Shown here: positions 1 to 64,000 of the stretch, one piece after another
Numbering within the stretch: position 1 is the stretch's first letter
Layout of the letters: each line of letters starts with the position of its first letter
Origin: Chryseobacterium gwangjuense
Lineage (GTDB): Bacteria; Bacteroidota; Bacteroidia; Flavobacteriales; Weeksellaceae
NCBI RefSeq assembly: GCF_021311115.1
Contig: NZ_JAJTNP010000004.1
Span: 248,001-312,000 of the forward strand
Direction of reading: 5' to 3'
Length of the DNA stretch: 64,000 nt
Position numbers and translations under genes: made by a program
The notes under the pieces: model-generated
What the model was told of the DNA's origin: nothing
Database searches by the model: none
The model's input: the letters and a program-made list of their open reading frames with translations, nothing else

Positions 1-52
1 AGTTTGTAAAGACATTTCACTTTTGTCTTTTTACTTTTTACTTGACTCTTTT
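1..52. other. Pyrimidine-rich intergenic sequence at window edge
   Basis: This stretch lies downstream of the VWA gene. It is made of near-repeats of the type cttttt-acttttt-acttg, resembling the degenerate pyrimidine repeats seen later in the window near 10002, 18437 and 50230. No gene is visible in it. Confidence 0.4.
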
Positions 53-1192
53 TCAAATCCTTTTAATTCTATTCTTTTCATAATCTTCAAAAATCATCTG
101 TCCTAATCCTGAAAGTCCCGTAAGGAAAGCTTTTCCTTTATTTTGAGCAGTAAATATTTCAACAAATTTCCGGAGATAAGGATCTTGCGCGATCATAAAG
201 GTGGTGATCGGAATTTTCAGTTTTCTTGCCTGTGCAGCTTTATGAAGACATTCAGAAACTATTCTTTCATCGAGTCCTACACTGTTCATATAATATTCTC
301 CATTCGGTAACTTCAGACAGCTCGGTTTTCCGTCGGTAATCATGAAGATCTGCTTGTTGGTATTTCTTTTTCTTCGCAGAATATCCATTGCCAGTTCCAA
401 TCCGGCAACCGTATTGGTGTGATATGGCCCTACCTGTAAATAAGGAAGATCCTTAATTTTGATAGGCCATGCTTCGTTTCCGAAAACAATAATATCGATA
501 GAATCTTTCGGATATTTTCTTTTGATGAGTTCAACCAAGGCCATGGCTACTTTTTTGGCAGGAGTAATCCGGTCTTCACCATATAAAATCATGGAATGGC
601 TGATGTCTATCATTAAAACCGTACTCATCTGAGCTTTGTGCTTGGTTTCTTCTACAATGAGGTCATCTTCAGTCATTCTGAGGTCTGAAATTCCATTGTT
701 GATCTGAGCGTTTTTCAGACTTTCAGTCATATTTACAGTTGATAAATCATCTCCATATTGGAAATTCCGGTTTTCACCATCACGTTCATCTCCGATTCCT
801 GTTTTGTTGGTACGGTGGTTTCCGACCCCGCTTTTCTGGAGTTTTCCGAAAATCTGATCCAGAGCATATTCACGCAAAGCCGCTTCCAGTTTGGCAGTCA
901 GTACATTTTTGCCTTCCCCGGTTCCTGAATTGCCATCTTCAGGATCTTCAGCTTTGATATATCCGCGTTTTTTCAGATCTTCTTCAAAATCTTCAAGACT
1001 ATATTCATCATTGAAAATATTGTATTCTCTGTCGAGCATATCGAGCCATTCAAAAGCTTCCTCAAGATCACCGGAAGTGTGGATGAGCAAATCTCTGAAT
1101 ACGTCGAAAACTCTGTCGAAATTGGAAATTTCCTCCGGAACATGCTTACTGAAAGTAAAACCCTGATGAACATTAAAACTTTTATTTGTCAT
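53..1192 (-). CDS. VWA domain-containing protein
   Basis: A 379-residue cytosolic protein with no signal peptide or membrane segment. Residues 1-175 are acidic and probably helical. A von Willebrand factor A domain follows from about residue 190, with the MIDAS metal site D196-x-S198-x-S200 (DISHS), a candidate Thr in HTNT near 259-261 and the TDGKPS loop at 286-291. VWA proteins of this size are usually partners of MoxR- or magnesium-chelatase-like AAA+ ATPases in chaperone or metal-insertion roles. Any such partner would lie beyond the left edge, so the role here is inferred. The start ATG at 1192 is followed directly by a good reading frame. The gene is divergent from the methyltransferase. 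Confidence 0.8.
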   Translation of the reverse strand: MTNKSFNVHQGFTFSKHVPEEISNFDRVFDVFRDLLIHTSGDLEEAFEWLDMLDREYNIFNDEYSLEDFEEDLKKRGYIKAEDPEDGNSGTGEGKNVLTAKLEAALREYALDQIFGKLQKSGVGNHRTNKTGIGDERDGENRNFQYGDDLSTVNMTESLKNAQINNGISDLRMTEDDLIVEETKHKAQMSTVLMIDISHSMILYGEDRITPAKKVAMALVELIKRKYPKDSIDIIVFGNEAWPIKIKDLPYLQVGPYHTNTVAGLELAMDILRRKRNTNKQIFMITDGKPSCLKLPNGEYYMNSVGLDERIVSECLHKAAQARKLKIPITTFMIAQDPYLRKFVEIFTAQNKGKAFLTGLSGLGQMIFEDYEKNRIKRI

Positions 1193-1325
1193 GAGGTTGT
1201 TCTTGTATTTAAAAGAGACAAGTTAGGAAAATATTGTAATAAGAATACCGCTTGGAAAATAGATAATGTTAATGATACTTATAAAACATTTAACATGATC
1301 CTGAGATTAAGGCATAAGAATATTG

Positions 1326-1355
1326 TTTGTTTCTTTTTAGAACATATTATCTTTG
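1326..1355 (+). promoter_or_regulatory. Bacteroidota-type promoter of the methyltransferase gene
   Basis: The -33 element TTTG is at 1326-1329 and the -7 element TATCTTTG at 1348-1355, with an 18-base spacer. This matches the Bacteroidota sigma-A consensus. It lies about 17 bases before ATG 1373, and therefore argues against translation from the upstream in-frame ATG at 1079. Confidence 0.75.
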
Positions 1356-1372
1356 CATTCATATTGACAACT

Positions 1373-2077
1373 ATGAAAGATTTAATGGGCAAGGCAATCT
1401 GGGATTATTATCAAAATGAAAATCCTGAAGACCTGCAGACTGAAACTTCAATTTCCGAACTGGATGAACTTCCGGTTGATTATCTTTTTCGTGATTTTGA
1501 AGAAATGAACGATATTGAGCAGAAAGCTTTGAAATTATCAACAGGAAAAACGTTGGATATTGGAGCCGGAGCCGGGTCGCATTCTTTATATCTTCAAAAT
1601 GATAGAAATCTTGATGTTACCGCATTAGATATTTCACCAAAATCCATTGAAGTCTGCAAATTGAGAGGAATCAAAAAAGCGGTTGCTGAAAATATGCTTC
1701 ATTTTGAAGGAGAAACTTTTGATACGATTCTTTTATTAATGAACGGAACAGGAATTTTCCAAAGCCTTACCGTTATTGATATTTATCTTAAAAAACTGCA
1801 TTCTTTGTTAAATGAAAAAGGTCAGGTTCTGATTGATAGCACAGATATTTTATATATGTTTGATCGTGATGATGATGGTGGAGTTTATATCCCGGCAGAA
1901 GGATATTACGGTGAACTGGATTATATCGTTCATTATAAAGGAGAATCCGAAGATCCGATTAAATGGCTGTATCTTGATTTTAATACCTTGAAAAATGCAG
2001 CTGAAAACAATGGGTTTACAATTGAAAAAGTTTTGCAGGATGAAGATGCCTATTTAGCTAGGTTGACTAAAAAATAA
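1373..2077 (+). CDS. Class I SAM-dependent methyltransferase
   Basis: A 234-residue protein. Motif I LDIGAGAGSH at 61-70 binds S-adenosylmethionine, followed by the acidic motif II (VTALDIS) and a motif-IV-like stretch ILLLMNGTGIFQS. This is the methyltransf_11/25 Rossmann fold; the substrate cannot be told from sequence. The frame is open back to 1079, but that region overlaps the VWA gene on the other strand and precedes the promoter at 1326-1355, so the start at 1373 (MKDLMGKAIW) is chosen. The gene stands alone, followed by a palindromic repeat and a shared terminator. Confidence 0.85.
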   Translation: MKDLMGKAIWDYYQNENPEDLQTETSISELDELPVDYLFRDFEEMNDIEQKALKLSTGKTLDIGAGAGSHSLYLQNDRNLDVTALDISPKSIEVCKLRGIKKAVAENMLHFEGETFDTILLLMNGTGIFQSLTVIDIYLKKLHSLLNEKGQVLIDSTDILYMFDRDDDGGVYIPAEGYYGELDYIVHYKGESEDPIKWLYLDFNTLKNAAENNGFTIEKVLQDEDAYLARLTKK

Positions 2078-2084
2078 TACATAA

Positions 2085-2246
2085 GTCATTGCGAGGAACG
2101 TAGAGACGAAGCAATCTCTTAATAATCTTAACAACTTAAATAAATCTTAATATTTCAATTTTTTGCCATTAAGATTTTGAAGAAAGTTAAATTTAAGCAT
2201 TGCTTTTTCGTTGAGATTGCTTCGTCGTTTTGCTCCTCGCAATGAC
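2085..2246. repeat. Intergenic inverted repeat of the GTCATTGCGAGGAACG type
   Basis: The left arm at 2085-2119 begins GTCATTGCGAGGAACG and contains GAAGCAATCTC. The right arm at 2213-2246 is its near reverse complement (GAGATTGCTTCGTC then CTCCTCGCAATGAC). An AT-rich spacer of about 93 bases separates them. This sequence family is widely dispersed between genes in Bacteroidota and some other bacteria. It could fold into a long hairpin in the methyltransferase mRNA tail. Confidence 0.8.
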
Positions 2247-2250
2247 AGGA

Positions 2251-2289
2251 AAACAAAAAAACCACATGAATTTCATGTGGTTTTCTTTA
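2251..2289. terminator. Bidirectional terminator between methyltransferase and metG
   Basis: A perfect stem joins ACCACATGAA (2261-2270) to its complement at 2271-2281. T-rich runs follow on both strands; the longer one (seven T) is on the minus strand, downstream of metG. Confidence 0.85.
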
Positions 2290-2303
2290 TTTAGAATAGT
2301 AAA

Positions 2304-4340
2304 TTATCCGATTTCAATACCATTCTCAACATTACTGTCATCAGGTGTTACAAAAGATAATTTTCCGTCTGGTTTTGTTGTTAATAGTAACATTCCCTGA
2401 GATTCAATTCCTCTGATTTTTCTTGGAGCAAGGTTTAATAAAATCATCACTTGTTTTCCAACTACTTCTTCCGGAGTGAAGCTTTCTGCAATCCCTGAAA
2501 CTACAGTTCTTACATCAACCCCTGTGTCAACAGTCAATTTCAGTAATTTATCTGCTTTTTCAACTTTTTCAGCTTCTAAAATTGTGGCTGTTCTTAAGTC
2601 GATTTTCGTAAAATCATCAAAAGTGATTTCGTCTTTCATAGGATTTGCGTTAGGGTTTGTTTTTTTATTGTTTTGTTTCGTGTCTTCCAGCTTCTGAATT
2701 TGAGCTTCGATGACATCATCTTCGATTTTTGAGAAAAGAAGGGATGATTCGTTGATTTTATGACCTGTTTCAATTAAAACAGATTTTGTCTCAACATCAT
2801 TCCAATCTGATTTTTGAACATTGAACATATTCAATAATTTCTCAGAACTGAAAGGCATAAACGGTTCACATAACTGAGCTAAAGCAACAGCAATCTGAGC
2901 TCCGACAAATAAAGACTGAGCCGCTTTTTCAGGGTGATCTTTAATGGTTTTCCAAGGTTCTTCCGTTTGAAGATATTGATTTCCGAATCGAGCCAAGTTC
3001 ATTAAAGCGGTCAATGAATTTCTGAATTCATAATTTTCTAAGAATCCTGAAATTTCTTTTGCTGCTTTATTGATTTCCTTTAATTCAGGGCTGTTAACAT
3101 CACCTTGAGGAACAACTCCGTCATAATATTTATGAATCAAAACAGCAACTCTGTTGATGAAGTTTCCGAAAATTCCTACCAACTCAGAATTATTCTTCGT
3201 CTGGAAATCTTTCCAGGTAAAATTATTATCCTTTGTTTCCGGTGCTGACGAAAGAAGAGCATATCTCAATACATCCTGCTGTCCCGGGAAATCTTCTACA
3301 TATTCGTGTGCCCAAACTGCCCAGTTTCTTGATGTTGAAATTTTATCGTTTTCAAGATTCAGGAATTCAAAAGCAGGAACATTTTTCGGCATAATATAAT
3401 CTCCGTGAGCTTTCATCATTGAAGGGAAAATAATACAGTGGAATACAATATTATCTTTTCCGATAAAGTGAACTAAATCAGAGCTTTCGCTTTGCCAGTA
3501 GTCTTTCCAGTCTTTTCCGTTTTTTGCTGCCCATTCTTTGGTGAAAGAAATGTATCCGATTGGTGCATCAAACCATACATATAATACTTTTCCTTCTGCA
3601 CCCGGAAGCGGAACAGGAACACCCCAGTTCAGATCTCTAGTCATCGCACGAGGTTTTAAACCGTCATTTAACCAAGATTTTACCTGTCCATAAACATTAG
3701 GTTTCCAGTCGTCTTTATGACCTTCAATAATCCATTCGTTTAGGAAGTCTTCATATTCATTTAATGGAAGATACCAATTTTTTGTTTCTTTTAAAATAGG
3801 AACATTTCCGCTTAGCATTGATTTTGGATTGATCAATTCAGACGGTGAAAGGGTAGAACCACATTTTTCACACTGATCTCCGTAAGCATTTTCGTTTCCG
3901 CAATTCGGACAAGTTCCCACAATATATCTGTCAGCCAGGAATTCTCCTGCTTGTTCGTCAAAATACTGTTCAGACATTTCCTCCGTGAATTTCCCTTTTT
4001 CATAAAGAACTTTAAAGAAATCTTGACTTGTTTCACGGTGATTCGCTGATGTTGTTCTTGAATATTCATCAAAAGAAATACCTAAATCTGAGAAAGATTT
4101 TTTGATGATTTCGTGATATTTATCAACAATATCTTGTGGTGTAACGCCTTCTTTTTTAGCTCTTATGGTAATAGGAATTCCGTGCTCATCTGATCCACAG
4201 ATAAAAGCAACATCTTTTCCCGATCTTCTCTGAAATCTCGCATAAACATCTGCAGGAATGTAAACTCCAGCCAAATGCCCAATATGAACCGGTCCGTTTG
4301 CATATGGCAAAGCCGCCGTAATCATCTTTCTGTTTGACAT
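2304..4340 (-). CDS. metG: Methionine--tRNA ligase
   Basis: A 678-residue class I aminoacyl-tRNA synthetase that charges tRNA-Met in the cytosol. The HIGH motif is at 19-22. A four-cysteine zinc knuckle in the connective domain uses C144, C147, C157 and C160. The KMSKS loop appears as KISTS at 333-337, the form normal for this MetG subtype. An anticodon-binding helical domain follows. The C-terminal 100 residues or so (from about 575, [14 protein letters not shown]) form the tRNA-binding EMAP/Trbp111 OB-fold that dimerises MetG. Length agrees with full-length flavobacterial MetG. It is transcribed alone, with a -7 box at 4363-4370 and a terminator at 2251-2289. Confidence 0.97.
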
Positions 4341-4362
4341 TTATAGTATAGTTTTAAGTCTG

Positions 4363-4370
4363 CAAAGATA
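4363..4370 (-). promoter_or_regulatory. -7 element of metG promoter
   Basis: TATCTTTG is read on the minus strand and followed by CA, ending 22 bases before the metG start codon. No clear -33 TTG is visible. Confidence 0.6.
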
Positions 4371-4505
4371 AAGATTATCTGCCAAAATTACCCGATTTAG
4401 ACAGTATAATATCACGGAAGAATTTTTTAAAGAAAGAATCTTTATCTGAATTAATGCCAATTGTTGGAGGTAATTTTTTATTTTTAAAGTTTATAAATAG
4501 TCATA

Positions 4506-6662
4506 ATGAAGAAAATTACAATTGGAGCGTTATTGTTTTCAATGATGTTTGTGGGGGTTAATGCACAATCTTTAAAATCGCCGGACGGAAAATTTGAAAT
4601 GGATTTTCAGTTGAAACAGGGCGTTCCTTATTATCATCTTAAATATAACGGTAAAACAGTAGTTGAAGATTCTAAGCTAGGGTTGAGGTTATTTAAAGAT
4701 GCTTCAATAAAGTTTGCGTCGGAAATCGCAAAATCAGAAGATGCAAAATTTGATTTGAATAACGGTTTTACGAAAGTTGACGAAAAACGTGATTCAAAAA
4801 ATGAAACCTGGCAACCGGTTTTAGGAGAAAAGAAAAATTATATTAATCATTATAATGAATTGGCAATTACATTAAATCAGAGTTCTACCAACAGAAGCAT
4901 TGTGGTAAAGTTCCGATTGTTTAATGATGGTTTAGGTTTCAGATATGAATTTCCACAGCAGAAAAACCTGAATTATTTTGTCATCAAAGAAGAAGATACG
5001 GAATTTGATTTTCCGACCGATATGAAAGCTTGGTGGATGGTTGCAGATTATGATTCTCAGGAGTATCGATATCAGGAAACCCAGGTTTCTGAAATTCCTG
5101 CAAAATGGGAAACTGCTTTTGACTCTAATGCTTCTCAGAAATTAATTAAAAATGCGGTTCAGTCTCCATTAATGTTGAAAAAAGAAGGAAAAGAACCTTT
5201 ATATATCAATGTTGCGGAAGCTGCTGTGCTGGATTATCCTGCCTCTCATTTAGAAGTAGATGCTCAGAATTTTAAATTTAAAACTCATCTTACAGCAGAC
5301 AGACAGGGAGCAAAAGGCTATATTCAGACTCCATCAGTAACGCCTTGGAGAACCATTATCGTTTCGCCAACAGCAGAAGATTTAATGGCTTCTAAAATGC
5401 TTTTCAATCTGAATGAGCCTACAAAATATACAGATACTTCTTACATTCATCCGACAAAATATATGGGAGTATGGTGGGAAATGATTATCGGAAAATCTCA
5501 ATGGGCCTATTCTACAGAAGAAAATGTGCATATCGGTAAAACGGATTTCTCAAAACTGACTCCAAACGGAAAACATGCTGCCAATAACACAAAAGTAAAA
5601 GAGTATATTGATTTTGCCGCAGAAAATGGTTTCCAGGGTTTATTAATTGAAGGCTGGAATATCGGTTGGGAAGACTGGTTTGGTCATTCAAAAGAATTTG
5701 TTTTCGATTTTATTACCCCTTATCCTGATTTTGATATTAAAATACTGAATGAATATGCACATTCAAAAGGGATTAAATTAATTATGCATCATGAAACGTC
5801 AGGTTCTGCGACAAACTATGAAAGATGGGCGGATCAGGCATTTCAATTGATGAAAAAATATGGTTATGATGCGGTGAAAACTGGATATGTTGGCGATATT
5901 ATTCCTAGAGGAGAGCATCATTATTCTCAATGGACAATTAATCATTTCTACAGAATTGCTGAGAAAGCGAACGAATATAAAATTATGGTCAACTCTCACG
6001 AATCTGTTCGTCCTACAGGAGAAAGCCGTACCTATCCGAATTATGTTTCTGCAGAAGCAGCCCGTGGAACAGAGTACGAAGCATTTGCCGGAAATAATGC
6101 TGATCATCAGACCATTCTTCCGTTTACAAGATGGATGGGAGGTTCTATGGATTACACTCCCGGAATTTTCCAGACAAAATTGGATTATTATTTCCCGGGA
6201 GATAAACGCTATGTGAAAACTACTTTGGTAAAGCAATTAGCATTATATGTTACGATGTATATGCCTCTTCAGATGGCTGCAGATTTGCCTGAAAACTATA
6301 AAAAACATATAGATGCTTTTCAGTTTATCAAAGATGTGGCAGCGGATTGGGACGATACTAAAATCTTATCAGCAGAACCCGGCGATTATATTGTGACGGC
6401 CAGAAAAGCTAAAGGAACAGAAAACTGGTTTGTTGGTGGAATTACTGATGAGAATAAGCGAGAATATACCGTAGATTTTTCTTTTCTGGATAAAGGGAAG
6501 AAGTATGAAGCAGCCATCTATGAAGATGGAAAAGATGCAGATTATATAGACAATCCTCAAAGTTATAATATCTACAAAAAACAGATCACTAATAAGTCTA
6601 ACATTAATTTCAAAATGGCAAGAAGCGGAGGTTTCGCAATCTCAATCAAGCCTGTAAAATAA
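4506..6662 (+). CDS. Glycoside hydrolase family 97 alpha-glucosidase (SusB-like, inverting type)
   Basis: A 718-residue exported enzyme with a signal peptide at 1-20 ending VNA-Q. It has the GH97 layout: an N-terminal beta-super-sandwich, a (beta/alpha)8 barrel (about 290-560) and a C-terminal beta domain. E430 (HHE), E499 (SHESVRPTG) and E523 (GTEYE) have exactly the spacing of SusB E439, E508 and E532, the catalytic/calcium glutamates of the inverting subgroup. The position that is Asp in the retaining subgroup lies in KTGYVGD, with Gly. It therefore probably releases glucose from alpha-glucosides in the periplasm. There is no SusC/SusD pair nearby, so it is not in a recognisable starch locus. 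The NTF2-like gene follows after about 20 bases and is probably co-transcribed. Confidence 0.93.
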   Translation: MKKITIGALLFSMMFVGVNAQSLKSPDGKFEMDFQLKQGVPYYHLKYNGKTVVEDSKLGLRLFKDASIKFASEIAKSEDAKFDLNNGFTKVDEKRDSKNETWQPVLGEKKNYINHYNELAITLNQSSTNRSIVVKFRLFNDGLGFRYEFPQQKNLNYFVIKEEDTEFDFPTDMKAWWMVADYDSQEYRYQETQVSEIPAKWETAFDSNASQKLIKNAVQSPLMLKKEGKEPLYINVAEAAVLDYPASHLEVDAQNFKFKTHLTADRQGAKGYIQTPSVTPWRTIIVSPTAEDLMASKMLFNLNEPTKYTDTSYIHPTKYMGVWWEMIIGKSQWAYSTEENVHIGKTDFSKLTPNGKHAANNTKVKEYIDFAAENGFQGLLIEGWNIGWEDWFGHSKEFVFDFITPYPDFDIKILNEYAHSKGIKLIMHHETSGSATNYERWADQAFQLMKKYGYDAVKTGYVGDIIPRGEHHYSQWTINHFYRIAEKANEYKIMVNSHESVRPTGESRTYPNYVSAEAARGTEYEAFAGNNADHQTILPFTRWMGGSMDYTPGIFQTKLDYYFPGDKRYVKTTLVKQLALYVTMYMPLQMAADLPENYKKHIDAFQFIKDVAADWDDTKILSAEPGDYIVTARKAKGTENWFVGGITDENKREYTVDFSFLDKGKKYEAAIYEDGKDADYIDNPQSYNIYKKQITNKSNINFKMARSGGFAISIKPVK

Positions 6663-6684
6663 AATATTCAAAATGTATTCAACT

Positions 6685-7197
6685 ATGAAAAAAACTACAA
6701 TATTCTTTGCTTTAATAGTATTTGTATTCAGCTTTACAACTATTTCAGCTCAGACGAAATTTGAGAAAGAAAAAACAGAAATCGGAACAATGCTCGATGG
6801 TTTCAATGTTGCGGCTGCAAAATCTGATTTCAATACTTACTTTAATTATTTTGCTGACGAATCAACCTTTATCGGAACAGATGCTACTGAAGTTTGGGAT
6901 AAAAAAGCATTCATGGTTTGGGCAAAACCGTATTTTGATAAAAAAAGAACCTGGAATTTCACTTCCTTAAAAAGAAATATCTATTTCAGTAAAGACGGTA
7001 AAATAGCCTGGTTTGATGAATTGCTGGATACTCAAATGAAGATATGTCGCGGTTCCGGAGTTGTTGAAAAGATAAACGGACAATGGAAAGTGAAACAATA
7101 TGTACTTTCTGTAACTGTTCCTAATGAAGTTGTAGATAAAGTAGTAATAGAAAAGACTCCAATCGAAGATGCATTAATTCAGAAACTGAAAAAATAA
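6685..7197 (+). CDS. Secreted NTF2-like (SnoaL/DUF4440-type) protein
   Basis: About 170 residues, starting MKKTTIFFALIVF, with a signal peptide ending at TISAQ. The mature part has the cone-fold pattern of the NTF2/SnoaL superfamily: a helix-rich start (MLDGFNVAAAKSDFNTYFNYFADE), then FIGTDATEVWDKKAF and the strands KIAWFDELLDTQ and GQWKVKQYVLSV. This family binds small ligands or has assorted activities; no catalytic residues can be assigned. An ATG four codons upstream (6673) is possible, but 6685 gives a normal signal peptide. It follows the GH97 gene closely, suggesting an operon, though a joint role in glucan use is only inference. Confidence 0.8.
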   Translation: MKKTTIFFALIVFVFSFTTISAQTKFEKEKTEIGTMLDGFNVAAAKSDFNTYFNYFADESTFIGTDATEVWDKKAFMVWAKPYFDKKRTWNFTSLKRNIYFSKDGKIAWFDELLDTQMKICRGSGVVEKINGQWKVKQYVLSVTVPNEVVDKVVIEKTPIEDALIQKLKK

Positions 7198-7276
7198 TGA
7201 AGATATGATTGAAGGAAGATTCATTAGCTAGTTTCCTTTCTTACCTTACATCAACATTTTCGCAATCCATAGGGTG

Positions 7277-7284
7277 TACATTTG
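7277..7284 (+). promoter_or_regulatory. -7 element of the pirin gene
   Basis: TACATTTG lies 19 bases before ATG 7304. It falls inside the short in-frame extension that would begin at GTG 7274, which makes the GTG start unlikely. Confidence 0.65.
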
Positions 7285-7303
7285 TATCATAAATAATCAC
7301 AAT

Positions 7304-8032
7304 ATGAAAACAGTATATCATAAAGCAGATACAAGAGGTCATGCAAATCATGGATGGTTAAATTCTTATCATACATTTAGCTTTGCAGGATACCAAAACC
7401 CTGAAAGAACGAATTTCGGAGTGTTGAGAGTATTAAATGACGACACCGTTACCCAGGGAATGGGATTCGGAACACACCCTCACAGAGATATGGAAATCAT
7501 TTCAATTCCTTTGGAGGGTGATTTGGAGCATAAAGATTCAATGGGAACCACTGCCGTTATCAAAAAAGGAGAAATTCAGGTAATGAGTGCAGGAACAGGA
7601 GTAATGCACAGCGAATACAATAAGAATAAAGATCAGGCTGTAAAATTTTTGCAAATCTGGGTTTTCCCGAAAGAAGTCGGAGTTGAACCAAGATACGATC
7701 AGAAAAGCATTAAAGAAGGAGAAAAAATCAACGGATTCCAACAGATTTTATCACCAAATAAAAATGATGACGGAGTCTGGATTCATCAGGATGCATGGTT
7801 TAATTTAGCTAATTTCACTAAAGGAAACGGTAAAAATTATATGCTCAACAAAAAAGGAAACGGAGTCTATGCTTTCGTATTAAAAGGAAGTGCAAAAGTT
7901 GGGGACAGAATTCTAAATGAAAGAGACGGTTTAGGAATCTGGGATACCCAAAGCTTCAATATAGAAGCTGTTGAAGACACAGAAATCCTTTTAATGGAAG
8001 TTCCTATGGAATTACCGTCCTATTTAAAATAA
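7304..8032 (+). CDS. Pirin family protein
   Basis: A 242-residue bicupin. The N-terminal cupin carries the metal-binding pattern H-P-H-R-D-M-E followed by LEHKDSMG and VMHSEYN, matching the pirin/YhhW group whose members bind one Fe or similar metal and in some cases oxidise quercetin. The C-terminal cupin (GVYAFVLKGSAKVGD) lacks metal ligands, as usual. Start chosen at 7304 (MKTVYHKADTRG) because the -7 box overlaps the longer form. No signal peptide, so cytosolic. It precedes an FMN reductase, and the two may share a redox-stress role. That is inference from adjacency only, since a repeat lies between them. Confidence 0.9.
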   Translation: MKTVYHKADTRGHANHGWLNSYHTFSFAGYQNPERTNFGVLRVLNDDTVTQGMGFGTHPHRDMEIISIPLEGDLEHKDSMGTTAVIKKGEIQVMSAGTGVMHSEYNKNKDQAVKFLQIWVFPKEVGVEPRYDQKSIKEGEKINGFQQILSPNKNDDGVWIHQDAWFNLANFTKGNGKNYMLNKKGNGVYAFVLKGSAKVGDRILNERDGLGIWDTQSFNIEAVEDTEILLMEVPMELPSYLK

Positions 8033-8060
8033 TTAAAAACAGAACAATTTCGCAGAATAA

Positions 8061-8125
8061 AAATTCCCCTCCATTGGAGGGGTGGCGAAAATTCAGAAAG
8101 AATTTTTGACGGGGTGGTTAGAAAC
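8061..8125 (+). repeat. Dispersed palindromic element, copy 1
   Basis: A 65-base element with two hairpins. The first is CCCCTCC-att-GGAGGGG. The second is AAAATTC-agaaa-GAATTTTT, followed by GACGGGGTGGTT. A second copy in the same orientation is at 10625-10689. It lies between the pirin and FMN reductase genes. Confidence 0.85.
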
Positions 8126-8208
8126 ATAAAACATTAGATTATAACAGAAATCTTCCCGATCTTTGTGTCCACAATTAAACAACAACTTATTTTAAAATAA
8201 ATAAAAAA

Positions 8209-8760
8209 ATGAAAATTTTAGCAATAGCAGGATCCAATTCCGAAGCATCAATGAATAAGCACTTAGTTTCATACGCAGCATCCATCTTTGAAAATGCTGA
8301 AGTAGAAGTAGTAGACTTAAATCCTTTCGAAATGCCGATTTATAAGCATGAAAGAGAATTGGCAAACGGAGTTCCTCAGGAAGCGAAAGATTTTGCAGCA
8401 AAAATTGACGGAGCAAATCTATTATTAGTTTCTTTACCGGAGCACAACGGAACATATTCTACTGCATTCAAAAATGTGTTCGACTGGGTATCAAGAATCA
8501 AAGACAGAACGGTTTGGAATGAAGTACCTATGTTGCTAATGTCTGCAGCTCCGGGAGCAAGAGGAGGAGCCGGAGTTTTGGAAGCTGCAACGAAGCGTTT
8601 CCCTTTCCACGGTGGAAATATTGTAGAAACGTTCTCTCTTCCTTTCTTTAATGATAATTTTGATAAATCGGCTCAGAAGATTTCTAATGATGAGAAAGAC
8701 AGTGAATTAAGAGAGAAAATCCAGAAAATTTCTGCGATCGAATCTATCCTTGAAAAATAG
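8209..8760 (+). CDS. NADPH-dependent FMN reductase family protein
   Basis: A 183-residue flavodoxin-fold protein (FMN_red). The phosphate-binding loop AGSNSEASMNKHL (about 6-18) follows the first strand, and SLPEHNGTYSTAFKNVFDW is the typical flavin/NADPH loop with a conserved P-E-x-N-G-x-x-x-x-x-L/F-K-N. SAAPGARGGAG is the third loop. Such enzymes reduce FMN, quinones or azo compounds with NAD(P)H in the cytosol; the substrate is not predictable. Complete length. An imperfect -7-like GATCTTTG lies near 8158. Confidence 0.9.
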   Translation: MKILAIAGSNSEASMNKHLVSYAASIFENAEVEVVDLNPFEMPIYKHERELANGVPQEAKDFAAKIDGANLLLVSLPEHNGTYSTAFKNVFDWVSRIKDRTVWNEVPMLLMSAAPGARGGAGVLEAATKRFPFHGGNIVETFSLPFFNDNFDKSAQKISNDEKDSELREKIQKISAIESILEK

Positions 8761-8761
8761 A

Positions 8762-8792
8762 TTTGAAAATTAATATAAAATTAATATCTTTG
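8762..8792 (+). promoter_or_regulatory. Promoter of the 24-codon small ORF
   Basis: The -33 element TTTG is at 8762-8765 and the -7 element TATCTTTG at 8785-8792, with a 19-base spacer. This is one of the best consensus matches in the window. It starts right after the FMN reductase stop codon. Confidence 0.75.
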
Positions 8793-8806
8793 CAAAAAGA
8801 AAAAAG

Positions 8807-8881
8807 ATGAAAATTCAGACTTCCTTTAATCAATATTTTTCCAAGATGGGGAATATTGTGGACTCTGAAATTCTGAGATAA
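8807..8881 (+). CDS. Candidate small protein or leader peptide, 24 residues
   Basis: ATG at 8807 and TAA at 8879-8881 enclose MKIQTSFNQYFSK followed by MGNIVDSEILR. The ORF sits between a consensus promoter (8762-8792) and a strong intrinsic terminator (8887-8926), so the unit is a transcript of about 125 nt that ends 45 bases before purM. I do not recognise the peptide. It could be a real small protein, a small RNA with an incidental ORF, or a leader for purM attenuation. No run of regulatory codons is evident and no alternative antiterminator hairpin is obvious. Its translation is unproven. Confidence 0.45.
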   Translation: MKIQTSFNQYFSKMGNIVDSEILR

Positions 8882-8886
8882 AATAA

Positions 8887-8926
8887 CGGCCGATAATCTA
8901 CCAAGATTGTCGGCTTTTTTGTTTTC
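8887..8926 (+). terminator. Intrinsic terminator of the small ORF unit, upstream of purM
   Basis: An 11-bp stem, GCCGATAATCT (8889-8899) with AGATTGTCGGC (8904-8914), has one G-U pair and an ACCA loop, and is followed by TTTTTTG and TTTT. It stands between the small ORF and purM. Confidence 0.85.
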
Positions 8927-8969
8927 TAAATTTGAATAAAAAGTTTGAAATAAATTTCTAAAAGTAGAC

Positions 8970-9962
8970 ATGAGCAACACTTACAAATCAGCAGGAGTAG
9001 ACAAAGAAGAAGGATACAAAACGGTTGACAAGATTAAAAAAGCTGTCGGCGAAACGCACAATTCAAATGTATTGAATCATTTGGGAAGTTTTGGAGCTTT
9101 CTACGAAATCGGAGGATACAAAAATCCTGTTTTGGTTTCAGGAACAGATGGAGTGGGAACGAAGCTTAAAGTAGCTTTAGACTCAAAAAAATATGATTCT
9201 ATTGGTGTCGATTGTTTCGCGATGTGTGCCAATGACATCCTTTGTCACGGTGCAAAACCATTATTTTTCCTGGATTACCTAGCTTGCGGAAAATTGGATT
9301 CTGAAATTGCTGCAGAAATCGTTTTAGGAATGGTGGAAGCTTGTAAAGACAACAACTGTGCATTAATTGGTGGTGAAACTGCTGAAATGCCAGGAATGTA
9401 TCAGCCTGGAGACTATGATGTAGCTGGGTTCTGCGTAGGAATTGTTGAAAAAGACCAGATTATCGACGGATCTAAAATTAAAGCAGGAGATAAAATTATT
9501 GCATTACCAAGTTCAGGTTTCCATTCAAACGGATTCTCTTTGGTAAGAAAAGTTTTCCCTGACTTCAACGAAGAGTTTGAAGGAAAACCTTTGTATGAAA
9601 CGCTTTTAGTTCCTACAAGATTATATTACAAAGATATTCATAAAGTACTTGCTGAGGTTGAAGTGGCAGGTATCGCACATATTACAGGTGGTGGATTGTA
9701 TGAAAACATCCCAAGAATTATCGGTGACGGATTATGTGCTTCTATTGATGCTTCAAAAATTCAAATTCCAAGCATTATGCTGGAGTTGGAAAAAAGAGGT
9801 GGAGTAGCTCGTGAAGAAATGTTCGGAACATTCAATATGGGTGTTGGAATGATCGTAGTGGTAGAAGCTGAGAAAGCTGAAAAAATACTAAGTCTCCTTG
9901 ATGACGCTTACGAAATCGGAGAAATCACAGAAGGAAGCGAGAAGATTGATTTGAAATTTTAA
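8970..9962 (+). CDS. purM: Phosphoribosylformylglycinamidine cyclo-ligase
   Basis: A 330-residue AIR synthetase, step five of IMP synthesis: FGAM + ATP to AIR + ADP + Pi. The ATP-site loop SGTDGVGTKLKVAL is at 57-70 and the signature ALIGGETAEMPGMY at 131-144. GFHSNGFSLVRKVF and HITGGGLYENIPR belong to the C-terminal AIRS domain. Full length for the family. First of a same-strand run purM-purN-purH-purD-guaA, although the gaps (75-232 bases) and internal promoter signals suggest more than one transcript. A possible -7 TAAATTTC at 8951 follows the small ORF terminator. Confidence 0.97.
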   Translation: MSNTYKSAGVDKEEGYKTVDKIKKAVGETHNSNVLNHLGSFGAFYEIGGYKNPVLVSGTDGVGTKLKVALDSKKYDSIGVDCFAMCANDILCHGAKPLFFLDYLACGKLDSEIAAEIVLGMVEACKDNNCALIGGETAEMPGMYQPGDYDVAGFCVGIVEKDQIIDGSKIKAGDKIIALPSSGFHSNGFSLVRKVFPDFNEEFEGKPLYETLLVPTRLYYKDIHKVLAEVEVAGIAHITGGGLYENIPRIIGDGLCASIDASKIQIPSIMLELEKRGGVAREEMFGTFNMGVGMIVVVEAEKAEKILSLLDDAYEIGEITEGSEKIDLKF

Positions 9963-10001
9963 ATAAATAGAATTTAGGATTAGAAATTTGGCTTAAGGTA
10001 G

Positions 10002-10034
10002 TCTAACTTCTAACTTCTAACTTCTAACTTCTAA
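10002..10034 (+). repeat. Tandem heptamer repeat (CTTCTAA)n
   Basis: Four perfect copies of CTTCTAA run from 10007 to 10034 after a partial copy at 10002. They end three bases before the purN start codon. Such pyrimidine-rich heptamers recur between genes in flavobacteria. Confidence 0.85.
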
Positions 10035-10037
10035 TTA

Positions 10038-10604
10038 ATGAAAAACTTAGTTATACTCGTTTCAGGTTCGGGAACCAATCTTCAAAGAATTATTGATACT
10101 ATTGATAACGGAGAAATCCAGAATGCAAAAGTATCTTTAGTAATTGCCGACAGAGAATGTTACGGACTTGAAAGAGCAAAAAATCATAATATTGAACACG
10201 TTCTGATTCCGAGAGGAAAAAATTTCAGCAGTGAATTGAGTAAAATGATCCCTGAAAATACAGATTTAATCGTATTGGCAGGATTTTTATCCATTCTAAA
10301 ACCTGAATTTTGTGAAAACTGGAATGGAAAAATAATCAATATTCATCCTGCTTTGCTTCCGAAATTCGGAGGTAAGGGAATGTGGGGAATGAATGTTCAC
10401 AATGCTGTTATTGAAGCTAAAGAAAAAGAAAGCGGGGCAACCGTACATTTTGTGACTTCAGGAATTGATGAGGGAGAAGCGATTCTTCAAAAATCATTCG
10501 AAGTAACAGAAAATGATACTCCCGAGACTGTAGCGGAAAAAGTTCATACCATAGAATATGAAATTTTCCCAAAAGCAATCAATAAAGTATTGAATAATAA
10601 TTAA
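10038..10604 (+). CDS. purN: Phosphoribosylglycinamide formyltransferase
   Basis: A 188-residue folate-dependent GAR transformylase, step three of IMP synthesis: GAR + 10-formyl-THF to FGAR + THF. The phosphate loop VSGSGTNLQRIID is at 8-20. Catalytic residues fit the family: N101 and H103 in INIHPALLPKFGG, and D144 in SGIDEGEAIL. The start ATG directly follows the CTTCTAA tandem repeat, which occupies the whole ribosome-entry region. Same strand as purM, 75 bases downstream, so probably co-transcribed. Followed by a second copy of the 65-base palindromic element. Confidence 0.96.
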   Translation: MKNLVILVSGSGTNLQRIIDTIDNGEIQNAKVSLVIADRECYGLERAKNHNIEHVLIPRGKNFSSELSKMIPENTDLIVLAGFLSILKPEFCENWNGKIINIHPALLPKFGGKGMWGMNVHNAVIEAKEKESGATVHFVTSGIDEGEAILQKSFEVTENDTPETVAEKVHTIEYEIFPKAINKVLNNN

Positions 10605-10624
10605 CAGCAATTATTAGCAATACA

Positions 10625-10689
10625 AAAATTCCCATCCTTTGGAGGGGTGTCAAAATTCAGAAAAAATTTTGACGGGGTGGTTAAAAAAC
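10625..10689 (+). repeat. Dispersed palindromic element, copy 2
   Basis: Same architecture and orientation as the copy at 8061-8125. Its first hairpin is CCCATCC-ttt-GGAGGGG. Its second is GTCAAAATT-cagaaaa-AATTTTGAC with nine perfect pairs. Sequence differences mostly keep the stems paired. Confidence 0.85.
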
Positions 10690-10767
10690 AGATCACCTTT
10701 TTGGATTAAAAAACACATTTAGATTTTAAAATATTTCGAAAAAAAAGAAAAATCTAAGTAAAATAAA

Positions 10768-10836
10768 AGTAAACCGGAGGTGAAAGACCGGACTACAGTT
10801 TGAAATAGCTGTAAAAAGTAAAAAATCGAAAGTAAA
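10768..10836 (+). promoter_or_regulatory. Possible structured leader of purH
   Basis: Just before the purH start are two potential short hairpins: CCGG-aggtgaaaga-CCGG, then ACAG-tttgaaatag-CTGT (the right arm partly reuses the loop). AGTAAA-type repeats flank them on both sides. The GC-containing block contrasts with the A-rich surroundings. It does not match the ZTP, purine or other purine-linked riboswitches I know. Evidence is weak. Confidence 0.25.
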
Positions 10837-12354
10837 ATGAGCAAAAAGAGAGTTTTAATCAGTGTTTCTGACAAGAGCGGATTGATCGAATTCGCACAGT
10901 TTTTAGAAGCCCAAAATTATGAGTTGATCTCTACAGGAGGAACATTCAAACATTTGAAAGACGCTGGTTTAAATCCAATTCAGATTGATGAGGTTACCAA
11001 TTTCCCTGAGATGTTGGACGGAAGAGTGAAAACATTGCACCCGAAAGTTCACGGTGGATTGTTGGCAGTTCGTTCAAACGAAGAACACATGAAAACTGTT
11101 CAGGAGCACGGAATTGGTCTGATTGACATGGTGATTGTGAATCTTTATCCTTTTTTCGAAAATGTAAACAAAAACATTTCTCTTCACGAAAAGGTAGAAT
11201 TCATCGACATCGGTGGTCCTTCAATGCTTCGTTCTGCCGCTAAAAACTTTGATTCTGTAACGGTAATTACTGATGTTGAAGATTATACAGCAGTAAAAAT
11301 CGAAATGGAGCAAAACGGAGATACGTACATCGAAACTCGTAAAAGATTGGCAGGAAAAGTATTCAACCTTACTTCTGCTTATGATGCGGCAATCTCAAGA
11401 ATGCTTTTAGATGAAGAATATCCAACGTATTTAAGTGCTTCTTACAAAAAAGTAGCTGACCTAAGATACGGTGAAAACCCTCATCAAACGGCAGCTTATT
11501 ATACTTCTACTTTCGAAAACGGTGCCATGAAAGATTTTGAACAATTGGGAGGTAAAGAATTGTCTTTCAATAATCTTCGTGATATGGACCTTTGCTGGAA
11601 AGTGGTTACAGAATTTAAAGAAGAAATGGCTTGTTGTGCGGTAAAACACTCTACACCTTGTGGAGTTGCGATCGGAACTTCAGCGTTGGAAACGTATCAG
11701 AAAACTTTCGAATGTGACCCAGTTTCAATCTTTGGTGGAATTGTGGCGATGAACTACAAAATCGACGCAGCAACAGCGGAAGAATTAAACAAAACATTCC
11801 TTGAAATCGTAATGGCTCCTGAATTTGATGAAGAAGCCCTTGAAGTTTTAAGAAAAAAGAAGAATCTAAGAATTATAAAAATCGTAAACCTAGTTTCTGA
11901 CAAGCAGACTTGGGTGAAGGTTGATGGAGGAATATTAGTTCAGGACAACGACAGCATCTTCTCAGATGATATTAAAGTAGTTACTGAAACTCAGCCTACA
12001 GAAGAGCAGAGAAAAGCATTATTATTCTCTCAGAGAGTCGTAAAATATGTTAAATCAAATGCGATCGTAGTTTCAAACGGAATTCAGGCTTTCGGAATCG
12101 GAGGTGGACAGGTAAACAGAATCTGGGCAACTCAACAGGCGATTGAAAGAGCTAAAGAAAAATTCTCAGGAGACTTAGTATTGGCTTCTGATGCATTTTT
12201 CCCTTTCCGTGACGTAGTAGATTTTTGCGCTCAGGAAGGAATTACGGCGATTATTCAGCCAGGAGGAAGTGTAAAAGACCAAGACAGCATCGAAGCGGCT
12301 AACGAGCACAAAATTCCGATGATGTTTACTGGTGTTAGACATTTTTTCCATTAA
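10837..12354 (+). CDS. purH: Bifunctional AICAR transformylase/IMP cyclohydrolase
   Basis: A 505-residue enzyme for the last two steps of IMP synthesis: AICAR + 10-formyl-THF to FAICAR, then ring closure to IMP. The N-terminal MGS-like cyclohydrolase domain (about 1-150) shows [15 protein letters not shown] and [16 protein letters not shown]. The C-terminal transformylase contains [11 protein letters not shown] and the Lys-His pair in [11 protein letters not shown]. It ends in the usual [11 protein letters not shown]. Slightly shorter than the E. coli enzyme but complete. The 232-base gap before it contains the palindromic element and a possible leader. Confidence 0.97.
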
Positions 12355-12384
12355 TTAAAATAGAATTAAAAAATAGTTTTGAGA

Positions 12385-12416
12385 TTGTATTTATAGCATT
12401 CAAAATTATATATTTG
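12385..12416 (+). promoter_or_regulatory. Promoter of purD
   Basis: TTG at 12385-12387 and TATATTTG at 12409-12416 are separated by 21 bases. The -7 element lies 28 bases before the purD start. This indicates purD can be transcribed separately from purH. Confidence 0.6.
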
Positions 12417-12444
12417 TACAATAAGACTAGATAATAAATAAAGT

Positions 12445-13683
12445 ATGAGAATATTAATCATAGGTGAAGGTGGAAGAGAATCTGCTTTGGCAGCAAAACT
12501 TCAGAAAGACTCTAGAGTTACTAAAATGTTTTTTGCCAACGGAAACGCTACTACCGATGCAATAGGGAAAAATGTTCATTTATCAGAGATTAAAGAACTT
12601 AGAGATTTTGCGATCAAAGAAAAAGTAGACTTAACGATTGTAGGTCCTGAAGCACCTCTTGTTGCAGGTCTGAAGGATGAGTTTAAGAAACATGATCTTA
12701 AAGTTTTCGGTCCTACTCAGAAAGTAGCAAGCTTAGAAGGAAGTAAAGCTTTCTCTAAGAAATTTATGCAGACCTATGATATCAAAACAGCAAAAGCTGT
12801 CGTATTTGATGCTTATAACGATGCTAAAGAATATATTCAGACACAGCAATATCCATTAGTTGTTAAAGCAAGCGGTCTTGCAGGAGGTAAAGGAGTGGTA
12901 ATCTGCGAAACATTGGAAGAAGCTGAAGCTACGATTCATGATTTTATGATCAGAAGAGTATTTGGAGATGCAGGTATCCGTATCGTTATCGAAGAATATT
13001 TACAAGGTTTTGAAGCTTCAATCATTGCTTTCTCAAACGGTGAAAAACTATTCCCTTGTATCGCTGCTAAAGATTATAAAAGAGCTGGAAAAGGAGATAC
13101 AGGTCCAAACACAGGAGGTATGGGAACGGTAGCGCCAAGCCCTGAATTTACTCAGGAGCACTATGCTGATTTTGAAAAAAATATTCTTGAACCAACTCTA
13201 AAAGGTCTTAAAGGAGAAGGTTTCGGTTTTAAAGGAATCATTTTCTTCGGATTAATGGTGACTAAAAACGGTGCTTACTTACTTGAATACAACATGAGAT
13301 TCGGAGATCCTGAAACTCAGGTATTGATGGCTCTTATGGAAAACAATCTTCTGGATGTAATCAATGATTGTATGGACGGAAAAGACATCGAGCTTAGATT
13401 TAAAGATGAAAAAGCAGTTTGTCTTGTAATGTGTTCAGGAGGTTACCCAAGAAACTTTGAAACAGGATTTGAAATCGTAGGAGAAGACAAAGTGAAACAC
13501 AGTCAGCTTTTATATGCAGGAGCAATTAAAAAAGGCGATGCAGTTGTTTCTAACGGAGGTAGAGTTCTGAATATCGTAGCTACCGGAGCGACTTACGAAG
13601 ATGCTCGCAAGAAAGTTTACGAAGATGCAAGTCATGTACATTTCGATTACGGCTTCTACAGAGAAGACATCGGAAAGTTCTAA
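12445..13683 (+). CDS. purD: Phosphoribosylamine--glycine ligase
   Basis: A 412-residue ATP-grasp enzyme (GAR synthetase), step two of IMP synthesis: phosphoribosylamine + glycine + ATP to GAR. The N-terminal Rossmann-like part shows IIGEGGRESALAAKL (4-18). The ATP-grasp core includes LVVKASGLAGGKGVVI, PNTGGMGTVAPSP and LEYNMRFGDPETQVLM. The C-terminal GARS_C domain follows. Full length. The -7 box at 12409 gives it its own promoter, and a terminator follows at 13694. Confidence 0.97.
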   Translation: MRILIIGEGGRESALAAKLQKDSRVTKMFFANGNATTDAIGKNVHLSEIKELRDFAIKEKVDLTIVGPEAPLVAGLKDEFKKHDLKVFGPTQKVASLEGSKAFSKKFMQTYDIKTAKAVVFDAYNDAKEYIQTQQYPLVVKASGLAGGKGVVICETLEEAEATIHDFMIRRVFGDAGIRIVIEEYLQGFEASIIAFSNGEKLFPCIAAKDYKRAGKGDTGPNTGGMGTVAPSPEFTQEHYADFEKNILEPTLKGLKGEGFGFKGIIFFGLMVTKNGAYLLEYNMRFGDPETQVLMALMENNLLDVINDCMDGKDIELRFKDEKAVCLVMCSGGYPRNFETGFEIVGEDKVKHSQLLYAGAIKKGDAVVSNGGRVLNIVATGATYEDARKKVYEDASHVHFDYGFYREDIGKF

Positions 13684-13693
13684 ATAAAAAATC

Positions 13694-13726
13694 AAAAAAG
13701 ATTTGGAGAAATCCAGGTCTTTTTTT
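13694..13726 (+). terminator. Probable terminator after purD
   Basis: An imperfect stem pairs AAAAAAGA..TGG with TCCA..TCTTTTTTT around an AGAAA loop, ending in seven T. Weaker than the other terminators in the window. Confidence 0.55.
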
Positions 13727-13741
13727 GTAAAGAATTTAATA

Positions 13742-13819
13742 GCAGTAAGTTTTAAGCTATAGGCGATAAGCTTTAAAACTCACAAACAACCTACTGCTTA
13801 AAGCCTATAGCCTAAAGCA
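13742..13819. repeat. Palindromic intergenic repeat between purD and guaA
   Basis: The left side reads GCAGTAAGTTTTAAGCTATAGG and the right side ACTGCTTAAAGCCTATAGCC. The two are imperfect reverse complements, with internal AAGCTATAGGCGATAAGCTT forming a smaller palindrome. It is non-coding and resembles dispersed repeats of this group. Confidence 0.7.
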
Positions 13820-13835
13820 TTAATAAAATTTAAAA

Positions 13836-15365
13836 ATGAACAACGGTATTATCATATTAGATTTCGGATCACAGTATAACCAGCTTATCGGAAGAAGAAT
13901 CCGTGAGATGGGAGTATATTCTGAAATTTTACCTTTCAATACACCATTAGCAACTCTTTTAGAAAAGCAACCAAGAGGAATTATCCTTTCAGGAGGACCA
14001 AGTTCTGTAAACGCAGAAAATGCTCACTTAGTTGAAAAAGAATTATATGAGCAAGGAATTCCTGTTTTAGGAATTTGCTACGGGATGCAGCTTACTGCAC
14101 ATCTTTTAGGAGGAAAAGTTCATAAAGGAGTAAAAGGTGAATACGGAAAAGCTCATTTAGAGATCGTAAAAGAATCTTCTTTATTAAAAGGAGTTTCCAA
14201 CAATTCCGTAGTTTGGATGAGCCACTTTGACGAGGTTGGACAATTGCCTGCAGGTTTTGAATTAAATGCAACATCTGGAGTAATTGCTTCAATGTCAAAT
14301 GAAGATAAAAAAATCTATTGCGTACAGTTTCACCCGGAAGTTTCTCACACAGAAGAAGGAGGGAAAATGTTAGAAAATTTCGTTTTCGGAATCTGTAATG
14401 CAGAAAAGAACTGGAAACTGACCAATTATATTGAAAAAACAGTTGAAGAAATCCGTGAAAAAGTAGGAGATCAAAAAGTGATCTTAGGACTTTCAGGAGG
14501 AGTAGACTCTTCTGTAGCGGCAGTTTTGATTCATAAAGCAATCGGAGATCAATTGACTTGTATCTTTGTTGATACTGGTTTATTGAGAAAAGATGAAGGC
14601 AAAAAAGTAATGGATAACTATGGAGAACACTTCCATATGAACATTAAAATGGTAGATGCATCTGAAAGATTCCTATCAAAATTAGCCGGAGTTGATGATC
14701 CTGAAGCAAAAAGAAAGATCATCGGAAACGAATTTATCCACGTTTTTGATGAAGAATCTCATAAAATTGAAGGGGCAAAATTCTTAGCTCAAGGAACAAT
14801 TTATCCTGATGTAATTGAAAGTCAGTCTGTAAACGGACCTTCTGCGGTAATTAAATCTCACCACAATGTTGGTGGACTTCCTGAAGATATGGAATTTGAA
14901 TTGCTTGAGCCTTTAAGAGAACTATTCAAAGATGAAGTAAGAAAAGTAGGAGAAGAACTGGGAATTCCTCATCATTTGGTTCACAGACATCCTTTCCCTG
15001 GTCCTGGTTTAGGAATCAGAATTTTAGGTGCTGTAGATGCTGAAAAAGTAAGAATTTTACAAGAAGCTGATGATATTTTCATCGAAGAATTGTACAAAAA
15101 CGACTTGTATGAAAAAGTTTCTCAGGCTTTCGTAGTACTTCTTCCGGTAAAATCTGTAGGAGTAATGGGAGATGAAAGAACATACGAATATACAGCAGTC
15201 GTTCGTTCTGCAAATACCATCGACTTTATGACGGCAACATGGAGCAGACTTCCTTACGAGTTTTTAGATACAGTTTCAAGCAGAATCATCAACGAAGTAA
15301 GAGGAATCAACAGAGTAGCTTACGATATTTCAAGCAAACCGCCTGCAACGATCGAGTGGGAATAA
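13836..15365 (+). CDS. guaA: GMP synthase (glutamine-hydrolysing)
   Basis: A 509-residue enzyme: XMP + glutamine + ATP to GMP. The N-terminal class I glutamine amidotransferase has nucleophile C81 (GICYGMQ) and H166/E168 (QFHPEVSHT). The ATP pyrophosphatase P-loop SGGVDSS is at 220-226. The C-terminal dimerisation/XMP-binding domain ends in KPPATIEWE, as expected. Full length. It is the final gene of the purine run and has a UUCG-loop terminator immediately after it. Confidence 0.98.
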   Translation: MNNGIIILDFGSQYNQLIGRRIREMGVYSEILPFNTPLATLLEKQPRGIILSGGPSSVNAENAHLVEKELYEQGIPVLGICYGMQLTAHLLGGKVHKGVKGEYGKAHLEIVKESSLLKGVSNNSVVWMSHFDEVGQLPAGFELNATSGVIASMSNEDKKIYCVQFHPEVSHTEEGGKMLENFVFGICNAEKNWKLTNYIEKTVEEIREKVGDQKVILGLSGGVDSSVAAVLIHKAIGDQLTCIFVDTGLLRKDEGKKVMDNYGEHFHMNIKMVDASERFLSKLAGVDDPEAKRKIIGNEFIHVFDEESHKIEGAKFLAQGTIYPDVIESQSVNGPSAVIKSHHNVGGLPEDMEFELLEPLRELFKDEVRKVGEELGIPHHLVHRHPFPGPGLGIRILGAVDAEKVRILQEADDIFIEELYKNDLYEKVSQAFVVLLPVKSVGVMGDERTYEYTAVVRSANTIDFMTATWSRLPYEFLDTVSSRIINEVRGINRVAYDISSKPPATIEWE

Positions 15366-15385
15366 TTTTTGACTTGAATTTAAAT

Positions 15386-15416
15386 ATAAATCCTGCCTTC
15401 GGGCGGGATTTTTTTG
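15386..15416 (+). terminator. Terminator of guaA
   Basis: The stem AAATCCTGCC (15388-15397) with GGCGGGATTT (15402-15411) is closed by a stable TTCG tetraloop and followed by a T run. The pheA -7 box starts 13 bases later. Confidence 0.9.
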
Positions 15417-15428
15417 TTTAATATTTTC

Positions 15429-15436
15429 TACATTTG
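15429..15436 (+). promoter_or_regulatory. -7 element of pheA, abutting the start codon
   Basis: TACATTTG is followed by TTAT and then ATG 15441. Transcription would begin at or next to the start codon, suggesting a leaderless mRNA. The 15 bases from the box through ATG are identical to those at ppc (26610-26624). Confidence 0.65.
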
Positions 15437-15440
15437 TTAT

Positions 15441-16277
15441 ATGAAGATAGCATTTCTTGGTCCGCAGGCAAGTTTTACACAATTAGCGGCTTCACAGATA
15501 TTTCCGGAAGAAGAATTAATACCACAATCCAGTATTTTGGATTGTTTTAACGCCGTAATGAATAATGAGGTAGATAAAGCTGTTGTACCCCTTGAAAACT
15601 CGATAGAAGGAACTGTTTCCATGACGTTGGATTACCTGTATAATTTTGATGTTTTTATAGAAACGGAATTGGTAATGCCTATTGCCCATCATTTGATGGT
15701 ACATCCTGAAAATTCGGTGGTTAAAAAGATCATTTCTCATCCGCAGGCTTTGGCACAAACCTATCATTTTAGACATGAAAATTATCCCGGAATCCCATCT
15801 CAGGATTTTAATTCTACTGCTGCTTCTGCAAAACTGGTTTCTGAAAATCCGCATGAAAAGTGGGCTGCAGTAGCTAATCGTTCTGCGGCTAAATTGTATG
15901 GATTAAAGATTATTCACGAGAATATTCAGGATTTTGAACAAAATCATACCAAATTTGTGGTAATTTCTAAAAATAAAGAAAACTTAGATCTTACATTTCA
16001 AAAGAGTTCAGAAAAAACGTCTCTTATTATTACGCTTCCTGAAGATCACGCAGGAGGGCTGCATCAGGTACTTTCCGTGTTTGCATGGCGAAAAATGAAT
16101 CTTTCAAAAATTGAAAGCCGTACCCTGAAAACAGGATTGGGAAACTATTTTTTTTTCATCAATGTGGCCAGTGAATGGCATCCTTTATTATCTCAAAATG
16201 CGATTGATGAATTGATTGCTCTCAAAGCTAATGTAAAGTTTTTGGGACATTATAATGAGTATCTGTTTGTGGAATAA
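15441..16277 (+). CDS. pheA: Prephenate dehydratase
   Basis: A 278-residue monofunctional enzyme: prephenate to phenylpyruvate, in phenylalanine synthesis. The PDT domain starts MKIAFLGPQASFTQLAA and contains VPLENSIEGTVSMTLDYL and NHTKFVVISK. The C-terminal ACT regulatory domain (about 190-278) carries KIESRTLKTGLGNYFFFI, the ESRP-like phenylalanine-binding region. No chorismate mutase domain is fused. The start is set at 15441 rather than nine codons upstream because the -7 element occupies that stretch. Confidence 0.95.
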   Translation: MKIAFLGPQASFTQLAASQIFPEEELIPQSSILDCFNAVMNNEVDKAVVPLENSIEGTVSMTLDYLYNFDVFIETELVMPIAHHLMVHPENSVVKKIISHPQALAQTYHFRHENYPGIPSQDFNSTAASAKLVSENPHEKWAAVANRSAAKLYGLKIIHENIQDFEQNHTKFVVISKNKENLDLTFQKSSEKTSLIITLPEDHAGGLHQVLSVFAWRKMNLSKIESRTLKTGLGNYFFFINVASEWHPLLSQNAIDELIALKANVKFLGHYNEYLFVE

Positions 16278-16324
16278 TTATTGTCTTTATACAAGTAGAC
16301 AGGTAAAGTTTTGAGAGTATTTTT

Positions 16325-16633
16325 ATGATAGCCATTTTAAATATTAAAAATAAAGCGCTTCAAAGTGCAATTCTGACCATTGCATTTTATATTGCTTACT
16401 ACTTATTGAGCTTATTAGGAGAATATTTTGATAAAACAGGACCTTGTACACCCGGTCTTGGAATTTTACTTTTAATGTTTTTACCTATTGTAACACTTGC
16501 TTTGTTGATTGTTAATCTGATTAAATACTATTATTACCATGAAAAGCATTTGAAATACAGTATATTAATTCATGGTTTAGTACTTCTATCTTTATTATGT
16601 TTTTACATTTATATTTCAAAAGCTAAAATATAA
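16325..16633 (+). CDS. Small membrane protein of unknown function
   Basis: A 102-residue protein with three predicted membrane helices (about 13-31, 46-66 and 78-97) joined by short loops. The first loop holds a Cys (TGPCTPG), and the second is Tyr/Lys/His-rich (KYYYYHEKHLK). I recognise no family. It lies between pheA and the ABC1 kinase gene on the same strand, with gaps of 47 and 60 bases and no clear own promoter or terminator. Confidence 0.6.
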   Translation: MIAILNIKNKALQSAILTIAFYIAYYLLSLLGEYFDKTGPCTPGLGILLLMFLPIVTLALLIVNLIKYYYYHEKHLKYSILIHGLVLLSLLCFYIYISKAKI

Positions 16634-16693
16634 ATTACATACTTTATTTCCATTTTTTGAATACCTTAGACCAACCTATTTTTCAGAATAATT

Positions 16694-18334
16694 ATGTTTG
16701 ATAAACAGCAACGAAAACTCAAAAGATCAGCCAAGTTATTTTCGGTATTAAGTAAATATGGATTCAAAGATGTATTGGCGAGAATGCAAGGTGGAAAGAA
16801 AGTAGATGAAACGTCTGATGAAATTGTTTCCAAAGGAACTGTTTATGAGAGAATTCGGTTGGTATTAGAAGAATTGGGACCAACTTTCGTAAAATTAGGA
16901 CAAACCTTTAGCAACAGAGAAGATTTGCTTCCTAAAGAATTGATTCAGGAATTACAGAAGCTGCAGGATAAAGTTGATATGGTAGAAATGGATGTTGAGG
17001 AAATTCTGGAAAATGAATTCAATATTTCCATTCATGATCATTTTATTGATGTTCAAAAAGATCCGTTGGCAACCGCTTCTATTGCACAGGTGTATAAGGG
17101 AATTTTGCTTGATGGAACCGAGGTGATCTTAAAAATTAAAAAACCGAATGTTCAGACGGTTATTGAAGATGATCTCCTGCTGATCAAAGATCTTGAAAAA
17201 TTGGTTTCCTCTTACTCGGAAATAGGAGAGAAGCTGAACCTGAAACAGGCTATTTCTACGTTTGAAAAGTCTTTGCTGGAAGAAGTTTCATTGATTAACG
17301 AAAAAGAAAATATATTACAATTCAGAAGGAATTTCAAAAATAATAAAGAAACCTATGTTCCGAGAGTCTATGAAGAATTTTGCAACAACAATATTCTTTG
17401 TATGGAATTTATCGATGGAATAAAAGTCACTGATACTGCTGTTCTTTCAGCAAATGAGATTGATCCTGTTCCTATTTCAGAAGCCGGTTTAAGGCTTTTT
17501 GTTTCTCAGATCTTAGATTACGGTTTTTTCCATGCAGATCCTCATGCAGGGAACATTTTAGTAACAAAAGACGGAAAAATTGTTTTTATAGATTTTGGAG
17601 CAGTAGGTAAAATTCCGCCTAATGATAAAGAGGTTTTAGAGAATCTGATTGTAAGTTTTGTGGCAAAAAATCCTCACAAAATTGTAAGATATCTGAAAAA
17701 AATGGCAATTAGTTACCAAATTCCGGATGAAAGAAGATTTGAAAACGATGTGGAAGATATTCTGAATTTTGTACACAGTTCGTCTTTGAAGGAAATTAAT
17801 GCTCAGGTGATTATCAACAAAATGAAAGATGTTTTAAAAGATAATCGTTTGTATATGCCGGATTATTTCTATCTTTTATTTAAGGGGATCACTTTGATAG
17901 AAGGAGTTGGACGAAGCATTAATCCTGAATTGGATATTGTAAAAAGCTTACAACCTTACACCAAAAAAATATTTACAAGAAAGATCAATCCAAAGAATCT
18001 TTTGAAAACCGGAATGGACAGAATGATGAATTTCACCGATAATGTGGATGAAATTCCTAAGGAACTGCGTTCTGTTCTGCAGAAATTGGATGAAAATAAA
18101 TTCACCGTTTCCAGTGAAATCAAAAATCTTGAAAAAACGAATCAGCTTATTAAGTCAAGTATTGTTAATTTGATTTTAACGATGATTTTAGGCGCAAATA
18201 TCATTGCAACAGCGATTGTTTTTGTTTCAGAAGCAGGACCAAGAATTGGAGAGTTATCATTGGTTGCTGTTTTAGGATTTATCTTTTCAGTATTTTTAGT
18301 GATTGTTATTTTGCTGAGAATTACAAGAAAGTAA
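16694..18334 (+). CDS. ABC1/UbiB-family atypical kinase (AarF)
   Basis: A 546-residue protein. The family's KxGQ motif is in FVKLGQTFSNREDLLP, the Ala-rich loop in ATASIAQVYKGILLDG, an ATP-site Lys in VILKIKKP, and the catalytic/metal loops in FFHADPHAGNILV and IVFIDFGAVGKI. Two membrane helices near the C-terminus (about 487-545) anchor it. UbiB/COQ8 proteins are ATPases that support quinone synthesis, so a menaquinone-related role is likely but not shown by neighbours. Full length. Confidence 0.9.
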   Translation: MFDKQQRKLKRSAKLFSVLSKYGFKDVLARMQGGKKVDETSDEIVSKGTVYERIRLVLEELGPTFVKLGQTFSNREDLLPKELIQELQKLQDKVDMVEMDVEEILENEFNISIHDHFIDVQKDPLATASIAQVYKGILLDGTEVILKIKKPNVQTVIEDDLLLIKDLEKLVSSYSEIGEKLNLKQAISTFEKSLLEEVSLINEKENILQFRRNFKNNKETYVPRVYEEFCNNNILCMEFIDGIKVTDTAVLSANEIDPVPISEAGLRLFVSQILDYGFFHADPHAGNILVTKDGKIVFIDFGAVGKIPPNDKEVLENLIVSFVAKNPHKIVRYLKKMAISYQIPDERRFENDVEDILNFVHSSSLKEINAQVIINKMKDVLKDNRLYMPDYFYLLFKGITLIEGVGRSINPELDIVKSLQPYTKKIFTRKINPKNLLKTGMDRMMNFTDNVDEIPKELRSVLQKLDENKFTVSSEIKNLEKTNQLIKSSIVNLILTMILGANIIATAIVFVSEAGPRIGELSLVAVLGFIFSVFLVIVILLRITRK

Positions 18335-18345
18335 TTAACTATAAT

Positions 18346-18411
18346 GTTTGTCATGCTGAGCGGAACTAAGTGGACTTTTTTTGAGATTTTTCCTTCATCG
18401 GAATGACAAAC
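18346..18411. repeat. Imperfect palindromic repeat (TTTGTCATGCTGAGC type)
   Basis: GTTTGTCAT at 18346-18354 pairs with ATGACAAAC at 18403-18411 around a G/C-containing loop beginning GCTGAGCGGAA. Similar GTCATGCTGAGCGGA elements are dispersed in Bacteroidota genomes. Confidence 0.65.
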
Positions 18412-18436
18412 TTGGCTTTTTAAAGTATCAAAAAAA

Positions 18437-18465
18437 CTTCCATCTTCCAACATCCAACACCCATC
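18437..18465 (+). repeat. Degenerate CATCTTCCAA/CATCCAACA repeat
   Basis: Adjacent variants CTTCCAT, CTTCCAA, CATCCAA and CACCCATC make a pyrimidine-rich stretch just upstream of the helicase promoter. The reverse complement of a similar sequence appears at 22135-22158. Confidence 0.5.
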
Positions 18466-18477
18466 ATAAAAATTGTC

Positions 18478-18485
18478 TATCTTTG
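18478..18485 (+). promoter_or_regulatory. -7 element of the helicase gene, abutting the start codon
   Basis: TATCTTTG is followed by CAAA and then ATG 18490. The spacing predicts a leaderless or near-leaderless transcript. Confidence 0.65.
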
Positions 18486-18489
18486 CAAA

Positions 18490-19842
18490 ATGGAAAAACT
18501 CACTTTTGCAGATTTTGACCTTCCGGTTAAAATTCTTGATGTTTTAGCAGATTTAGAATTATTTGAACCCACTCCAATTCAGGAAAAAAGCTTGAAACCG
18601 ATCCTTTCAGGAAGAGATGTAATGGGAATTGCTCAAACCGGAACAGGAAAAACGTTAGCTTATCTTTTACCGGTTTTAAAAACATGGAAATACAACAAAT
18701 CCGGAAACCCAACGGTTGTAGTATTGGTTCCAACGAGAGAATTGGTAGTTCAGGTTACAGAAATTATTGAAAAATTAACGGAAAATATTACTGCAAGAGT
18801 TATCGGAATTTACGGAGGTAAAAATATCAATACACAAAAGTTGTTGTTTAACGATGGTTGTGATATTTTGGTAGGAACTCCAGGAAGAGTAATGGATTTG
18901 TCTATTGACAATGCGATTTCATTAAAAGAAGTTCAAAAATTAATCATTGACGAGTTTGATGAAATGCTGAATTTAGGTTTCAGACCTCAGTTGACGCATA
19001 TCTTTGAAATGATGAAAGAGAAAAGACAGAATATTCTGTTTTCTGCTACCATGACCGAAGCTGTTGATGATATGCTGGATGAGTATTTTGCAAGTCCTGT
19101 TGAAATTTCATTGGCAAAATCGGGAACACCTCTTGAAAAAATAGAACAGATTGCTTATAAAGTTGAAAATTTCAATACTAAGATTAATTTGCTGGAAAAC
19201 TTATTGAAAAACCAGGACGATATGTCCAAGGTGTTGATTTTCAATAATAACAAGAAGCATGCGGATTTGTTATTCACCAAAATTGATGAGCTTTTCCCTG
19301 AACAGTTTGATGTGATTCACTCCAACAAATCTCAGAATTACAGATTGAAGGCGATGAAACGTTTTGAGAACGAAGAAATCAGAGGTTTGATTACTACGGA
19401 TGTAATGGCGAGAGGTTTGGATATTTCTGATATTACCCACGTTATTAACTTTGAAACTCCTGATATTCCGGAGCAATACATTCACAGAATCGGTAGAACA
19501 GGTAGAGCTGATAAAGACGGTAAAGCAATAACTTTCGTAACAAAAAAAGAAGAACCGTTGATTCTTGATATCGAATTGTTGATGGATAAAGATCTAATAT
19601 TCATCGATTTCCCTGAAGAAGTGAAAATCAACCCTAAGAAAATTGCTTCTGAGGAAGATCAAGTTGTCATGAAAAACCCTGCACAAGTCAAATTGAATGA
19701 AGGAGGAGGAGCTTTTCATGAGAAAAAAGATAAAAATAAAAAAGAAAACTGGGGTGGACCTTCAAAAAGAAAGGCACCGAAAAAGTTTGGAGCGAACAGA
19801 GCACAGCAAAAATCAATCTCTAAATCTAAGAGAAAGAAATAA
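18490..19842 (+). CDS. DEAD/DEAH-box RNA helicase
   Basis: A 450-residue ATP-dependent RNA helicase with two RecA domains. Q motif PTPIQEKSLKPI; Walker A AQTGTGKT at 48-55; PTRELVVQ; TPGR; motif II as D154-E-F-D157 instead of DEAD; SAT; and in the second domain TTDVMARGLDI and HRIGRTGRADK. The last 60 residues are Lys/Arg/Asn-rich, a typical RNA-binding tail. Likely roles are ribosome assembly or mRNA turnover. The Ala-to-Phe change at motif II keeps both acidic residues. Ends at a strong shared terminator. Confidence 0.93.
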   Translation: MEKLTFADFDLPVKILDVLADLELFEPTPIQEKSLKPILSGRDVMGIAQTGTGKTLAYLLPVLKTWKYNKSGNPTVVVLVPTRELVVQVTEIIEKLTENITARVIGIYGGKNINTQKLLFNDGCDILVGTPGRVMDLSIDNAISLKEVQKLIIDEFDEMLNLGFRPQLTHIFEMMKEKRQNILFSATMTEAVDDMLDEYFASPVEISLAKSGTPLEKIEQIAYKVENFNTKINLLENLLKNQDDMSKVLIFNNNKKHADLLFTKIDELFPEQFDVIHSNKSQNYRLKAMKRFENEEIRGLITTDVMARGLDISDITHVINFETPDIPEQYIHRIGRTGRADKDGKAITFVTKKEEPLILDIELLMDKDLIFIDFPEEVKINPKKIASEEDQVVMKNPAQVKLNEGGGAFHEKKDKNKKENWGGPSKRKAPKKFGANRAQQKSISKSKRKK

Positions 19843-19844
19843 AA

Positions 19845-19877
19845 TAAAAAACTCCCTCAGATTGAGGGAGTTTTTTA
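19845..19877. terminator. Bidirectional terminator between helicase and TPR genes
   Basis: ACTCCCTCA (19851-19859), loop GAT, then TGAGGGAGT (19863-19871), with A and T runs on either side. It serves the converging genes; its right edge overlaps the last codon of the TPR gene. Confidence 0.9.
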
Positions 19878-20846
19878 TTCGAATCTTATTTTATTATTAC
19901 TTAAAATTTCTTTGAACCTATCTGTTTTACCTTCATCTTTCATTTTCTTATAAATATAGCTGATAATTTTTTCAGCATCAGTCCGGTAAGGTGATTTTTG
20001 ATCAGTATAGATATTATATGCTTTTGCCATGTAATTTAAAGATTTTTCATTGTCTTTTAAATATTCATAATAAATCTGACCAATTCCATAGTAGACTTCT
20101 GCATCACCGGGATGTACTTTATCAAGAGCTAAATAAGAATCAATAGCTTTTTGATACTCCTTTTTGTAAATATATGCCATGGCGATGTTCTGTAATGGCA
20201 TTTTACCTTTAGGATCTATTTCCAAAGATTTTTTATAGGCATTTAATGCATTATCATATTCTCCAATTCTTCTATAACAAAGTCCCATATTATCCCAAGC
20301 ATAAATAAATTTAGGATCTTTTTCTAATGCCAATTGATAGTTTTTAATAGCGTCTTTCCAATCTTCTTTTTCTGATGCTTCAATTGCTTTATTATAAAAT
20401 TTAAGAGCATCATTATTTTGAGTCATTACATCCTTCTTGCTTTCTGCTGCATTTACTAAAATTTTTAGTCTTGAACAATTCTTCATTAATTGACTTTCAA
20501 TTTCATAGTAAGCCTTTTTGTAATCATCAGATTCGGGATTTGAATTAATAGTTATATTGACTTTCTTATCTTTTATTTTACCGCTTTCAATATCGGCATT
20601 TGTTTTTGCAAGATTTTTACTCATAGAATATACAAGTACATTTTTATCAATACATGAACTAATCTCCTTGTTTATAGAATCTTTTATTTTATTATATCCA
20701 TTTATTGAATCAATACATTTACAAGCTTTTTCAGAAATTTCTTTTAGAATTTCAGACTCTGTCGGGAGTTTATCTTTTTCTTTCTGCCCAAAAAGCAAAG
20801 TGCAAATGAAAATTGGAATTAAAATGGTTATTCGTTTTTTTATCAT
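19875..20846 (-). CDS. Exported TPR-repeat protein
   Basis: A 323-residue protein with a signal peptide (hydrophobic segment about 6-20, ending FGQ). Residues 20-140 contain two cysteines (KACKCIDS) and are mostly helical. From about 150 to 300, TPR units follow: ALKFYNKAIEASEKEDWKDA, NYQLALEKDPKFIYAWDNMG, AYKKSLEIDPKGKMPLQNIA and SYLALDKVHPGDAEVYYGIG. TPRs mediate protein contacts; the partner is unknown. It follows the SGNH hydrolase gene by 9 bases on the same strand, so the two are probably co-transcribed. Confidence 0.8.
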   Translation of the reverse strand: MIKKRITILIPIFICTLLFGQKEKDKLPTESEILKEISEKACKCIDSINGYNKIKDSINKEISSCIDKNVLVYSMSKNLAKTNADIESGKIKDKKVNITINSNPESDDYKKAYYEIESQLMKNCSRLKILVNAAESKKDVMTQNNDALKFYNKAIEASEKEDWKDAIKNYQLALEKDPKFIYAWDNMGLCYRRIGEYDNALNAYKKSLEIDPKGKMPLQNIAMAYIYKKEYQKAIDSYLALDKVHPGDAEVYYGIGQIYYEYLKDNEKSLNYMAKAYNIYTDQKSPYRTDAEKIISYIYKKMKDEGKTDRFKEILSNNKIRFE

Positions 20847-20855
20847 AGTTAAAAT

Positions 20856-21509
20856 TTATTTCATATAAGGATTCATGACAGAAGTCCAAAGTTTATAACC
20901 TTCAGGTGTCATATGTAACCTATCTTCTACAAAAAGTTCATTTCGGATTTTGCCATTTGCATCATTCATAACGCCTGTAATGTCTATAAATTCTGAATTC
21001 TTTTGTTTTTTCATGAATTTAGCAATTTTTTTATTGGCTTCCTTCATTTGTGGCCATAGCTTTTCTCTGCTTGGCGAATACTTTATCGAAATATAATCAA
21101 CTTCTATCTTTGGGAATTTCTGACGAACTTTTTGGTAGAACTTTTTAAATCTTTGAACGACAACATCAGCTTTTAGCTTATCATCATCAGCAAAATCGTT
21201 TTCACCACAATAAATAATAATCTGTTTAGGATGATAGTTTAAAAGGTCATCTGCAAAATAATTAAGATCGGTCAGTCTAGAACCGCCAAAACCTCTGTTA
21301 ATAATTGTTTTGGTCGGAAAATAAGTTGCAATATCCGTCCATTTTGTGAAAGATGAACTTCCTATCAAAAGAATGGCATCTTGAGGTGGAGGATTTTCCT
21401 GATCTAATTTTTTGAAATTTTGAATGTCTTGCCAGAACATGGGCTTTTTTTCCTGAGAAAAGAAAAGGGCAAAAGTCAGCAATAAGAATGCTGATAACAT
21501 CTTCTTCAT
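20856..21509 (-). CDS. Secreted SGNH/GDSL-family hydrolase
   Basis: A 217-residue protein with a signal peptide (1-18, ending FFSQ). The SGNH catalytic pattern is complete: nucleophile S52 in IGSSSFTKW, oxyanion G75 (GFGGSRLTDL), N104 in CGENDFADD, and D196 with H199 in DRLHMTPEGY. These enzymes are esterases or lipases of the PAF-acetylhydrolase-like GDSL_2 group, probably periplasmic; the ester substrate is not predictable. A -7-like TACCTTTA (minus strand, 21529-21536) directly follows the terminator of the upstream lipoprotein gene. The TPR gene lies 9 bases downstream. Confidence 0.87.
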   Translation of the reverse strand: MKKMLSAFLLLTFALFFSQEKKPMFWQDIQNFKKLDQENPPPQDAILLIGSSSFTKWTDIATYFPTKTIINRGFGGSRLTDLNYFADDLLNYHPKQIIIYCGENDFADDDKLKADVVVQRFKKFYQKVRQKFPKIEVDYISIKYSPSREKLWPQMKEANKKIAKFMKKQKNSEFIDITGVMNDANGKIRNELFVEDRLHMTPEGYKLWTSVMNPYMK

Positions 21510-21536
21510 TGTTTCTAATTTTGTAGGATAAAGGTA

Positions 21537-21563
21537 TAAAAAAACTCCCGTTTTTTCGGGAGT
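21537..21563 (-). terminator. Terminator of the lipocalin-like lipoprotein gene
   Basis: Minus-strand stem ACTCCCG with CGGGAGT around an AAAAAA loop, followed by a T run that leads straight into the -7-like element of the SGNH gene. Confidence 0.8.
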
Positions 21564-21574
21564 TAGTGTATTTG

Positions 21575-22036
21575 TTATCTTTTGTATGATGTGTAAACGA
21601 GATCGTTTACTCCGTCTCCGTTATAATCATAAGCGTTGAATAATTCTAAAACTTTAAGTTCAGAGCTTGATAAAATCTCTACCTTATATGGTCGGTTATT
21701 ATCATTGTTATACTTTATGTTAAGAAGTTTAGTTTCTGTGTCATAAGTATATTTACCTTCACTTTTACCATTAACTTTACAATCTGCACCTGTACCTCCG
21801 TAATAGGTATATGAAGTAGAGTAGTCAATACTAAAAGAAGTAATATCTTTTGTACTGCATCCAGTTACAGGGGTAGTTAAAAGAACAGTTTTATTATCTT
21901 TTCCTGATACAATTTCCGTTTTACTTGTCTTCCAATCTCCTTTTAGAGTATCTAATTCATATGCTTGCATATCATCGTCTTCACAAGAAGTAAGCGCCAA
22001 AGCTGAAAAGGCAAATAAAAGTAGCTGTTTTTTCAT
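21575..22036 (-). CDS. Lipocalin-like lipoprotein
   Basis: A 153-residue protein. The signal peptide MKKQLLLFAFSALALTSC ends in a lipobox with Cys, then EDDD. The mature part has the pattern of flavobacterial lipocalin-like domains: LKGDWKTSKTEIVSG, then beta strands with a YTYDTETKLLNI motif and VEILSSSELKVLEL. It ends in a calcium-loop-like DYNGDGVND. Function unknown; outer-membrane or periplasmic. The start is set at 22036 because the GTG two codons earlier (22042) lies inside the -7 box. Confidence 0.72.
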   Translation of the reverse strand: MKKQLLLFAFSALALTSCEDDDMQAYELDTLKGDWKTSKTEIVSGKDNKTVLLTTPVTGCSTKDITSFSIDYSTSYTYYGGTGADCKVNGKSEGKYTYDTETKLLNIKYNNDNNRPYKVEILSSSELKVLELFNAYDYNGDGVNDLVYTSYKR

Positions 22037-22041
22037 TTTCA

Positions 22042-22049
22042 CAAATTTA
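22042..22049 (-). promoter_or_regulatory. -7 element of the lipocalin-like gene
   Basis: TAAATTTG on the minus strand is followed by TGAAA and then ATG 22036, five bases from box to start. Another near-leaderless arrangement. Confidence 0.55.
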
Positions 22050-22134
22050 AGAATGTGCTAAAATATAAATAAATTTGTAATATCAGTAATGAAATAAAGG
22101 TTTTTTAAATGAATGTTTGTAAAAAAACTAATTT

Positions 22135-22219
22135 TGGTTGGAAGATGGATGCAGGAAGTCTATTATTATATACCAGTTAATATTTTTTAACCCCATAAAA
22201 TAAACCTCCATCATCCAAC
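22135..22219. repeat. Degenerate ATCCATCTTCCAA-type intergenic repeats
   Basis: TTGGTTGGAAGATGGATGCA (minus-strand sense CATCCATCTTCCAACC) is at 22135-22154, and CCTCCATCATCCAACT at 22205-22220 points the other way. They belong to the same loose family as 18437-18465 and fill most of the 200-base gap between the lipoprotein and alcohol dehydrogenase genes. No gene is visible here. Confidence 0.45.
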
Positions 22220-22236
22220 TTTAAGCCTCTAGCTTA

Positions 22237-23400
22237 TTAATAACTCATTTCTACAATTTTATAAGCATCTTGTGGAGTCAGCTTTTTGTATTCTCCTAAA
22301 CCTATCCAGTTTCTGTCTGTGAAAGCTTTTTCTACTTTTTCAGCAGTTCCCTTATAATCTTCTGTATATTCTGAAAGTTTAGTCTGGATATCTAAGCTAT
22401 GGAAGAACTCTTCCAGTTTTTTAATTCCAAGCTCTGCTTTTTCTTCTAGAGAACCTTCTTTGATTCCCCAAACTCTTTCTGCATACTGAGCCAGTTTACC
22501 TTTTTTAGTTTCAAAATTATAACGGTAATGTGAAGGAGCTATGATAGCTAATGTTCTTGCGTGGTCAATTCCGAAATATGCGGTTAATTCATGTCCCATT
22601 GCATGAACTGCCCAGTCTGTAATCACGCCTTTCTGAATTAATCCGTTAAGAGCCATTGTACAGCACCACATAAAGTTGCCAGCTGCTTCATAATTAAATT
22701 CATCAGACAATACTTTTGGAGCGGTTTCCTGCAGGCTGATCAATATACTTTCAGCAATTCTTTCCTGTAAATCTGCAGAAGACGGAGCGGTCATATATTG
22801 TTCCAACACATGAGTATAAGCATCCGTTAATCCGTTTACGAGTTGGTTTTTAGGAATAGATCTTACCACTTCCGGATCTAAAACAGAGAATTGTGGAAAA
22901 AGTCCGGGACCTCCGGAAGAAAGTTTTTCATTGGTTTCTCTTCTTGAAATAACATATCCTGAATTCATTTCGGAACCTGTTGCCGGTAATGTTAAAATAC
23001 TTCCGAAAGGCATTCCTTCTCCTTCAAAAGTTCTTACCGATTTTTTCAGAATATCCCAAGGTTCACCATTGTAATTGGCTGCAGCAGAAAGGAATTTTGT
23101 TCCGTCAATTACAGAACCGCCGCCAACTGCCAATAGAAAAGTGATGCCTTTGTCTTTAATAGATTGTAAGGCATTCATTAAAACTTCATATTCAGGATTA
23201 GCAGGAACACCTCCGAATTCGTATACATCATGATCATTTAAAGCTTCTTTCACCTGATCGTAAACACCGTTGTTTTTGATGCTTCCGCCTCCGTAGATCA
23301 TTAATATTTTTGCATCTTTAGGAATTTCGTTTGAAATCTTAGCAATTTCACCTTTTCCGAATAGTATTTTTGTTGGGTTTTTAAACTCAAAATTAAGCAT
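22237..23400 (-). CDS. Iron-containing alcohol dehydrogenase (YqhD-type)
   Basis: A 387-residue group III alcohol dehydrogenase. The nucleotide-binding region includes MIYGGGSIKNNG and AVGGGSVIDG, then TLPATGSEMNSG. Metal ligands D193, H197 (GLTDAYTHVLE), H266 and H280 (HAMGH...GIDHARTL) fall one residue from those of E. coli YqhD, and total length is the same, so it is very probably an NADPH-dependent aldehyde reductase of that type. YqhD removes short-chain and lipid-peroxidation aldehydes. Single gene; no adjacent YqhC-like regulator. An unremarkable 157-base gap lies upstream, apart from the displaced DUF3667 tail. Confidence 0.93.
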   Translation of the reverse strand: MLNFEFKNPTKILFGKGEIAKISNEIPKDAKILMIYGGGSIKNNGVYDQVKEALNDHDVYEFGGVPANPEYEVLMNALQSIKDKGITFLLAVGGGSVIDGTKFLSAAANYNGEPWDILKKSVRTFEGEGMPFGSILTLPATGSEMNSGYVISRRETNEKLSSGGPGLFPQFSVLDPEVVRSIPKNQLVNGLTDAYTHVLEQYMTAPSSADLQERIAESILISLQETAPKVLSDEFNYEAAGNFMWCCTMALNGLIQKGVITDWAVHAMGHELTAYFGIDHARTLAIIAPSHYRYNFETKKGKLAQYAERVWGIKEGSLEEKAELGIKKLEEFFHSLDIQTKLSEYTEDYKGTAEKVEKAFTDRNWIGLGEYKKLTPQDAYKIVEMSY

Positions 23401-23495
23401 TGTTCTTACATTTTTTGTAACCCAAATGTACGGAATGCTTTCTCAAAAATAAGTTAAGATTATTTTAAAATTCCAATGATTATTTTAAGATATAC

Positions 23496-23569
23496 CTATT
23501 GAAATTTTGCTTTTATTTCTTCTAAACTATAAACAACTGGTATCACTTCTTTTCCATTTAATGTTTTTT
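23496..23569 (-). pseudogene. Out-of-frame C-terminal tail of the DUF3667 protein
   Basis: If the A6 tract at 23564-23569 (minus strand) had one more A, the DUF3667 frame would skip its stop and read PKKTLNGKEVIPVVY then SLEEIKAKFQ before a TAG at 23496-23498. This tail has ordinary protein composition and a charged helical end, unlike random intergenic sequence. It probably represents the original C-terminus, displaced by a one-base indel. Confidence 0.5.
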
Positions 23570-24370
23570 AGGAGCGAGATATTCAAGTGCTTCAGGGCCT
23601 TTTAGCATGGCCATAATAACCCCTAAAATAATAACGCCTATAAAAAGAATAATTACACCAACTATGATTAGGCCAATCAAAGCTAAAACTCGTAAAATAA
23701 CAGCCTTTAAAGGTTTGTCGTTATAAAACTCTTTGAAAAAAAAGACCAATAATAGCGGTGTTAAAAGTAAAGAAATCATACTGACATTGTAAAATGTAGC
23801 CGGATGGTCTTTTAAAAAGAATAATATAGGATAGAATAATACAATAAGTGACAGGGTGTAAAATGAAAGAACATAAGAATTGATTACAATATGTTCATAG
23901 TAATTATGCCCCCATTTTTTGAAGGATAAATAGGTGAAAAAAGAGAAAAACGGAATAGATAACAGCATGATAAAAGAATTATACGACGTTACAACCGACA
24001 TATAATCATGCATGAATTGAGAATTGGCAGCAGCAGCATATTTTTCACTTTGAAAATATTTCACAATAACATCTGCCATTCCTAATATTTTATAGGAAAT
24101 AAATGCCGAAATACCACTTAATACAAATGCTAATAAAATCGGTTTGTAATGATTGACTCTATTTCCGTCAATAAATTCACGGGCAGTTTTCCCCGGGTTT
24201 TTGAGGATATTTTTTACGGAATATAAAAAACCTTTATTGGTATGAATAAAAGTATATTGTACTTCATCCCAAATATACTTTCTATCGATTCTTTTATATT
24301 TTTTTTGTCCACAATTCCCACAAAAATTTGTTGTAATGGGTTGACTACAGTTGAGACAATTTGATTCCAT
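23558..24370 (-). CDS. DUF3667 domain membrane protein, probably frameshifted at its C-terminus
   Basis: 270 residues as read. The N-terminal zinc ribbon has C5, C8, C17 and C20 (NCLNCSQPI and FCGNCGQKKY). The DUF3667 core follows, with YTFIHTNKGFLYSVKNILKNPGKTAREFIDG. About five hydrophobic helices follow between 75 and 255. It sits in the inner membrane; function unknown. The frame stops at LAPKKH right after an A6 run; with one extra A it would continue for about 22 more residues (see 23496-23569). It is preceded on the same strand by a small two-helix membrane protein 24 bases away. Confidence 0.82.
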   Translation of the reverse strand: MESNCLNCSQPITTNFCGNCGQKKYKRIDRKYIWDEVQYTFIHTNKGFLYSVKNILKNPGKTAREFIDGNRVNHYKPILLAFVLSGISAFISYKILGMADVIVKYFQSEKYAAAANSQFMHDYMSVVTSYNSFIMLLSIPFFSFFTYLSFKKWGHNYYEHIVINSYVLSFYTLSLIVLFYPILFFLKDHPATFYNVSMISLLLTPLLLVFFFKEFYNDKPLKAVILRVLALIGLIIVGVIILFIGVIILGVIMAMLKGPEALEYLAPKKH

Positions 24371-24394
24371 GTTGAAAAGCTTTTAGAGGTTTTA

Positions 24395-24643
24395 CTATTG
24401 AAGATTTCTGGACTTTATTTCCTGATTGATTTGTGTAAGTACGATGAGAGTAGGGAGTAAAGTAATGAAACTGCCAATAGCAGGAGTCAGGAGAGCAAAT
24501 TTTTTAGTGGAAACAGCCAGATAAAAAAGGATACAAAAAGCAATCAGCAAAAGGATAGCTATACCAATGGTAATTCCTTGTACTTTTTTTTTCTGGGCAT
24601 AGAGCTGCTCAAGTGTTAATTCTTTGAATTTTTGGTTTTTCAT
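24395..24643 (-). CDS. Small two-helix membrane protein
   Basis: 82 residues: a charged N-terminus (MKNQKFKELTLEQLYAQKKK), two hydrophobic helices (about 23-45 and 49-70) and a polar tail. Similar small proteins are common and uncharacterised in flavobacteria. It lies 24 bases upstream of the DUF3667 gene on the same strand and is probably co-transcribed with it. The 137 bases upstream are AT-rich with no recognisable feature. Confidence 0.65.
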   Translation of the reverse strand: MKNQKFKELTLEQLYAQKKKVQGITIGIAILLLIAFCILFYLAVSTKKFALLTPAIGSFITLLPTLIVLTQINQEIKSRNLQ

Positions 24644-24780
24644 AGTTTTTGTAAAATAGTAAAAACGAAACTATTAAAAAACAAGTAGAAAAACAAAATT
24701 AAATTCAGTTAATGTTGGTGAATATGGAAAAATAGTTTGCTTTTATCTTAGATTATGATATTTTATTCAGGTAATAACTG

Positions 24781-25380
24781 CTATTGGCAATCACTGCTTT
24801 TAAAATAAATTCCTTTACTTTTTGAGTCAATTTTCCCGGTTTTTCGGTTAATTTTAACTAGAAATGATTCTTTTGTAGGCGGACAATTTTTTGATTTTGA
24901 AAGATACATGGTAATGTAATGATCTTCAATTTTATAAGCTCCGCCTGAGATGTCAGAAGAATCAAATACAAAACCATAGGTTTGAGCCACTAAAATAGCC
25001 TCCGGAAGATTATCAATAAAGCCAATAAAGTTTCTAAGCTGCTGCTCGGTCGAGAAATATTTAGACTGACTATTTTCGCAGGCAATAAGGAAAGTAAAAC
25101 AATTTTCACCTAAGCATTTCTGGAAAAAACCTTTTTCCGGAGCGGGATCGTTAATGGTCATATATTCCGGCGTCTGACTTTCATAAATGATGGCTTTATC
25201 AGGATCCGGATTGTTATGAAATACAGACCAATACTCATATTTTTTATCAGGAAACATAAAAGGGTAGAGTAGCTCCGTATTGTCTAAGATTTCGGGAATT
25301 TTTTTGAAATCAGACGGAACTGTAAGTTGGGAAAGGAATAAACCTGGTAACAAACAAGCAATGATTAAAATAATTCGCAT
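24781..25380 (-). CDS. Exported protein of unknown function
   Basis: 199 residues from MRIILIIACLLPGLFLSQ, a clear signal peptide. The mature part has four or more cysteines (KCLGENCFTFLIACE, NCPPTKE and a C-terminal DC), suggesting disulfides in the periplasm. No family recognised. A longer frame begins at 25449, but it would overlap the upstream lipoprotein gene by 35 bases and bury the signal peptide, so 25380 is preferred. Confidence 0.65.
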   Translation of the reverse strand: MRIILIIACLLPGLFLSQLTVPSDFKKIPEILDNTELLYPFMFPDKKYEYWSVFHNNPDPDKAIIYESQTPEYMTINDPAPEKGFFQKCLGENCFTFLIACENSQSKYFSTEQQLRNFIGFIDNLPEAILVAQTYGFVFDSSDISGGAYKIEDHYITMYLSKSKNCPPTKESFLVKINRKTGKIDSKSKGIYFKSSDCQ

Positions 25381-25414
25381 AAATATTTTCTCTGATGAAT
25401 TAATACCAATTAAA

Positions 25415-25819
25415 CTATTTGAATACAATTTTGTAATATCCTTTTTCATCTGTTACATCGATGTTGACTCCCGTAAACGTTAGTTTATTAATTTGATAGC
25501 CATCACAGCCTCCTTTAAATTCCGATGACTGAATTGCAAAATCAAAATTTTTAAGATTAGAATTGAATTTGTAGTTTTTTGTACCATTATAAGCACCCAC
25601 ATTTTCTAAGATGACCTTATCATCGGAAGTTTTGGTCAGTTGTATCGTGGTTTGGTTCTCTTCCACAACCGAATATGAGGCTAGAGTTCCGTTGGTAATC
25701 AGGTTTTCACCATTGGAATTAACAAATTCAAAAACGATCGGTTGAGGAGCATTATAACAATCGTCACCACAAGCGGTGAAAAGAAATGCTATGAGAAGGA
25801 ATATGAATATTTTTTTCAT
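25415..25819 (-). CDS. Putative lipoprotein
   Basis: 134 residues with a lipoprotein signal (MKKIFIFLLIAFLFTAC, lipobox FTAC, Cys17). The mature chain is beta-rich with two further cysteines (DDCYNAPQ, GGCDGYQ). It ends in FTGVNIDVTDEKGYYKIVFK, a carboxy-terminal strand pattern common in small flavobacterial lipoproteins. Function unknown. It may be co-transcribed with the exported protein whose start lies 34 bases downstream. Confidence 0.7.
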   Translation of the reverse strand: MKKIFIFLLIAFLFTACGDDCYNAPQPIVFEFVNSNGENLITNGTLASYSVVEENQTTIQLTKTSDDKVILENVGAYNGTKNYKFNSNLKNFDFAIQSSEFKGGCDGYQINKLTFTGVNIDVTDEKGYYKIVFK

Positions 25820-25872
25820 TGGATTAATTTCTGTGAAAAGTAAAATTAATCATTAATGCCATGTAATCAAAA

Positions 25873-26063
25873 TTAGAATGGACCTGAATTATTAGAGCGA
25901 CTCCTAAATATTTTCAAAACTTGTGCAAGTTGATAATCCGTAATATCAAAATCATCAACATTAATTTCTATTTTTTCGCTGTTATGAAAAAAATATAAAT
26001 AATTACTTTCAGGTTGGTAATCCTTTTCCATTAATACAAATGATGATTTGGGATATTTTTTTT
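25873..26063 (-). pseudogene. Out-of-frame C-terminal part of the adjacent membrane protein (or separate 52-residue ORF)
   Basis: On the minus strand the frame from the A8 tract (26056-26063) to TAA at 25873 reads KKYPKSSFVLMEKDYQPES, then NYLYFFHNSEKIEI, NVDDFDITDYQLAQ and VLKIFRSRSNN. Composition and pattern (a VDDFDI strand-turn followed by an amphipathic helix) are strongly protein-like. It continues the membrane protein of 26009-26443 if one A is removed from the tract. Alternatively it is an independent ORF starting at ATG 26031 (52 residues), overlapping the upstream gene by 23 bases. Confidence 0.6.
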
Positions 26064-26443
26064 ATTTCAGTAATAATTTTAAAAATAAAATAACCTGTAA
26101 ATGTGCTAAGTATAATCAACATAAATATTACTGTTCCGTTGAGTTTGAATTTAAGACCTAAAAGAAAAAATACCCCCAAAATCATAAAAATACTATAAGT
26201 CGCAATAGCAACAATTCTGCCTGAACGCGAATATTTAATAATAACTTCTTCTGGAAGTGTATTGTCATCATATTCAATTTTTTCATCCCTATGAATAGAG
26301 TATTCTCTATGAATAAAAACCCCATTAATAAAAGTACCAATAAAGAAAATAAATGAAAGGGGAATAAAATATTGTAATAAATAAACACCTATTAAAAAAG
26401 CTAAAATTCCTAAGATTGCGTAAAAAATGATTCCAAATTTCAT
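26009..26443 (-). CDS. Four-helix membrane protein, probably frameshifted
   Basis: 144 residues as read: helices at about 4-22, 26-44, 79-97 and 104-122 in two hairpins, with an acidic/basic loop (HREYSIHRDEKIEYDD) between. The last 15 residues after EIKK (ISQIIICINGKG...) come after an A8 run and look unlike a natural C-terminus. The other frame past that run stays open for about 60 plausible residues (25873-26063). I do not recognise the family. The -7-like sequence TATCTTCG lies at 26463-26470. Confidence 0.65.
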   Translation of the reverse strand: MKFGIIFYAILGILAFLIGVYLLQYFIPLSFIFFIGTFINGVFIHREYSIHRDEKIEYDDNTLPEEVIIKYSRSGRIVAIATYSIFMILGVFFLLGLKFKLNGTVIFMLIILSTFTGYFIFKIITEIKKISQIIICINGKGLPT

Positions 26444-26609
26444 GTATGATTATAGTTTTTTGCGAAGATACATATAAACTTAATTTACTCTAGATTCATA
26501 AAAAATATTTCCATTTCGTGATATTTGGGACTCTGTTAAATTGTAATGATCTTCATGAAATTTAATTATTTTTAATGTAAAAACAGGATTAATTCAGACC
26601 AAAATCTCC

Positions 26610-26617
26610 TACATTTG
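26610..26617 (+). promoter_or_regulatory. -7 element of ppc, abutting the start codon
   Basis: TACATTTG, then TTAT, then ATG 26622. Identical over 15 bases to the pheA arrangement at 15429-15443. It predicts a leaderless ppc mRNA. Confidence 0.65.
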
Positions 26618-26621
26618 TTAT

Positions 26622-29156
26622 ATGATACACGACCAACGCACAGAAAAATTCAGGCAGATGGTGGAAAATAAGTTCCAGATCTACAATTCATTATTTATGA
26701 GTTTGCCTTATGATAAGATGACCAATATTGGGATGCTTCTTCCGTTTTTATATGAAGAAAGCAAAACAGGGTATGAAGCAGGAAAAACTCCTGAAGAAAT
26801 CTTAGAAGAATTTTTTAAACATCATACCGACTTACAGACAGACGAGCAGAAACTTGAACTGCTTTTTAAGATTATACAATATATTGAGCGACAGGTAGTA
26901 TTATTCGATAGCATTGAGGATGCAGCCTTTCCTGTGCTTCATTCCGAAAGTGATAACGGAACAGTAACTAATCTATTTGAACGTTCATTGCAGGATCATA
27001 AGCTTGAAGAGGTACGGAAAAAATTAAAGGATTTTACAGTGAAGGTCGTTTTTACTGCGCATCCTACCCAGTTTTATCCTAATTCGGTACAGAGAATCCT
27101 TCATGATTTGAGAAATGCAATTACAACAGATTCTATCACCAATATTGACATGTTGCTGCAGCAATTAGGAAAAACACCTTTTGTAAATAAAGAGAAACCG
27201 ACTCCTATTGATGAGGCGATGAGTATCATTTATTATTTACGATATGTGTATTATGATACGATAGGAGAACTTTTTACTAAAATAAAATCTGCATTTGGAA
27301 ACGATCATTTTCATCTTCATGAAGATCTGATTCAGTTAGGCTTTTGGCCGGGAGGTGACCGAGATGGAAATCCTTTTGTAACTGCTGAAGTAACAAAACG
27401 AGTAGCAGAAGAATTGAGATCTGCTATTTTGAAAGCGTATTACAATAATCTTAAATTGGTCAGAAGAAGATTAAGTTTCAGAGGAGTGTCCGAAGTATTG
27501 GGAGTGTTGAGTACAGAATTATATACCGCTATTTTCAGAAATGAAAAAATTGAGGCAGAAGATATTATTAAAAGATTGAATGAAGCGGAAGAAATTCTGG
27601 TTACGCAGCACAATTCCTTATTTATCAATTTATTGACGGAGTTTAAAGATCGAGTTAAAATTTTCGGAACGCACTTCGCAACATTGGATGTAAGACAGGA
27701 TAGCAGAATTCATCAGAAGGTGATTGATGAAGTGTTTGCGAAAGTGTATGGAAATATTGAAGCAAGTAATGAGGATAAGTTTAACAAATTGATCCAAATT
27801 TCAGAAAAAGTAAATCCGGATGATTTTGATGATATTGTAAAAGACACTCTTCTCACGGTTTCTCAAATTACAGAAATTCAGCAGATGAATGGCTTGAGAG
27901 GAATGAATCGTTATATTATTTCAAATTCGGATGCTGTAAAAGATGTAATGAATGTATATGCATTCTTCAAAATCTGTGGGTATCAGGACGAAGATATTAA
28001 TATGGATATCGTTCCGCTTTTTGAAACCATGGAAGGGTTGGATAATGCTGAAAAGGTAATGAGTGAATTGTATCAGAATCCGGTTTATAAAAAACATCTT
28101 GAAAAGAGAGGAAATCAGCAAACGATAATGCTTGGTTTTTCAGATGGAACAAAAGACGGAGGTTATCTGAAAGCAAACTGGGAGATTTATAAAGCTAAAG
28201 AAGTTCTTACAAAACTTTCCGAACAAAACGGAATTAAAGTAGTGTTTTTTGATGGTAGAGGAGGACCACCCGCAAGAGGAGGCGGAAAAACCCACGATTT
28301 CTATGCTTCTCAAGGCAAAACAATCGCCAATAATAAGATCGAATTAACGATTCAGGGACAAACGATTACCAGTATTTTTGGAAATAAAGAACAGGCAAAA
28401 TACAATTTCGAACAGCTTCTAACAGCTGGAGTGGAGAATGATGTCTTTAAAAACGCTAAAAAAGATCTTACAGAAAAAGAAAGAGCGTTAATTATTGAGT
28501 TGGCGAATATCAGTTATCAGAAATACTCAGATCTGAAAGCCCATCCGATGTTTGTTCCTTATCTTCAGGAAATGAGTACGCTCGAATATTACGGAAAAAC
28601 CAATATTGGTAGCCGTCCGTCAAAAAGAGGGGGCGGAAATGAGTTGAAATTTGAAGATTTGAGGGCAATTCCTTTCGTTGGATCATGGTCGCAGTTAAAA
28701 CAAAATGTTCCCGGATTCTTTGGATTTGGGTTTGCTATACAGCAGATGAAAGAACAAGGAAGATTTGAAGAAGTGAAAGAATTGTACAAAGGTTCGGATT
28801 TCTTTAAAACTTTAGTTTTAAACTCAATGATGAGTATGAATAAATCGTATTTTCCATTGACTTCCTATATCAAGGATAATCCGAAATTTGGAGCATTTTG
28901 GAATGTTTTATTTGAAGAATATCAATTGTCTAAAGAAACAATGCTTGAATTGACAGGGTTTACAATGCTTCAGGAAGAAGATCCATTATCCAGAAAATCC
29001 GTGATGATTCGCGAGAAAATTGTTCTTCCGTTACTGAGTATTCAACAGTATGCTTTAATGAAAATTCAAAAAGGCGAAGGTGATGTGGAAGCATATGGAA
29101 AACTGGTGACACGATCTTTGTTCGGAAATATTAATGCGAGTCGAAACTCAGCTTAA
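26622..29156 (+). CDS. ppc: Phosphoenolpyruvate carboxylase
   Basis: An 844-residue enzyme: PEP + bicarbonate to oxaloacetate + Pi, refilling the TCA cycle. Catalytic H147 is in VVFTAHPTQ. GFWPGGDRDGNPFV (about 241-254), the mobile loop FFDGRGGPPARGGGKTH and the IGSRPSKR motif are all present. The C-terminal region is shorter and more divergent than in E. coli Ppc, as usual for the Bacteroidota form. Complete. Single-gene unit with its own -7 box and a strong terminator. Confidence 0.96.
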   Translation: MIHDQRTEKFRQMVENKFQIYNSLFMSLPYDKMTNIGMLLPFLYEESKTGYEAGKTPEEILEEFFKHHTDLQTDEQKLELLFKIIQYIERQVVLFDSIEDAAFPVLHSESDNGTVTNLFERSLQDHKLEEVRKKLKDFTVKVVFTAHPTQFYPNSVQRILHDLRNAITTDSITNIDMLLQQLGKTPFVNKEKPTPIDEAMSIIYYLRYVYYDTIGELFTKIKSAFGNDHFHLHEDLIQLGFWPGGDRDGNPFVTAEVTKRVAEELRSAILKAYYNNLKLVRRRLSFRGVSEVLGVLSTELYTAIFRNEKIEAEDIIKRLNEAEEILVTQHNSLFINLLTEFKDRVKIFGTHFATLDVRQDSRIHQKVIDEVFAKVYGNIEASNEDKFNKLIQISEKVNPDDFDDIVKDTLLTVSQITEIQQMNGLRGMNRYIISNSDAVKDVMNVYAFFKICGYQDEDINMDIVPLFETMEGLDNAEKVMSELYQNPVYKKHLEKRGNQQTIMLGFSDGTKDGGYLKANWEIYKAKEVLTKLSEQNGIKVVFFDGRGGPPARGGGKTHDFYASQGKTIANNKIELTIQGQTITSIFGNKEQAKYNFEQLLTAGVENDVFKNAKKDLTEKERALIIELANISYQKYSDLKAHPMFVPYLQEMSTLEYYGKTNIGSRPSKRGGGNELKFEDLRAIPFVGSWSQLKQNVPGFFGFGFAIQQMKEQGRFEEVKELYKGSDFFKTLVLNSMMSMNKSYFPLTSYIKDNPKFGAFWNVLFEEYQLSKETMLELTGFTMLQEEDPLSRKSVMIREKIVLPLLSIQQYALMKIQKGEGDVEAYGKLVTRSLFGNINASRNSA

Positions 29157-29161
29157 AAAAT

Positions 29162-29196
29162 AAAAGCCTGTTCAACATGAGAACAGGCTTTTTTAT
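29162..29196. terminator. Bidirectional terminator between ppc and the XRE gene
   Basis: AAGCCTGTTC (29164-29173) pairs with GAACAGGCTT (29181-29190) around AACATGA, with T-rich runs on both sides. Confidence 0.9.
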
Positions 29197-29206
29197 TGAT
29201 TTAAAT

Positions 29207-30094
29207 TTATGTATTCAGTAAAGTAATTCCGTTTAGGTCTGCTTTACCACTTTTCAAAAATTCATAGGTTATGCGGTCAGCGTGGCAATCAACAAAATGA
29301 ATATTTTTCAGGTTTTTGCATTTAAAAAAGGTGTTGACAAGTTTAGCATTTTGAAAAGTTACTTTTTTAAATGAGCAATTTTCAAAAGAGCAATCTTCTA
29401 CTGTGCCTTCAAAAATAATATCATTGAGATGAGTTTCAACAAAGGATGTGCGATTCCATATCGTATTGATCATTGTGTTTTTTTCGAAACCGCCGGAATG
29501 TATTGTCATTCCTGTACAATCGGAACCGGTAAGATCACAATTGTAAATATAGCTTCCCGAAAATTTGGCTTCTCTCAGTGAGCAATTCTTAAATTGATTA
29601 TTGGCTAAATGAGAACGCTGGAAGTTGCTGTTGCTGATATCAGAACCTGAAAAATCACAATGATCAACATTATTGTTTTTAAGAATAAGGGAAGATAGAT
29701 CTGAACCAATAAATTTGCAACGTTGCATATTTGAAGAACTGAATTTTTCGTTCAGGTTCTTTAACCCTGAAAAATCTGCATCTATCCAGTTTCCGGACGA
29801 CATATTCCATTTAGGTTTATGAGGTACAGTTTCAATATTTTGTATCTCTACAGGTTTTGAGGAGGGTTGTTCATTGGAGGGAGATTGAAAATTTTCAGAG
29901 AAATAATTAAGGTCGACTCCTAAAACTTCCGCAAGACGGTTGCAGGTAATAATATCCGGAACAGATTCTCCGCGTTCCCATTTTCCTACCGCTTGTGGAC
30001 TTACAAAAAGAAGTTCAGAAATTTGTGCCTGAGACATATTTGCCTCTTTTCTTGCTTTGGCAATTTTGTTACCAATAATTTTTGTATTTAACAT
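29207..30094 (-). CDS. XRE-family HTH protein fused to pentapeptide repeats
   Basis: 295 residues. The N-terminal Cro/C1-type helix-turn-helix spans about 5-60 (KIAKARKEANMSQAQISELL and VSPQAVGKWERGESVPD). After a Ser/Pro-rich linker, residues 105-290 form a degenerate pentapeptide-repeat region with the A/C/S-D/N-F/L pattern (CDFSGSDISNSNFQRSHL, AKFSGSYIYNCDLTGSD, CSFENCSFKKVTFQNAKL). This predicts a right-handed beta-helix. Cytosolic, probably a DNA-binding regulator whose repeat domain mediates contacts. The start at 30094 is used because the -7 box at 30125-30132 lies in the longer reading. Confidence 0.85.
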   Translation of the reverse strand: MLNTKIIGNKIAKARKEANMSQAQISELLFVSPQAVGKWERGESVPDIITCNRLAEVLGVDLNYFSENFQSPSNEQPSSKPVEIQNIETVPHKPKWNMSSGNWIDADFSGLKNLNEKFSSSNMQRCKFIGSDLSSLILKNNNVDHCDFSGSDISNSNFQRSHLANNQFKNCSLREAKFSGSYIYNCDLTGSDCTGMTIHSGGFEKNTMINTIWNRTSFVETHLNDIIFEGTVEDCSFENCSFKKVTFQNAKLVNTFFKCKNLKNIHFVDCHADRITYEFLKSGKADLNGITLLNT

Positions 30095-30124
30095 AGGTGT
30101 AATTTTTCTTTGTTTTTGATACCG

Positions 30125-30132
30125 CAAAGATA
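30125..30132 (-). promoter_or_regulatory. -7 element of the XRE-pentapeptide gene
   Basis: TATCTTTG on the minus strand, 30 bases before the start at 30094. The GTTGT repeats at 30176-30227 lie upstream of it. Confidence 0.65.
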
Positions 30133-30175
30133 TTTACATCGATTTTCAGGAGTAGATAAAAGGCGGCTACTCTTA

Positions 30176-30227
30176 GTTGTAATCACGCTATTTTTGGTTG
30201 TTATTGACAACTGTGGGTTGTTTTTGC
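30176..30227. promoter_or_regulatory. Three phased GTTGT sites, possible operator array
   Basis: GTTGTAATCAC (30176), GTTGTTATTGACAAC (30197, a 15-bp palindrome) and GTTGTTTTTGC (30217) start 21 and 20 bases apart, i.e. two helical turns. They sit 40-100 bases upstream of the XRE gene's -7 box, in the gap after the subtilase gene, and may bind the XRE protein itself. Confidence 0.35.
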
Positions 30228-30256
30228 TAAAAAAATACTTTTCCCGACCCTTGATT

Positions 30257-31861
30257 TTATTCTTTTATAAATTTCTCATAATAAACTCTATCCTTCGTTT
30301 GAATTTTCAGGTAATAAACTCCTTTGGCAAAATGCTCGACCTTCACAGATTTTTGGTTATTAACTTTAGTAATTAATCGTCCTAAATTATCATAAACTTC
30401 CAAAAAGACGACATCGCTTTCTGAAGCAATATTTAAAATGTTTTTAACAGGATTAGGAAAAATTGCAACAGAATTTTTCTTAACGAGTTCAGAAGTATTT
30501 AAAACTGAATTATAAAAATTTCCAAAATTAAGAATTCCATACCCCATTTGATCGGTATGGGTAGGATATAAAGAAGCTGTTTGCTGGAGTTTAGTTTTCA
30601 TCAAATCCCTGTTCATGGTGGAAAAAGCCTGCATAAGACAAGCAACTCCTCCTGCGGCAATTGGGGTTGCAATGGATGTTCCTGAAACAGTAATAAGTGT
30701 TCCGTTATTAACTGTCGTAGAATTTGTTCCTCTTGCAGCAGCATCCGGTTTTGTAATTCCTGCAGAATTTGGACCGTATGAAGAAAATGGTGACGACAGA
30801 TTAGCATCATCTACAGATCCAATGGTGAAAACTTTTGCATTGTCTGCGGGTGTTGTGATGTAATGCCAAGGTTGCTCTCCTGAATTTCCTGCAGCAATAA
30901 GAACAAAAATTCCTTTATTAACTGCAATCTCAGCTCCTCGTGCAATGAAGGACGTATTTCCGTTCATATGGGTGTACGAATAACTGTATTTTGGATCGTC
31001 GAAAGCAGCATATCCTAAAGATGTGGTAATAAGATCAACTCCTTTTCTATCTGCTTCTTCCGCTGCTTCAATCCAATACATTTCTTCTTCCGGGATTTCT
31101 ACGGCAGTGTTTTCGCTTCGGTATAGGTAAAAATCAGCATCAGGAGCAGATCCTACAAAAGAGTCCTGAAGATATCCTCCGATGGCTCCCAGAACCACAG
31201 AACCATGATTGTTTAAGGAAGTATTATAAAGATCGGTACCTTTTGATACAAAATCATATCCTCCTTTGATTTGATTATTCGTCCATAACCTTGAAAAAGC
31301 AGCACCAGTATTTACCCAGGGAAATCCTGTGTCTATTACAGCAATGGTAACGCCTGTTCCGGTATATCCTGCAAGATGTAAAGGTTTAAGATTAATTTGA
31401 TCTATTTGTGCCAAACCGGAACCATAATTGAAGACGGTTGAAATGTTGTTGGTTTGTTCAATAGTTTCCCATTTATTTTGGTTCTGAATTTTTACGGTTA
31501 ATGAAGAATTTTTTGCAAAACTTTGTACAGACTGCACAAAAGGAAGCGTTTTTATAAGGTTGACTTGTGCCTGATTTACCGTAACGGCAACACCATTCAG
31601 CCATTTGGAATAATCAGTAACCGGAATGCCTAAATTCTGTATACTTTGTATATAAGACTGTTCGATTGGAGCGTCCTGATCGTTGAGAGCGATACCAAGA
31701 GAAGTTCTTCTGTTTAAGGACTTTTGAGTTAATTCTGATAAGGGATTTGCATAAAATGCTGCTTTATTCGGTTTGCCATTAAAATAAACAAAAACAAGTT
31801 CCGTCTGAGCGGAAAATGTAGAGCAAATTGCTAAAAAACAAAAAGATAGAAATCTATTCAT
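30257..31861 (-). CDS. S8-family serine peptidase with T9SS sorting domain
   Basis: A 534-residue secreted subtilase. Signal peptide 1-19 (ending TFSAQ). An N-terminal pro-region follows (about 20-145, with NRRTSLGIALN and SKWLNGVAV typical of the flavobacterial group). Catalytic triad D177 (VIDTGFP), H219 (NNHGSVV) and S396 (SGTSIATP), with oxyanion N326 (AAGNSGE). The last 70 residues are a type A T9SS C-terminal domain (VAIFPNPVKNILNI to YYLKIQTKDRVYYEKFIKE). It should be exported by Sec, then by T9SS to the surface or medium. Complete; single gene. Confidence 0.95.
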   Translation of the reverse strand: MNRFLSFCFLAICSTFSAQTELVFVYFNGKPNKAAFYANPLSELTQKSLNRRTSLGIALNDQDAPIEQSYIQSIQNLGIPVTDYSKWLNGVAVTVNQAQVNLIKTLPFVQSVQSFAKNSSLTVKIQNQNKWETIEQTNNISTVFNYGSGLAQIDQINLKPLHLAGYTGTGVTIAVIDTGFPWVNTGAAFSRLWTNNQIKGGYDFVSKGTDLYNTSLNNHGSVVLGAIGGYLQDSFVGSAPDADFYLYRSENTAVEIPEEEMYWIEAAEEADRKGVDLITTSLGYAAFDDPKYSYSYTHMNGNTSFIARGAEIAVNKGIFVLIAAGNSGEQPWHYITTPADNAKVFTIGSVDDANLSSPFSSYGPNSAGITKPDAAARGTNSTTVNNGTLITVSGTSIATPIAAGGVACLMQAFSTMNRDLMKTKLQQTASLYPTHTDQMGYGILNFGNFYNSVLNTSELVKKNSVAIFPNPVKNILNIASESDVVFLEVYDNLGRLITKVNNQKSVKVEHFAKGVYYLKIQTKDRVYYEKFIKE

Positions 31862-32030
31862 GCATTTATTTTGGATAAAGATAAAACAAAATCAATAAAA
31901 TTTTTGAAAGGATATTAAATTCCTTATTTTTACAGAAATAATTTATTACAAAATCATCTCATGATCATTTTATGTAAGCCGATATTGAGAATTTGGATGA
32001 TTGCGTAGGATTAAACAATAAAATTTATAT

Positions 32031-33155
32031 ATGAAAAAAATTCAGATGGTTGACTTGCAAAGTCAGTATTACAAAATAAAGAACGAGGTAGATAATGCAG
32101 TTTTAAATGTAATGGATTCAGCGGCTTTTATCAATGGTCCTGAAGTAAAGTCTTTCCAGAATGAATTGGAGTCTTATTTAGATGTAAAACATGTGATTCC
32201 TTGTGCAAACGGAACAGATGCTTTACAGATTGCTTTAATGGCATTAGATTTACAGGAAGGTGATGAGGTAATCACAGCAGATTTTACTTTTGCGGCGACA
32301 GTAGAGGTAATTCATTTGCTTAAACTTAAATCTGTTTTAGTAGACGTAGATTACGATACATTTACGATTTCAACAGAAGCTATTAAAAAAGCAATTACTC
32401 CAAGAACAAAAGCGATCATTCCGGTTCATATCTTCGGACAATGCGCTAATATGGAAGAAATTCTGAAAATTGCTGAAGAAAATAATTTATACGTTATCGA
32501 AGATAACGCACAGGCAATTGGTGCTGATTATACTTTTGCTGACGGAACCGTAAAAAAATCGGGAACGATGGCAACAGTTGGGACAACTTCGTTTTTTCCA
32601 TCTAAAAACTTAGGTTGCTATGGTGATGGAGGCGCAATTTTTACCAATAATGATGAATTGGCACATCGTTTAAGAGGGATTGTTAATCATGGAATGTATG
32701 AAAGATATTATCATGATGAAGTAGGGGTAAACTCTCGTTTAGATAGTATTCAGGCAGCTGTATTAAGAAAAAAACTTCCTCATTTGGATTCTTATAACGA
32801 GGCAAGAAGAAAAGCAGCTGATTTTTATGATGAAGCTTTTGCTGGTAATTCTAATATTCTAACTCCGAAAAGAGATGAAGATTCTACTCACGTTTTCCAC
32901 CAATATACATTGAGGATTTTGAATGGTAAGCGTAATGAATTACAGAAATTCTTAACGGAAAAAGAAATTCCCGCAATGATTTACTATCCTGTAGCTTTGA
33001 GAAAACAAAAAGCATACTATCAGGAAAGTAATGATGCTGATTTTGTATATACGGATAAGCTGTTGGATCAGGTGATTTCTCTTCCAATGCATACTGAATT
33101 GGACGATGAACAGTTGAAGTATATTACGGATGCTGTGTTGGAGTTTATGGGATAA
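32031..33155 (+). CDS. DegT/DnrJ/EryC1/StrS-family sugar aminotransferase
   Basis: A 374-residue PLP enzyme that aminates nucleotide-linked keto-sugars. CANGTDALQIAL (58-69) binds the cofactor phosphate. The Schiff-base lysine is K192 in SFFPSKNLGCYGDGG. VNSRLDSIQAAVL and HVFHQYTL are the other signatures. Closest in type to WecE/WbpE-like enzymes of O-antigen or capsule sugar synthesis. First of a four-gene run (membrane protein 4 bases on, galE 15 bases further, cytidylyltransferase), consistent with surface polysaccharide metabolism. The leader is about 100 bases from a weak TTATTTTTAC box near 31923. Confidence 0.93.
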   Translation: MKKIQMVDLQSQYYKIKNEVDNAVLNVMDSAAFINGPEVKSFQNELESYLDVKHVIPCANGTDALQIALMALDLQEGDEVITADFTFAATVEVIHLLKLKSVLVDVDYDTFTISTEAIKKAITPRTKAIIPVHIFGQCANMEEILKIAEENNLYVIEDNAQAIGADYTFADGTVKKSGTMATVGTTSFFPSKNLGCYGDGGAIFTNNDELAHRLRGIVNHGMYERYYHDEVGVNSRLDSIQAAVLRKKLPHLDSYNEARRKAADFYDEAFAGNSNILTPKRDEDSTHVFHQYTLRILNGKRNELQKFLTEKEIPAMIYYPVALRKQKAYYQESNDADFVYTDKLLDQVISLPMHTELDDEQLKYITDAVLEFMG

Positions 33156-33159
33156 TTTA

Positions 33160-33609
33160 ATGAAAAGAAAGATATTTAAATATAAAAGCATTACAAGAGT
33201 TGTACTTTTATTTGGTTTTATAATGCTTTTGATTTTAGGTTTTTCGACTGTAGACACTTATAATCTTTTTAAAAGTGAATCTTCTAATATAACTTTTGGT
33301 GAATATTTGGTATCAGCTTTTTTAGGTTTTTTGTTCTTAGTATGTTTTGTTAGCTTGATATTAGTTGCAATAAAATCACAAAAAAGTATTTTAGTATTAA
33401 ATATATTTTATGGATGTATTTTTATTTTGCTTTTGGGAGCTTGGTTAGTAAATATATTTGCTGTTGAGGAAGGATTACCTTTATCAGATCATTTCATTAT
33501 TTTAGGATTATGCGGAATTCTGATATTTTTACTTTTTTTAATTAATAAGTTTAAATATAAGGAAATACAATACGAAAGTATAGAGTCAATAGGAACACAA
33601 AAGGATTAA
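33160..33609 (+). CDS. Small integral membrane protein
   Basis: 149 residues from MKRKIFKYKSITR. Four hydrophobic helices (about 11-30, 45-66, 74-98 and 108-126) and a polar C-terminal tail (NKFKYKEIQYESIESIG). No family recognised. It begins 4 bases after the aminotransferase stop and ends 15 bases before galE, so it is probably translated from the same mRNA. An in-frame ATG at 33130 would overlap the aminotransferase and is not preferred. Base composition is more AT-rich than its neighbours. Confidence 0.65.
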   Translation: MKRKIFKYKSITRVVLLFGFIMLLILGFSTVDTYNLFKSESSNITFGEYLVSAFLGFLFLVCFVSLILVAIKSQKSILVLNIFYGCIFILLLGAWLVNIFAVEEGLPLSDHFIILGLCGILIFLLFLINKFKYKEIQYESIESIGTQKD

Positions 33610-33624
33610 AAAAAATACTGAAAA

Positions 33625-34644
33625 ATGGCAATACTCGTAACGGGAGGTCTTGGATATATTGGTTCACACACGGTTGTAGAACTTTTGAATAACGGTTTTG
33701 ATGTTGTCATTGTAGATGATTTATCAAATTCGGAGAAATTTATTTTAAAAAATATTGAGGAAATTACGGGTAAAAGACCTGTTTTCTATCCTTTTGATTT
33801 AAAAAGAAAAGAACTTCTGAATCAGGTTTTTAATGCGCACGAGATTGATGGATGTATCAATTTTGCAGCCTATAAAGCAGTAGGAGAAAGTCAGGAAAAA
33901 CCGGTAGATTACTATGAGAATAATTTGTTTTCATTGATTAATATTCTTCAGGAGTTTAAAGCAAGAAATATTTCAAACTTTATATTCAGTTCTTCTTGTA
34001 CAGTGTATGGACAAGCTGATGTAATGCCTATTGATGAGAATACACCGCTGAAAATGCCGGAAAGCGTGTATGGAAAGACAAAGCAAATGGGTGAGGAGAT
34101 TTTAATTGATTTTGCTAAAGCATATCAACGAAAAATTTCGTTATTAAGATATTTTAATCCGATTGGGGCACATCCTACCGCAAAAATAGGAGAGCTTCCT
34201 ATTGGTGTTCCTTATAATCTTGTTCCTTATGTAATGCAGACTGCTGCAGGAATAAGAGAAAAGCTGAGTATTTGGGGAAATAATTATCCAACGGTAGACG
34301 GAACGGCAGTTCGGGATTATATTTATGTGGTTGATTTGGCGAAAGCTCACGTTGCAGCTTTAAAAAGATTAATGGAAATGGAGTCTGAGAAAACTGTAGT
34401 TGATACCTACAATTTAGGAACAGGAAAAGGATCTTCGGTTTTGGAAGTGATAAAAGCTTTTGAAAAGGCAAATAATGTCGACATTCCTTATCAGATTTGT
34501 GCAAGAAGAGAAGGAGATGTTACTATCGCTTACGCCAATGCAGATAAAGCGGAAAAAGAACTTAATTGGAAGTCTGAAACCAGTTTGGAAGATGCATTGA
34601 AAACCACTTGGGAATGGCAGAAATATTTGGATTCAAGAAATTAA
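33625..34644 (+). CDS. galE: UDP-glucose 4-epimerase
   Basis: A 339-residue short-chain dehydrogenase-like epimerase interconverting UDP-glucose and UDP-galactose. NAD-binding GGLGYIGSH is at 7-15. The active site is S124 (FSSSCTVYG) with Y149 and K153 (SVYGKTK). YFNPIGAHP and DGTAVRDYIYVVDLA are the GalE signatures. Full length. Context between an aminotransferase and a cytidylyltransferase suggests supply of sugar nucleotides for surface glycans. Confidence 0.95.
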   Translation: MAILVTGGLGYIGSHTVVELLNNGFDVVIVDDLSNSEKFILKNIEEITGKRPVFYPFDLKRKELLNQVFNAHEIDGCINFAAYKAVGESQEKPVDYYENNLFSLINILQEFKARNISNFIFSSSCTVYGQADVMPIDENTPLKMPESVYGKTKQMGEEILIDFAKAYQRKISLLRYFNPIGAHPTAKIGELPIGVPYNLVPYVMQTAAGIREKLSIWGNNYPTVDGTAVRDYIYVVDLAKAHVAALKRLMEMESEKTVVDTYNLGTGKGSSVLEVIKAFEKANNVDIPYQICARREGDVTIAYANADKAEKELNWKSETSLEDALKTTWEWQKYLDSRN

Positions 34645-34768
34645 TTTTTTTTGAAGATGAAATTTCAATGCCTGAAAGGAAAATTTATAAAAATTTAAAT
34701 AATACTTTAGCTGAATTTGGGTTTAGATGGTAAAGAACCTTTATGTCAGTAAAATTTAAATACACACT

Positions 34769-35206
34769 ATGAAAACAGAAAGAATAGGCATTACATTTTC
34801 CTCGTTTGATTTGCTTCATGCCGGTCATATAAAAATGTTGGAAGAAGCTAAAACGGTATGTGATTACCTGATTGTAGGATTACAAATTGATCCTTCTCAT
34901 GACAGACCGAATAAAAATAAACCCACACAAACTATAGTTGAAAGATATATTCAGCTAAAGGCAGTGAATGCCGTAGATGAAATCATTCCTTATTACACAG
35001 AAGAGGATTTGGAAGATATCTTAAAATCATTTGTTATAGATGTTAGAATCATCGGTGATGATTATATGGATAAAGATTTTACCGGAAAAAAATATTGTGA
35101 AGAAAAAGGGATAGAGATTTTTTATAATAAAAGAGATCACCGATTCTCATCAAGTGACTTAAGAAAAAGAATTTTCGAAGCAGAAAAATCAAAACTGTCA
35201 AAGTAA
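34769..35206 (+). CDS. Cytidylyltransferase-family nucleotidyltransferase (glycerol-3-phosphate type)
   Basis: A 145-residue protein with the HxGH motif H17-A-G-H20 in SFDLLHAGHIKML and the second signature RFSSSDLRKRI (like ISSTxLR) near residue 130. This resembles TagD/RibL/HldE-type nucleotidyltransferases that transfer CMP or AMP to phosphorylated alcohols. Which substrate cannot be decided; CDP-glycerol synthesis would fit the polysaccharide context. A 124-base gap from galE holds a -7-like TACTTTAG near 34703, so it may have its own promoter. Confidence 0.82.
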   Translation: MKTERIGITFSSFDLLHAGHIKMLEEAKTVCDYLIVGLQIDPSHDRPNKNKPTQTIVERYIQLKAVNAVDEIIPYYTEEDLEDILKSFVIDVRIIGDDYMDKDFTGKKYCEEKGIEIFYNKRDHRFSSSDLRKRIFEAEKSKLSK

Positions 35207-35222
35207 AAAGAATTAAAATAAA

Positions 35223-35260
35223 TAAAAACTCCCGAAAATTAATTTTCGGGAGTTTTTATT
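35223..35260. terminator. Bidirectional terminator, cytidylyltransferase/outer-membrane protein
   Basis: A 13-bp perfect inverted repeat, ACTCCCGAAAATT (35228-35240) with AATTTTCGGGAGT (35241-35253), flanked by A and T runs. Confidence 0.92.
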
Positions 35261-35276
35261 TATATATTTAGAAGGA

Positions 35277-37865
35277 TTACATTGGTCCTTGCTGATCATC
35301 TCCTGTTGCATTGGAGTTGATGTCTTTTTTCTTTTTAGGCTGTTCAATTTTTTCTCCTTGCTTAAATCTGTATGTCAGAGAAATAGAAAACTGTCGTGGT
35401 TGCCATTGCATGTAATTTCTACGAGTGTAGTCGCTGCTGTAGCTAAATATTTCTCTACTTCTTGTGTTAAAGATATCCTGGATATTAAAAGAAATAGTTC
35501 CGTTTCCTTTCCATATTGTTTTCGAAGCTCCTAAGTTTAAAGCATACATGTCTTGAGTATCCTGATTTGCAGATTTTTGTGCTCCTCTATAGAATCCTTG
35601 TAACTGAAAACTAAATGTTTTGTCTACTTTAAAGGTTGTATTTAATCTGGCTCTTGTAGAAAAACCACTTCCTGTGAAATCCATGCTGCCAGTACCTGGG
35701 TTACCATTTCTATCAATCATATCATAGTAAGCAATACCCGAGGTTTTGTATCCAAATGCATCTATACTTCCCATTAATTTTAACCATGTAAAAGGATCGT
35801 AAGTAAAGTTTAAATCTAAACCATAACGCTCATCATTACCTAAATTAATTGGTTTTGTGAAGAAATCGGCAGTTCTCTCATCTTTTCTATAGACTAACAT
35901 TTTGTTGTCATCCGTAGAATGACGGTAGTAAAGAGTAGGGTTAACGGTAAATTTCTTTTTAGAAATATTATAACCAAGTTCAAATGAATCTACATAAGAT
36001 GGGTTAAGGTCAATATTACCTTCAAAAACATTTTGTCTATTTGAGTAGTTCGAATATGGCACCATGAAGAAAGAACGAGGTCTGTCAATTCTACGGGAAT
36101 AGTTTAATAATATTTGGTTATCCTTCGTTACATCATAGCTTAAATAAACACTAGGAAATAAATTATTATAATTTTTAGTAGTATTGATAGCAGGGTCACC
36201 ACCTTTGTTTTGATAATCTATTTTAATATTAGATTGTTCATCTCTTAGACCTAATTGATATCCGAAACTACCAATTTTACTCTTAAACTGTACATAAAGT
36301 GCATTAAAGGTCTCTTTATAGATGGTAGAATTGTTATAATATCCAATAACAGGATCCTGAACAGTACTTGTTACAACACTTGTATAGTCATTATTATTAC
36401 TATCGATACGATAACCAGCTTCTAGTTTTGAATTTTCTCCTATTGGTAATTCATAATCTAATTTTCCAATAATGGTTTTATTCGTAGATTTTCTATCTGA
36501 TACATCATCACGAACGAAATTCGAATTTAAATATTCTGCTATATCAGAATTGTTATTACTTCTATTGCTTTGTAAACTTAATGACATTGAGATGTTTTGA
36601 CCTTTGTCATCAAATTTATGATCTAATCCAAAATCACCCTGAAATGCTAAGTTATTATTAGTTCCGTTAGAATTTCTTTGCATCAGAGATGTTAATGGTT
36701 GCCATGCTGTAGCTGCTGGTACATATCTGAAGAAATTATCAACGGAATTTAATCTCTCATTTGAATCACCATCGAAAGTTCTTACCATACCGGAAAGATT
36801 TACCGATGTCTTATCTGAAATGTCATATACAAAACCTGCTGTTGCATTATAGTTTTTGCTATAACTTTTATTTTTAGAATCCTGAGATTGATATGTTGGA
36901 ATATCTTTAGGTTGAGTAAATGTAGGAGAGGTAGGATCTATATTGTTGGGAAGAACAATGTTATGGTAAGTTGTTTCAGTCTCATTTTTATTTTGGTTTT
37001 CGGTATAGCCACCGCCACCATTTAGAAACCAGGTCATTTTATTTTTTCTCCAGCTTAAATTCGCATTAAGACTGGTTCTTGGATAATAACCAAGAGAACC
37101 TACAACACTACCGTTAAAACCAACTTTTTTACTTTTTTTAAGGATGATATTTAAAATACCGGAAGTTCCGCTTGCTTCAAATTTTGAAGAAGGATTGGTA
37201 ATAACCTCGATTTTTTCAATCTGGTCTGCAGGAATACTTTGTAATGCATTAGCTCCATCATCAATTCCAAGAAGGGATGACGGTTTTCCATTGATTAAAA
37301 ATTTTACATTTGAACTCCCTCTCATAGAAACCGTTCCGTCGGTGTCTACAGAAACAGAAGGTACATTGGATAAGACATCTTGAAGGCTTCCTCCTTTACT
37401 GATGATGTCCTGAGACGGGTCATAAGTTTTCTTATCAAGCTCTACTTTATAAGGTTTTGTTGATTGTGCAGTGATGACAACTCCCTGAATATCTCCGGTT
37501 TTTATATTGGTTGCACTGTTTTCCGGGTCAATAGCTAAAGCGCCTATATTTCCGGGTGTGGCAATCTGCTTATTGATGAGACTTTTTTTGTAGTCAATTG
37601 CTTCTACCGTAATATCATAATTACCAGGAGTAATATCTAGTTTATATTGACCTTTTTCGTCAGTAAGAGTAGCATCACTAAGAAGTTTGTTTGCTTTATT
37701 GCTGAAAGTAACTGATGCATAAGGAACAGGCTGATTGTTTTTGCTAACAACAGTTCCTGAAATACCCACTTTTTCCTGTCCAAAAGCAAAAGCTGCCGCG
37801 GAAAGTACAAAAGTAAGCCCTAAGGTTTTTTTTGTGAAAATGTTAATGATTTCCGTCTGATTCAT
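35277..37865 (-). CDS. TonB-dependent-receptor-like outer membrane beta-barrel protein
   Basis: 862 residues. Signal peptide about 1-29 (ending AFGQ). A carboxypeptidase-regulatory-like beta-sandwich (33-115, GISGTVVSKNNQPVPYASVT) follows, then a plug-like domain (about 145-245, with SLQDVLSNVPSVSVDTDGTV and IEKIEVITNPSSKFEASG). The remainder is a long barrel with alternating aromatic strands, of the outer-membrane beta-barrel family (OMP_b-brl_3). Such proteins resemble TonB receptors but lack a SusD partner; the substrate is unknown. The C-terminus has an unusual basic then polar extension (KKKKDINSNATGDDQQGPM). A perfect inverted repeat lies 36-82 bases upstream of the start. Confidence 0.88.
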   Translation of the reverse strand: MNQTEIINIFTKKTLGLTFVLSAAAFAFGQEKVGISGTVVSKNNQPVPYASVTFSNKANKLLSDATLTDEKGQYKLDITPGNYDITVEAIDYKKSLINKQIATPGNIGALAIDPENSATNIKTGDIQGVVITAQSTKPYKVELDKKTYDPSQDIISKGGSLQDVLSNVPSVSVDTDGTVSMRGSSNVKFLINGKPSSLLGIDDGANALQSIPADQIEKIEVITNPSSKFEASGTSGILNIILKKSKKVGFNGSVVGSLGYYPRTSLNANLSWRKNKMTWFLNGGGGYTENQNKNETETTYHNIVLPNNIDPTSPTFTQPKDIPTYQSQDSKNKSYSKNYNATAGFVYDISDKTSVNLSGMVRTFDGDSNERLNSVDNFFRYVPAATAWQPLTSLMQRNSNGTNNNLAFQGDFGLDHKFDDKGQNISMSLSLQSNRSNNNSDIAEYLNSNFVRDDVSDRKSTNKTIIGKLDYELPIGENSKLEAGYRIDSNNNDYTSVVTSTVQDPVIGYYNNSTIYKETFNALYVQFKSKIGSFGYQLGLRDEQSNIKIDYQNKGGDPAINTTKNYNNLFPSVYLSYDVTKDNQILLNYSRRIDRPRSFFMVPYSNYSNRQNVFEGNIDLNPSYVDSFELGYNISKKKFTVNPTLYYRHSTDDNKMLVYRKDERTADFFTKPINLGNDERYGLDLNFTYDPFTWLKLMGSIDAFGYKTSGIAYYDMIDRNGNPGTGSMDFTGSGFSTRARLNTTFKVDKTFSFQLQGFYRGAQKSANQDTQDMYALNLGASKTIWKGNGTISFNIQDIFNTRSREIFSYSSDYTRRNYMQWQPRQFSISLTYRFKQGEKIEQPKKKKDINSNATGDDQQGPM

Positions 37866-37900
37866 AACGTTTTTTTTATGTAAAATCGTGAAAGATTTGT

Positions 37901-37947
37901 CTTAATATTATGAAATTATTAATTGATTAAAATGTCATAATATTAAG
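37901..37947. promoter_or_regulatory. Perfect 13-bp inverted repeat upstream of the beta-barrel gene
   Basis: CTTAATATTATGA (37901-37913) and TCATAATATTAAG (37935-37947) are exact reverse complements separated by 21 bases. Each arm contains the palindrome TAATATTA. Position and symmetry fit a regulator-binding pair for the outer-membrane gene starting at 37865. Confidence 0.45.
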
Positions 37948-38032
37948 GTTGTTTATTATTTGTAATAGATATGTCGCGTTTTAAAGCTAAATGTTAATTA
38001 TTAATTTGTTAAAATAAAGTTAAATTTATTTT

Positions 38033-39058
38033 TTATTTGATATTTTTTGAATTAAGCCAGTCCTGATAGGCTTTTGCATTGATCGCATGCTCTTCTGCAC
38101 TCGCTGTGAATTTGTGAAAACCAGGTCTTGAAGGATCTGCACACATAAAAATATAATTGTTATTTTCAGCATTTAAAACAGCATCCACAGAATTTTTGTT
38201 TACCACGCAGATCGGTCCCGGAGGAATGCCTTTATTGGCGTAGGTATTATAAGGAGATGGAGTAGACAGGTGTTTGTAAAAAACCCTTTTGATGGATTCT
38301 TTGAAGTTGGTTTGCTTATTAATCGCATAAATTACGGTCGGATCAGACTGTAGTTTCATTCCTTTTCTGAAACGGTTCAGGTATAATCCCGCAATGGTTT
38401 TCATCTCATCATCTTTACCTCCGGATTCTTTGTAAACAATAGAAGCTAATGCATAAATTTGATCTCTTGTTAAGCCAGATTGCTGCTCTTTAGCCTTTCT
38501 CTCACTGTTCCAAAATTTATTATACTGATCATCAAACTTTTTGAAAAACTCTTTAGGAGTCACTGTCCAAAAAAAGTTATACGTATCAATGAAAAAATAT
38601 TTTTTTAAATCTTCTGCATTGTTATAGCCTTTTTCTTGTGCAATGGTATTCAGATCATTTACAAACTGTAAAGAATCCAGTTCCGTTTTTTTAGATACTT
38701 TACCAATCATTTGATACATATCTCCAAAATCACCAATTCTAAAACTATTTTCCGTTTGGTTTCCTGCTTTTATCATATTCACCAAATTGGAATTGCCCAT
38801 TCCTTTTTGAAAGTGATAACGACCGGGTTTGAAGTATTTATCAAGATCTTTTTCTTTTGCTACGGTTTCGAAAGCATCTTTATCTTTAATGTATTGGGAC
38901 GCAGAATCCAGAATCTGTTTAAAATCCGCTTTATGCGAAATCAAAACATATCCGTCTTTCTCGATATTATTTCCGTAATATTTATTATAAAATCTCAAAC
39001 CAAAAAATCCGCCTACTACAAAAACAAGAAGGATGACAATGAGAATTGCTTTTTTCAT
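38033..39058 (-). CDS. mltG: Endolytic peptidoglycan transglycosylase MltG (YceG-like)
   Basis: 341 residues. One N-terminal membrane helix (about 4-22) anchors a periplasmic YceG domain. Catalytic E211 is in ASIVYKESGGKDDEMKTIAG, matching the family's Glu. LQSDPTVIYA, SPYNTYANKGIPPGPICV and FMCADPSRPGFHKF are typical MltG signatures. It cleaves nascent glycan strands and sets their length. It follows dapF by 30 bases in the same direction, so two peptidoglycan-related genes are probably co-transcribed. The gene has no clear terminator; its 3' flank is AT-rich. Confidence 0.95.
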   Translation of the reverse strand: MKKAILIVILLVFVVGGFFGLRFYNKYYGNNIEKDGYVLISHKADFKQILDSASQYIKDKDAFETVAKEKDLDKYFKPGRYHFQKGMGNSNLVNMIKAGNQTENSFRIGDFGDMYQMIGKVSKKTELDSLQFVNDLNTIAQEKGYNNAEDLKKYFFIDTYNFFWTVTPKEFFKKFDDQYNKFWNSERKAKEQQSGLTRDQIYALASIVYKESGGKDDEMKTIAGLYLNRFRKGMKLQSDPTVIYAINKQTNFKESIKRVFYKHLSTPSPYNTYANKGIPPGPICVVNKNSVDAVLNAENNNYIFMCADPSRPGFHKFTASAEEHAINAKAYQDWLNSKNIK

Positions 39059-39088
39059 TTAAATGGTGATTAAAGTTTTTTTGTCTTT

Positions 39089-39856
39089 TTAAATTAGATC
39101 TACCTTTCCTCTAAAAACTTGTTTTGCGGGACCTTCTAGCCAGATATTCTGGAACGTGTTTCCGCTTTTTTCAGCATGAACCTTAAGATCACCTCCTAAA
39201 GTTTTTACTTTTACAGAGATTAGATTGTTATTTTGTAGAAAAGTTAAAGCTGAAGCTGTAACTCCTGTTCCGCAGCTGTAAGTTTCATCCTCAACGCCTC
39301 GTTCATAGGTTCTTACAAAAATTTCATCATCAGCAATTTTTTCCACAAAGTTGACATTGATCCCTTTTTCTTTATAATTTTCAGAATTTCTGATTCCGTT
39401 TCCTTGGGCGAAAACATTATAATTTACCAGATCTTCAACATATTTTACATAATGTGGAGATCCTGTGTTCATCACAGTGTCTTCTCCATCGTTGGAGATG
39501 GTGTTTACATCAATCATTTTTAATTTTACGATGCCATTGTGTATTTCAGCCTCATGTTCACCGTCGATAGCAATGAATTTGCATTTATCTTCAAAAATAT
39601 CAAGGAAAAAAGCGAAAGCGACCAAACATCTTCCTCCGTTTCCACACATTGTACTTTCCCCACCATCAGAATTGTAATAGACCATTTTAAAATCATACTT
39701 GTCATCATTCTCCAATAAAATAAGACCGTCCGCTCCGATTCCGAAACGTCTGTCGCATAATTTTTCGATAATATTTTTGTCTTTTGGAAACTGAAGATCT
39801 CTGTTGTCTATCATTACAAAATCGTTTCCTGTTCCCTGATATTTATAAAAATCCAT
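39089..39856 (-). CDS. dapF: Diaminopimelate epimerase
   Basis: 255 residues. Interconverts LL- and meso-diaminopimelate, for lysine and peptidoglycan synthesis. The two catalytic cysteines are C71 (MCGNGGRC) and C195 (SCGTGVTASA). The N-terminal KYQGTGNDFVMID and GADGLILLE are diagnostic. Full length. Upstream partner of mltG in a probable two-gene operon. Confidence 0.97.
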   Translation of the reverse strand: MDFYKYQGTGNDFVMIDNRDLQFPKDKNIIEKLCDRRFGIGADGLILLENDDKYDFKMVYYNSDGGESTMCGNGGRCLVAFAFFLDIFEDKCKFIAIDGEHEAEIHNGIVKLKMIDVNTISNDGEDTVMNTGSPHYVKYVEDLVNYNVFAQGNGIRNSENYKEKGINVNFVEKIADDEIFVRTYERGVEDETYSCGTGVTASALTFLQNNNLISVKVKTLGGDLKVHAEKSGNTFQNIWLEGPAKQVFRGKVDLI

Positions 39857-39894
39857 AAGTATTTGTTCTAGTGTTTTTTCTAAAATTGAACTTG

Positions 39895-39902
39895 CAAAAT
39901 TA
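39895..39902 (-). promoter_or_regulatory. -7 element of the dapF-mltG operon
   Basis: TAATTTTG on the minus strand, followed by CA, 38 bases before the dapF start. No convincing -33 element is visible. Confidence 0.5.
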
Positions 39903-39961
39903 CTATAATTAATACAAAAAACGAACAGTGTTAGCTGTTCGTTTTCTTATTTATAATCGTT

Positions 39962-40600
39962 TTATCTAAATCCACCGCCACTTCTTGAGGAATTGTTGTT
40001 TTGCTGAGAATTATTCTGTTGGCTTCTGTTTTCTGAATTGTTTCTAAAGCCGCCGTTCGAATTGCTATTTCTTGAAGAGTTATTTCTGAAGCCGCCATTT
40101 GAATTATTGTTGTTGTTATTGTTTGACGGGTTGTTTCTAAATCCTCCTCGATTATTATTGTCTTTTTGATTTCCCTGATTGTTTTGATTTCTGAATCCGT
40201 TATTAGGTCTTTGGTTGCCCTGATTTCCTTGATTGTTCTGTCCGTTACCCGGTCTGAAACCACCATTTGAAGTTCCGTCATTCACACCACCTCTGAATCC
40301 GTTGTTAGGTCTTTGTGAAGTGGTTTCTCTTCTCTCTACATATACTTTTCTTCTTGAATTATTATAATTGTAGTAATAATAAGGCATTCCGTTATCATAG
40401 TAATAGGTATAATCATTTCTATAGTAATATCCGTCATTTCCCCAATATCCGCCATTTCCGTAATATCCGCTCGGTGCATAATAATATCCGTTATTATAAT
40501 AAGGATCACCATATCCGTATCCGGAATCTGCATATACTGCACAAGAAGTAAGGCTGCTCATAATGAAAATGCCCAATGCTATTTTTAATAAATTTTTCAT
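39962..40600 (-). CDS. Asn/Gly/Tyr-rich lipoprotein
   Basis: 212 residues. Lipoprotein signal (MKNLLKIALGIFIMSSLTSC, lipobox LTSC, Cys20). A Tyr/Gly-rich first third follows (GYGYGDPYYNNGYYYAPSG), then a long Asn/Arg/Gly/Gln-rich region with repeated NNGFRxG and GGFRNN units, ending SRSGGGFR. The mature chain is low-complexity and probably disordered on the periplasmic or outer-membrane face. No function can be assigned. It starts 4 bases after pnuC and is likely in the same transcript. The repeats keep several other frames open, but none looks like a gene. Confidence 0.72.
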   Translation of the reverse strand: MKNLLKIALGIFIMSSLTSCAVYADSGYGYGDPYYNNGYYYAPSGYYGNGGYWGNDGYYYRNDYTYYYDNGMPYYYYNYNNSRRKVYVERRETTSQRPNNGFRGGVNDGTSNGGFRPGNGQNNQGNQGNQRPNNGFRNQNNQGNQKDNNNRGGFRNNPSNNNNNNNSNGGFRNNSSRNSNSNGGFRNNSENRSQQNNSQQNNNSSRSGGGFR

Positions 40601-40604
40601 GACT

Positions 40605-41276
40605 TTATTGTACTTTTTTTTCTTTAAAACTTTTTTTCCAATTGAGGTATCCTAAGATAGCCATTATAGTAAATACCAAATATTGAACCGAAGTGATTCC
40701 GAGACCCTTATAAATCATCATAGGCATACAAATAAAATCACCTATAATCCAAAAAATCCAGTTCTCTATGCGTCTTTTGGCCATAAACCACATTCCCACT
40801 AAAAATATGGAAGTTGTGATGATGTCTAATTTATTTCCCCAATCCAAATGATATAAACCAAGATCCGTACCTTCCATAGAAAACTGATTATCTATATAAG
40901 GTTTATAATAATAAATAACAGTTACTAAGAGTAAACTTAATACAAAAAGTAAACTTCCATATACCCATTCCTTTCTGGAAGCCCAGGTTACTTCTACGTG
41001 TATATGATCTTCAGAGCTTTTTGCCCATAATATCCATCCATAAACACTCATTACTGTATAATAAACATTAATCATGCAATCTCCCAATAATCCGAAATTG
41101 AAAAGGATATAAACATAAATTAAAGTAGAAATAATTCCGGTAGGATAGACCCAAATGTTTTTTTTGATGGAAAAATAGACACTCAGAACTCCGAAGACAG
41201 CTGCAAAGGATTCAAGGAAAATTTGAAAAGAAGAGTAGCTTTCATAGGGTTTTATGAAAAGATCATATATATTCAT
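40605..41276 (-). CDS. pnuC: PnuC-family vitamin-precursor transporter
   Basis: 223 residues from MNIYDLFIKPYES with seven or so membrane helices. Family marks are ESFAAVFGVLSVYFSIKKN, WVYPTGIISTLIYVYILF, MINVYYTVMSVYGWILW and the tail IGDFICMPMMIYKGLGITSVQYLVFTIMAILGYLNWKK. PnuC proteins carry nicotinamide riboside across the inner membrane; relatives carry thiamine or riboflavin, and no riboswitch or vitamin gene here decides between them. An ATG six codons upstream (41294) is also possible. Probable operon with the downstream lipoprotein gene. Confidence 0.85.
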   Translation of the reverse strand: MNIYDLFIKPYESYSSFQIFLESFAAVFGVLSVYFSIKKNIWVYPTGIISTLIYVYILFNFGLLGDCMINVYYTVMSVYGWILWAKSSEDHIHVEVTWASRKEWVYGSLLFVLSLLLVTVIYYYKPYIDNQFSMEGTDLGLYHLDWGNKLDIITTSIFLVGMWFMAKRRIENWIFWIIGDFICMPMMIYKGLGITSVQYLVFTIMAILGYLNWKKSFKEKKVQ

Positions 41277-41305
41277 GTGATCAAAAATAAACAAAAAATA
41301 AGACA

Positions 41306-41355
41306 GTTTAAAATGATTTAAACATAGTGATAATCAGTTTTTTAAAATTGATTAT
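41306..41355. promoter_or_regulatory. AT-rich palindromes in the pnuC/permease intergenic region
   Basis: GTTTAAAATGATTTAAAC (41306-41323) is a perfect 7-bp-arm palindrome. ATAATCA (41330-41336) is mirrored by TGATTAT (41349-41355). They lie between two divergent transporter genes and may be operators, but sequences this AT-rich give palindromes by chance. Confidence 0.25.
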
Positions 41356-41441
41356 TTAAAATTAATGATGAAAAATTGTCAATAAACGTTAAGGTTTCTA
41401 AATTTTTTATATTTTCGTAAATCTTTAATAAATAATAAAAT

Positions 41442-42962
41442 ATGTCTAAAATCTGGACGAAAAAGCCAATGAGTGCTTTTGAGAATGATGTTAAAAGTAG
41501 TCAACTTAAAAGAGTACTTGGTAAATGGAGCCTTACAGCTATCGGGATCGGAGCGATCATTGGAGGTGGAATTTTTGTATTAACAGGTACAGGTGCTTAT
41601 TATCATGCTGGACCAGCATTGGCGCTTTCCTTTGTTATTGCAGGAATTGCGTGTGTTTTCGCTGCTTTATGTTATTCTGAGTTTGCTTCTATTCTACCTG
41701 TAGAAGGTTCTGCTTATGCTTACGCTTACGGTACGGTAGGTGAAATTTTTGCATGGATTATCGGATGGGGATTGATCCTCGAATATGCGATGGGATCCAT
41801 GACGGTAGCCGTTTCGTGGTCCGGATATTTTAATAAATTGCTGAAAATGTTTGGTCTTCACTTGCCGGATTATCTTACTTCAGACCCAGCAAGTTATACC
41901 GGAGAAGGTTTTTCAATGAATTTACCAGCTTTTATCATTGTTTTAGTAGTAATTTCTATCTTAATCAAAGGAACAAAAGAAGCTGCAAAAGCAAACAACC
42001 TTATTGTAATCATGAAGGTTTCAGCGGTTATTTTTGTAATTATTGCGGGTGCTTTCTTTATTAATGCTGAAAACTGGAATCCGTTTATTCCTGCAGCTAC
42101 AATGGTTAAAGAAGGAGAGTCAATGAAAGAAGCATATGGAATTCAGGGGATTATTTCCGGAGCGGCAGCGATATTCTTTGCTTATGTAGGTTTCGATGCA
42201 GTTTCTACACAAGCTGGAGAAGCGATTAATCCTAAAAAAGATGTTCCGTTTGCAATTATCGTGTCACTTTTGGTATGTACAGTGTTATATATTTTAGTTT
42301 CATTAGTTCTTACAGGGATGATGCATTATACAGACTTTAATCCTCAAGGAAAGTTCCCGGATGCTATTAAAGCTCCTGTAGCGTATGCATTTGAAATTGC
42401 AGGACAAGGATGGGCAGGATATATCATCACGATTGCAGCAACCGTAGGTTTGATTTCTGTATTAATGGTAATGATTATGGGACAGTCAAGAATTTTCTTG
42501 GGAATGTCTAAAGACGGTTTGATTCCTAAAATGTTCAGTGATGTACACCCGGTAAGAAAAACTCCTGCAAAGAGTTTGATGCTTTTAGGAATTGTAATTG
42601 CTACGGTAGCTTCATTAACGCCGATTAGTAAATTGGCAGATATGACGAGTTTCGGAACTTTATTTGCCTTTACTATGGTATGTGTAGCGGTTTGGATTTT
42701 AAGAAAAAGAGAGCCGAACTTACCAAGAAACTTTAAAGTTCCTGCATTACCTGTTATTGCAACATTAGGAATCTGTATCAATGTTTATTTAATTTGGAAC
42801 CTAAGCCATGAAGCAAAATTATTATCAACAGCATGGTTAGCTCTTGGAGTAATTATCTATTTTGCATATAGCCTTAAAAATTCTAAACTTCATAAAGTAG
42901 GGTACGGAGAAACGTTCAAAGCGGAACAGGAACCTTTACAAAAAACTGATTTAGATTTATAA
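41442..42962 (+). CDS. APC-superfamily amino acid permease
   Basis: 506 residues with twelve or more membrane helices. The first helix carries the substrate-binding break GIGAIIGGGIFVLTGTGA, and helix 6 has AIFFAYVGFDAVSTQAGEAINPKKDVP. This is the cationic-amino-acid-transporter (CAT)-like group found with many Gram-negative and Gram-positive members. Inner-membrane uptake of amino acids is likely; specificity is not predictable. Single gene with a -7-like TATTTTCG near 41411 and a strong terminator. Confidence 0.92.
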   Translation: MSKIWTKKPMSAFENDVKSSQLKRVLGKWSLTAIGIGAIIGGGIFVLTGTGAYYHAGPALALSFVIAGIACVFAALCYSEFASILPVEGSAYAYAYGTVGEIFAWIIGWGLILEYAMGSMTVAVSWSGYFNKLLKMFGLHLPDYLTSDPASYTGEGFSMNLPAFIIVLVVISILIKGTKEAAKANNLIVIMKVSAVIFVIIAGAFFINAENWNPFIPAATMVKEGESMKEAYGIQGIISGAAAIFFAYVGFDAVSTQAGEAINPKKDVPFAIIVSLLVCTVLYILVSLVLTGMMHYTDFNPQGKFPDAIKAPVAYAFEIAGQGWAGYIITIAATVGLISVLMVMIMGQSRIFLGMSKDGLIPKMFSDVHPVRKTPAKSLMLLGIVIATVASLTPISKLADMTSFGTLFAFTMVCVAVWILRKREPNLPRNFKVPALPVIATLGICINVYLIWNLSHEAKLLSTAWLALGVIIYFAYSLKNSKLHKVGYGETFKAEQEPLQKTDLDL

Positions 42963-42981
42963 AAAAAATTATAAACAACAT

Positions 42982-43016
42982 AAATCCACAGATTTTTCTG
43001 TGGATTTTTTATTTTT
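42982..43016 (+). terminator. Terminator of the permease gene, overlapping the next promoter
   Basis: AAATCCACAGA (42982-42992) pairs with TCTGTGGATTT (42997-43007) around TTTT. The following T tract runs into TATTTTTG (43010-43017), the -7 box of the next gene. Confidence 0.9.
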
Positions 43017-43017
43017 G
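43010..43017 (+). promoter_or_regulatory. -7 element abutting the BNR-like gene
   Basis: TATTTTTG is followed by TTTCT and ATG 43023. It is formed by the T tract of the preceding terminator. Confidence 0.5.
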
Positions 43018-43022
43018 TTTCT

Positions 43023-44030
43023 ATGAAAAAAATATTTCCCATTTTATTTTCGTTTTTAGGAATCCTTTCGTTTTCTCAACAGGTAAGTTTGGAAACTCTA
43101 TTGAGTGATAAAATCAGCATTCGCGCACTAGAAGTGTATGATAAAAAAGTCTGGTACAGCGGAACGGATTCTAAATTTGGTTTTGTTGATATAAAAAATC
43201 CTCAACATCAGAAGCAAATTAAATTATCAGAAAAGAAATTACAGTTCAGAACTTTGGCTCAGGACAAAAATTCTTTTTATCTGATTAATATTGAAAGTCC
43301 GGCTGAGTTTTTTAAGATCAATAAAAAAGATTTAACGTCTGAAATTATTTTCAGAGATACGGTAAAAACAGCTTTTTATGATGCATTGCATTTTGTAAAT
43401 AATGAATTGGCTTATACATTTAGTGACGCAAATAAAGATAATCGTCTGAAATTAGCCGTTTTTAAAAATGGAAAATGGAACAGTTTCAAAAATAATATCA
43501 TTCTGAATGAAGGAGAGGCGGCTTTTGCAGCAAGTAATACCAATATCGTTTCAGCTAAGAAATATCTATGGATTGCAACGGGCGGAAAGGTATCAAGGAT
43601 TCTGAGGATGAATTTAAAAAATGACGAGATTGAAGCTTTTAATACTCCGTTTATCCAAGGAGAGTCTTCTCAAGGAATGTATTCAATTGATTTCTATGAC
43701 GAACAGTTTGGAATTGCTGTTGGAGGAGATTACACAAAACAAGCGGATAATATCAATAATATCGCCACTACAAATGATGGTGGAAAAACCTGGCAGATTC
43801 AGGCATCCGGAAAAAATGCAGGATATACTACTTGTGTGAAAATTAAACCCAATTCTAAAGGGAAAGAAATCATTTCCGTAGGAGATCAGCATATCAGTTA
43901 TTCCTCAGACTTTGGAAAAACATGGAAGAAAATTTCAGATGAAAAAGGATTTTTTGTTTGTGAATGGGTTGACGGAAATACAGTAGTTCTGGCAGGAAAA
44001 GATAGAATTGCTAAAATGAGTTTGAAATAG
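43023..44030 (+). CDS. Secreted BNR/YCF48-like beta-propeller protein
   Basis: 335 residues with a signal peptide (1-19, ending SFSQ). The mature chain has beta-propeller-like repeats, including Asp-box motifs TTNDGGKTWQIQ and SSDFGKTWKKIS, and GIAVGGDYTK as in YCF48/photosystem II assembly-like and sialidase-like propellers. Database names such as oxidoreductase are sometimes given to relatives, but no catalytic residues are visible. Periplasmic, function unknown. Single gene; start fixed by the -7 box 5 bases upstream. Confidence 0.8.
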   Translation: MKKIFPILFSFLGILSFSQQVSLETLLSDKISIRALEVYDKKVWYSGTDSKFGFVDIKNPQHQKQIKLSEKKLQFRTLAQDKNSFYLINIESPAEFFKINKKDLTSEIIFRDTVKTAFYDALHFVNNELAYTFSDANKDNRLKLAVFKNGKWNSFKNNIILNEGEAAFAASNTNIVSAKKYLWIATGGKVSRILRMNLKNDEIEAFNTPFIQGESSQGMYSIDFYDEQFGIAVGGDYTKQADNINNIATTNDGGKTWQIQASGKNAGYTTCVKIKPNSKGKEIISVGDQHISYSSDFGKTWKKISDEKGFFVCEWVDGNTVVLAGKDRIAKMSLK

Positions 44031-44125
44031 TTTTAAGTAAAAAGCAAAAGGAGTATTTAGACTCATTATAAATTGCTAAAAATTGGCCTAATATATTTCA
44101 TAGTTCAAAATCCATAAGATATATT

Positions 44126-44133
44126 TAATTTTG
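44126..44133 (+). promoter_or_regulatory. -7 element of hemN
   Basis: TAATTTTG followed by CA, 45 bases before ATG 44179, giving an untranslated leader of about 40 bases. Confidence 0.5.
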
Positions 44134-44178
44134 CATTAAGAAATTTCAATTTGAAATTCAGTTAAAATTAAATCTAAA

Positions 44179-45537
44179 ATGAATTCTTTAATAGATAAAT
44201 ATAATATTCCCGGACCTCGTTACACTTCTTATCCTACTGTTCCATACTGGGACGACAGTACTTTTTCACCGGAAAAATGGACGGAAAGTGTAATCAGGAC
44301 GTTTAAGGAAACCAATGGAGGAGAGGGGATTTCTATTTATATTCACCTGCCTTTCTGCGAAGCATTGTGTACTTTTTGTGCATGTCATAAGCGTATAACG
44401 AAACAACATAGTGTTGAAATTCCATATCTGGAAAGCGTTTTGAAAGAATGGCAACTTTACCTTCAGTTGTTCAATGAAAAACCTAAACTGAAAGAACTTC
44501 ACTTAGGAGGAGGAACGCCAACTTTTTTCTCACCGGAAAACTTAAAGACTTTACTGGAAGGTATTTTTGAGACTGTGGAAATTGCAGAGCATCCTGAGTT
44601 CTCATTTGAAGGACATCCGAATAATACAAGTAGACAACATCTTCAGACATTATATGATTTGGGCTTCAGAAGAGTAAGTTTTGGGGTTCAGGATTATGAT
44701 CCGAAAGTGCAGAAGGCGATCAACAGAATTCAGTCTTTTGAAAAGGTGAAAGAAGTGACAGAATGGGCCAAAGAGATTGGTTACAGAGGAATCAGTCATG
44801 ACTTGGTTTTCGGTCTTCCACATCAATCCTGGGAAGCGATGGAAAATACAATCCGTAAAACAATGGAGCTGAAGCCGGATCGTTTGGCGTTTTATTCTTA
44901 TGCACACGTTCCATGGGTGAAAGGTGTCGGACAAAGAGGTTTTGATGAAAATGACCTTCCTAGTGGTGAAGAAAAGCGCCGTTTGTATGAGGATGGTAAA
45001 AAATTACTTGAAGAATTAGGCTATATTGAAGTGGGAATGGATCATTTCTCTTTGGAACATGATGATTTGTATCAATCTTTGATTCAAAAGAAATTACACA
45101 GAAATTTTATGGGATATACCTCAAGCAAAACCCAACTAATGGTTGGTTTGGGGATGTCTGCGATCTCAGATTCCTGGTATGCTTTTGCTCAAAATGTAAA
45201 AACGGTAGAAGAATATCAGACTATCGTGGAAGAAGGTAGAATTCCTGTTGTAAAAGGGCATATCCTTAACGAAGAAGATCTAGTTATAAGAAGGCATATT
45301 TTGAATTTAATGTGTCAGCTTGAAACGACTTTTGATCATAATAATTCATTTCCTGAATTGGAAAATGCATTTGAAATGTTGAAGGAAATGGAGAATGATG
45401 AGTTGGTAGAAATTCATGACAATCAAATAAAAATAACGGAAAAAGGAAGAGCATTTACGAGAAATGTAGCCATGGTTTTTGATCTGAGAATGATGAGAAA
45501 TAAACCGGAAACGAGGATTTTCTCTATGACGATTTAA
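44179..45537 (+). CDS. hemN: Oxygen-independent coproporphyrinogen III oxidase
   Basis: A 452-residue radical SAM enzyme: coproporphyrinogen III to protoporphyrinogen IX without oxygen. Cluster cysteines C60, C64 and C67, plus C69, lie in LPFCEALCTFCAC, the HemN-type CxxxCxxCxC pattern. GGGTPTFFS and FGVQDYDPKVQKAINR fit true HemN rather than HemW. The C-terminal HemN domain is present (LEHDDLYQSLIQKKLHRNFMG). Full length. Single gene with its own -7 box and a strong shared terminator. Confidence 0.95.
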   Translation: MNSLIDKYNIPGPRYTSYPTVPYWDDSTFSPEKWTESVIRTFKETNGGEGISIYIHLPFCEALCTFCACHKRITKQHSVEIPYLESVLKEWQLYLQLFNEKPKLKELHLGGGTPTFFSPENLKTLLEGIFETVEIAEHPEFSFEGHPNNTSRQHLQTLYDLGFRRVSFGVQDYDPKVQKAINRIQSFEKVKEVTEWAKEIGYRGISHDLVFGLPHQSWEAMENTIRKTMELKPDRLAFYSYAHVPWVKGVGQRGFDENDLPSGEEKRRLYEDGKKLLEELGYIEVGMDHFSLEHDDLYQSLIQKKLHRNFMGYTSSKTQLMVGLGMSAISDSWYAFAQNVKTVEEYQTIVEEGRIPVVKGHILNEEDLVIRRHILNLMCQLETTFDHNNSFPELENAFEMLKEMENDELVEIHDNQIKITEKGRAFTRNVAMVFDLRMMRNKPETRIFSMTI

Positions 45538-45601
45538 TTTTTAAATTATAAATTGTTTAAATTATTCAAAATAAAATCAATGATAATTTATTGATGTGTT
45601 A

Positions 45602-45638
45602 AAAAAAACCTTAATCAAAAAATGATTAAGGTTTTTTT
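45602..45638. terminator. Bidirectional terminator between hemN and sugar dehydrogenase
   Basis: CCTTAATCA (45609-45617) pairs with TGATTAAGG (45623-45631) around AAAAA, with A and T runs on both sides. Confidence 0.9.
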
Positions 45639-45654
45639 GTGCTCTGGAAATATT

Positions 45655-47016
45655 TTATTTAATAATTAATTTCTGGCTGTAAGATTTCAGATTTCCAGAA
45701 TTGATGTTGATGAAATAAACTCCTGAAGGAATTCCCGAAATATCAATACTGTTGTTATTTTCAATTTTTGCCTGTTCTACTACTTTTTTTCCTTCAGCGC
45801 TAAAGATTTCAATTGAAATATCCTTGCCTTTTACCCCATCAATAAAAACTTTTTTTGAAGCCGGATTGGGATAGATTTTTATCTGAGTTGAAAAATTGTT
45901 TTCTTCTGTAGCCAGTGTTCCATATGTGATTTTAAATATTTTTCCGTTGTTCACTGCAGCTACAAACAAATCATTCTGATTATTGATCCCGAAAGTCGAA
46001 AAATTATTTCCGGAAAATGCTGTCGTCCAAACGATGGAATTATCAGGATTTAAAATTCCGATTTGAGTTGAACAATAATCTGCAAAAACATATTTTCCTT
46101 GCAAGGCAGGATATTGAGTTCCTCTGTAAATATAACCTCCCGTGATTGAGCATTTTCCTCCAGAATGATCATATACGGCAACAGGAAAAGTCATGGTTGA
46201 TTGTGCTGCACAACCTGCTGTATTATAAGCATTATTTCCTTCGTAGCATCTCCATCCATAATTAATTCCTGCTTGTGTTAGAGGCATTCTGTTAATTTCT
46301 TCTATTTGGCCCTGGCCAACATCTGCAATCATCACATTTCCGGAAACGGTATCAAAATTAAATTTCCAGGCGTTTCGTAATCCATAAGACCAGACTTCGT
46401 CGGCTCCGTCAATACCCACAAAAGGATTTCCAGAAGGAATATTGTAAGGTCCGGTAGAATTGATATCTAGTCTTAGTAATTTTCCTAAAAGTGAATTTTT
46501 ATTTTGAGCATTATTATTAGGATCTCCGCCACTTCCGCCATCTCCGGTTACAATCCATAGGTAACCATCCGGAGCAAAATGAATACTTCCTCCATTATGA
46601 TTATCGAAGGGTTTGGACTGATTGAGGATAATTTTTTCGGTACTCGCATCAGCAACATCAGGATTTGAGCTTTGAGTATATCTGGCTACGGTAATGTTTC
46701 CGCTGGTATCGTTATAATAAACAAAAAAATACCCATTTATGGCATATTGAGGATGGAAAGCAAGCCCTAAAAGTCCTCTTTCTCCACCATAGGTTATTTT
46801 TGAACTGATATTCAGGAAATTGGTTGGATTGATACTGCCATTGGGCTGTACAATTCTTATGATTCCGTTTTGCTGTACGACAAACATCCTGTTGTCATTA
46901 GCATGTGCAATTTCGACGGGTGCGGTAAATCCCGTAGCAAATTCTTCTAAATTAATACTTTGAGCATTAATAATAAAGGAAGAAAAAATACTTGCGCAAA
47001 AAAGTAGTTTTTTCAT
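45655..47016 (-). CDS. PQQ-type sugar dehydrogenase-like propeller with T9SS sorting domain
   Basis: 453 residues. Signal peptide 1-18 (ending INAQ). A six-bladed GSDH/sorbosone dehydrogenase-like propeller (about 22-360) with LEEFATGFTAPVEIAHAND, GERGLLGLAFHPQYA, HNGGSIHFAPDGYLWIVTGDGG, EVWSYGLRNAWKF and ADVGQGQIEEINRM. The last 75 residues are a T9SS type A domain (IKIYPNPASKKVFIDG to SYSQKLIIK), so the enzyme is exported to the surface or medium. Sugar oxidation is inferred from the family; the substrate is unknown. Confidence 0.92.
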   Translation of the reverse strand: MKKLLFCASIFSSFIINAQSINLEEFATGFTAPVEIAHANDNRMFVVQQNGIIRIVQPNGSINPTNFLNISSKITYGGERGLLGLAFHPQYAINGYFFVYYNDTSGNITVARYTQSSNPDVADASTEKIILNQSKPFDNHNGGSIHFAPDGYLWIVTGDGGSGGDPNNNAQNKNSLLGKLLRLDINSTGPYNIPSGNPFVGIDGADEVWSYGLRNAWKFNFDTVSGNVMIADVGQGQIEEINRMPLTQAGINYGWRCYEGNNAYNTAGCAAQSTMTFPVAVYDHSGGKCSITGGYIYRGTQYPALQGKYVFADYCSTQIGILNPDNSIVWTTAFSGNNFSTFGINNQNDLFVAAVNNGKIFKITYGTLATEENNFSTQIKIYPNPASKKVFIDGVKGKDISIEIFSAEGKKVVEQAKIENNNSIDISGIPSGVYFININSGNLKSYSQKLIIK

Positions 47017-47194
47017 AATATTTTGATATTTAGTGTATTAAATCATAATGAAAATTTCATACCAATCAACCTTTGAAAAATTCATTAAAATAACCCGAAA
47101 AAATTATTAAATCTTAAATGAAAATAAGAATACCGATATATCTGAAAATAAACGATTTCTGTTGTTAAAAATTCATAAAATTCAATAAAATGAT

Positions 47195-47202
47195 TATATT
47201 TG
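47195..47202 (+). promoter_or_regulatory. -7 element of secDF
   Basis: TATATTTG followed by CC, 29 bases before ATG 47232. Confidence 0.55.
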
Positions 47203-47231
47203 CCGACTTAATTTAACGTAGTTATAACAAA

Positions 47232-50144
47232 ATGCAAGGAAAAGGACTTATTACAATTGTTGCTATTGTACTAGGGTTGATTTGCTTAAATGAGCTATTA
47301 CCAACTTGGTACGCCAGCAAAATTGAAAAGCAGGCAACTGCTATTGCAGGAGACAATCCGGAAAAGTATCAGAAAGAAATTGCAAAACTTTCTAAGGATA
47401 CTCTGAACCTGGGATTCACAAAACTTTATTACACTAAAGCCAAAGACAAGGAAATGAAACTTGGTCTTGACTTGAAAGGAGGGATCAACGTTCTTTTGGA
47501 AATTAACCAAAGAGATCTTGTAAATGATTTAACAAATTATTCTACAAATCCTGTTCTTATTGAGGCTTTAAACAAAACTGATGAAGCACAAAAGAATTCT
47601 ACAAAATCTTACATCGATAATTTCTTCGAACAGTTTGATGCAGTAAACAAAGCTAAAGGAACTAACCTGAAATTGGCTGATCCTGAAATTTTCGGAAATA
47701 CTACTCTTACTGAGGTAAAGTATAATACATCAGATGAGCAGGTAAAGAGCATTGTTAAAAGAAAAATTGATGCTTCTGTAGGAACGGCTTTTGAAGTTAT
47801 CAGAACGAGAATCGATAAAATGGGAGCTGTACAGCCAAACGTACAGAGAGTACCAGGAACGGCAAGAATTTCAGTAGAAATGCCGGGAATGAAAGACATC
47901 GATAAAGTAAAAAAGATGCTTCAGACTTCTGCTAAACTTCAATTCTGGGAAGTACAACAGATCAATGAGATTGCCCCTTATTTCCAAACATTGACTACAA
48001 TGGTAGCTGCAAAAGGAGATTCTATGGGTGTTGCTAAAAGCACAAACTTCCTGAATATCATTCAAGGAGGAAAATCAATGAGTCCAAGTGCTGTTGGAAG
48101 TGTGAAATTATCTGATACTGCTGCTGTAAATAAAATTTTGAATAGCAAAGTAGCTCAGTCTTTACGTCCTTCTAACATTAAATATACACAGTTCATGTGG
48201 GGTTACAAGCCTGAAGCAACTGATACTGAAAGTTTAGTATTATATGCAATCAGAGGTAACATCAATCAAAAAGCTCCAGTAGATGGTGCTGTTGAAACTG
48301 CAAGTATCGGATACGACGAGCTAAGCAGAGTTGTAGTAGACATGCAGATGGATTCTAAAGGGGCTAAAGAATGGAAGACTTTAACAGAGAAAAACGTTGG
48401 GAAACCGGTTGCTGTAACACTAGACGGAAGAGTTTATACTGCTCCGAATGTTGTAAGCGCTATTCCTAACGGTAGAACACAAATTTCTGGTAACTTCTCT
48501 CAGGAAGAAGCTAAAGAATTGGTAGACGTTTTAGGTGCGGGTAAATTACCTGCAGGTGCAAAAGTAGTTCAGGCTACGGTTGTAGGTCCTTCATTAGGAC
48601 AAGAGTCTATTGATGCGGGTGTAATGTCATTTGCTATCGCATTCTTATTAATTATTGCTTATATCATTTTCTATTACGGTGGAGCTGGTGTATATGCGGT
48701 AATTGCGATGATTATCAACTTATTCTACATCTTCGGAATTATGGATTCTGTAGATGCAACACTTACGCTTCCTGGTATCGCAGGTATTGTATTGACAATG
48801 GCAATGGCGGTAGATACGAACGTAATTATTTATGAAAGAACTAAAGAAGAGCTTTTCGCTGGAAAAAGTATTCTTGAAGCATACAAAGACGGTTTTAAAC
48901 ACGCATTAAGTGCGATTGTCGATGGTCACTTAACTACGTTATTGACTGCAGGTGTACTTTTCCTTTTCGGAACAGGACCAATCAAAGGTTTTGCATTAAC
49001 GTTAGGAATCGGTATCTTGATGACGTTCTTTACTTCGGTATTGATTTCAAGAGTAATGATCTTCTCTAGATTGAATAAAGGAAAACACCTTTCTGTTTGG
49101 ACAGGTGCTACAAAAAATCTTTTCAGAAACACTTGGATCGATTTCATCGGAAAAAGAAAATACGCTTATATCATTTCTGGTGTTTTAACGATTGTTTGTA
49201 TCGCATCTATTGCAATCCACGGATTTAAATACGGTATCGATTTTACAGGAGGTAGAAACTATGTGGTAAGATTTGAAAAGGCTGTCAATGCTGAAGATGT
49301 TGAAGGTAACTTAGTAAAAGTATTCCAGACTGAAGATGGCAAAAATTCTTCTGTTGAAGCTAAAACTTTTGGTAACGACAAGCAATTGAAAATCTCTACG
49401 GATTACCTTATCGAAGACGAATCTTTGAAAGCTGACCAGACTGTTGAGCAGAAATTATATGAAGGATTAAAATCCAGCTTACCTGCTAACATGACGATAA
49501 AAGATTTCAAATCTGCAGATAAAGATCATGCTGGAATCATTTCTTCTGAAAAAGTAGGGCCTACGGTTGCAGACGATATCAAAACTCACGGTATTCTTGC
49601 TGTAGTTGCAGCTTTAGCGGGTATTTTCATCTATATCTTGGTGAGATTTAGAAAATGGCAATTCTCTCTTGGTGCTGTTGCAGCATTATTCCACGATGCG
49701 GTTATCATTTTAGGAGCATATTCATTGCTTCACAAATTTATGCCGTTCAATATGGAAATCAACCAGGATTTCGTTGCTGCGATCTTGACGGTATTAGGCT
49801 ACTCTATTAATGATACCGTAATTATCTTCGACAGAATTAGAGAATATTTAAGAGAGAAAAAATCTTTGACATTAGCAGGATTATTCGACGATTCTATCTC
49901 TAGTACATTAGGTAGAACATTCAACACCTCGTTTACTACGATTTTAGTAATCTTGGCCATCTTCATTTTTGGTGGAGATAACTTGAGAGGATTTATGTTT
50001 GCGATGTTAATCGGTATCGGATTCGGTACCTATTCATCAATCTTCGTAGCATCGGCAATTGCTTACGACTTCTTGAAAACCGGTAAGGAAGATGAAGTTC
50101 GTGGTAAGTCGACTACAGACAAAGAAGTACTTGCTTCAAAATAA
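47232..50144 (+). CDS. secDF: Protein translocase subunit SecDF (fused)
   Basis: A 970-residue fusion of SecD and SecF, the proton-driven accessory of the SecYEG channel. The SecD half (about 1-625) has LGLDLKGGINVLLEI in the first periplasmic domain, a long P1 domain, then AGIVLTMAMAVDTNVIIYERTKEEL. The SecF half (about 650-970) has KYGIDFTGGRNYVVRF and VLGYSINDTVIIFDRIREYL. Twelve membrane helices are predicted. Fusion is normal in Bacteroidota. Single gene with its own -7 box and terminator. Confidence 0.97.
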   Translation: MQGKGLITIVAIVLGLICLNELLPTWYASKIEKQATAIAGDNPEKYQKEIAKLSKDTLNLGFTKLYYTKAKDKEMKLGLDLKGGINVLLEINQRDLVNDLTNYSTNPVLIEALNKTDEAQKNSTKSYIDNFFEQFDAVNKAKGTNLKLADPEIFGNTTLTEVKYNTSDEQVKSIVKRKIDASVGTAFEVIRTRIDKMGAVQPNVQRVPGTARISVEMPGMKDIDKVKKMLQTSAKLQFWEVQQINEIAPYFQTLTTMVAAKGDSMGVAKSTNFLNIIQGGKSMSPSAVGSVKLSDTAAVNKILNSKVAQSLRPSNIKYTQFMWGYKPEATDTESLVLYAIRGNINQKAPVDGAVETASIGYDELSRVVVDMQMDSKGAKEWKTLTEKNVGKPVAVTLDGRVYTAPNVVSAIPNGRTQISGNFSQEEAKELVDVLGAGKLPAGAKVVQATVVGPSLGQESIDAGVMSFAIAFLLIIAYIIFYYGGAGVYAVIAMIINLFYIFGIMDSVDATLTLPGIAGIVLTMAMAVDTNVIIYERTKEELFAGKSILEAYKDGFKHALSAIVDGHLTTLLTAGVLFLFGTGPIKGFALTLGIGILMTFFTSVLISRVMIFSRLNKGKHLSVWTGATKNLFRNTWIDFIGKRKYAYIISGVLTIVCIASIAIHGFKYGIDFTGGRNYVVRFEKAVNAEDVEGNLVKVFQTEDGKNSSVEAKTFGNDKQLKISTDYLIEDESLKADQTVEQKLYEGLKSSLPANMTIKDFKSADKDHAGIISSEKVGPTVADDIKTHGILAVVAALAGIFIYILVRFRKWQFSLGAVAALFHDAVIILGAYSLLHKFMPFNMEINQDFVAAILTVLGYSINDTVIIFDRIREYLREKKSLTLAGLFDDSISSTLGRTFNTSFTTILVILAIFIFGGDNLRGFMFAMLIGIGFGTYSSIFVASAIAYDFLKTGKEDEVRGKSTTDKEVLASK

Positions 50145-50164
50145 TTTAGACTACAATAAATAAG

Positions 50165-50196
50165 AAAAAAGCCTTTCAACTTGAAAGGTTTTTTTT
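50165..50196 (+). terminator. Terminator of secDF
   Basis: CCTTTC-aactt-GAAAGG (within 50172-50188), preceded by an A run and followed by eight T. Confidence 0.85.
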
Positions 50197-50229
50197 GTAC
50201 GTTAAAGTTTCAGAATTTGCCGTTTAAGA

Positions 50230-50262
50230 TTAACCTTTCACTTTCAACCTTTTACTTTTCAC
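50230..50262 (+). repeat. Degenerate CTTTCA/CTTTTA pyrimidine repeat
   Basis: Successive units CCTTTCA, CTTTCAA, CCTTTTA and CTTTTCA lie between secDF and the MFS gene. Same style as the sequence at 1-52 and the tandem at 10002-10034. Confidence 0.5.
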
Positions 50263-50301
50263 ATTAATAATAATTTAATAACATTATTTTCTTGATTTGA
50301 T

Positions 50302-50309
50302 TACTTTTG
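50302..50309 (+). promoter_or_regulatory. -7 element abutting the MFS gene
   Basis: TACTTTTG followed by TAGACT and ATG 50316, six bases from box to start. Confidence 0.6.
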
Positions 50310-50315
50310 TAGACT

Positions 50316-51533
50316 ATGGAAAACTCAAAGAAAAAAGCAGCCATTGGTTTTATATTTATTACCTTATTAATTGATATTACCGGATGGGGGATCATTATTC
50401 CCGTTATTCCGAAATTAATAGAAGAGCTTATTCATGGAAATATAAGTGAAGCTGCCAAATATGGAGGGTGGTTGAGTTTTGCTTATGCTTTTACCCAATT
50501 TATATTTTCTCCGGTTATTGGTAATCTGAGTGATAAGTTTGGAAGAAGACCGATTATTCTGATTTCACTTTTTGGTTTTGCTATAGATTATATTTTCCTT
50601 GCGCTTGCACCCACTATTTGGTTATTGTTTGTAGGAAGAGTTATTGCCGGAATTACCGGAGCAAGCATTACAACGGCAAGTGCTTATATTGCCGATATTT
50701 CTACAAATGAAGATCGTGCAAAGAATTTCGGGCTGATTGGAGCTGCTTTTGGGTTGGGATTTATTATAGGGCCTGTTTTAGGAGGAGTTTTAGGACATTA
50801 CGGAGCAAGAGTTCCTTTCTATGCTGCTGCTGTTTTATGTTTAATCAATTTTCTTTACGGTTATTTTATACTTCCGGAAAGTTTAGATAAAGAACACCGA
50901 AGAGAATTTGACTGGAAAAGAGCTAACCCGATAGGTTCGCTTAAGTTTTTAGGAAAACACCCTGAACTTTCGGGATTGGTTGTAGCTTTGTTCCTGATAT
51001 ACATTGCGGGACACGCTGTTCAGACCAACTGGAGTTATTTTACCATGCATGAATTTGACTGGGATGAAAAAATGGTAGGAATTTCACTCGGAGTAGTAGG
51101 ACTTTTGGTAGGATTGGTTCAAGGAGGATTGATTCGTTGGACTGCAACCCGATTAGGAGATTATAAAAGTATTTATTATGGATTAGGGCTATACGCAATA
51201 GGTATGTTGTTGTTCGCTTTTGCGACTCAGGGATGGATGATGTTTGTAATCCTTATTCCTTACTGTTTAGGTGGTATTTGTGGTCCTTCATTACAGTCTG
51301 TGATTACAAAAGGAGTTCCTCCCAATGAACAAGGGGAATTGCAAGGTGCATTAACCAGTTTAATGAGTGTAACAGCAGCTATTGGTCCGCCGATAATGAC
51401 CTATTTATTCTATCATTTTACCGATAAAAATACTTCGTTTAAGTTTGCCGGAGCACCATTCTTCCTTGCTTTTATCTTGATGACGGTGAGTGTTTTGATT
51501 ACCTATTTCGGATTTAAGAAAAAGAAATCTTAA
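50316..51533 (+). CDS. MFS transporter, TetA/TCR-like
   Basis: 405 residues, twelve membrane helices. The major facilitator motif [12 protein letters not shown] lies between helices 2 and 3; motif C-like [19 protein letters not shown] marks a drug/H+ antiporter of the TetA-like group (with [16 protein letters not shown] in helix 1). TetA relatives are widespread chromosomal efflux pumps, and nothing here (no regulator, no mobile element) supports acquired tetracycline resistance. Single gene, near-leaderless promoter. Confidence 0.9.
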
Positions 51534-51593
51534 AATTTGTTTAAAATTCAATTTAACATCTTATTTGTGTATAATCTTTTGTAATTTTACGGC

Positions 51594-51932
51594 ATGGAAT
51601 TAAGCATTGGAGAAATGGCATTGATTGCAATAGCAATCGTTGTGCTATTCGGACCGGATAAACTTCCTCAGATTGCACGTGATCTTGGTTCAGGTGTAAG
51701 AAAAATGCGTGGAGCAGTAGAGGATATCAAAACTGAGATTATGAAAGAAACAGATAACCCTGTTTCTGAAATTAAACGTGAGATTGAGAAGGTAAAAGAT
51801 GCTGCCAAAGATTTCAATCCTATGAAAGATATTGAAAAAGATATCTTAACCGAACCATCTTCTAATAAAGTGGAGCAGGAAAAACCAAAACCTTCAGACG
51901 ATGAAACTTATGAAGGACCTGTAAGCAGATAG
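51594..51932 (+). CDS. tatA: Twin-arginine translocase subunit TatA/TatB family
   Basis: 112 residues. N-terminal membrane helix 1-18, the hinge FGPDKLP (19-25), an amphipathic helix (PQIARDLGSGVRKMRGAVEDI) and a long acidic tail. It fits TatA/B/E; the extended tail is usual in Bacteroidota and gives some TatB character. No tatC is adjacent. First gene of a run with PAP2 (9 bases on) and a TPR protein (overlapping), so it is probably transcribed with them. Confidence 0.88.
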   Translation: MELSIGEMALIAIAIVVLFGPDKLPQIARDLGSGVRKMRGAVEDIKTEIMKETDNPVSEIKREIEKVKDAAKDFNPMKDIEKDILTEPSSNKVEQEKPKPSDDETYEGPVSR

Positions 51933-51941
51933 AAATAGAGT

Positions 51942-52508
51942 ATGGAAGAAATTATTCAGGAAGATAAAAATGTATTTTTATATCTAAACAATTTAGGGAG
52001 TTCGTCTTTCGATCAGTTTTGGATGTTGATTTCAAGCACTTGGATATGGGTTCCGCTTTATATTATTTTCTGTTATCTGCTTTTCAAAAATTACAAGCTA
52101 AGATCTTTTATTTTTATATTAATATTTATCGCGATCGGAGTTACTATTTCTGATCAGCTTGCAGGCATTTTTAAATATGGAGTTGCGAGATTAAGACCAT
52201 GTCATGACCCGAGTTTACAAGACCATATGAGGATTGTAAAATGTGGTGGTCAGTTTGGTTTTTATTCGGCGCATGCTTCCAATACTTTCTTTTTAGCAAC
52301 TTATTTAAGTTTTTTATTAAAAAATAAGCTAAATTGGTTTCCTTATTTTATATTTGTGTGGGCTGCAGTAGTGGCTTACAGCAGAATTTATTTAGGCGTG
52401 CATTTTCCGATAGATATTTTGGTGGGGGCGTTTGTTGGATCTTTATTGGGAGGGCTTTTTGCTATGCTCGCAAAAAAAGTGATCAACAAACAAACTAAAA
52501 CTATATGA
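51942..52508 (+). CDS. PAP2-family phosphatase
   Basis: 188 residues, about five membrane helices. The acid-phosphatase signature is complete: K78 and R85-P86 (KYGVARLRP), S109-A-H111 (YSAHAS) and R148 with H154 and D158 (SRIYLGVHFPID). Probably removes phosphate from lipid phosphates such as undecaprenyl pyrophosphate or phosphatidate at the outer face of the inner membrane. Its TGA overlaps the ATG of the TPR gene (ATGA at 52505-52508), indicating coupled translation. Confidence 0.92.
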   Translation: MEEIIQEDKNVFLYLNNLGSSSFDQFWMLISSTWIWVPLYIIFCYLLFKNYKLRSFIFILIFIAIGVTISDQLAGIFKYGVARLRPCHDPSLQDHMRIVKCGGQFGFYSAHASNTFFLATYLSFLLKNKLNWFPYFIFVWAAVVAYSRIYLGVHFPIDILVGAFVGSLLGGLFAMLAKKVINKQTKTI

Positions 52509-53326
52509 AAAAACATCTATTACTATTTACTTTTGCAACCTTTTCAACCGTTCAGTTATTCCATAGTCAGGATAAAAAAATAGCAGAAGAATGCTTCAGC
52601 AAAGCCAATTATAAATGTGCAGAAGAGCAATATCTTAAGCTTGCCGAAAAAGAACACATTCAAAAATTTCAATCAGAATATTACGATAAACTGGGAACTT
52701 CACAGAGAAGACTCGGGAAAACACCTCAAGCATTCAAATCTTATGAATCTGCTTTAAAATCAAATCCAAGATCCGTTTCTGTATATGAAAATCTGGCTTC
52801 TTTACATAATCAGAAAGGAAGCAAAACGAAGGCTTTAGAATATGTGAATACAGGGATTAGCCTTGAGGAAACAGACAATGCAGATCTTTATTTGTTACGT
52901 TCAAAAATATATGAGAATCTGGGCAAAAAAGATTTGGCACAGAAGGATCTGAATCATGTTTTAAGCTTTGCTCCGGATAATATTTTTGCAAGAACGGGGT
53001 TGGCTAATCTTAAGAAAAGAAATGGCGACCTGGAAGGGGCTTTAAAAGATTATAATCAGCTAATCTCAGAAAAGCCGGAATCATTATTATACAGCGGAAG
53101 AGGAGATATTTATCTTAAATTGAAAAAAACAAAAGAAGCCCTTGCTGATGTTAACAAGTCGATTTCAATTGATCCGAAATTTGCTCAGGCTTATGTTACA
53201 AAAGCTTTAATCCTAATTGATACCGCAAAACCTAAAGAAGCCTGTACAAACTTAGATAAAGCGGTAAGTTTGGGGTATGAAAAAGCTCTTTTGACAGAGT
53301 ATTATACAAAATGTGAGAAAAAATAA
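52505..53326 (+). CDS. Exported TPR-repeat protein
   Basis: 273 residues with a signal peptide (about 1-21, ending LFHSQ). At least five TPR units cover most of the mature chain (KIAEECFSKANYKCAEEQYL, AFKSYESALKSNPRSVSVYE, QKDLNHVLSFAPDNIFARTG, ADVNKSISIDPKFAQAYVT). Likely a periplasmic scaffold. Translation is coupled to the PAP2 gene by a 4-base overlap; a functional link is only inferred. Confidence 0.85.
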   Translation: MKKHLLLFTFATFSTVQLFHSQDKKIAEECFSKANYKCAEEQYLKLAEKEHIQKFQSEYYDKLGTSQRRLGKTPQAFKSYESALKSNPRSVSVYENLASLHNQKGSKTKALEYVNTGISLEETDNADLYLLRSKIYENLGKKDLAQKDLNHVLSFAPDNIFARTGLANLKKRNGDLEGALKDYNQLISEKPESLLYSGRGDIYLKLKKTKEALADVNKSISIDPKFAQAYVTKALILIDTAKPKEACTNLDKAVSLGYEKALLTEYYTKCEKK

Positions 53327-53397
53327 CCAAAATATTATATAAAACCACAAAAGATTAATTTCTTATCTATAAAAATTTTTAAATCAATATAAATTTC

Positions 53398-53853
53398 ATG
53401 CTAAACATCGTTCTTGTAGAACCTGAAATACCGAATAATACAGGAAATATCGGAAGATTATGTGTAGGAACCGAAAGTCGGCTGCACCTTATCCATCCTT
53501 TTGGATTTGTAATTAATGATAAAAATCTGAAACGTTCAGGATTAGATTATTGGGTTCATCTGGATGTAACCGAGTATGCCAATGTAAATGAATGGATAGA
53601 AACCATTCCTGATCTTTCCCGTGTTTTCCTGATGAGTTCACATGCCGAAAAATCCTATCTGGAAACTGATTTTCAGGATGGCGATTGGCTTGTTTTCGGG
53701 AAAGAAAGTGTAGGTTTAAGCAAAGAAGTGTTGGCTCGCTTTGAAAATCATTTAACGATTCCAATGTCTACATTAATCAGAAGCTTTAATATTGCTAATT
53801 CTGTTGCTTTTGTGGTAGGTGAGGCTAAAAGACAGATAGGTCTAAAAATTTAG
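53398..53853 (+). CDS. trmL: tRNA (cytidine(34)-2'-O)-methyltransferase
   Basis: A 151-residue SPOUT (SpoU-type) methyltransferase that 2'-O-methylates the wobble base of tRNA-Leu isoacceptors. MLNIVLVEPEIPNNTGNIGR, LVFGKESVGLS and IPMSTLIRSFNIANSVAFVV are the three TrmL/SpoU motifs that build the trefoil knot. Full length. It converges on rlmH with only 10 bases between stop codons. Confidence 0.94.
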   Translation: MLNIVLVEPEIPNNTGNIGRLCVGTESRLHLIHPFGFVINDKNLKRSGLDYWVHLDVTEYANVNEWIETIPDLSRVFLMSSHAEKSYLETDFQDGDWLVFGKESVGLSKEVLARFENHLTIPMSTLIRSFNIANSVAFVVGEAKRQIGLKI

Positions 53854-53863
53854 TTTAAAAGAA

Positions 53864-54337
53864 TTAATCATTGTGGTAAGGTTTTCCTTGTAAAATCTGA
53901 TCGGCACGATACAATTGTTCAACGATAAATAACCGAATCATTTGGTGCGTAAATGTCATTTTAGATAATGACATTTTTTCGTTGGTTCTGTTATAGATTT
54001 CATCAGAAAAACCATAAGCACCGCCTATCAAAAGATGGATTTTCTTTACGGATGAATTCATCCAGGTATCTATTTTTTGTGCAAATTCCCGACTGGTAAA
54101 CTGTTTCCCTTTTTCATCTAAAATGATCACCAAATCGTTTTTATCAATATGATTCAGAAATAATTTGGCTTCTTCTTTTTTTAAAAGATCAGGAGTAAGG
54201 TTTTTGGCATTTTTTACATCCGGGATTTCCATGATTTCAAAATTCCAGTGTTTGGGGAGACGTTTCAGATAGTAGCTGATTAATGAAGTGATTTCTTTAT
54301 CGTCCGTTTTACCAATACAAAGTAAATTAATCTGCAT
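53864..54337 (-). CDS. rlmH: 23S rRNA (pseudouridine(1915)-N3)-methyltransferase
   Basis: A 157-residue SPOUT methyltransferase acting on helix 69 of 23S rRNA in assembled ribosomes. LVIILDEKGKQFTSREFA, HLLIGGAYGFSDEIYNR and the highly conserved C-terminus MTFTHQMIRLFIVEQLYRAD with QILQGKPYHND are diagnostic. Full length. Own promoter at 54364-54371. Confidence 0.96.
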   Translation of the reverse strand: MQINLLCIGKTDDKEITSLISYYLKRLPKHWNFEIMEIPDVKNAKNLTPDLLKKEEAKLFLNHIDKNDLVIILDEKGKQFTSREFAQKIDTWMNSSVKKIHLLIGGAYGFSDEIYNRTNEKMSLSKMTFTHQMIRLFIVEQLYRADQILQGKPYHND

Positions 54338-54363
54338 TTTCTGTCTTTAAATAGTTACAAGGC

Positions 54364-54371
54364 CAAAGATA
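54364..54371 (-). promoter_or_regulatory. -7 element of rlmH
   Basis: TATCTTTG on the minus strand, 26 bases before the rlmH start codon. Confidence 0.6.
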
Positions 54372-54437
54372 TTCATAAATTAAAGAAAGTCATAATTTGC
54401 GGAGTTTTTAGACTGTTTTTAAGTTTAAAAAAATCAT

Positions 54438-54445
54438 TACTTTTG
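54438..54445 (+). promoter_or_regulatory. -7 element of the outer-membrane protein gene
   Basis: TACTTTTG, 16 bases before ATG 54462, divergent from the rlmH promoter. Confidence 0.6.
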
Positions 54446-54461
54446 TTAGAACACCAATCCG

Positions 54462-55484
54462 ATGAAAGCTAAAACCCTTTCTTTTCTGCTTTTTTACTTC
54501 TCTTTAATTTCTAATGCCCAGGAAATTAAGGAAAACGAGGGCAAGAAATCTACGGAAGAGGATAGAAATAAGATTGCGGTGGTTGCAGGACTAAGTTATC
54601 TTCACAATACTTTTGGTTTATTATACCAGGACAAAGTTTTTCGATTAAGACCCAATGATGCTTTCTACACCGAGTTTTTCTTGCGCTATCGATGGCTGGA
54701 TGTCAGCTTCTCACTTGCTCCGAAATTGACACGCATCAATAATGATGATCCTGAGAAAGGAAAAACAAAGTATTTCAATATAGGATTTGCCTTTTTTATT
54801 AGCCCGAAACTCAGGCAATATGTTTATTTTAGTAAAGTGAAAGGTTTGTATTTTCAGGATACAAAAGAATTTATGCGTTTGATTTACGGTGAAAATTACA
54901 ATGAAGAAGGATATTTGCAGTTTCCTGATGCAAAATATAGATCCTTTAAAGGCGAAACAAGCTATCTGTGGTTAGGAAATAAAACCGATTACAGAAGTTT
55001 CAATAATATGACGTATCAACCCCTGAAAGATGTTTTCGTTGTAAGTACCGGATTATTTTATCAGTATAATATTCTCAGTGATCTTAATAAAACGGTTTAT
55101 CAGGGTGAGATTTTTAGTGAAAATGTGAATGATTCTCCTTCAAAAGATTTCAGAATTGCTCTAAGATCGGGTGGAGGAGTGCAGAAAAAAATCAAAAGTA
55201 ATTGGTATACAATAGTGGAAGCTTATCCGGAGTTTTATTATTCAAAATTGATAGGTGAAGACTTTCACGAGTTTAATGTCGGGTTGTATTCCAATGCGAG
55301 AATGGGATATGATAACGGGAAATGGTTTTTTGGTGGAGGATTTCAGTTGAATTGGATTAAGAGCTCTAATGAGAATTTTTATTCAACAACACAATGGTTG
55401 TTCCGCGTGGGAGTTGGTTTCCGGTTTAATTCCCCTACATTTGTAAACAGAAACTTCGATAAAATAGACAATATTTTAAAGTAA
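54462..55484 (+). CDS. Predicted outer membrane beta-barrel protein (DUF4421-like)
   Basis: 340 residues with a signal peptide (1-19, ending ISNAQ). The mature chain consists of amphipathic strands rich in aromatic residues (LRYRWLDVSFSLAPK, YFNIGFAFFISPKLRQYVYF, WFFGGGFQLNWIKSS, LFRVGVGFRFNSP), as in outer-membrane barrels. The pattern resembles DUF4421 proteins, an uncharacterised Bacteroidota family; that assignment is from memory and tentative. It ends 3 bases before the YihY gene, so the two are probably co-transcribed. Confidence 0.7.
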   Translation: MKAKTLSFLLFYFSLISNAQEIKENEGKKSTEEDRNKIAVVAGLSYLHNTFGLLYQDKVFRLRPNDAFYTEFFLRYRWLDVSFSLAPKLTRINNDDPEKGKTKYFNIGFAFFISPKLRQYVYFSKVKGLYFQDTKEFMRLIYGENYNEEGYLQFPDAKYRSFKGETSYLWLGNKTDYRSFNNMTYQPLKDVFVVSTGLFYQYNILSDLNKTVYQGEIFSENVNDSPSKDFRIALRSGGGVQKKIKSNWYTIVEAYPEFYYSKLIGEDFHEFNVGLYSNARMGYDNGKWFFGGGFQLNWIKSSNENFYSTTQWLFRVGVGFRFNSPTFVNRNFDKIDNILK

Positions 55485-55487
55485 AAA

Positions 55488-56507
55488 ATGGGTATAAAAC
55501 TTCCTAGATTTATCTTGAAAATTCAAGAGTTTTTTGACAGCATTCATATTCCTGTACTGGGAATATCACTTTGGCAGATGTTTCAAATCTATATTTCGGG
55601 GATTTTTAAAGGAAAAATCGGGAGAAAATCGGCGGCGATTTCCTGGAGTTTTACCATAAGTTTATTCCCTTTTATTTTGTTCTTACTTTCCGTATTGCCT
55701 TATATGCCGCATTATGATAAGCTTCAGTTCTATATTTTTGAGGTTTTGATGCATAATGTATTTCCATCCAATATGGAAGGAGATGTAAGAGGCTATATAG
55801 AAACGAATATTATTCCTAATATGAAGGGAATAAGTAACTTGACCATTATTCTGGCATTGGTTTTTGCTACGAATGGCACTTTTTCATTAATTAATGGTTT
55901 TAATGAAAATTCTGAAGAAAAACTGACCGATGTAAAAGAATTTATCCTCTCATTTTTCATTACAATCGGGTTTATTCTGATCGTATTTTTAGCACTTTTT
56001 GGAGTGTATTATGTAGAGGTCGTAATGAAACTTTTTACCCCGTCTTACGATATTTCCTGGCTGGTCAATAATCTTTCGAAGATCATCGGGTTTGTTTCAT
56101 TTCCTTTGTTTTATTTCATCCTTTTGGCAATGTTTTACTGGTTGGGGACGGTGAAAATTACGAGATTCAGACAGGCTATTCCCGGAGCAATTCTAACGAC
56201 AGTTTTATTTGTACTTACCACTTATATTTTTGCCATTTATGTAAAAGATATCGCCAGGTACAACGTTCTATATGGCTCTATCGGAAGTATGATTCTTTTG
56301 ATGGTTTGGGTAAATGTGAACGTATACCTGCTTTTATTCGGAAATGAGCTGAATATGGCAATCAGAAAATTAAGACTTGAAAAATTACTTTCAGATGAAC
56401 TTCAAAAAGAAGCTTTAGGCTATCATGCGGAGATTAAAGAACCCGGATTGGAAGCTGATGCTGAGCATACGAGAAAATTAAATCAGGAAAATAATTTTAA
56501 AGTCTGA
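55488..56507 (+). CDS. YihY/BrkB-family inner membrane protein
   Basis: 339 residues. Six membrane helices with the family signatures GRKSAAISWSFTISLFPFILF, NLTIILALVFATNGTFSLINGFN and YGSIGSMILLMVWVNVNVYLLLFGNELN. The family was once called ribonuclease BN in error and is probably a transporter or envelope protein of unknown substrate. The polar C-terminal tail (about 300-339) is cytosolic. Follows the outer-membrane protein gene by 3 bases. The 84-base gap to nhaA has no clear terminator. Confidence 0.9.
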   Translation: MGIKLPRFILKIQEFFDSIHIPVLGISLWQMFQIYISGIFKGKIGRKSAAISWSFTISLFPFILFLLSVLPYMPHYDKLQFYIFEVLMHNVFPSNMEGDVRGYIETNIIPNMKGISNLTIILALVFATNGTFSLINGFNENSEEKLTDVKEFILSFFITIGFILIVFLALFGVYYVEVVMKLFTPSYDISWLVNNLSKIIGFVSFPLFYFILLAMFYWLGTVKITRFRQAIPGAILTTVLFVLTTYIFAIYVKDIARYNVLYGSIGSMILLMVWVNVNVYLLLFGNELNMAIRKLRLEKLLSDELQKEALGYHAEIKEPGLEADAEHTRKLNQENNFKV

Positions 56508-56591
56508 GCTAAATCTAAACACAAGTTATATAATCTTTCCTGATTGAAAATTCTTTTTTTAATTACAATATATTTCTTTAAACCTAAAATT

Positions 56592-57761
56592 TTAATTTCC
56601 CGAAAACTTCTTGGAGCTTGCTTTCAAAATAATAAAACCTAAAAGCGCAGATAAAAATGAGGCAATCAAGATGGCAAACTTGGCTTCATCCTGAATCTGA
56701 ATTTCTGTTTTAAAAGAAAGTAAGGCGATGAAAATGGACATCGTAAAACCAATTCCTGCCAAACAACCTACACCGATCATTTGTAGCCAGGAACTATTCT
56801 GTGGTAATGAGCTTATTTTTAATTTGATAGCTAGAAAAGAGAATAAGTTGATGCCAATTAATTTACCTAAAATCAGTCCACAGATAATTCCGAGTCCTAA
56901 AGTATTGGTCAATCCGTCAACCATTCCGTTTTTGAAAGTGATATTTGTATTGGCAAGAGCGAATACAGGCATGATTAAAAAGCTTACCGGAAAATGCAGA
57001 TGATGTTCCAGTTTTTCTAAGGGAGACATTTCTGTATTGGATTCATTGGTAGGAATTGAAAATGCAAGTAAAACTCCTGCAATCGTAGCATGAATTCCGG
57101 AATGATGAAGGAAATACCATAAAAATAATCCCGGAATGATATAAAAAATAAGTTTTTTGACTTTTAAAAAGTTTAAAATAAACAATAGGGTGGTTATTCC
57201 TAGTGATAGTAATAAATAAATCCAGTGTATCTGATCGGTATAGAAGATGGCAATTACCAGTATAGCTCCCAAATCATCCACAATAGCCAAAGCAGCCAGA
57301 AAAATCTTGATGGAATTTGGAATCCTGCTTCCAAGCATAGAAATAATAGCCAGAGAGAATGCAATATCTGTTGCCATAGGAATTCCCCAGCCATTTTCAT
57401 ATGGGGTTCCGGAATTAAAAATGGTGAAAATAGCAGCCGGAACAATCATTCCGCCCACTGCCGCAAAAATAGGGAGTGAAGCGTTTTTAAAGGAAGAAAG
57501 TTCTCCTTCTATTATTTCTCTTTTGATTTCAAGACCTACTAAAAGAAAAAAAACAGCCATCAAACCATCATTAATCCAGACGCTTATCGGGTATTCCAAA
57601 TGAAATACTGAAGTACCTATTTTTTTATCTAAAAAAAGCTGAAAACTTTCACTACTAGACGAATTGGCAATCAGTAAAGAGATTGCAACACACAAAATGA
57701 GTAAAATTCCTGAAAACTGACTGCTGTTGAAGAATTTTTTAAAATATAAACTTAAATTCAT
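56592..57761 (-). CDS. nhaA: Na+/H+ antiporter NhaA
   Basis: 389 residues, about twelve helices. The ion-binding Asp pair D162-D163 is in ALAIVDDLGAIL. PMATDIAFSLAIISMLGSRIP (128-148) is the pH/transport helix region, and VGLEIKREIIEGEL is also typical. It exports sodium in exchange for protons. It starts 11 bases after rel on the same strand, so it is probably the second gene of a rel-nhaA operon, tying ion balance to a stringent-response gene at the transcript level. Confidence 0.95.
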   Translation of the reverse strand: MNLSLYFKKFFNSSQFSGILLILCVAISLLIANSSSSESFQLFLDKKIGTSVFHLEYPISVWINDGLMAVFFLLVGLEIKREIIEGELSSFKNASLPIFAAVGGMIVPAAIFTIFNSGTPYENGWGIPMATDIAFSLAIISMLGSRIPNSIKIFLAALAIVDDLGAILVIAIFYTDQIHWIYLLLSLGITTLLFILNFLKVKKLIFYIIPGLFLWYFLHHSGIHATIAGVLLAFSIPTNESNTEMSPLEKLEHHLHFPVSFLIMPVFALANTNITFKNGMVDGLTNTLGLGIICGLILGKLIGINLFSFLAIKLKISSLPQNSSWLQMIGVGCLAGIGFTMSIFIALLSFKTEIQIQDEAKFAILIASFLSALLGFIILKASSKKFSGN

Positions 57762-57772
57762 GTTCTATAAAA

Positions 57773-59977
57773 TTACATTCTTCTGATTCTTGAAATTCCG
57801 TTGATATCCTTAAGCTTTTTGAAGGTTTCTTCCAATTGGCTTCGGTTCTTTACCTCAAGGTTGATGGTTCCGTTGAAAATTCCGTTATTGGATTCAATAG
57901 ACATACTTTTCATATCCATTCCCATTGCTCCGCTTATTACGGTGGTGATATCGTTGATCATCCCCATTCTGTCCAGTCCTTCAATTTCAATTTTTATTCT
58001 GTTTTGGAAGCTTTCCGCATTTACCCATTTTGCAGGAATTACCCTGTAATCATACTGAGCTCGGAGATTGATTGCATTCGGACAATTGTCGCTGTGAACT
58101 TTAATCCCGTCAGAAATGGTAATAAATCCGAAAATTTTATCTCCGGGAATTACGGTACAGCATTTGGCATAGCTGTAATTTAGCTTTTCTTCATCTTTCC
58201 CGAAAACAATCATGTCCAGATTCTGCTCCTTAGGCTCTTCATAGAGCGTATTTTTAGCAGGTGATTTTCGGAATCTGGAAAGTAAATTGTTGAAAACGTT
58301 TTTACTCTCAATATATTTTCTTAAACTGCTTGCATCCAGTTCGTTATTTTGAAACTTAAGAAATAATTCCTGTGAACTTTTAAGATTAAAGAATTTTTGC
58401 AGTTTATTAATTTCTTCATCATTAAAATTAATTTTTGCGTGACGAAGTTTTCTTTGTAGGGTTTCTTTTCCTTCTTCTACCAATTGGTTTTTTTGGGAAT
58501 TCAAATAACTTTTAATCTTAGATTTAGCTTTTGAAGTCACTACAAATTCAAGCCAGTCGGATTTGGGTTTCTGATTCTGTGAAGAAAGAATATCTATCTG
58601 ATCTCCGTTTTGAAGCGTATAAGAAATAGGAACGAGTTTACCGTTTATTTTTGCCCCCAAACATTTCATCCCTAAATCTGAATGCACTGCAAAAGCAAAA
58701 TCTAAAGCTGTAGCATTGGTAGGCAGAATTTTGATCTCCCCTTTAGGAGTAAAGACAAAGACCTCCTTGGAATACAAATTAAGCTTTATGTTATCCAGAA
58801 GTTCAGAAGTAGAAAGGTTTTGCTGTTGTTCAAGGACATCGCGTATTTCAGTGACCCATTTTTCAAAATTCCGGTCATCAGAGCTTTGCTTATATCCTTC
58901 CTTGTATTTATAGTGTGCTGCAACACCTTTTTCTGCGATTTCGTCCATTCTTTCAGAACGGATCTGAACTTCAATCCATTTTTTATCAGGACCAAGAACG
59001 GTTAAATGTAAACTTTCGTACCCTGTAGAACGGGGCTGGGTGATCCAGTCACGCATTCTGGATGGATTGGTGTGGTAAACATCGGTTACAATAGAATATA
59101 TTTTCCAAGCCAAAAATTTTTCATTTTTAGCATCAGATTTATAAATAATTCTAATGGCATAATTATCAAAAACCTCTTCAAAAGAAACGCCTTGTTTCAG
59201 CATTTTTCGATAAATGGAAGAGATGGCTTTTGCTCTGCCTTTTATGGTGAAATTTAAGCCTTCTTCTTTTAATTGCTCTGAAACTTCAGTCTTAAACTCT
59301 TCAATGTATTTTTCACGGTTTTCTTTTGCCAGTTCTAGTTTTTCCGTGATCTCGTTATAAATCTCAGGGTTGTTATACTTTAGAGATAAATCTTCAAGCT
59401 CAGATTTTATGTTATACAAACCTAAACGGTGAGCCATTGGAGCATAAATGTAAACTGTTTCGGAAGCAATTTTTTTCTGTTTATCAGGAGCCATGCTTTC
59501 CAGGGTTCGCATATTATGAAGACGGTCAGCAATCTTGATTAAAATTACCCTGAAATCTTCAGAAAGGGTAAGAAGTAGCTTTCTGTAATTTTCAGACTGT
59601 ACGGAAATATTCTGATGATTCATGATGGAGATTTTCGTCAATCCATTCACGATATCCGCAATTTTTTTTCCGAATATTTTCTTTAAATCGTCATAAGTAT
59701 AATCAGAATCTTCAATTACGTCATGGAGAAGAGCACAGGCAATAGAGGTAGCACCCAAACCAATTTCTGTTGCCACAATTTTAGCTACAGCAATAGGATG
59801 GTAAATATAAGGTTCTCCGGTCTTTCTTCTCTGTTCTTTATGGGCATCTAAAGCAATATCAAATGCTTTTCGGATAAGTTTATTATTTTCCTCATCCAAA
59901 GTTCTGTATGTATTTGAAATTAAATCTTTATATCTCGCAAGAATTTCTTTGTTTTCTTGTTCTAAGTCGTAACTCAT
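57773..59977 (-). CDS. Bifunctional (p)ppGpp synthetase/hydrolase (RelA/SpoT family)
   Basis: A 734-residue long RSH enzyme. The HD hydrolase domain (about 40-190) keeps H46, H85-D86 (LLHDVIEDSDYT) and the later RLHNMRTL. The synthetase domain (about 235-350) has GRAKAISSIYRKML and STGYESLHLTVLG. Then a TGS domain (EVFVFTPKGEIKILP, about 400-460), a helical/zinc-finger region with YAKCCTVIPGDKIFG and a C-terminal ACT domain (655-734). Both catalytic halves look intact, so it should make and degrade the alarmone. Usually the only long RSH in this group. Confidence 0.95.
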   Translation of the reverse strand: MSYDLEQENKEILARYKDLISNTYRTLDEENNKLIRKAFDIALDAHKEQRRKTGEPYIYHPIAVAKIVATEIGLGATSIACALLHDVIEDSDYTYDDLKKIFGKKIADIVNGLTKISIMNHQNISVQSENYRKLLLTLSEDFRVILIKIADRLHNMRTLESMAPDKQKKIASETVYIYAPMAHRLGLYNIKSELEDLSLKYNNPEIYNEITEKLELAKENREKYIEEFKTEVSEQLKEEGLNFTIKGRAKAISSIYRKMLKQGVSFEEVFDNYAIRIIYKSDAKNEKFLAWKIYSIVTDVYHTNPSRMRDWITQPRSTGYESLHLTVLGPDKKWIEVQIRSERMDEIAEKGVAAHYKYKEGYKQSSDDRNFEKWVTEIRDVLEQQQNLSTSELLDNIKLNLYSKEVFVFTPKGEIKILPTNATALDFAFAVHSDLGMKCLGAKINGKLVPISYTLQNGDQIDILSSQNQKPKSDWLEFVVTSKAKSKIKSYLNSQKNQLVEEGKETLQRKLRHAKINFNDEEINKLQKFFNLKSSQELFLKFQNNELDASSLRKYIESKNVFNNLLSRFRKSPAKNTLYEEPKEQNLDMIVFGKDEEKLNYSYAKCCTVIPGDKIFGFITISDGIKVHSDNCPNAINLRAQYDYRVIPAKWVNAESFQNRIKIEIEGLDRMGMINDITTVISGAMGMDMKSMSIESNNGIFNGTINLEVKNRSQLEETFKKLKDINGISRIRRM

Positions 59978-60029
59978 GTGAATACCTATGTTTAAAACGA
60001 ATATACAAAAAAATAAACATTTTTCAAAT

Positions 60030-60063
60030 AAGAAAATCCGTAGACGACTCTACGGATTTTTGG
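60030..60063 (-). terminator. Terminator downstream of the small stress-like protein gene
   Basis: A perfect 12-bp stem, AAAATCCGTAGA (60033-60044) with TCTACGGATTTT (60049-60060) around CGAC. It terminates transcripts from the gene at 60084 and separates them from rel. Confidence 0.88.
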
Positions 60064-60083
60064 CTATTAGAATTTTATATGTA

Positions 60084-60449
60084 TCAGAATTTTACTTCAG
60101 AATCTATACCTGTACTTGATGCTTTTATTCTTACTTCAGGGCTGTTATGGATTTCAGCTTTATTTCTTGCATCAATATATCCTTTTAAATGAACATAATC
60201 AGCTTGCTCAATACTCATATTTTCAAATAGATAAGTTTTGTGAACAGCATTTTTGGTGAAAACATCTGTTGCAATGTTTGTTTGGCTAGTATCCTGTACG
60301 GCTACACTTACAAGGTACTGTGAATGATGTGGGGTGTCATTCAGATAGACAATATAATCAGAACTTGGGAAACCTGAGTTTTCTAAATCGGCTTCGAGCT
60401 TTTTGTAATCGCTGTGATGTTCAAATAATCCAGCTAATATATTTGACAT
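60084..60449 (-). CDS. Small cytosolic protein, YflT/general-stress-like
   Basis: 121 residues from MSNILAGLFEHHSDYKKLEA. The start resembles the YflT/ heat-induced stress protein fold, in which a short protein senses or buffers (ADLENSGFPSSDYIVYLND as a beta-alpha-beta unit). The C-terminal part (YVHLKGYIDARNKAEIHNSP) is polar. No catalytic motif is visible, and the family match is tentative. A TTG two codons upstream also opens the frame, but ATG 60449 is preferred. Terminator at 60030. Confidence 0.6.
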   Translation of the reverse strand: MSNILAGLFEHHSDYKKLEADLENSGFPSSDYIVYLNDTPHHSQYLVSVAVQDTSQTNIATDVFTKNAVHKTYLFENMSIEQADYVHLKGYIDARNKAEIHNSPEVRIKASSTGIDSEVKF

Positions 60450-60568
60450 AAGCAATAGTTTTAAATTGTACTTAAAGTTAACAATTAAATTTTGAATATT
60501 TTGATAATTTTTAAATTAAATTTTGTATTAATTGTTTTGTCTATAGTTATTTATATGAAATTAAGAAT

Positions 60569-61522
60569 TTATCTATTTTTCTTTGCAGATGGATATTCTA
60601 TTTCAACCCATTTCTGCTTAGCCATAAGAGTGTCTATTTTTTCATAAAAATTAATTAACCACAGATATCTTTTTCCGTTGTAATCGTAAATTTCTTTTGA
60701 TTTCCCATTATCGAAAGTGATTTCAGTTGCTACAAAAAAATCATCACTCCAAAAAGGATATCTATCATTTATTTTTGAAAAATTAACTTCATTAAGATCG
60801 TTTGCCAACTTCTGAAAACCCGCATAGCCTTCTCCTGAAAAATTTCCCCTTAAATTTTTATAATGGTCAGAATTTAAAAGAAGAGAATCTTCCGTTAATG
60901 TTAACCGGTATATTTTTTTGGTTGAAAAAAGTTTATTCTGCGTGAAAATTATTTTTTTGATTTTATGTTTTTTAATTTTAGAATAATACTCCATCAATTC
61001 ATTGTTTTTAATCATTAAAGTATCAACATCAAATATTTCAGTAGAACTGTCGAAGTCTGTATGATAGCGAATCATTTTAATAAAGGGCTGATTTTTATAC
61101 TGGATTATTTTTGCCGCAACAATTTGATAAATATTTCCTTTTCCGGGATTTAGAAATGTGTATCCTTTATCTCTGCTTAATAAAACAATAGTTTGGTAAT
61201 TATCTTTTGCGATATAATTTTTTATAACGTCATTACTATCTAAAGATTTTTTGTACGAAAGATTTACAAGATAGTCTATTTTACCATCGTTATTAAAATC
61301 AGCTTCATAGATTGATTTAAAGTTTTCATCATTAAGAACTTTTTTAATTTTGTTTGTTGAATCCACCAATGTATTACCTGTAAGAAAGTCTGCCTTTAAA
61401 TGTAAATTTTCATAACCTTCCTGTGAATGAATGATGTCTAAAATTTCACTTTCACTAAGCTCTTTTTTCTCGCAAGACTGCAGAAGAAAAATTCCAATTA
61501 AAAGGTAAATTATTTTCGTCAT
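60569..61522 (-). CDS. Putative lipoprotein
   Basis: 317 residues. Lipoprotein signal (MTKIIYLLIGIFLLQSC, lipobox LQSC, Cys17) then EKKELSESE. A segment DFNNDGKIDYLVNLSY (about 96-111) resembles a calcium-binding FG-GAP/VCBS-like loop. The C-terminal half (NLRGNFSGEGYAGFQKLAND, VATEITFDNGKSKEIYDYNG, LMAKQKWVEIEYP) resembles DUF6438-type extracellular domains, a tentative match. Location is the outer membrane or periplasm. Function unknown. Single gene downstream of the acs terminator. Confidence 0.7.
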   Translation of the reverse strand: MTKIIYLLIGIFLLQSCEKKELSESEILDIIHSQEGYENLHLKADFLTGNTLVDSTNKIKKVLNDENFKSIYEADFNNDGKIDYLVNLSYKKSLDSNDVIKNYIAKDNYQTIVLLSRDKGYTFLNPGKGNIYQIVAAKIIQYKNQPFIKMIRYHTDFDSSTEIFDVDTLMIKNNELMEYYSKIKKHKIKKIIFTQNKLFSTKKIYRLTLTEDSLLLNSDHYKNLRGNFSGEGYAGFQKLANDLNEVNFSKINDRYPFWSDDFFVATEITFDNGKSKEIYDYNGKRYLWLINFYEKIDTLMAKQKWVEIEYPSAKKNR

Positions 61523-61532
61523 GTGAGTTTTT

Positions 61533-61570
61533 AAAATTAAATAGCCTGCTTAAAAAATTAAACAGGCTCT
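61533..61570 (-). terminator. Terminator of acs
   Basis: Minus-strand stem AGCCTGTTTAA with TTAAGCAGGCT (one G/T imperfection) in 61543-61568, followed by an A/T-rich run ATTTAATTTT. Confidence 0.75.
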
Positions 61571-61582
61571 AAATTATTTAAA

Positions 61583-63490
61583 TTAAATTCGTTCATTTTT
61601 AATTTCCTCTACAATCTCAGGATTTAAAAGTGTAGAAATATCTCCAAAATTACTGAAATCCCCTTCTGCAATTTTTCTCAAAATTCTACGCATGATTTTT
61701 CCGGAACGTGTTTTCGGAAGCCCGGAAACAAACTGAATCTTATCCAGCTTTGCAATAGGTCCGATTTGATCTGAAATCAACTGATTGATCTCTTTTACGA
61801 GATTTTCCTGCTTTCTATTGGCTCCGGAATCTTTTAAAATAACAAATCCGTACAAGGCATTTCCCTTAATATCATGAGGATAGCCTACAATTGCAGATTC
61901 CGCTACTGCAGGGTGTTCGTTAATACTGTCTTCAATCGGTGCTGTTCCTAAATTATGCCCTGAAACAATAATCACATCATCTACACGACCGGTAATTCTG
62001 TAATATCCGACTTCATCTCTCAAAGCACCGTCACCTGTGAAATACTTTCCTGGAAAAGCTGAGAAATAGGTTTCTTTATACCGTTGATGATCGCCCCAGA
62101 TTGTTCTTGCAATTCCCGGCCATGGAAAACGGATACAAAGATTTCCTGTCACCTGATTTCCGGAAATTTCATTACGTTTATCATCCATCAAGACAGGTTG
62201 AATTCCCGGCAGTGGAAGGGTGGCGTAAGTCGGTTTTGTGGGCGTTACAAACGGAAGTGGCGAAATCATAATTCCTCCCGTTTCGGTTTGCCACCACGTA
62301 TCTACAATCGGACATTTTTTCTTTCCAACATGGTCATTAAACCAATGCCAAGCTTCTTCGTTTATTGGTTCACCAACAGATCCAATTACTTTTAATGAGC
62401 TAAGGTCATGTTTATCAACCCATTCTGTGCTCTCTTTTGCTAATGAACGAATTGCGGTCGGAGCGGTGTAGAACTGAGTAACTTCATGTTTGTCAATGAC
62501 TTCCCAGAATCTGTCTGGCTCAGGATAAGTAGGAACTCCTTCGAAAATTACAGTTGTTGCTCCATTTAAAAGCGGTCCGTAAAGAATGTACGAGTGTCCT
62601 GTAATCCATCCGATATCCGCAGTACACCAATAAATATCGTTTTCTTTATAATTGAATACATTTTTGAAAGTATAAGCTGTGTAAACCATGTATCCGGCGC
62701 AAGTGTGAAGCATCCCTTTCGGTTTTCCCGTAGAACCGGAAGTGTACAAAATGAAAAGTGGATCTTCAGCATCCATAATCATCGTCACAAAATCTGCGGA
62801 AGCTTTTTCATACAAGTCGGCCAACCAAAAATCTCTGTGTTCCTTCATTTTGATTTTATTGTTGGTTCTTTTCACAACCAAAACAGATTTTACCGTGGGT
62901 GTTTTTTCCAGCGCTTCATCAACAATGCTTTTCAAATCTAAAACCTTGTTTCCTCTGTAGCTTCCGTCTGAAGTAATCACCATTTTTGCCCCACAGTCAT
63001 TCACTCTTGAAGAAACGGCAGATGCAGAAAATCCTGCAAAAATCACGGAATGAACGGCTCCCAACTTTGCACAAGCCAACATGGTAACTGCCAATTCCGG
63101 AATCATCGGAAGATAGATGCAGACTCTGTCACCTTTTTCGATGCCCATTTCCTTTAAAACATTCGCTGTTTTGTTGACTCTCGTATATAATTCGTTGTAA
63201 GAAATATGCTGTGCTGCTTCTTGAGGATCGTTCGGTTCCCAGATAATCGCGGTTTTGTCGCCTCTTACGGAAAGGTGTCTGTCTAAACAGTTTTTGGTGA
63301 TATTTAATTTTGCATTTTTAAACCAGGTGATTTTCGCTTCATTCATATCATATTTTACGACCTTGCTCCATCTCTGATACCACACAAAATTTTGATCAGC
63401 TATCTTGTCCCAGAATTTCTTAGGATTTTTGATAGACTTTTTATACTCCTCAAAATAGTGTGGTAAATCTTCTATTAGGTAATTTCTCAT
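61583..63490 (-). CDS. acs: Acetate--CoA ligase
   Basis: A 635-residue AMP-forming acetyl-CoA synthetase. AMP-binding core LFILYTSGSTGKPKGMLHT; acetate-pocket region TVIFEGVPTYPEPDRFWE and VDTWWQTETGGIMISPLP; hinge GRVDDVIIVSGHNLGTAPIED; and the C-terminal KTRSGKIMRRILRKI, whose Lys forms the adenylate and is the usual acetylation site. Start set at 63490 (MRNYLIEDLPHYF), the normal N-terminus; the frame runs to 63610, but that would overlap the upstream gene. It lies 49 bases after a second acyl-CoA synthetase gene in the same direction. Confidence 0.95.
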   Translation of the reverse strand: MRNYLIEDLPHYFEEYKKSIKNPKKFWDKIADQNFVWYQRWSKVVKYDMNEAKITWFKNAKLNITKNCLDRHLSVRGDKTAIIWEPNDPQEAAQHISYNELYTRVNKTANVLKEMGIEKGDRVCIYLPMIPELAVTMLACAKLGAVHSVIFAGFSASAVSSRVNDCGAKMVITSDGSYRGNKVLDLKSIVDEALEKTPTVKSVLVVKRTNNKIKMKEHRDFWLADLYEKASADFVTMIMDAEDPLFILYTSGSTGKPKGMLHTCAGYMVYTAYTFKNVFNYKENDIYWCTADIGWITGHSYILYGPLLNGATTVIFEGVPTYPEPDRFWEVIDKHEVTQFYTAPTAIRSLAKESTEWVDKHDLSSLKVIGSVGEPINEEAWHWFNDHVGKKKCPIVDTWWQTETGGIMISPLPFVTPTKPTYATLPLPGIQPVLMDDKRNEISGNQVTGNLCIRFPWPGIARTIWGDHQRYKETYFSAFPGKYFTGDGALRDEVGYYRITGRVDDVIIVSGHNLGTAPIEDSINEHPAVAESAIVGYPHDIKGNALYGFVILKDSGANRKQENLVKEINQLISDQIGPIAKLDKIQFVSGLPKTRSGKIMRRILRKIAEGDFSNFGDISTLLNPEIVEEIKNERI

Positions 63491-63539
63491 ATCCCTTTCG
63501 TTTTTTGAAGTTTGAATTTTATTTAGATTAAATGTATAC

Positions 63540-64000
63540 TTAATTTCTTGTTTTAGCCCTGTATTCCTCGATTTTTTGCTGAATTTCTTCAATGATTTTC
63601 TCATCATCAATCGTCGATGGAATTTGAAATTCTTTTCCGTCTAATAAGGTTCTTATCAGTTTTCTTAAAATTTTTCCCGAACGTGTTTTAGGTAAGCGTT
63701 TTACAATCATTACATTTTTTAGACAGGCAACCGCTCCGATTTTTTCACGAACCGTTTTCACAATATCTTTTTCTACTTCTTCTTCGGAAATTGATGAACC
63801 GTTTTTTAAAACAACTGAAGAAAAAGGAATCTGCCCTTTCAGTTCATCGTCAATTCCGACAACGGCGCACTCAGCAACATCGGGATGTGAAGAAACAATT
63901 TCCTCCATTTCAGAGGTCGAAAGTCGATGTCCTGCAACATTAATGACATCGTCAACTCTTCCCGTGATGAAAATATATCCGTCTTCGTCCTTTATCGCAC
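63540..64000 (-). CDS. Propionyl-CoA synthetase-like AMP-binding enzyme (3' part)
   Basis: About 153 C-terminal residues; the gene runs off the right edge and its start lies outside. It opens with IKDEDGYIFITGRVDDVINV and AGHRLSTSEMEEIVSSHPDV, the hinge of the ANL superfamily in the form typical of PrpE-like enzymes (VAGHRLST), unlike acetyl-CoA synthetase (VSGHxLGT). It ends with the catalytic-Lys motif LPKTRSGKILRKLIRTLLDG. Function, activation of propionate or a similar short acid, is inferred from this motif. It is probably cotranscribed with acs. Confidence 0.8.
   Translation of the reverse strand, partial: AIKDEDGYIFITGRVDDVINVAGHRLSTSEMEEIVSSHPDVAECAVVGIDDELKGQIPFSSVVLKNGSSISEEEVEKDIVKTVREKIGAVACLKNVMIVKRLPKTRSGKILRKLIRTLLDGKEFQIPSTIDDEKIIEEIQQKIEEYRAKTRN

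Follow-up and report, generated by a model that had tools for sequence, protein, structure and literature searches.

The window considered here is the whole analysed stretch of 64,000 nucleotides, taken from a Chryseobacterium gwangjuense genome of 3.49 Mb, which is, together with G069 (3.4 Mb; handles of this form denote genomes), among the smaller genomes listed for the genus. On the minus strand, a membrane-protein gene with a broken reading frame lies between an intact lipoprotein gene and a plus-strand gene that, from its sequence, we take to be ppc (phosphoenolpyruvate carboxylase). These two genes border what is called the slot in the following. The features are:

25415..25819 (-), downstream lipoprotein gene, 134 aa, intact; match in at least 141 of 173 genus genomes, paralogs included
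25840..25848 (-), putative -7 box of the lipoprotein gene, TAATTTTAC, spaced 19 nt from the -33 box
25868..25872 (-), putative -33 box TTTTG of the lipoprotein gene, directly past the stop codon of the broken gene
25873..26022 (-), native 3' tail of the broken gene, now out of frame; 83% match to residues 172-219 of a 221-aa ortholog
25873..26031 (-), 52-aa ORF, chance ATG (26031) plus native tail; mis-annotation risk
26009..26443 (-), ORF as it stands, 144 aa; TGA directly past the deletion junction
26020..26023 (-), deletion junction, 95 nt missing; gap versus six of six intact references
26023..26443 (-), 5' part of the broken membrane-protein gene in its native frame, codons 1-140; 65% identity to residues 1-143 of the intact G004 ortholog
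26056..26063 (-), A8 tract, not the site of the lesion; identical A8 in G184 and G024
26622..29156 (+), ppc, bordering the slot on its other side; matched in all 173 genus genomes

The A8 tract, the 144-aa ORF and the 52-aa ORF starting from the ATG at 26031 are all present as a sequence-only reading of this DNA had described them, and dropping one A from the tract does yield a single open frame that starts at 26443 and reaches the stop at 25873. That reading placed the break at the A8 tract, took the frame beyond it for the end of a domain (KKYPKSSFVL), and held that removal of one A joins the two frames without any other change. Intact Chryseobacterium orthologs are about 220 aa long in one frame and read, in the alignment of orthologs, KKISxIxISINGKGIQI...LEKIIVKRLVSRESKHDYxPExNYLYFFHNNEKIEINIDDFDITDYQLAQVLKIFR. 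The two pieces in the window match residues 1-143 and 172-219 of one single-ORF ortholog, and therefore the first match spans the A8 tract. Past the tract, residues 130-141 of the window ORF in its present frame are identical to those of 21 orthologs at 5-10 of 12 positions, versus 1-3 of 12 in the frame reached by removing one A. Judging from this alignment, KKYPKSSFVL belongs to a frame not used by the orthologs. The tail frame stays open as the true coding tail, and only about 11 codons, from the A8 tract to the junction, are open by chance. The product of the one-A repair would carry these approximately 11 unrelated residues and miss about 32 native ones. It was rightly supposed that the tail belongs to the same gene; the tail does have homologs.

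The lesion is found downstream of the tract. In pairwise alignments running from the start of the membrane gene to the start of the lipoprotein gene, a 95-nt gap at 26021/26022, 33 nt past the A8 tract, appears against all six intact references, and it is the sole coding-sequence indel against five of them (G184, which is C. tagetis RG1; G186, which is C. taiwanense TPW19; G010; G106; G170). The region of the A8 tract is free of indels against the same five. The alignment with the more diverged G004 holds four paired indels upstream in addition to the missing 95 nt, and this genome is too diverged for judging whether any other frame-changing indel is present. Both sides of the junction share GA, which makes its position ambiguous by 2 nt, and the tail changes frame because 95 is not a multiple of three. 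Intact orthologs encode both parts in a single frame in 30 genomes, the deletion is not divisible by three, and the native frame continues past the A8 tract, so that the frame change does not lie at the homopolymer. What had been said of a broken gene is right in so far as there is one membrane-protein gene and both frames are its own; the place and the cause are different, namely a 95-nt deletion and not the A8 tract.

The same reading had pointed to a similar A6 lesion 2.5 kb away. This second site comprises two features:

23496..23555 (-), scar holding the last 19 codons GKEVIPVVYSLEEIKAKFQ and the stop of a deleted neighbour gene
23558..24370, DUF3667 gene, full-length, with T6 at 23564..23569 near its end

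The DUF3667 protein ends in EALEYLAPKKH in the window and in C. taiwanense TPW19, and in EALEYLAPQKH in G069, so that the end point is the same in both relatives. The deleted neighbour is a separate secreted-looking protein, of 144 aa in C. taiwanense TPW19 and found also in C. tagetis RG1 and G028, and its gene is shortened differently in G069. By this comparison, the site at 23496..23555 is a deletion scar too, and the supposed A6 lesion is the remaining end of one gene beside a full-length other.

Among the 173 genus genomes, 53 have a match to the membrane-protein gene and 120 have none. Sorted by hand, the 53 comprise 30 with an intact copy at the slot (28 of the main type together with the more diverged G008 and G175), five with divergent intact copies, three with only a paralog of 437-440 aa, nine with broken copies (the window included), five with the tail only, and one, G019, counted apart, in which a contig end cuts the gene. 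Both ppc and the lipoprotein gene lie within the fetched stretch of each of the 30 intact copies. The lesions in the relatives differ from that in the window. In G028 (L056, a one-contig genome), the same tract is A7, with a one-base frameshift near codon 129 and a 143-aa product, which is a frameshift or a sequencing error. There is a stop codon near residue 190 in Chryseobacterium sp. Leaf405 (G024) and one near residue 207 in G189. G176 carries an insertion of about 1.5 kb at residue ~179, containing a 446-aa ORF that presumably encodes a transposase; G087 has an in-frame loss of about residues 73-173, and G059, G147 and G163 have divergent copies that are decayed. The five tail-only remnants begin at residues 160, 177, 177, 184 and 195 of 221, and the one in G017 contains a stop. 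No second copy of the gene was found elsewhere in the window's genome.

By ppc, the closest genome among the matches listed is G069 (97%), where a 438-aa paralog stands in the slot in place of the 220-aa gene (L094). The 438-aa paralog, which has a long C-terminal extension, is the immediate upstream neighbour of the 220-aa gene at L060, L077 and L078 (G001, G108 and G131). The copy of G175 (L088) is a mosaic: its identity to the main type is mostly 15-45% per 20 columns until residue ~177 and rises to 54% and 83% in the tail, a pattern that would suit a divergent allele joined onto the tail of a resident one. For the lipoprotein gene at L059 (G010), ppc at L062 (G003) and an ADH-like gene at L095 (G153), tblastn gave two pieces each, overlapping or abutting, which suggests frameshifts.

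Presence and absence were mapped on a tree of a single gene, ppc, with 109 tips, from which G003 and G164 (both intact), G136 and G019 are absent. With the main type and the two diverged copies counted as present, 23 changes are needed by parsimony, or 45 losses without regain; the corresponding numbers are 25 and 46 when divergent copies are also counted, and 26 and 45 when the paralog is counted too. The losses without regain are an upper reading because genes at the slot may also be regained, and the genomes are related, so all these counts overstate independence.

In the model of the G004 ortholog (mean pLDDT 86.8, pTM 0.73), helices are predicted at residues 3-22, 27-53, 73-96, 103-130 and 201-217, and strands at 66-71 and between 133 and 193. 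The 5' part in the window would hold the four predicted membrane helices and the first strand after them. The residues missing in the window hold the strands 141-144 and 155-164, and the domain would hardly fold even with the frame kept. The part after the membrane helices is predicted, from this one model, to be PH-like. With VIA-align, PH, PTB and FERM chains are among the top rows at Z 7-9, a range in which unrelated helical chains score equally high and which, by the tool's own note, possibly reflects only a common arrangement. Foldseek against the PDB gave nothing at E <= 0.001, and Pfam gave no match above the cut-off for the intact protein or the two window ORFs. Over 26 orthologs, Pfam matches are scattered and weak (best E 0.0013), with no family convincingly reached. 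The STM3941 family consists of membrane proteins with a PH-like domain, and its model (NCBIfam NF041635) is matched by four of the 26 orthologs at E <= 0.5 (best E 9e-4); a tandem five-TM protein model is also touched, by two (best E 7e-4). Predicted membrane helices followed by a strand sandwich with a C-terminal helix are common to the STM3941 family and the present proteins, but 22 of the 26 orthologs have no match to that model at E <= 0.5.

The dN/dS values are 0.09-0.18 in seven pairs of intact copies, among which the pair G024-G106 (0.12) is not counted. For window codons 1-140, they are 0.17 versus C. tagetis RG1, 0.11 versus C. taiwanense TPW19 and 0.17 versus Leaf405, and for codons 1-129 the value versus G028 is 0.21; the values for the 3' tail and for the G024-G010 pair are out of register and were left unused. 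Such low values in the 5' part mean either that the lesion is recent or that the stub is still kept, and the data do not separate the two.

Could the frame have been broken by one A gained in the A8 tract, through mutation or sequencing error, with nothing else changed? The single open frame obtained by dropping one A, and the one-base loss that G028 has in the same tract, would agree with this. However, it is scarcely credible, given that the same A8 is in frame in C. tagetis RG1, and in Leaf405 until its later stop codon, that the codons past the tract match orthologs in the present frame, and that 95 nt are missing downstream. A-runs can permit transcriptional slippage, and the length of the tract varies among species (A8 in C. 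tagetis RG1 and Leaf405, A7 in G028), as would suit a programmed or phase-variable slippage giving a long and a short product. We regard this as extremely unlikely, in that the window product would be partly scrambled and internally deleted, intact orthologs need no slippage and aligned orthologs use one frame, and the A-run is interrupted by G in C. taiwanense TPW19 and G004; a conserved slippery tract with two conserved frames is not seen. The locus resembles homopolymer frameshift and slippage genes in its A8 tract and in the difference of one A in G028, but the frame change in the window is not at the tract. An assembly error may lie behind the missing 95 nt, although such a clean loss is unlike a homopolymer error.

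The 144-aa four-helix stub might also be a functional short form, with loss of the PH-like domain favoured, which seems to us very unlikely. It would fit the low dN/dS of the 5' part and the position of main-type lesions with an intact start, which are mostly in the 3' part (codon ~129 in G028, 141 in the window, 179 in G176, 190 in Leaf405 and 207 in G189, and about 73-173 in G087). However, having five of six lesions beyond codon 128 departs only mildly from expectation (about 0.05 with a uniform model), the similarity search picks up copies more readily if long parts of them are intact, and complete absence of the gene is frequent, as the 120 genomes without a match indicate. That there are two separate genes, for a membrane protein of 144 aa and a protein of 52 aa, is almost certainly wrong: both ORFs do exist in the window, and tails occur without the remaining gene in five genomes, but those stand-alone tails start at different residues, one of them holding a stop, and both parts are one ORF in 30 genomes. 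What the 52-aa ORF encodes is the C-terminus of the gene itself, preceded by a chance ATG, and the warning that it is prone to mis-annotation was justified.

We are therefore left with a recent pseudogene that arose by the 95-nt deletion, the A8 tract being uninvolved and the tail outliving the rest by way of the lipoprotein promoter, an explanation that we hold, taken as a whole, to be very probable. The intact ancestor would have encoded a protein of ~220 aa with four predicted membrane helices and then a predicted PH-like domain. Deletion between sites having only GA in common removed 95 nt at 26020-26023, which took away ~32 residues of the predicted PH-like domain and shifted the last ~49 residues into another frame. 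Translation now ends at 144 aa, and the four-helix stub that is left probably has no function. Species repeatedly lose or swap genes in this slot, and the last codons may persist in it with the lipoprotein promoter beginning at their stop codon and further deletions being selected against. Bacterial internal-deletion pseudogenes have the same marks, that is, single-ORF orthologs, a frame-shifting loss, the failure to find a second copy and other lesions in relatives. There is no difference in kind; the peculiarity here is that the leftover 3' end, which occurs in several species, abuts the putative promoter of the neighbour. The gene is a pseudogene of the ordinary kind, which had been correctly noticed and wrongly explained.

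The putative promoter was surveyed in 104 upstream regions of the lipoprotein gene. Passages of PMC9723704 describe a -7 box TAnnTTTG for Flavobacterium psychrophilum, and PMC2483708 gives the pair TAnnTTTG (-7) and TTTG (-33) for Bacteroides fragilis and for one promoter of F. johnsoniae. The motif TAnnTTT[AG] is present in 99 of the 104 regions (shuffles: mean 14, maximum 25), and the spaced pair TTTG-N17-23-TAnnTTT[AG] in 55 (shuffles: mean 0.6, maximum 3), where the shuffling used two-base blocks and the genomes are related, so that the counts are a guide and not a test of independence. The pair is missing in the other 49 regions, namely 15 of 44 from genomes with the gene, paralog or remnant and 34 of 60 gene-less ones, and the candidate -33 box is far from universal.

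Gene-less slots, in which ppc and the lipoprotein gene share a contig and are no more than ~1.6 kb apart, were hand-picked from the 120 genomes without a match, among the ppc and lipoprotein matches listed; 60 were fetched, and at least one qualifying genome (G091, with about 1.5 kb) was not included. In 14 of the 60, a decayed remnant of the 3' end of the gene was found; it has the same orientation and stops 42-62 nt ahead of the lipoprotein ATG. Three of these 14 reach E < 0.001 by themselves, versus none at that level in 20 shuffled sets of 60, a comparison confined to E < 0.001 and lower levels; the remaining 11 are weak matches chosen by position. At E <= 10 the search gave 22 matches, of which the eight away from the tail position were not counted. 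Other same-strand genes also occur in these slots (L097-L156): a 278-aa family in 13 of the 60, a SLATT-like 150-aa protein in five, a pair of cNMP-binding-domain protein and peptide deformylase in three, and a 387-aa family in two.

That the tail survives is probably owed to the lipoprotein promoter, which starts at the stop codon of the tail, and we lean towards selection on that promoter as what limits the deletions. More tentatively, and in our view rather doubtfully, the slot could be a small exchange site with a fixed right end formed by the gene's last ~30 codons and the lipoprotein promoter, at which incoming genes or alleles join the kept tail (compare G175), and the window copy would have been caught soon after its first disabling deletion.

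The case illustrates that a plausible homopolymer story can mislead, as two neighbouring lesions of apparently one base are larger deletions leaving 3' tails. Annotators should not list the 52-aa ORF as a gene. Across the genus, one gene has been lost from the slot many times with the same end left behind, and the slot would permit testing whether the promoter of a neighbour sets the limit of gene erosion.
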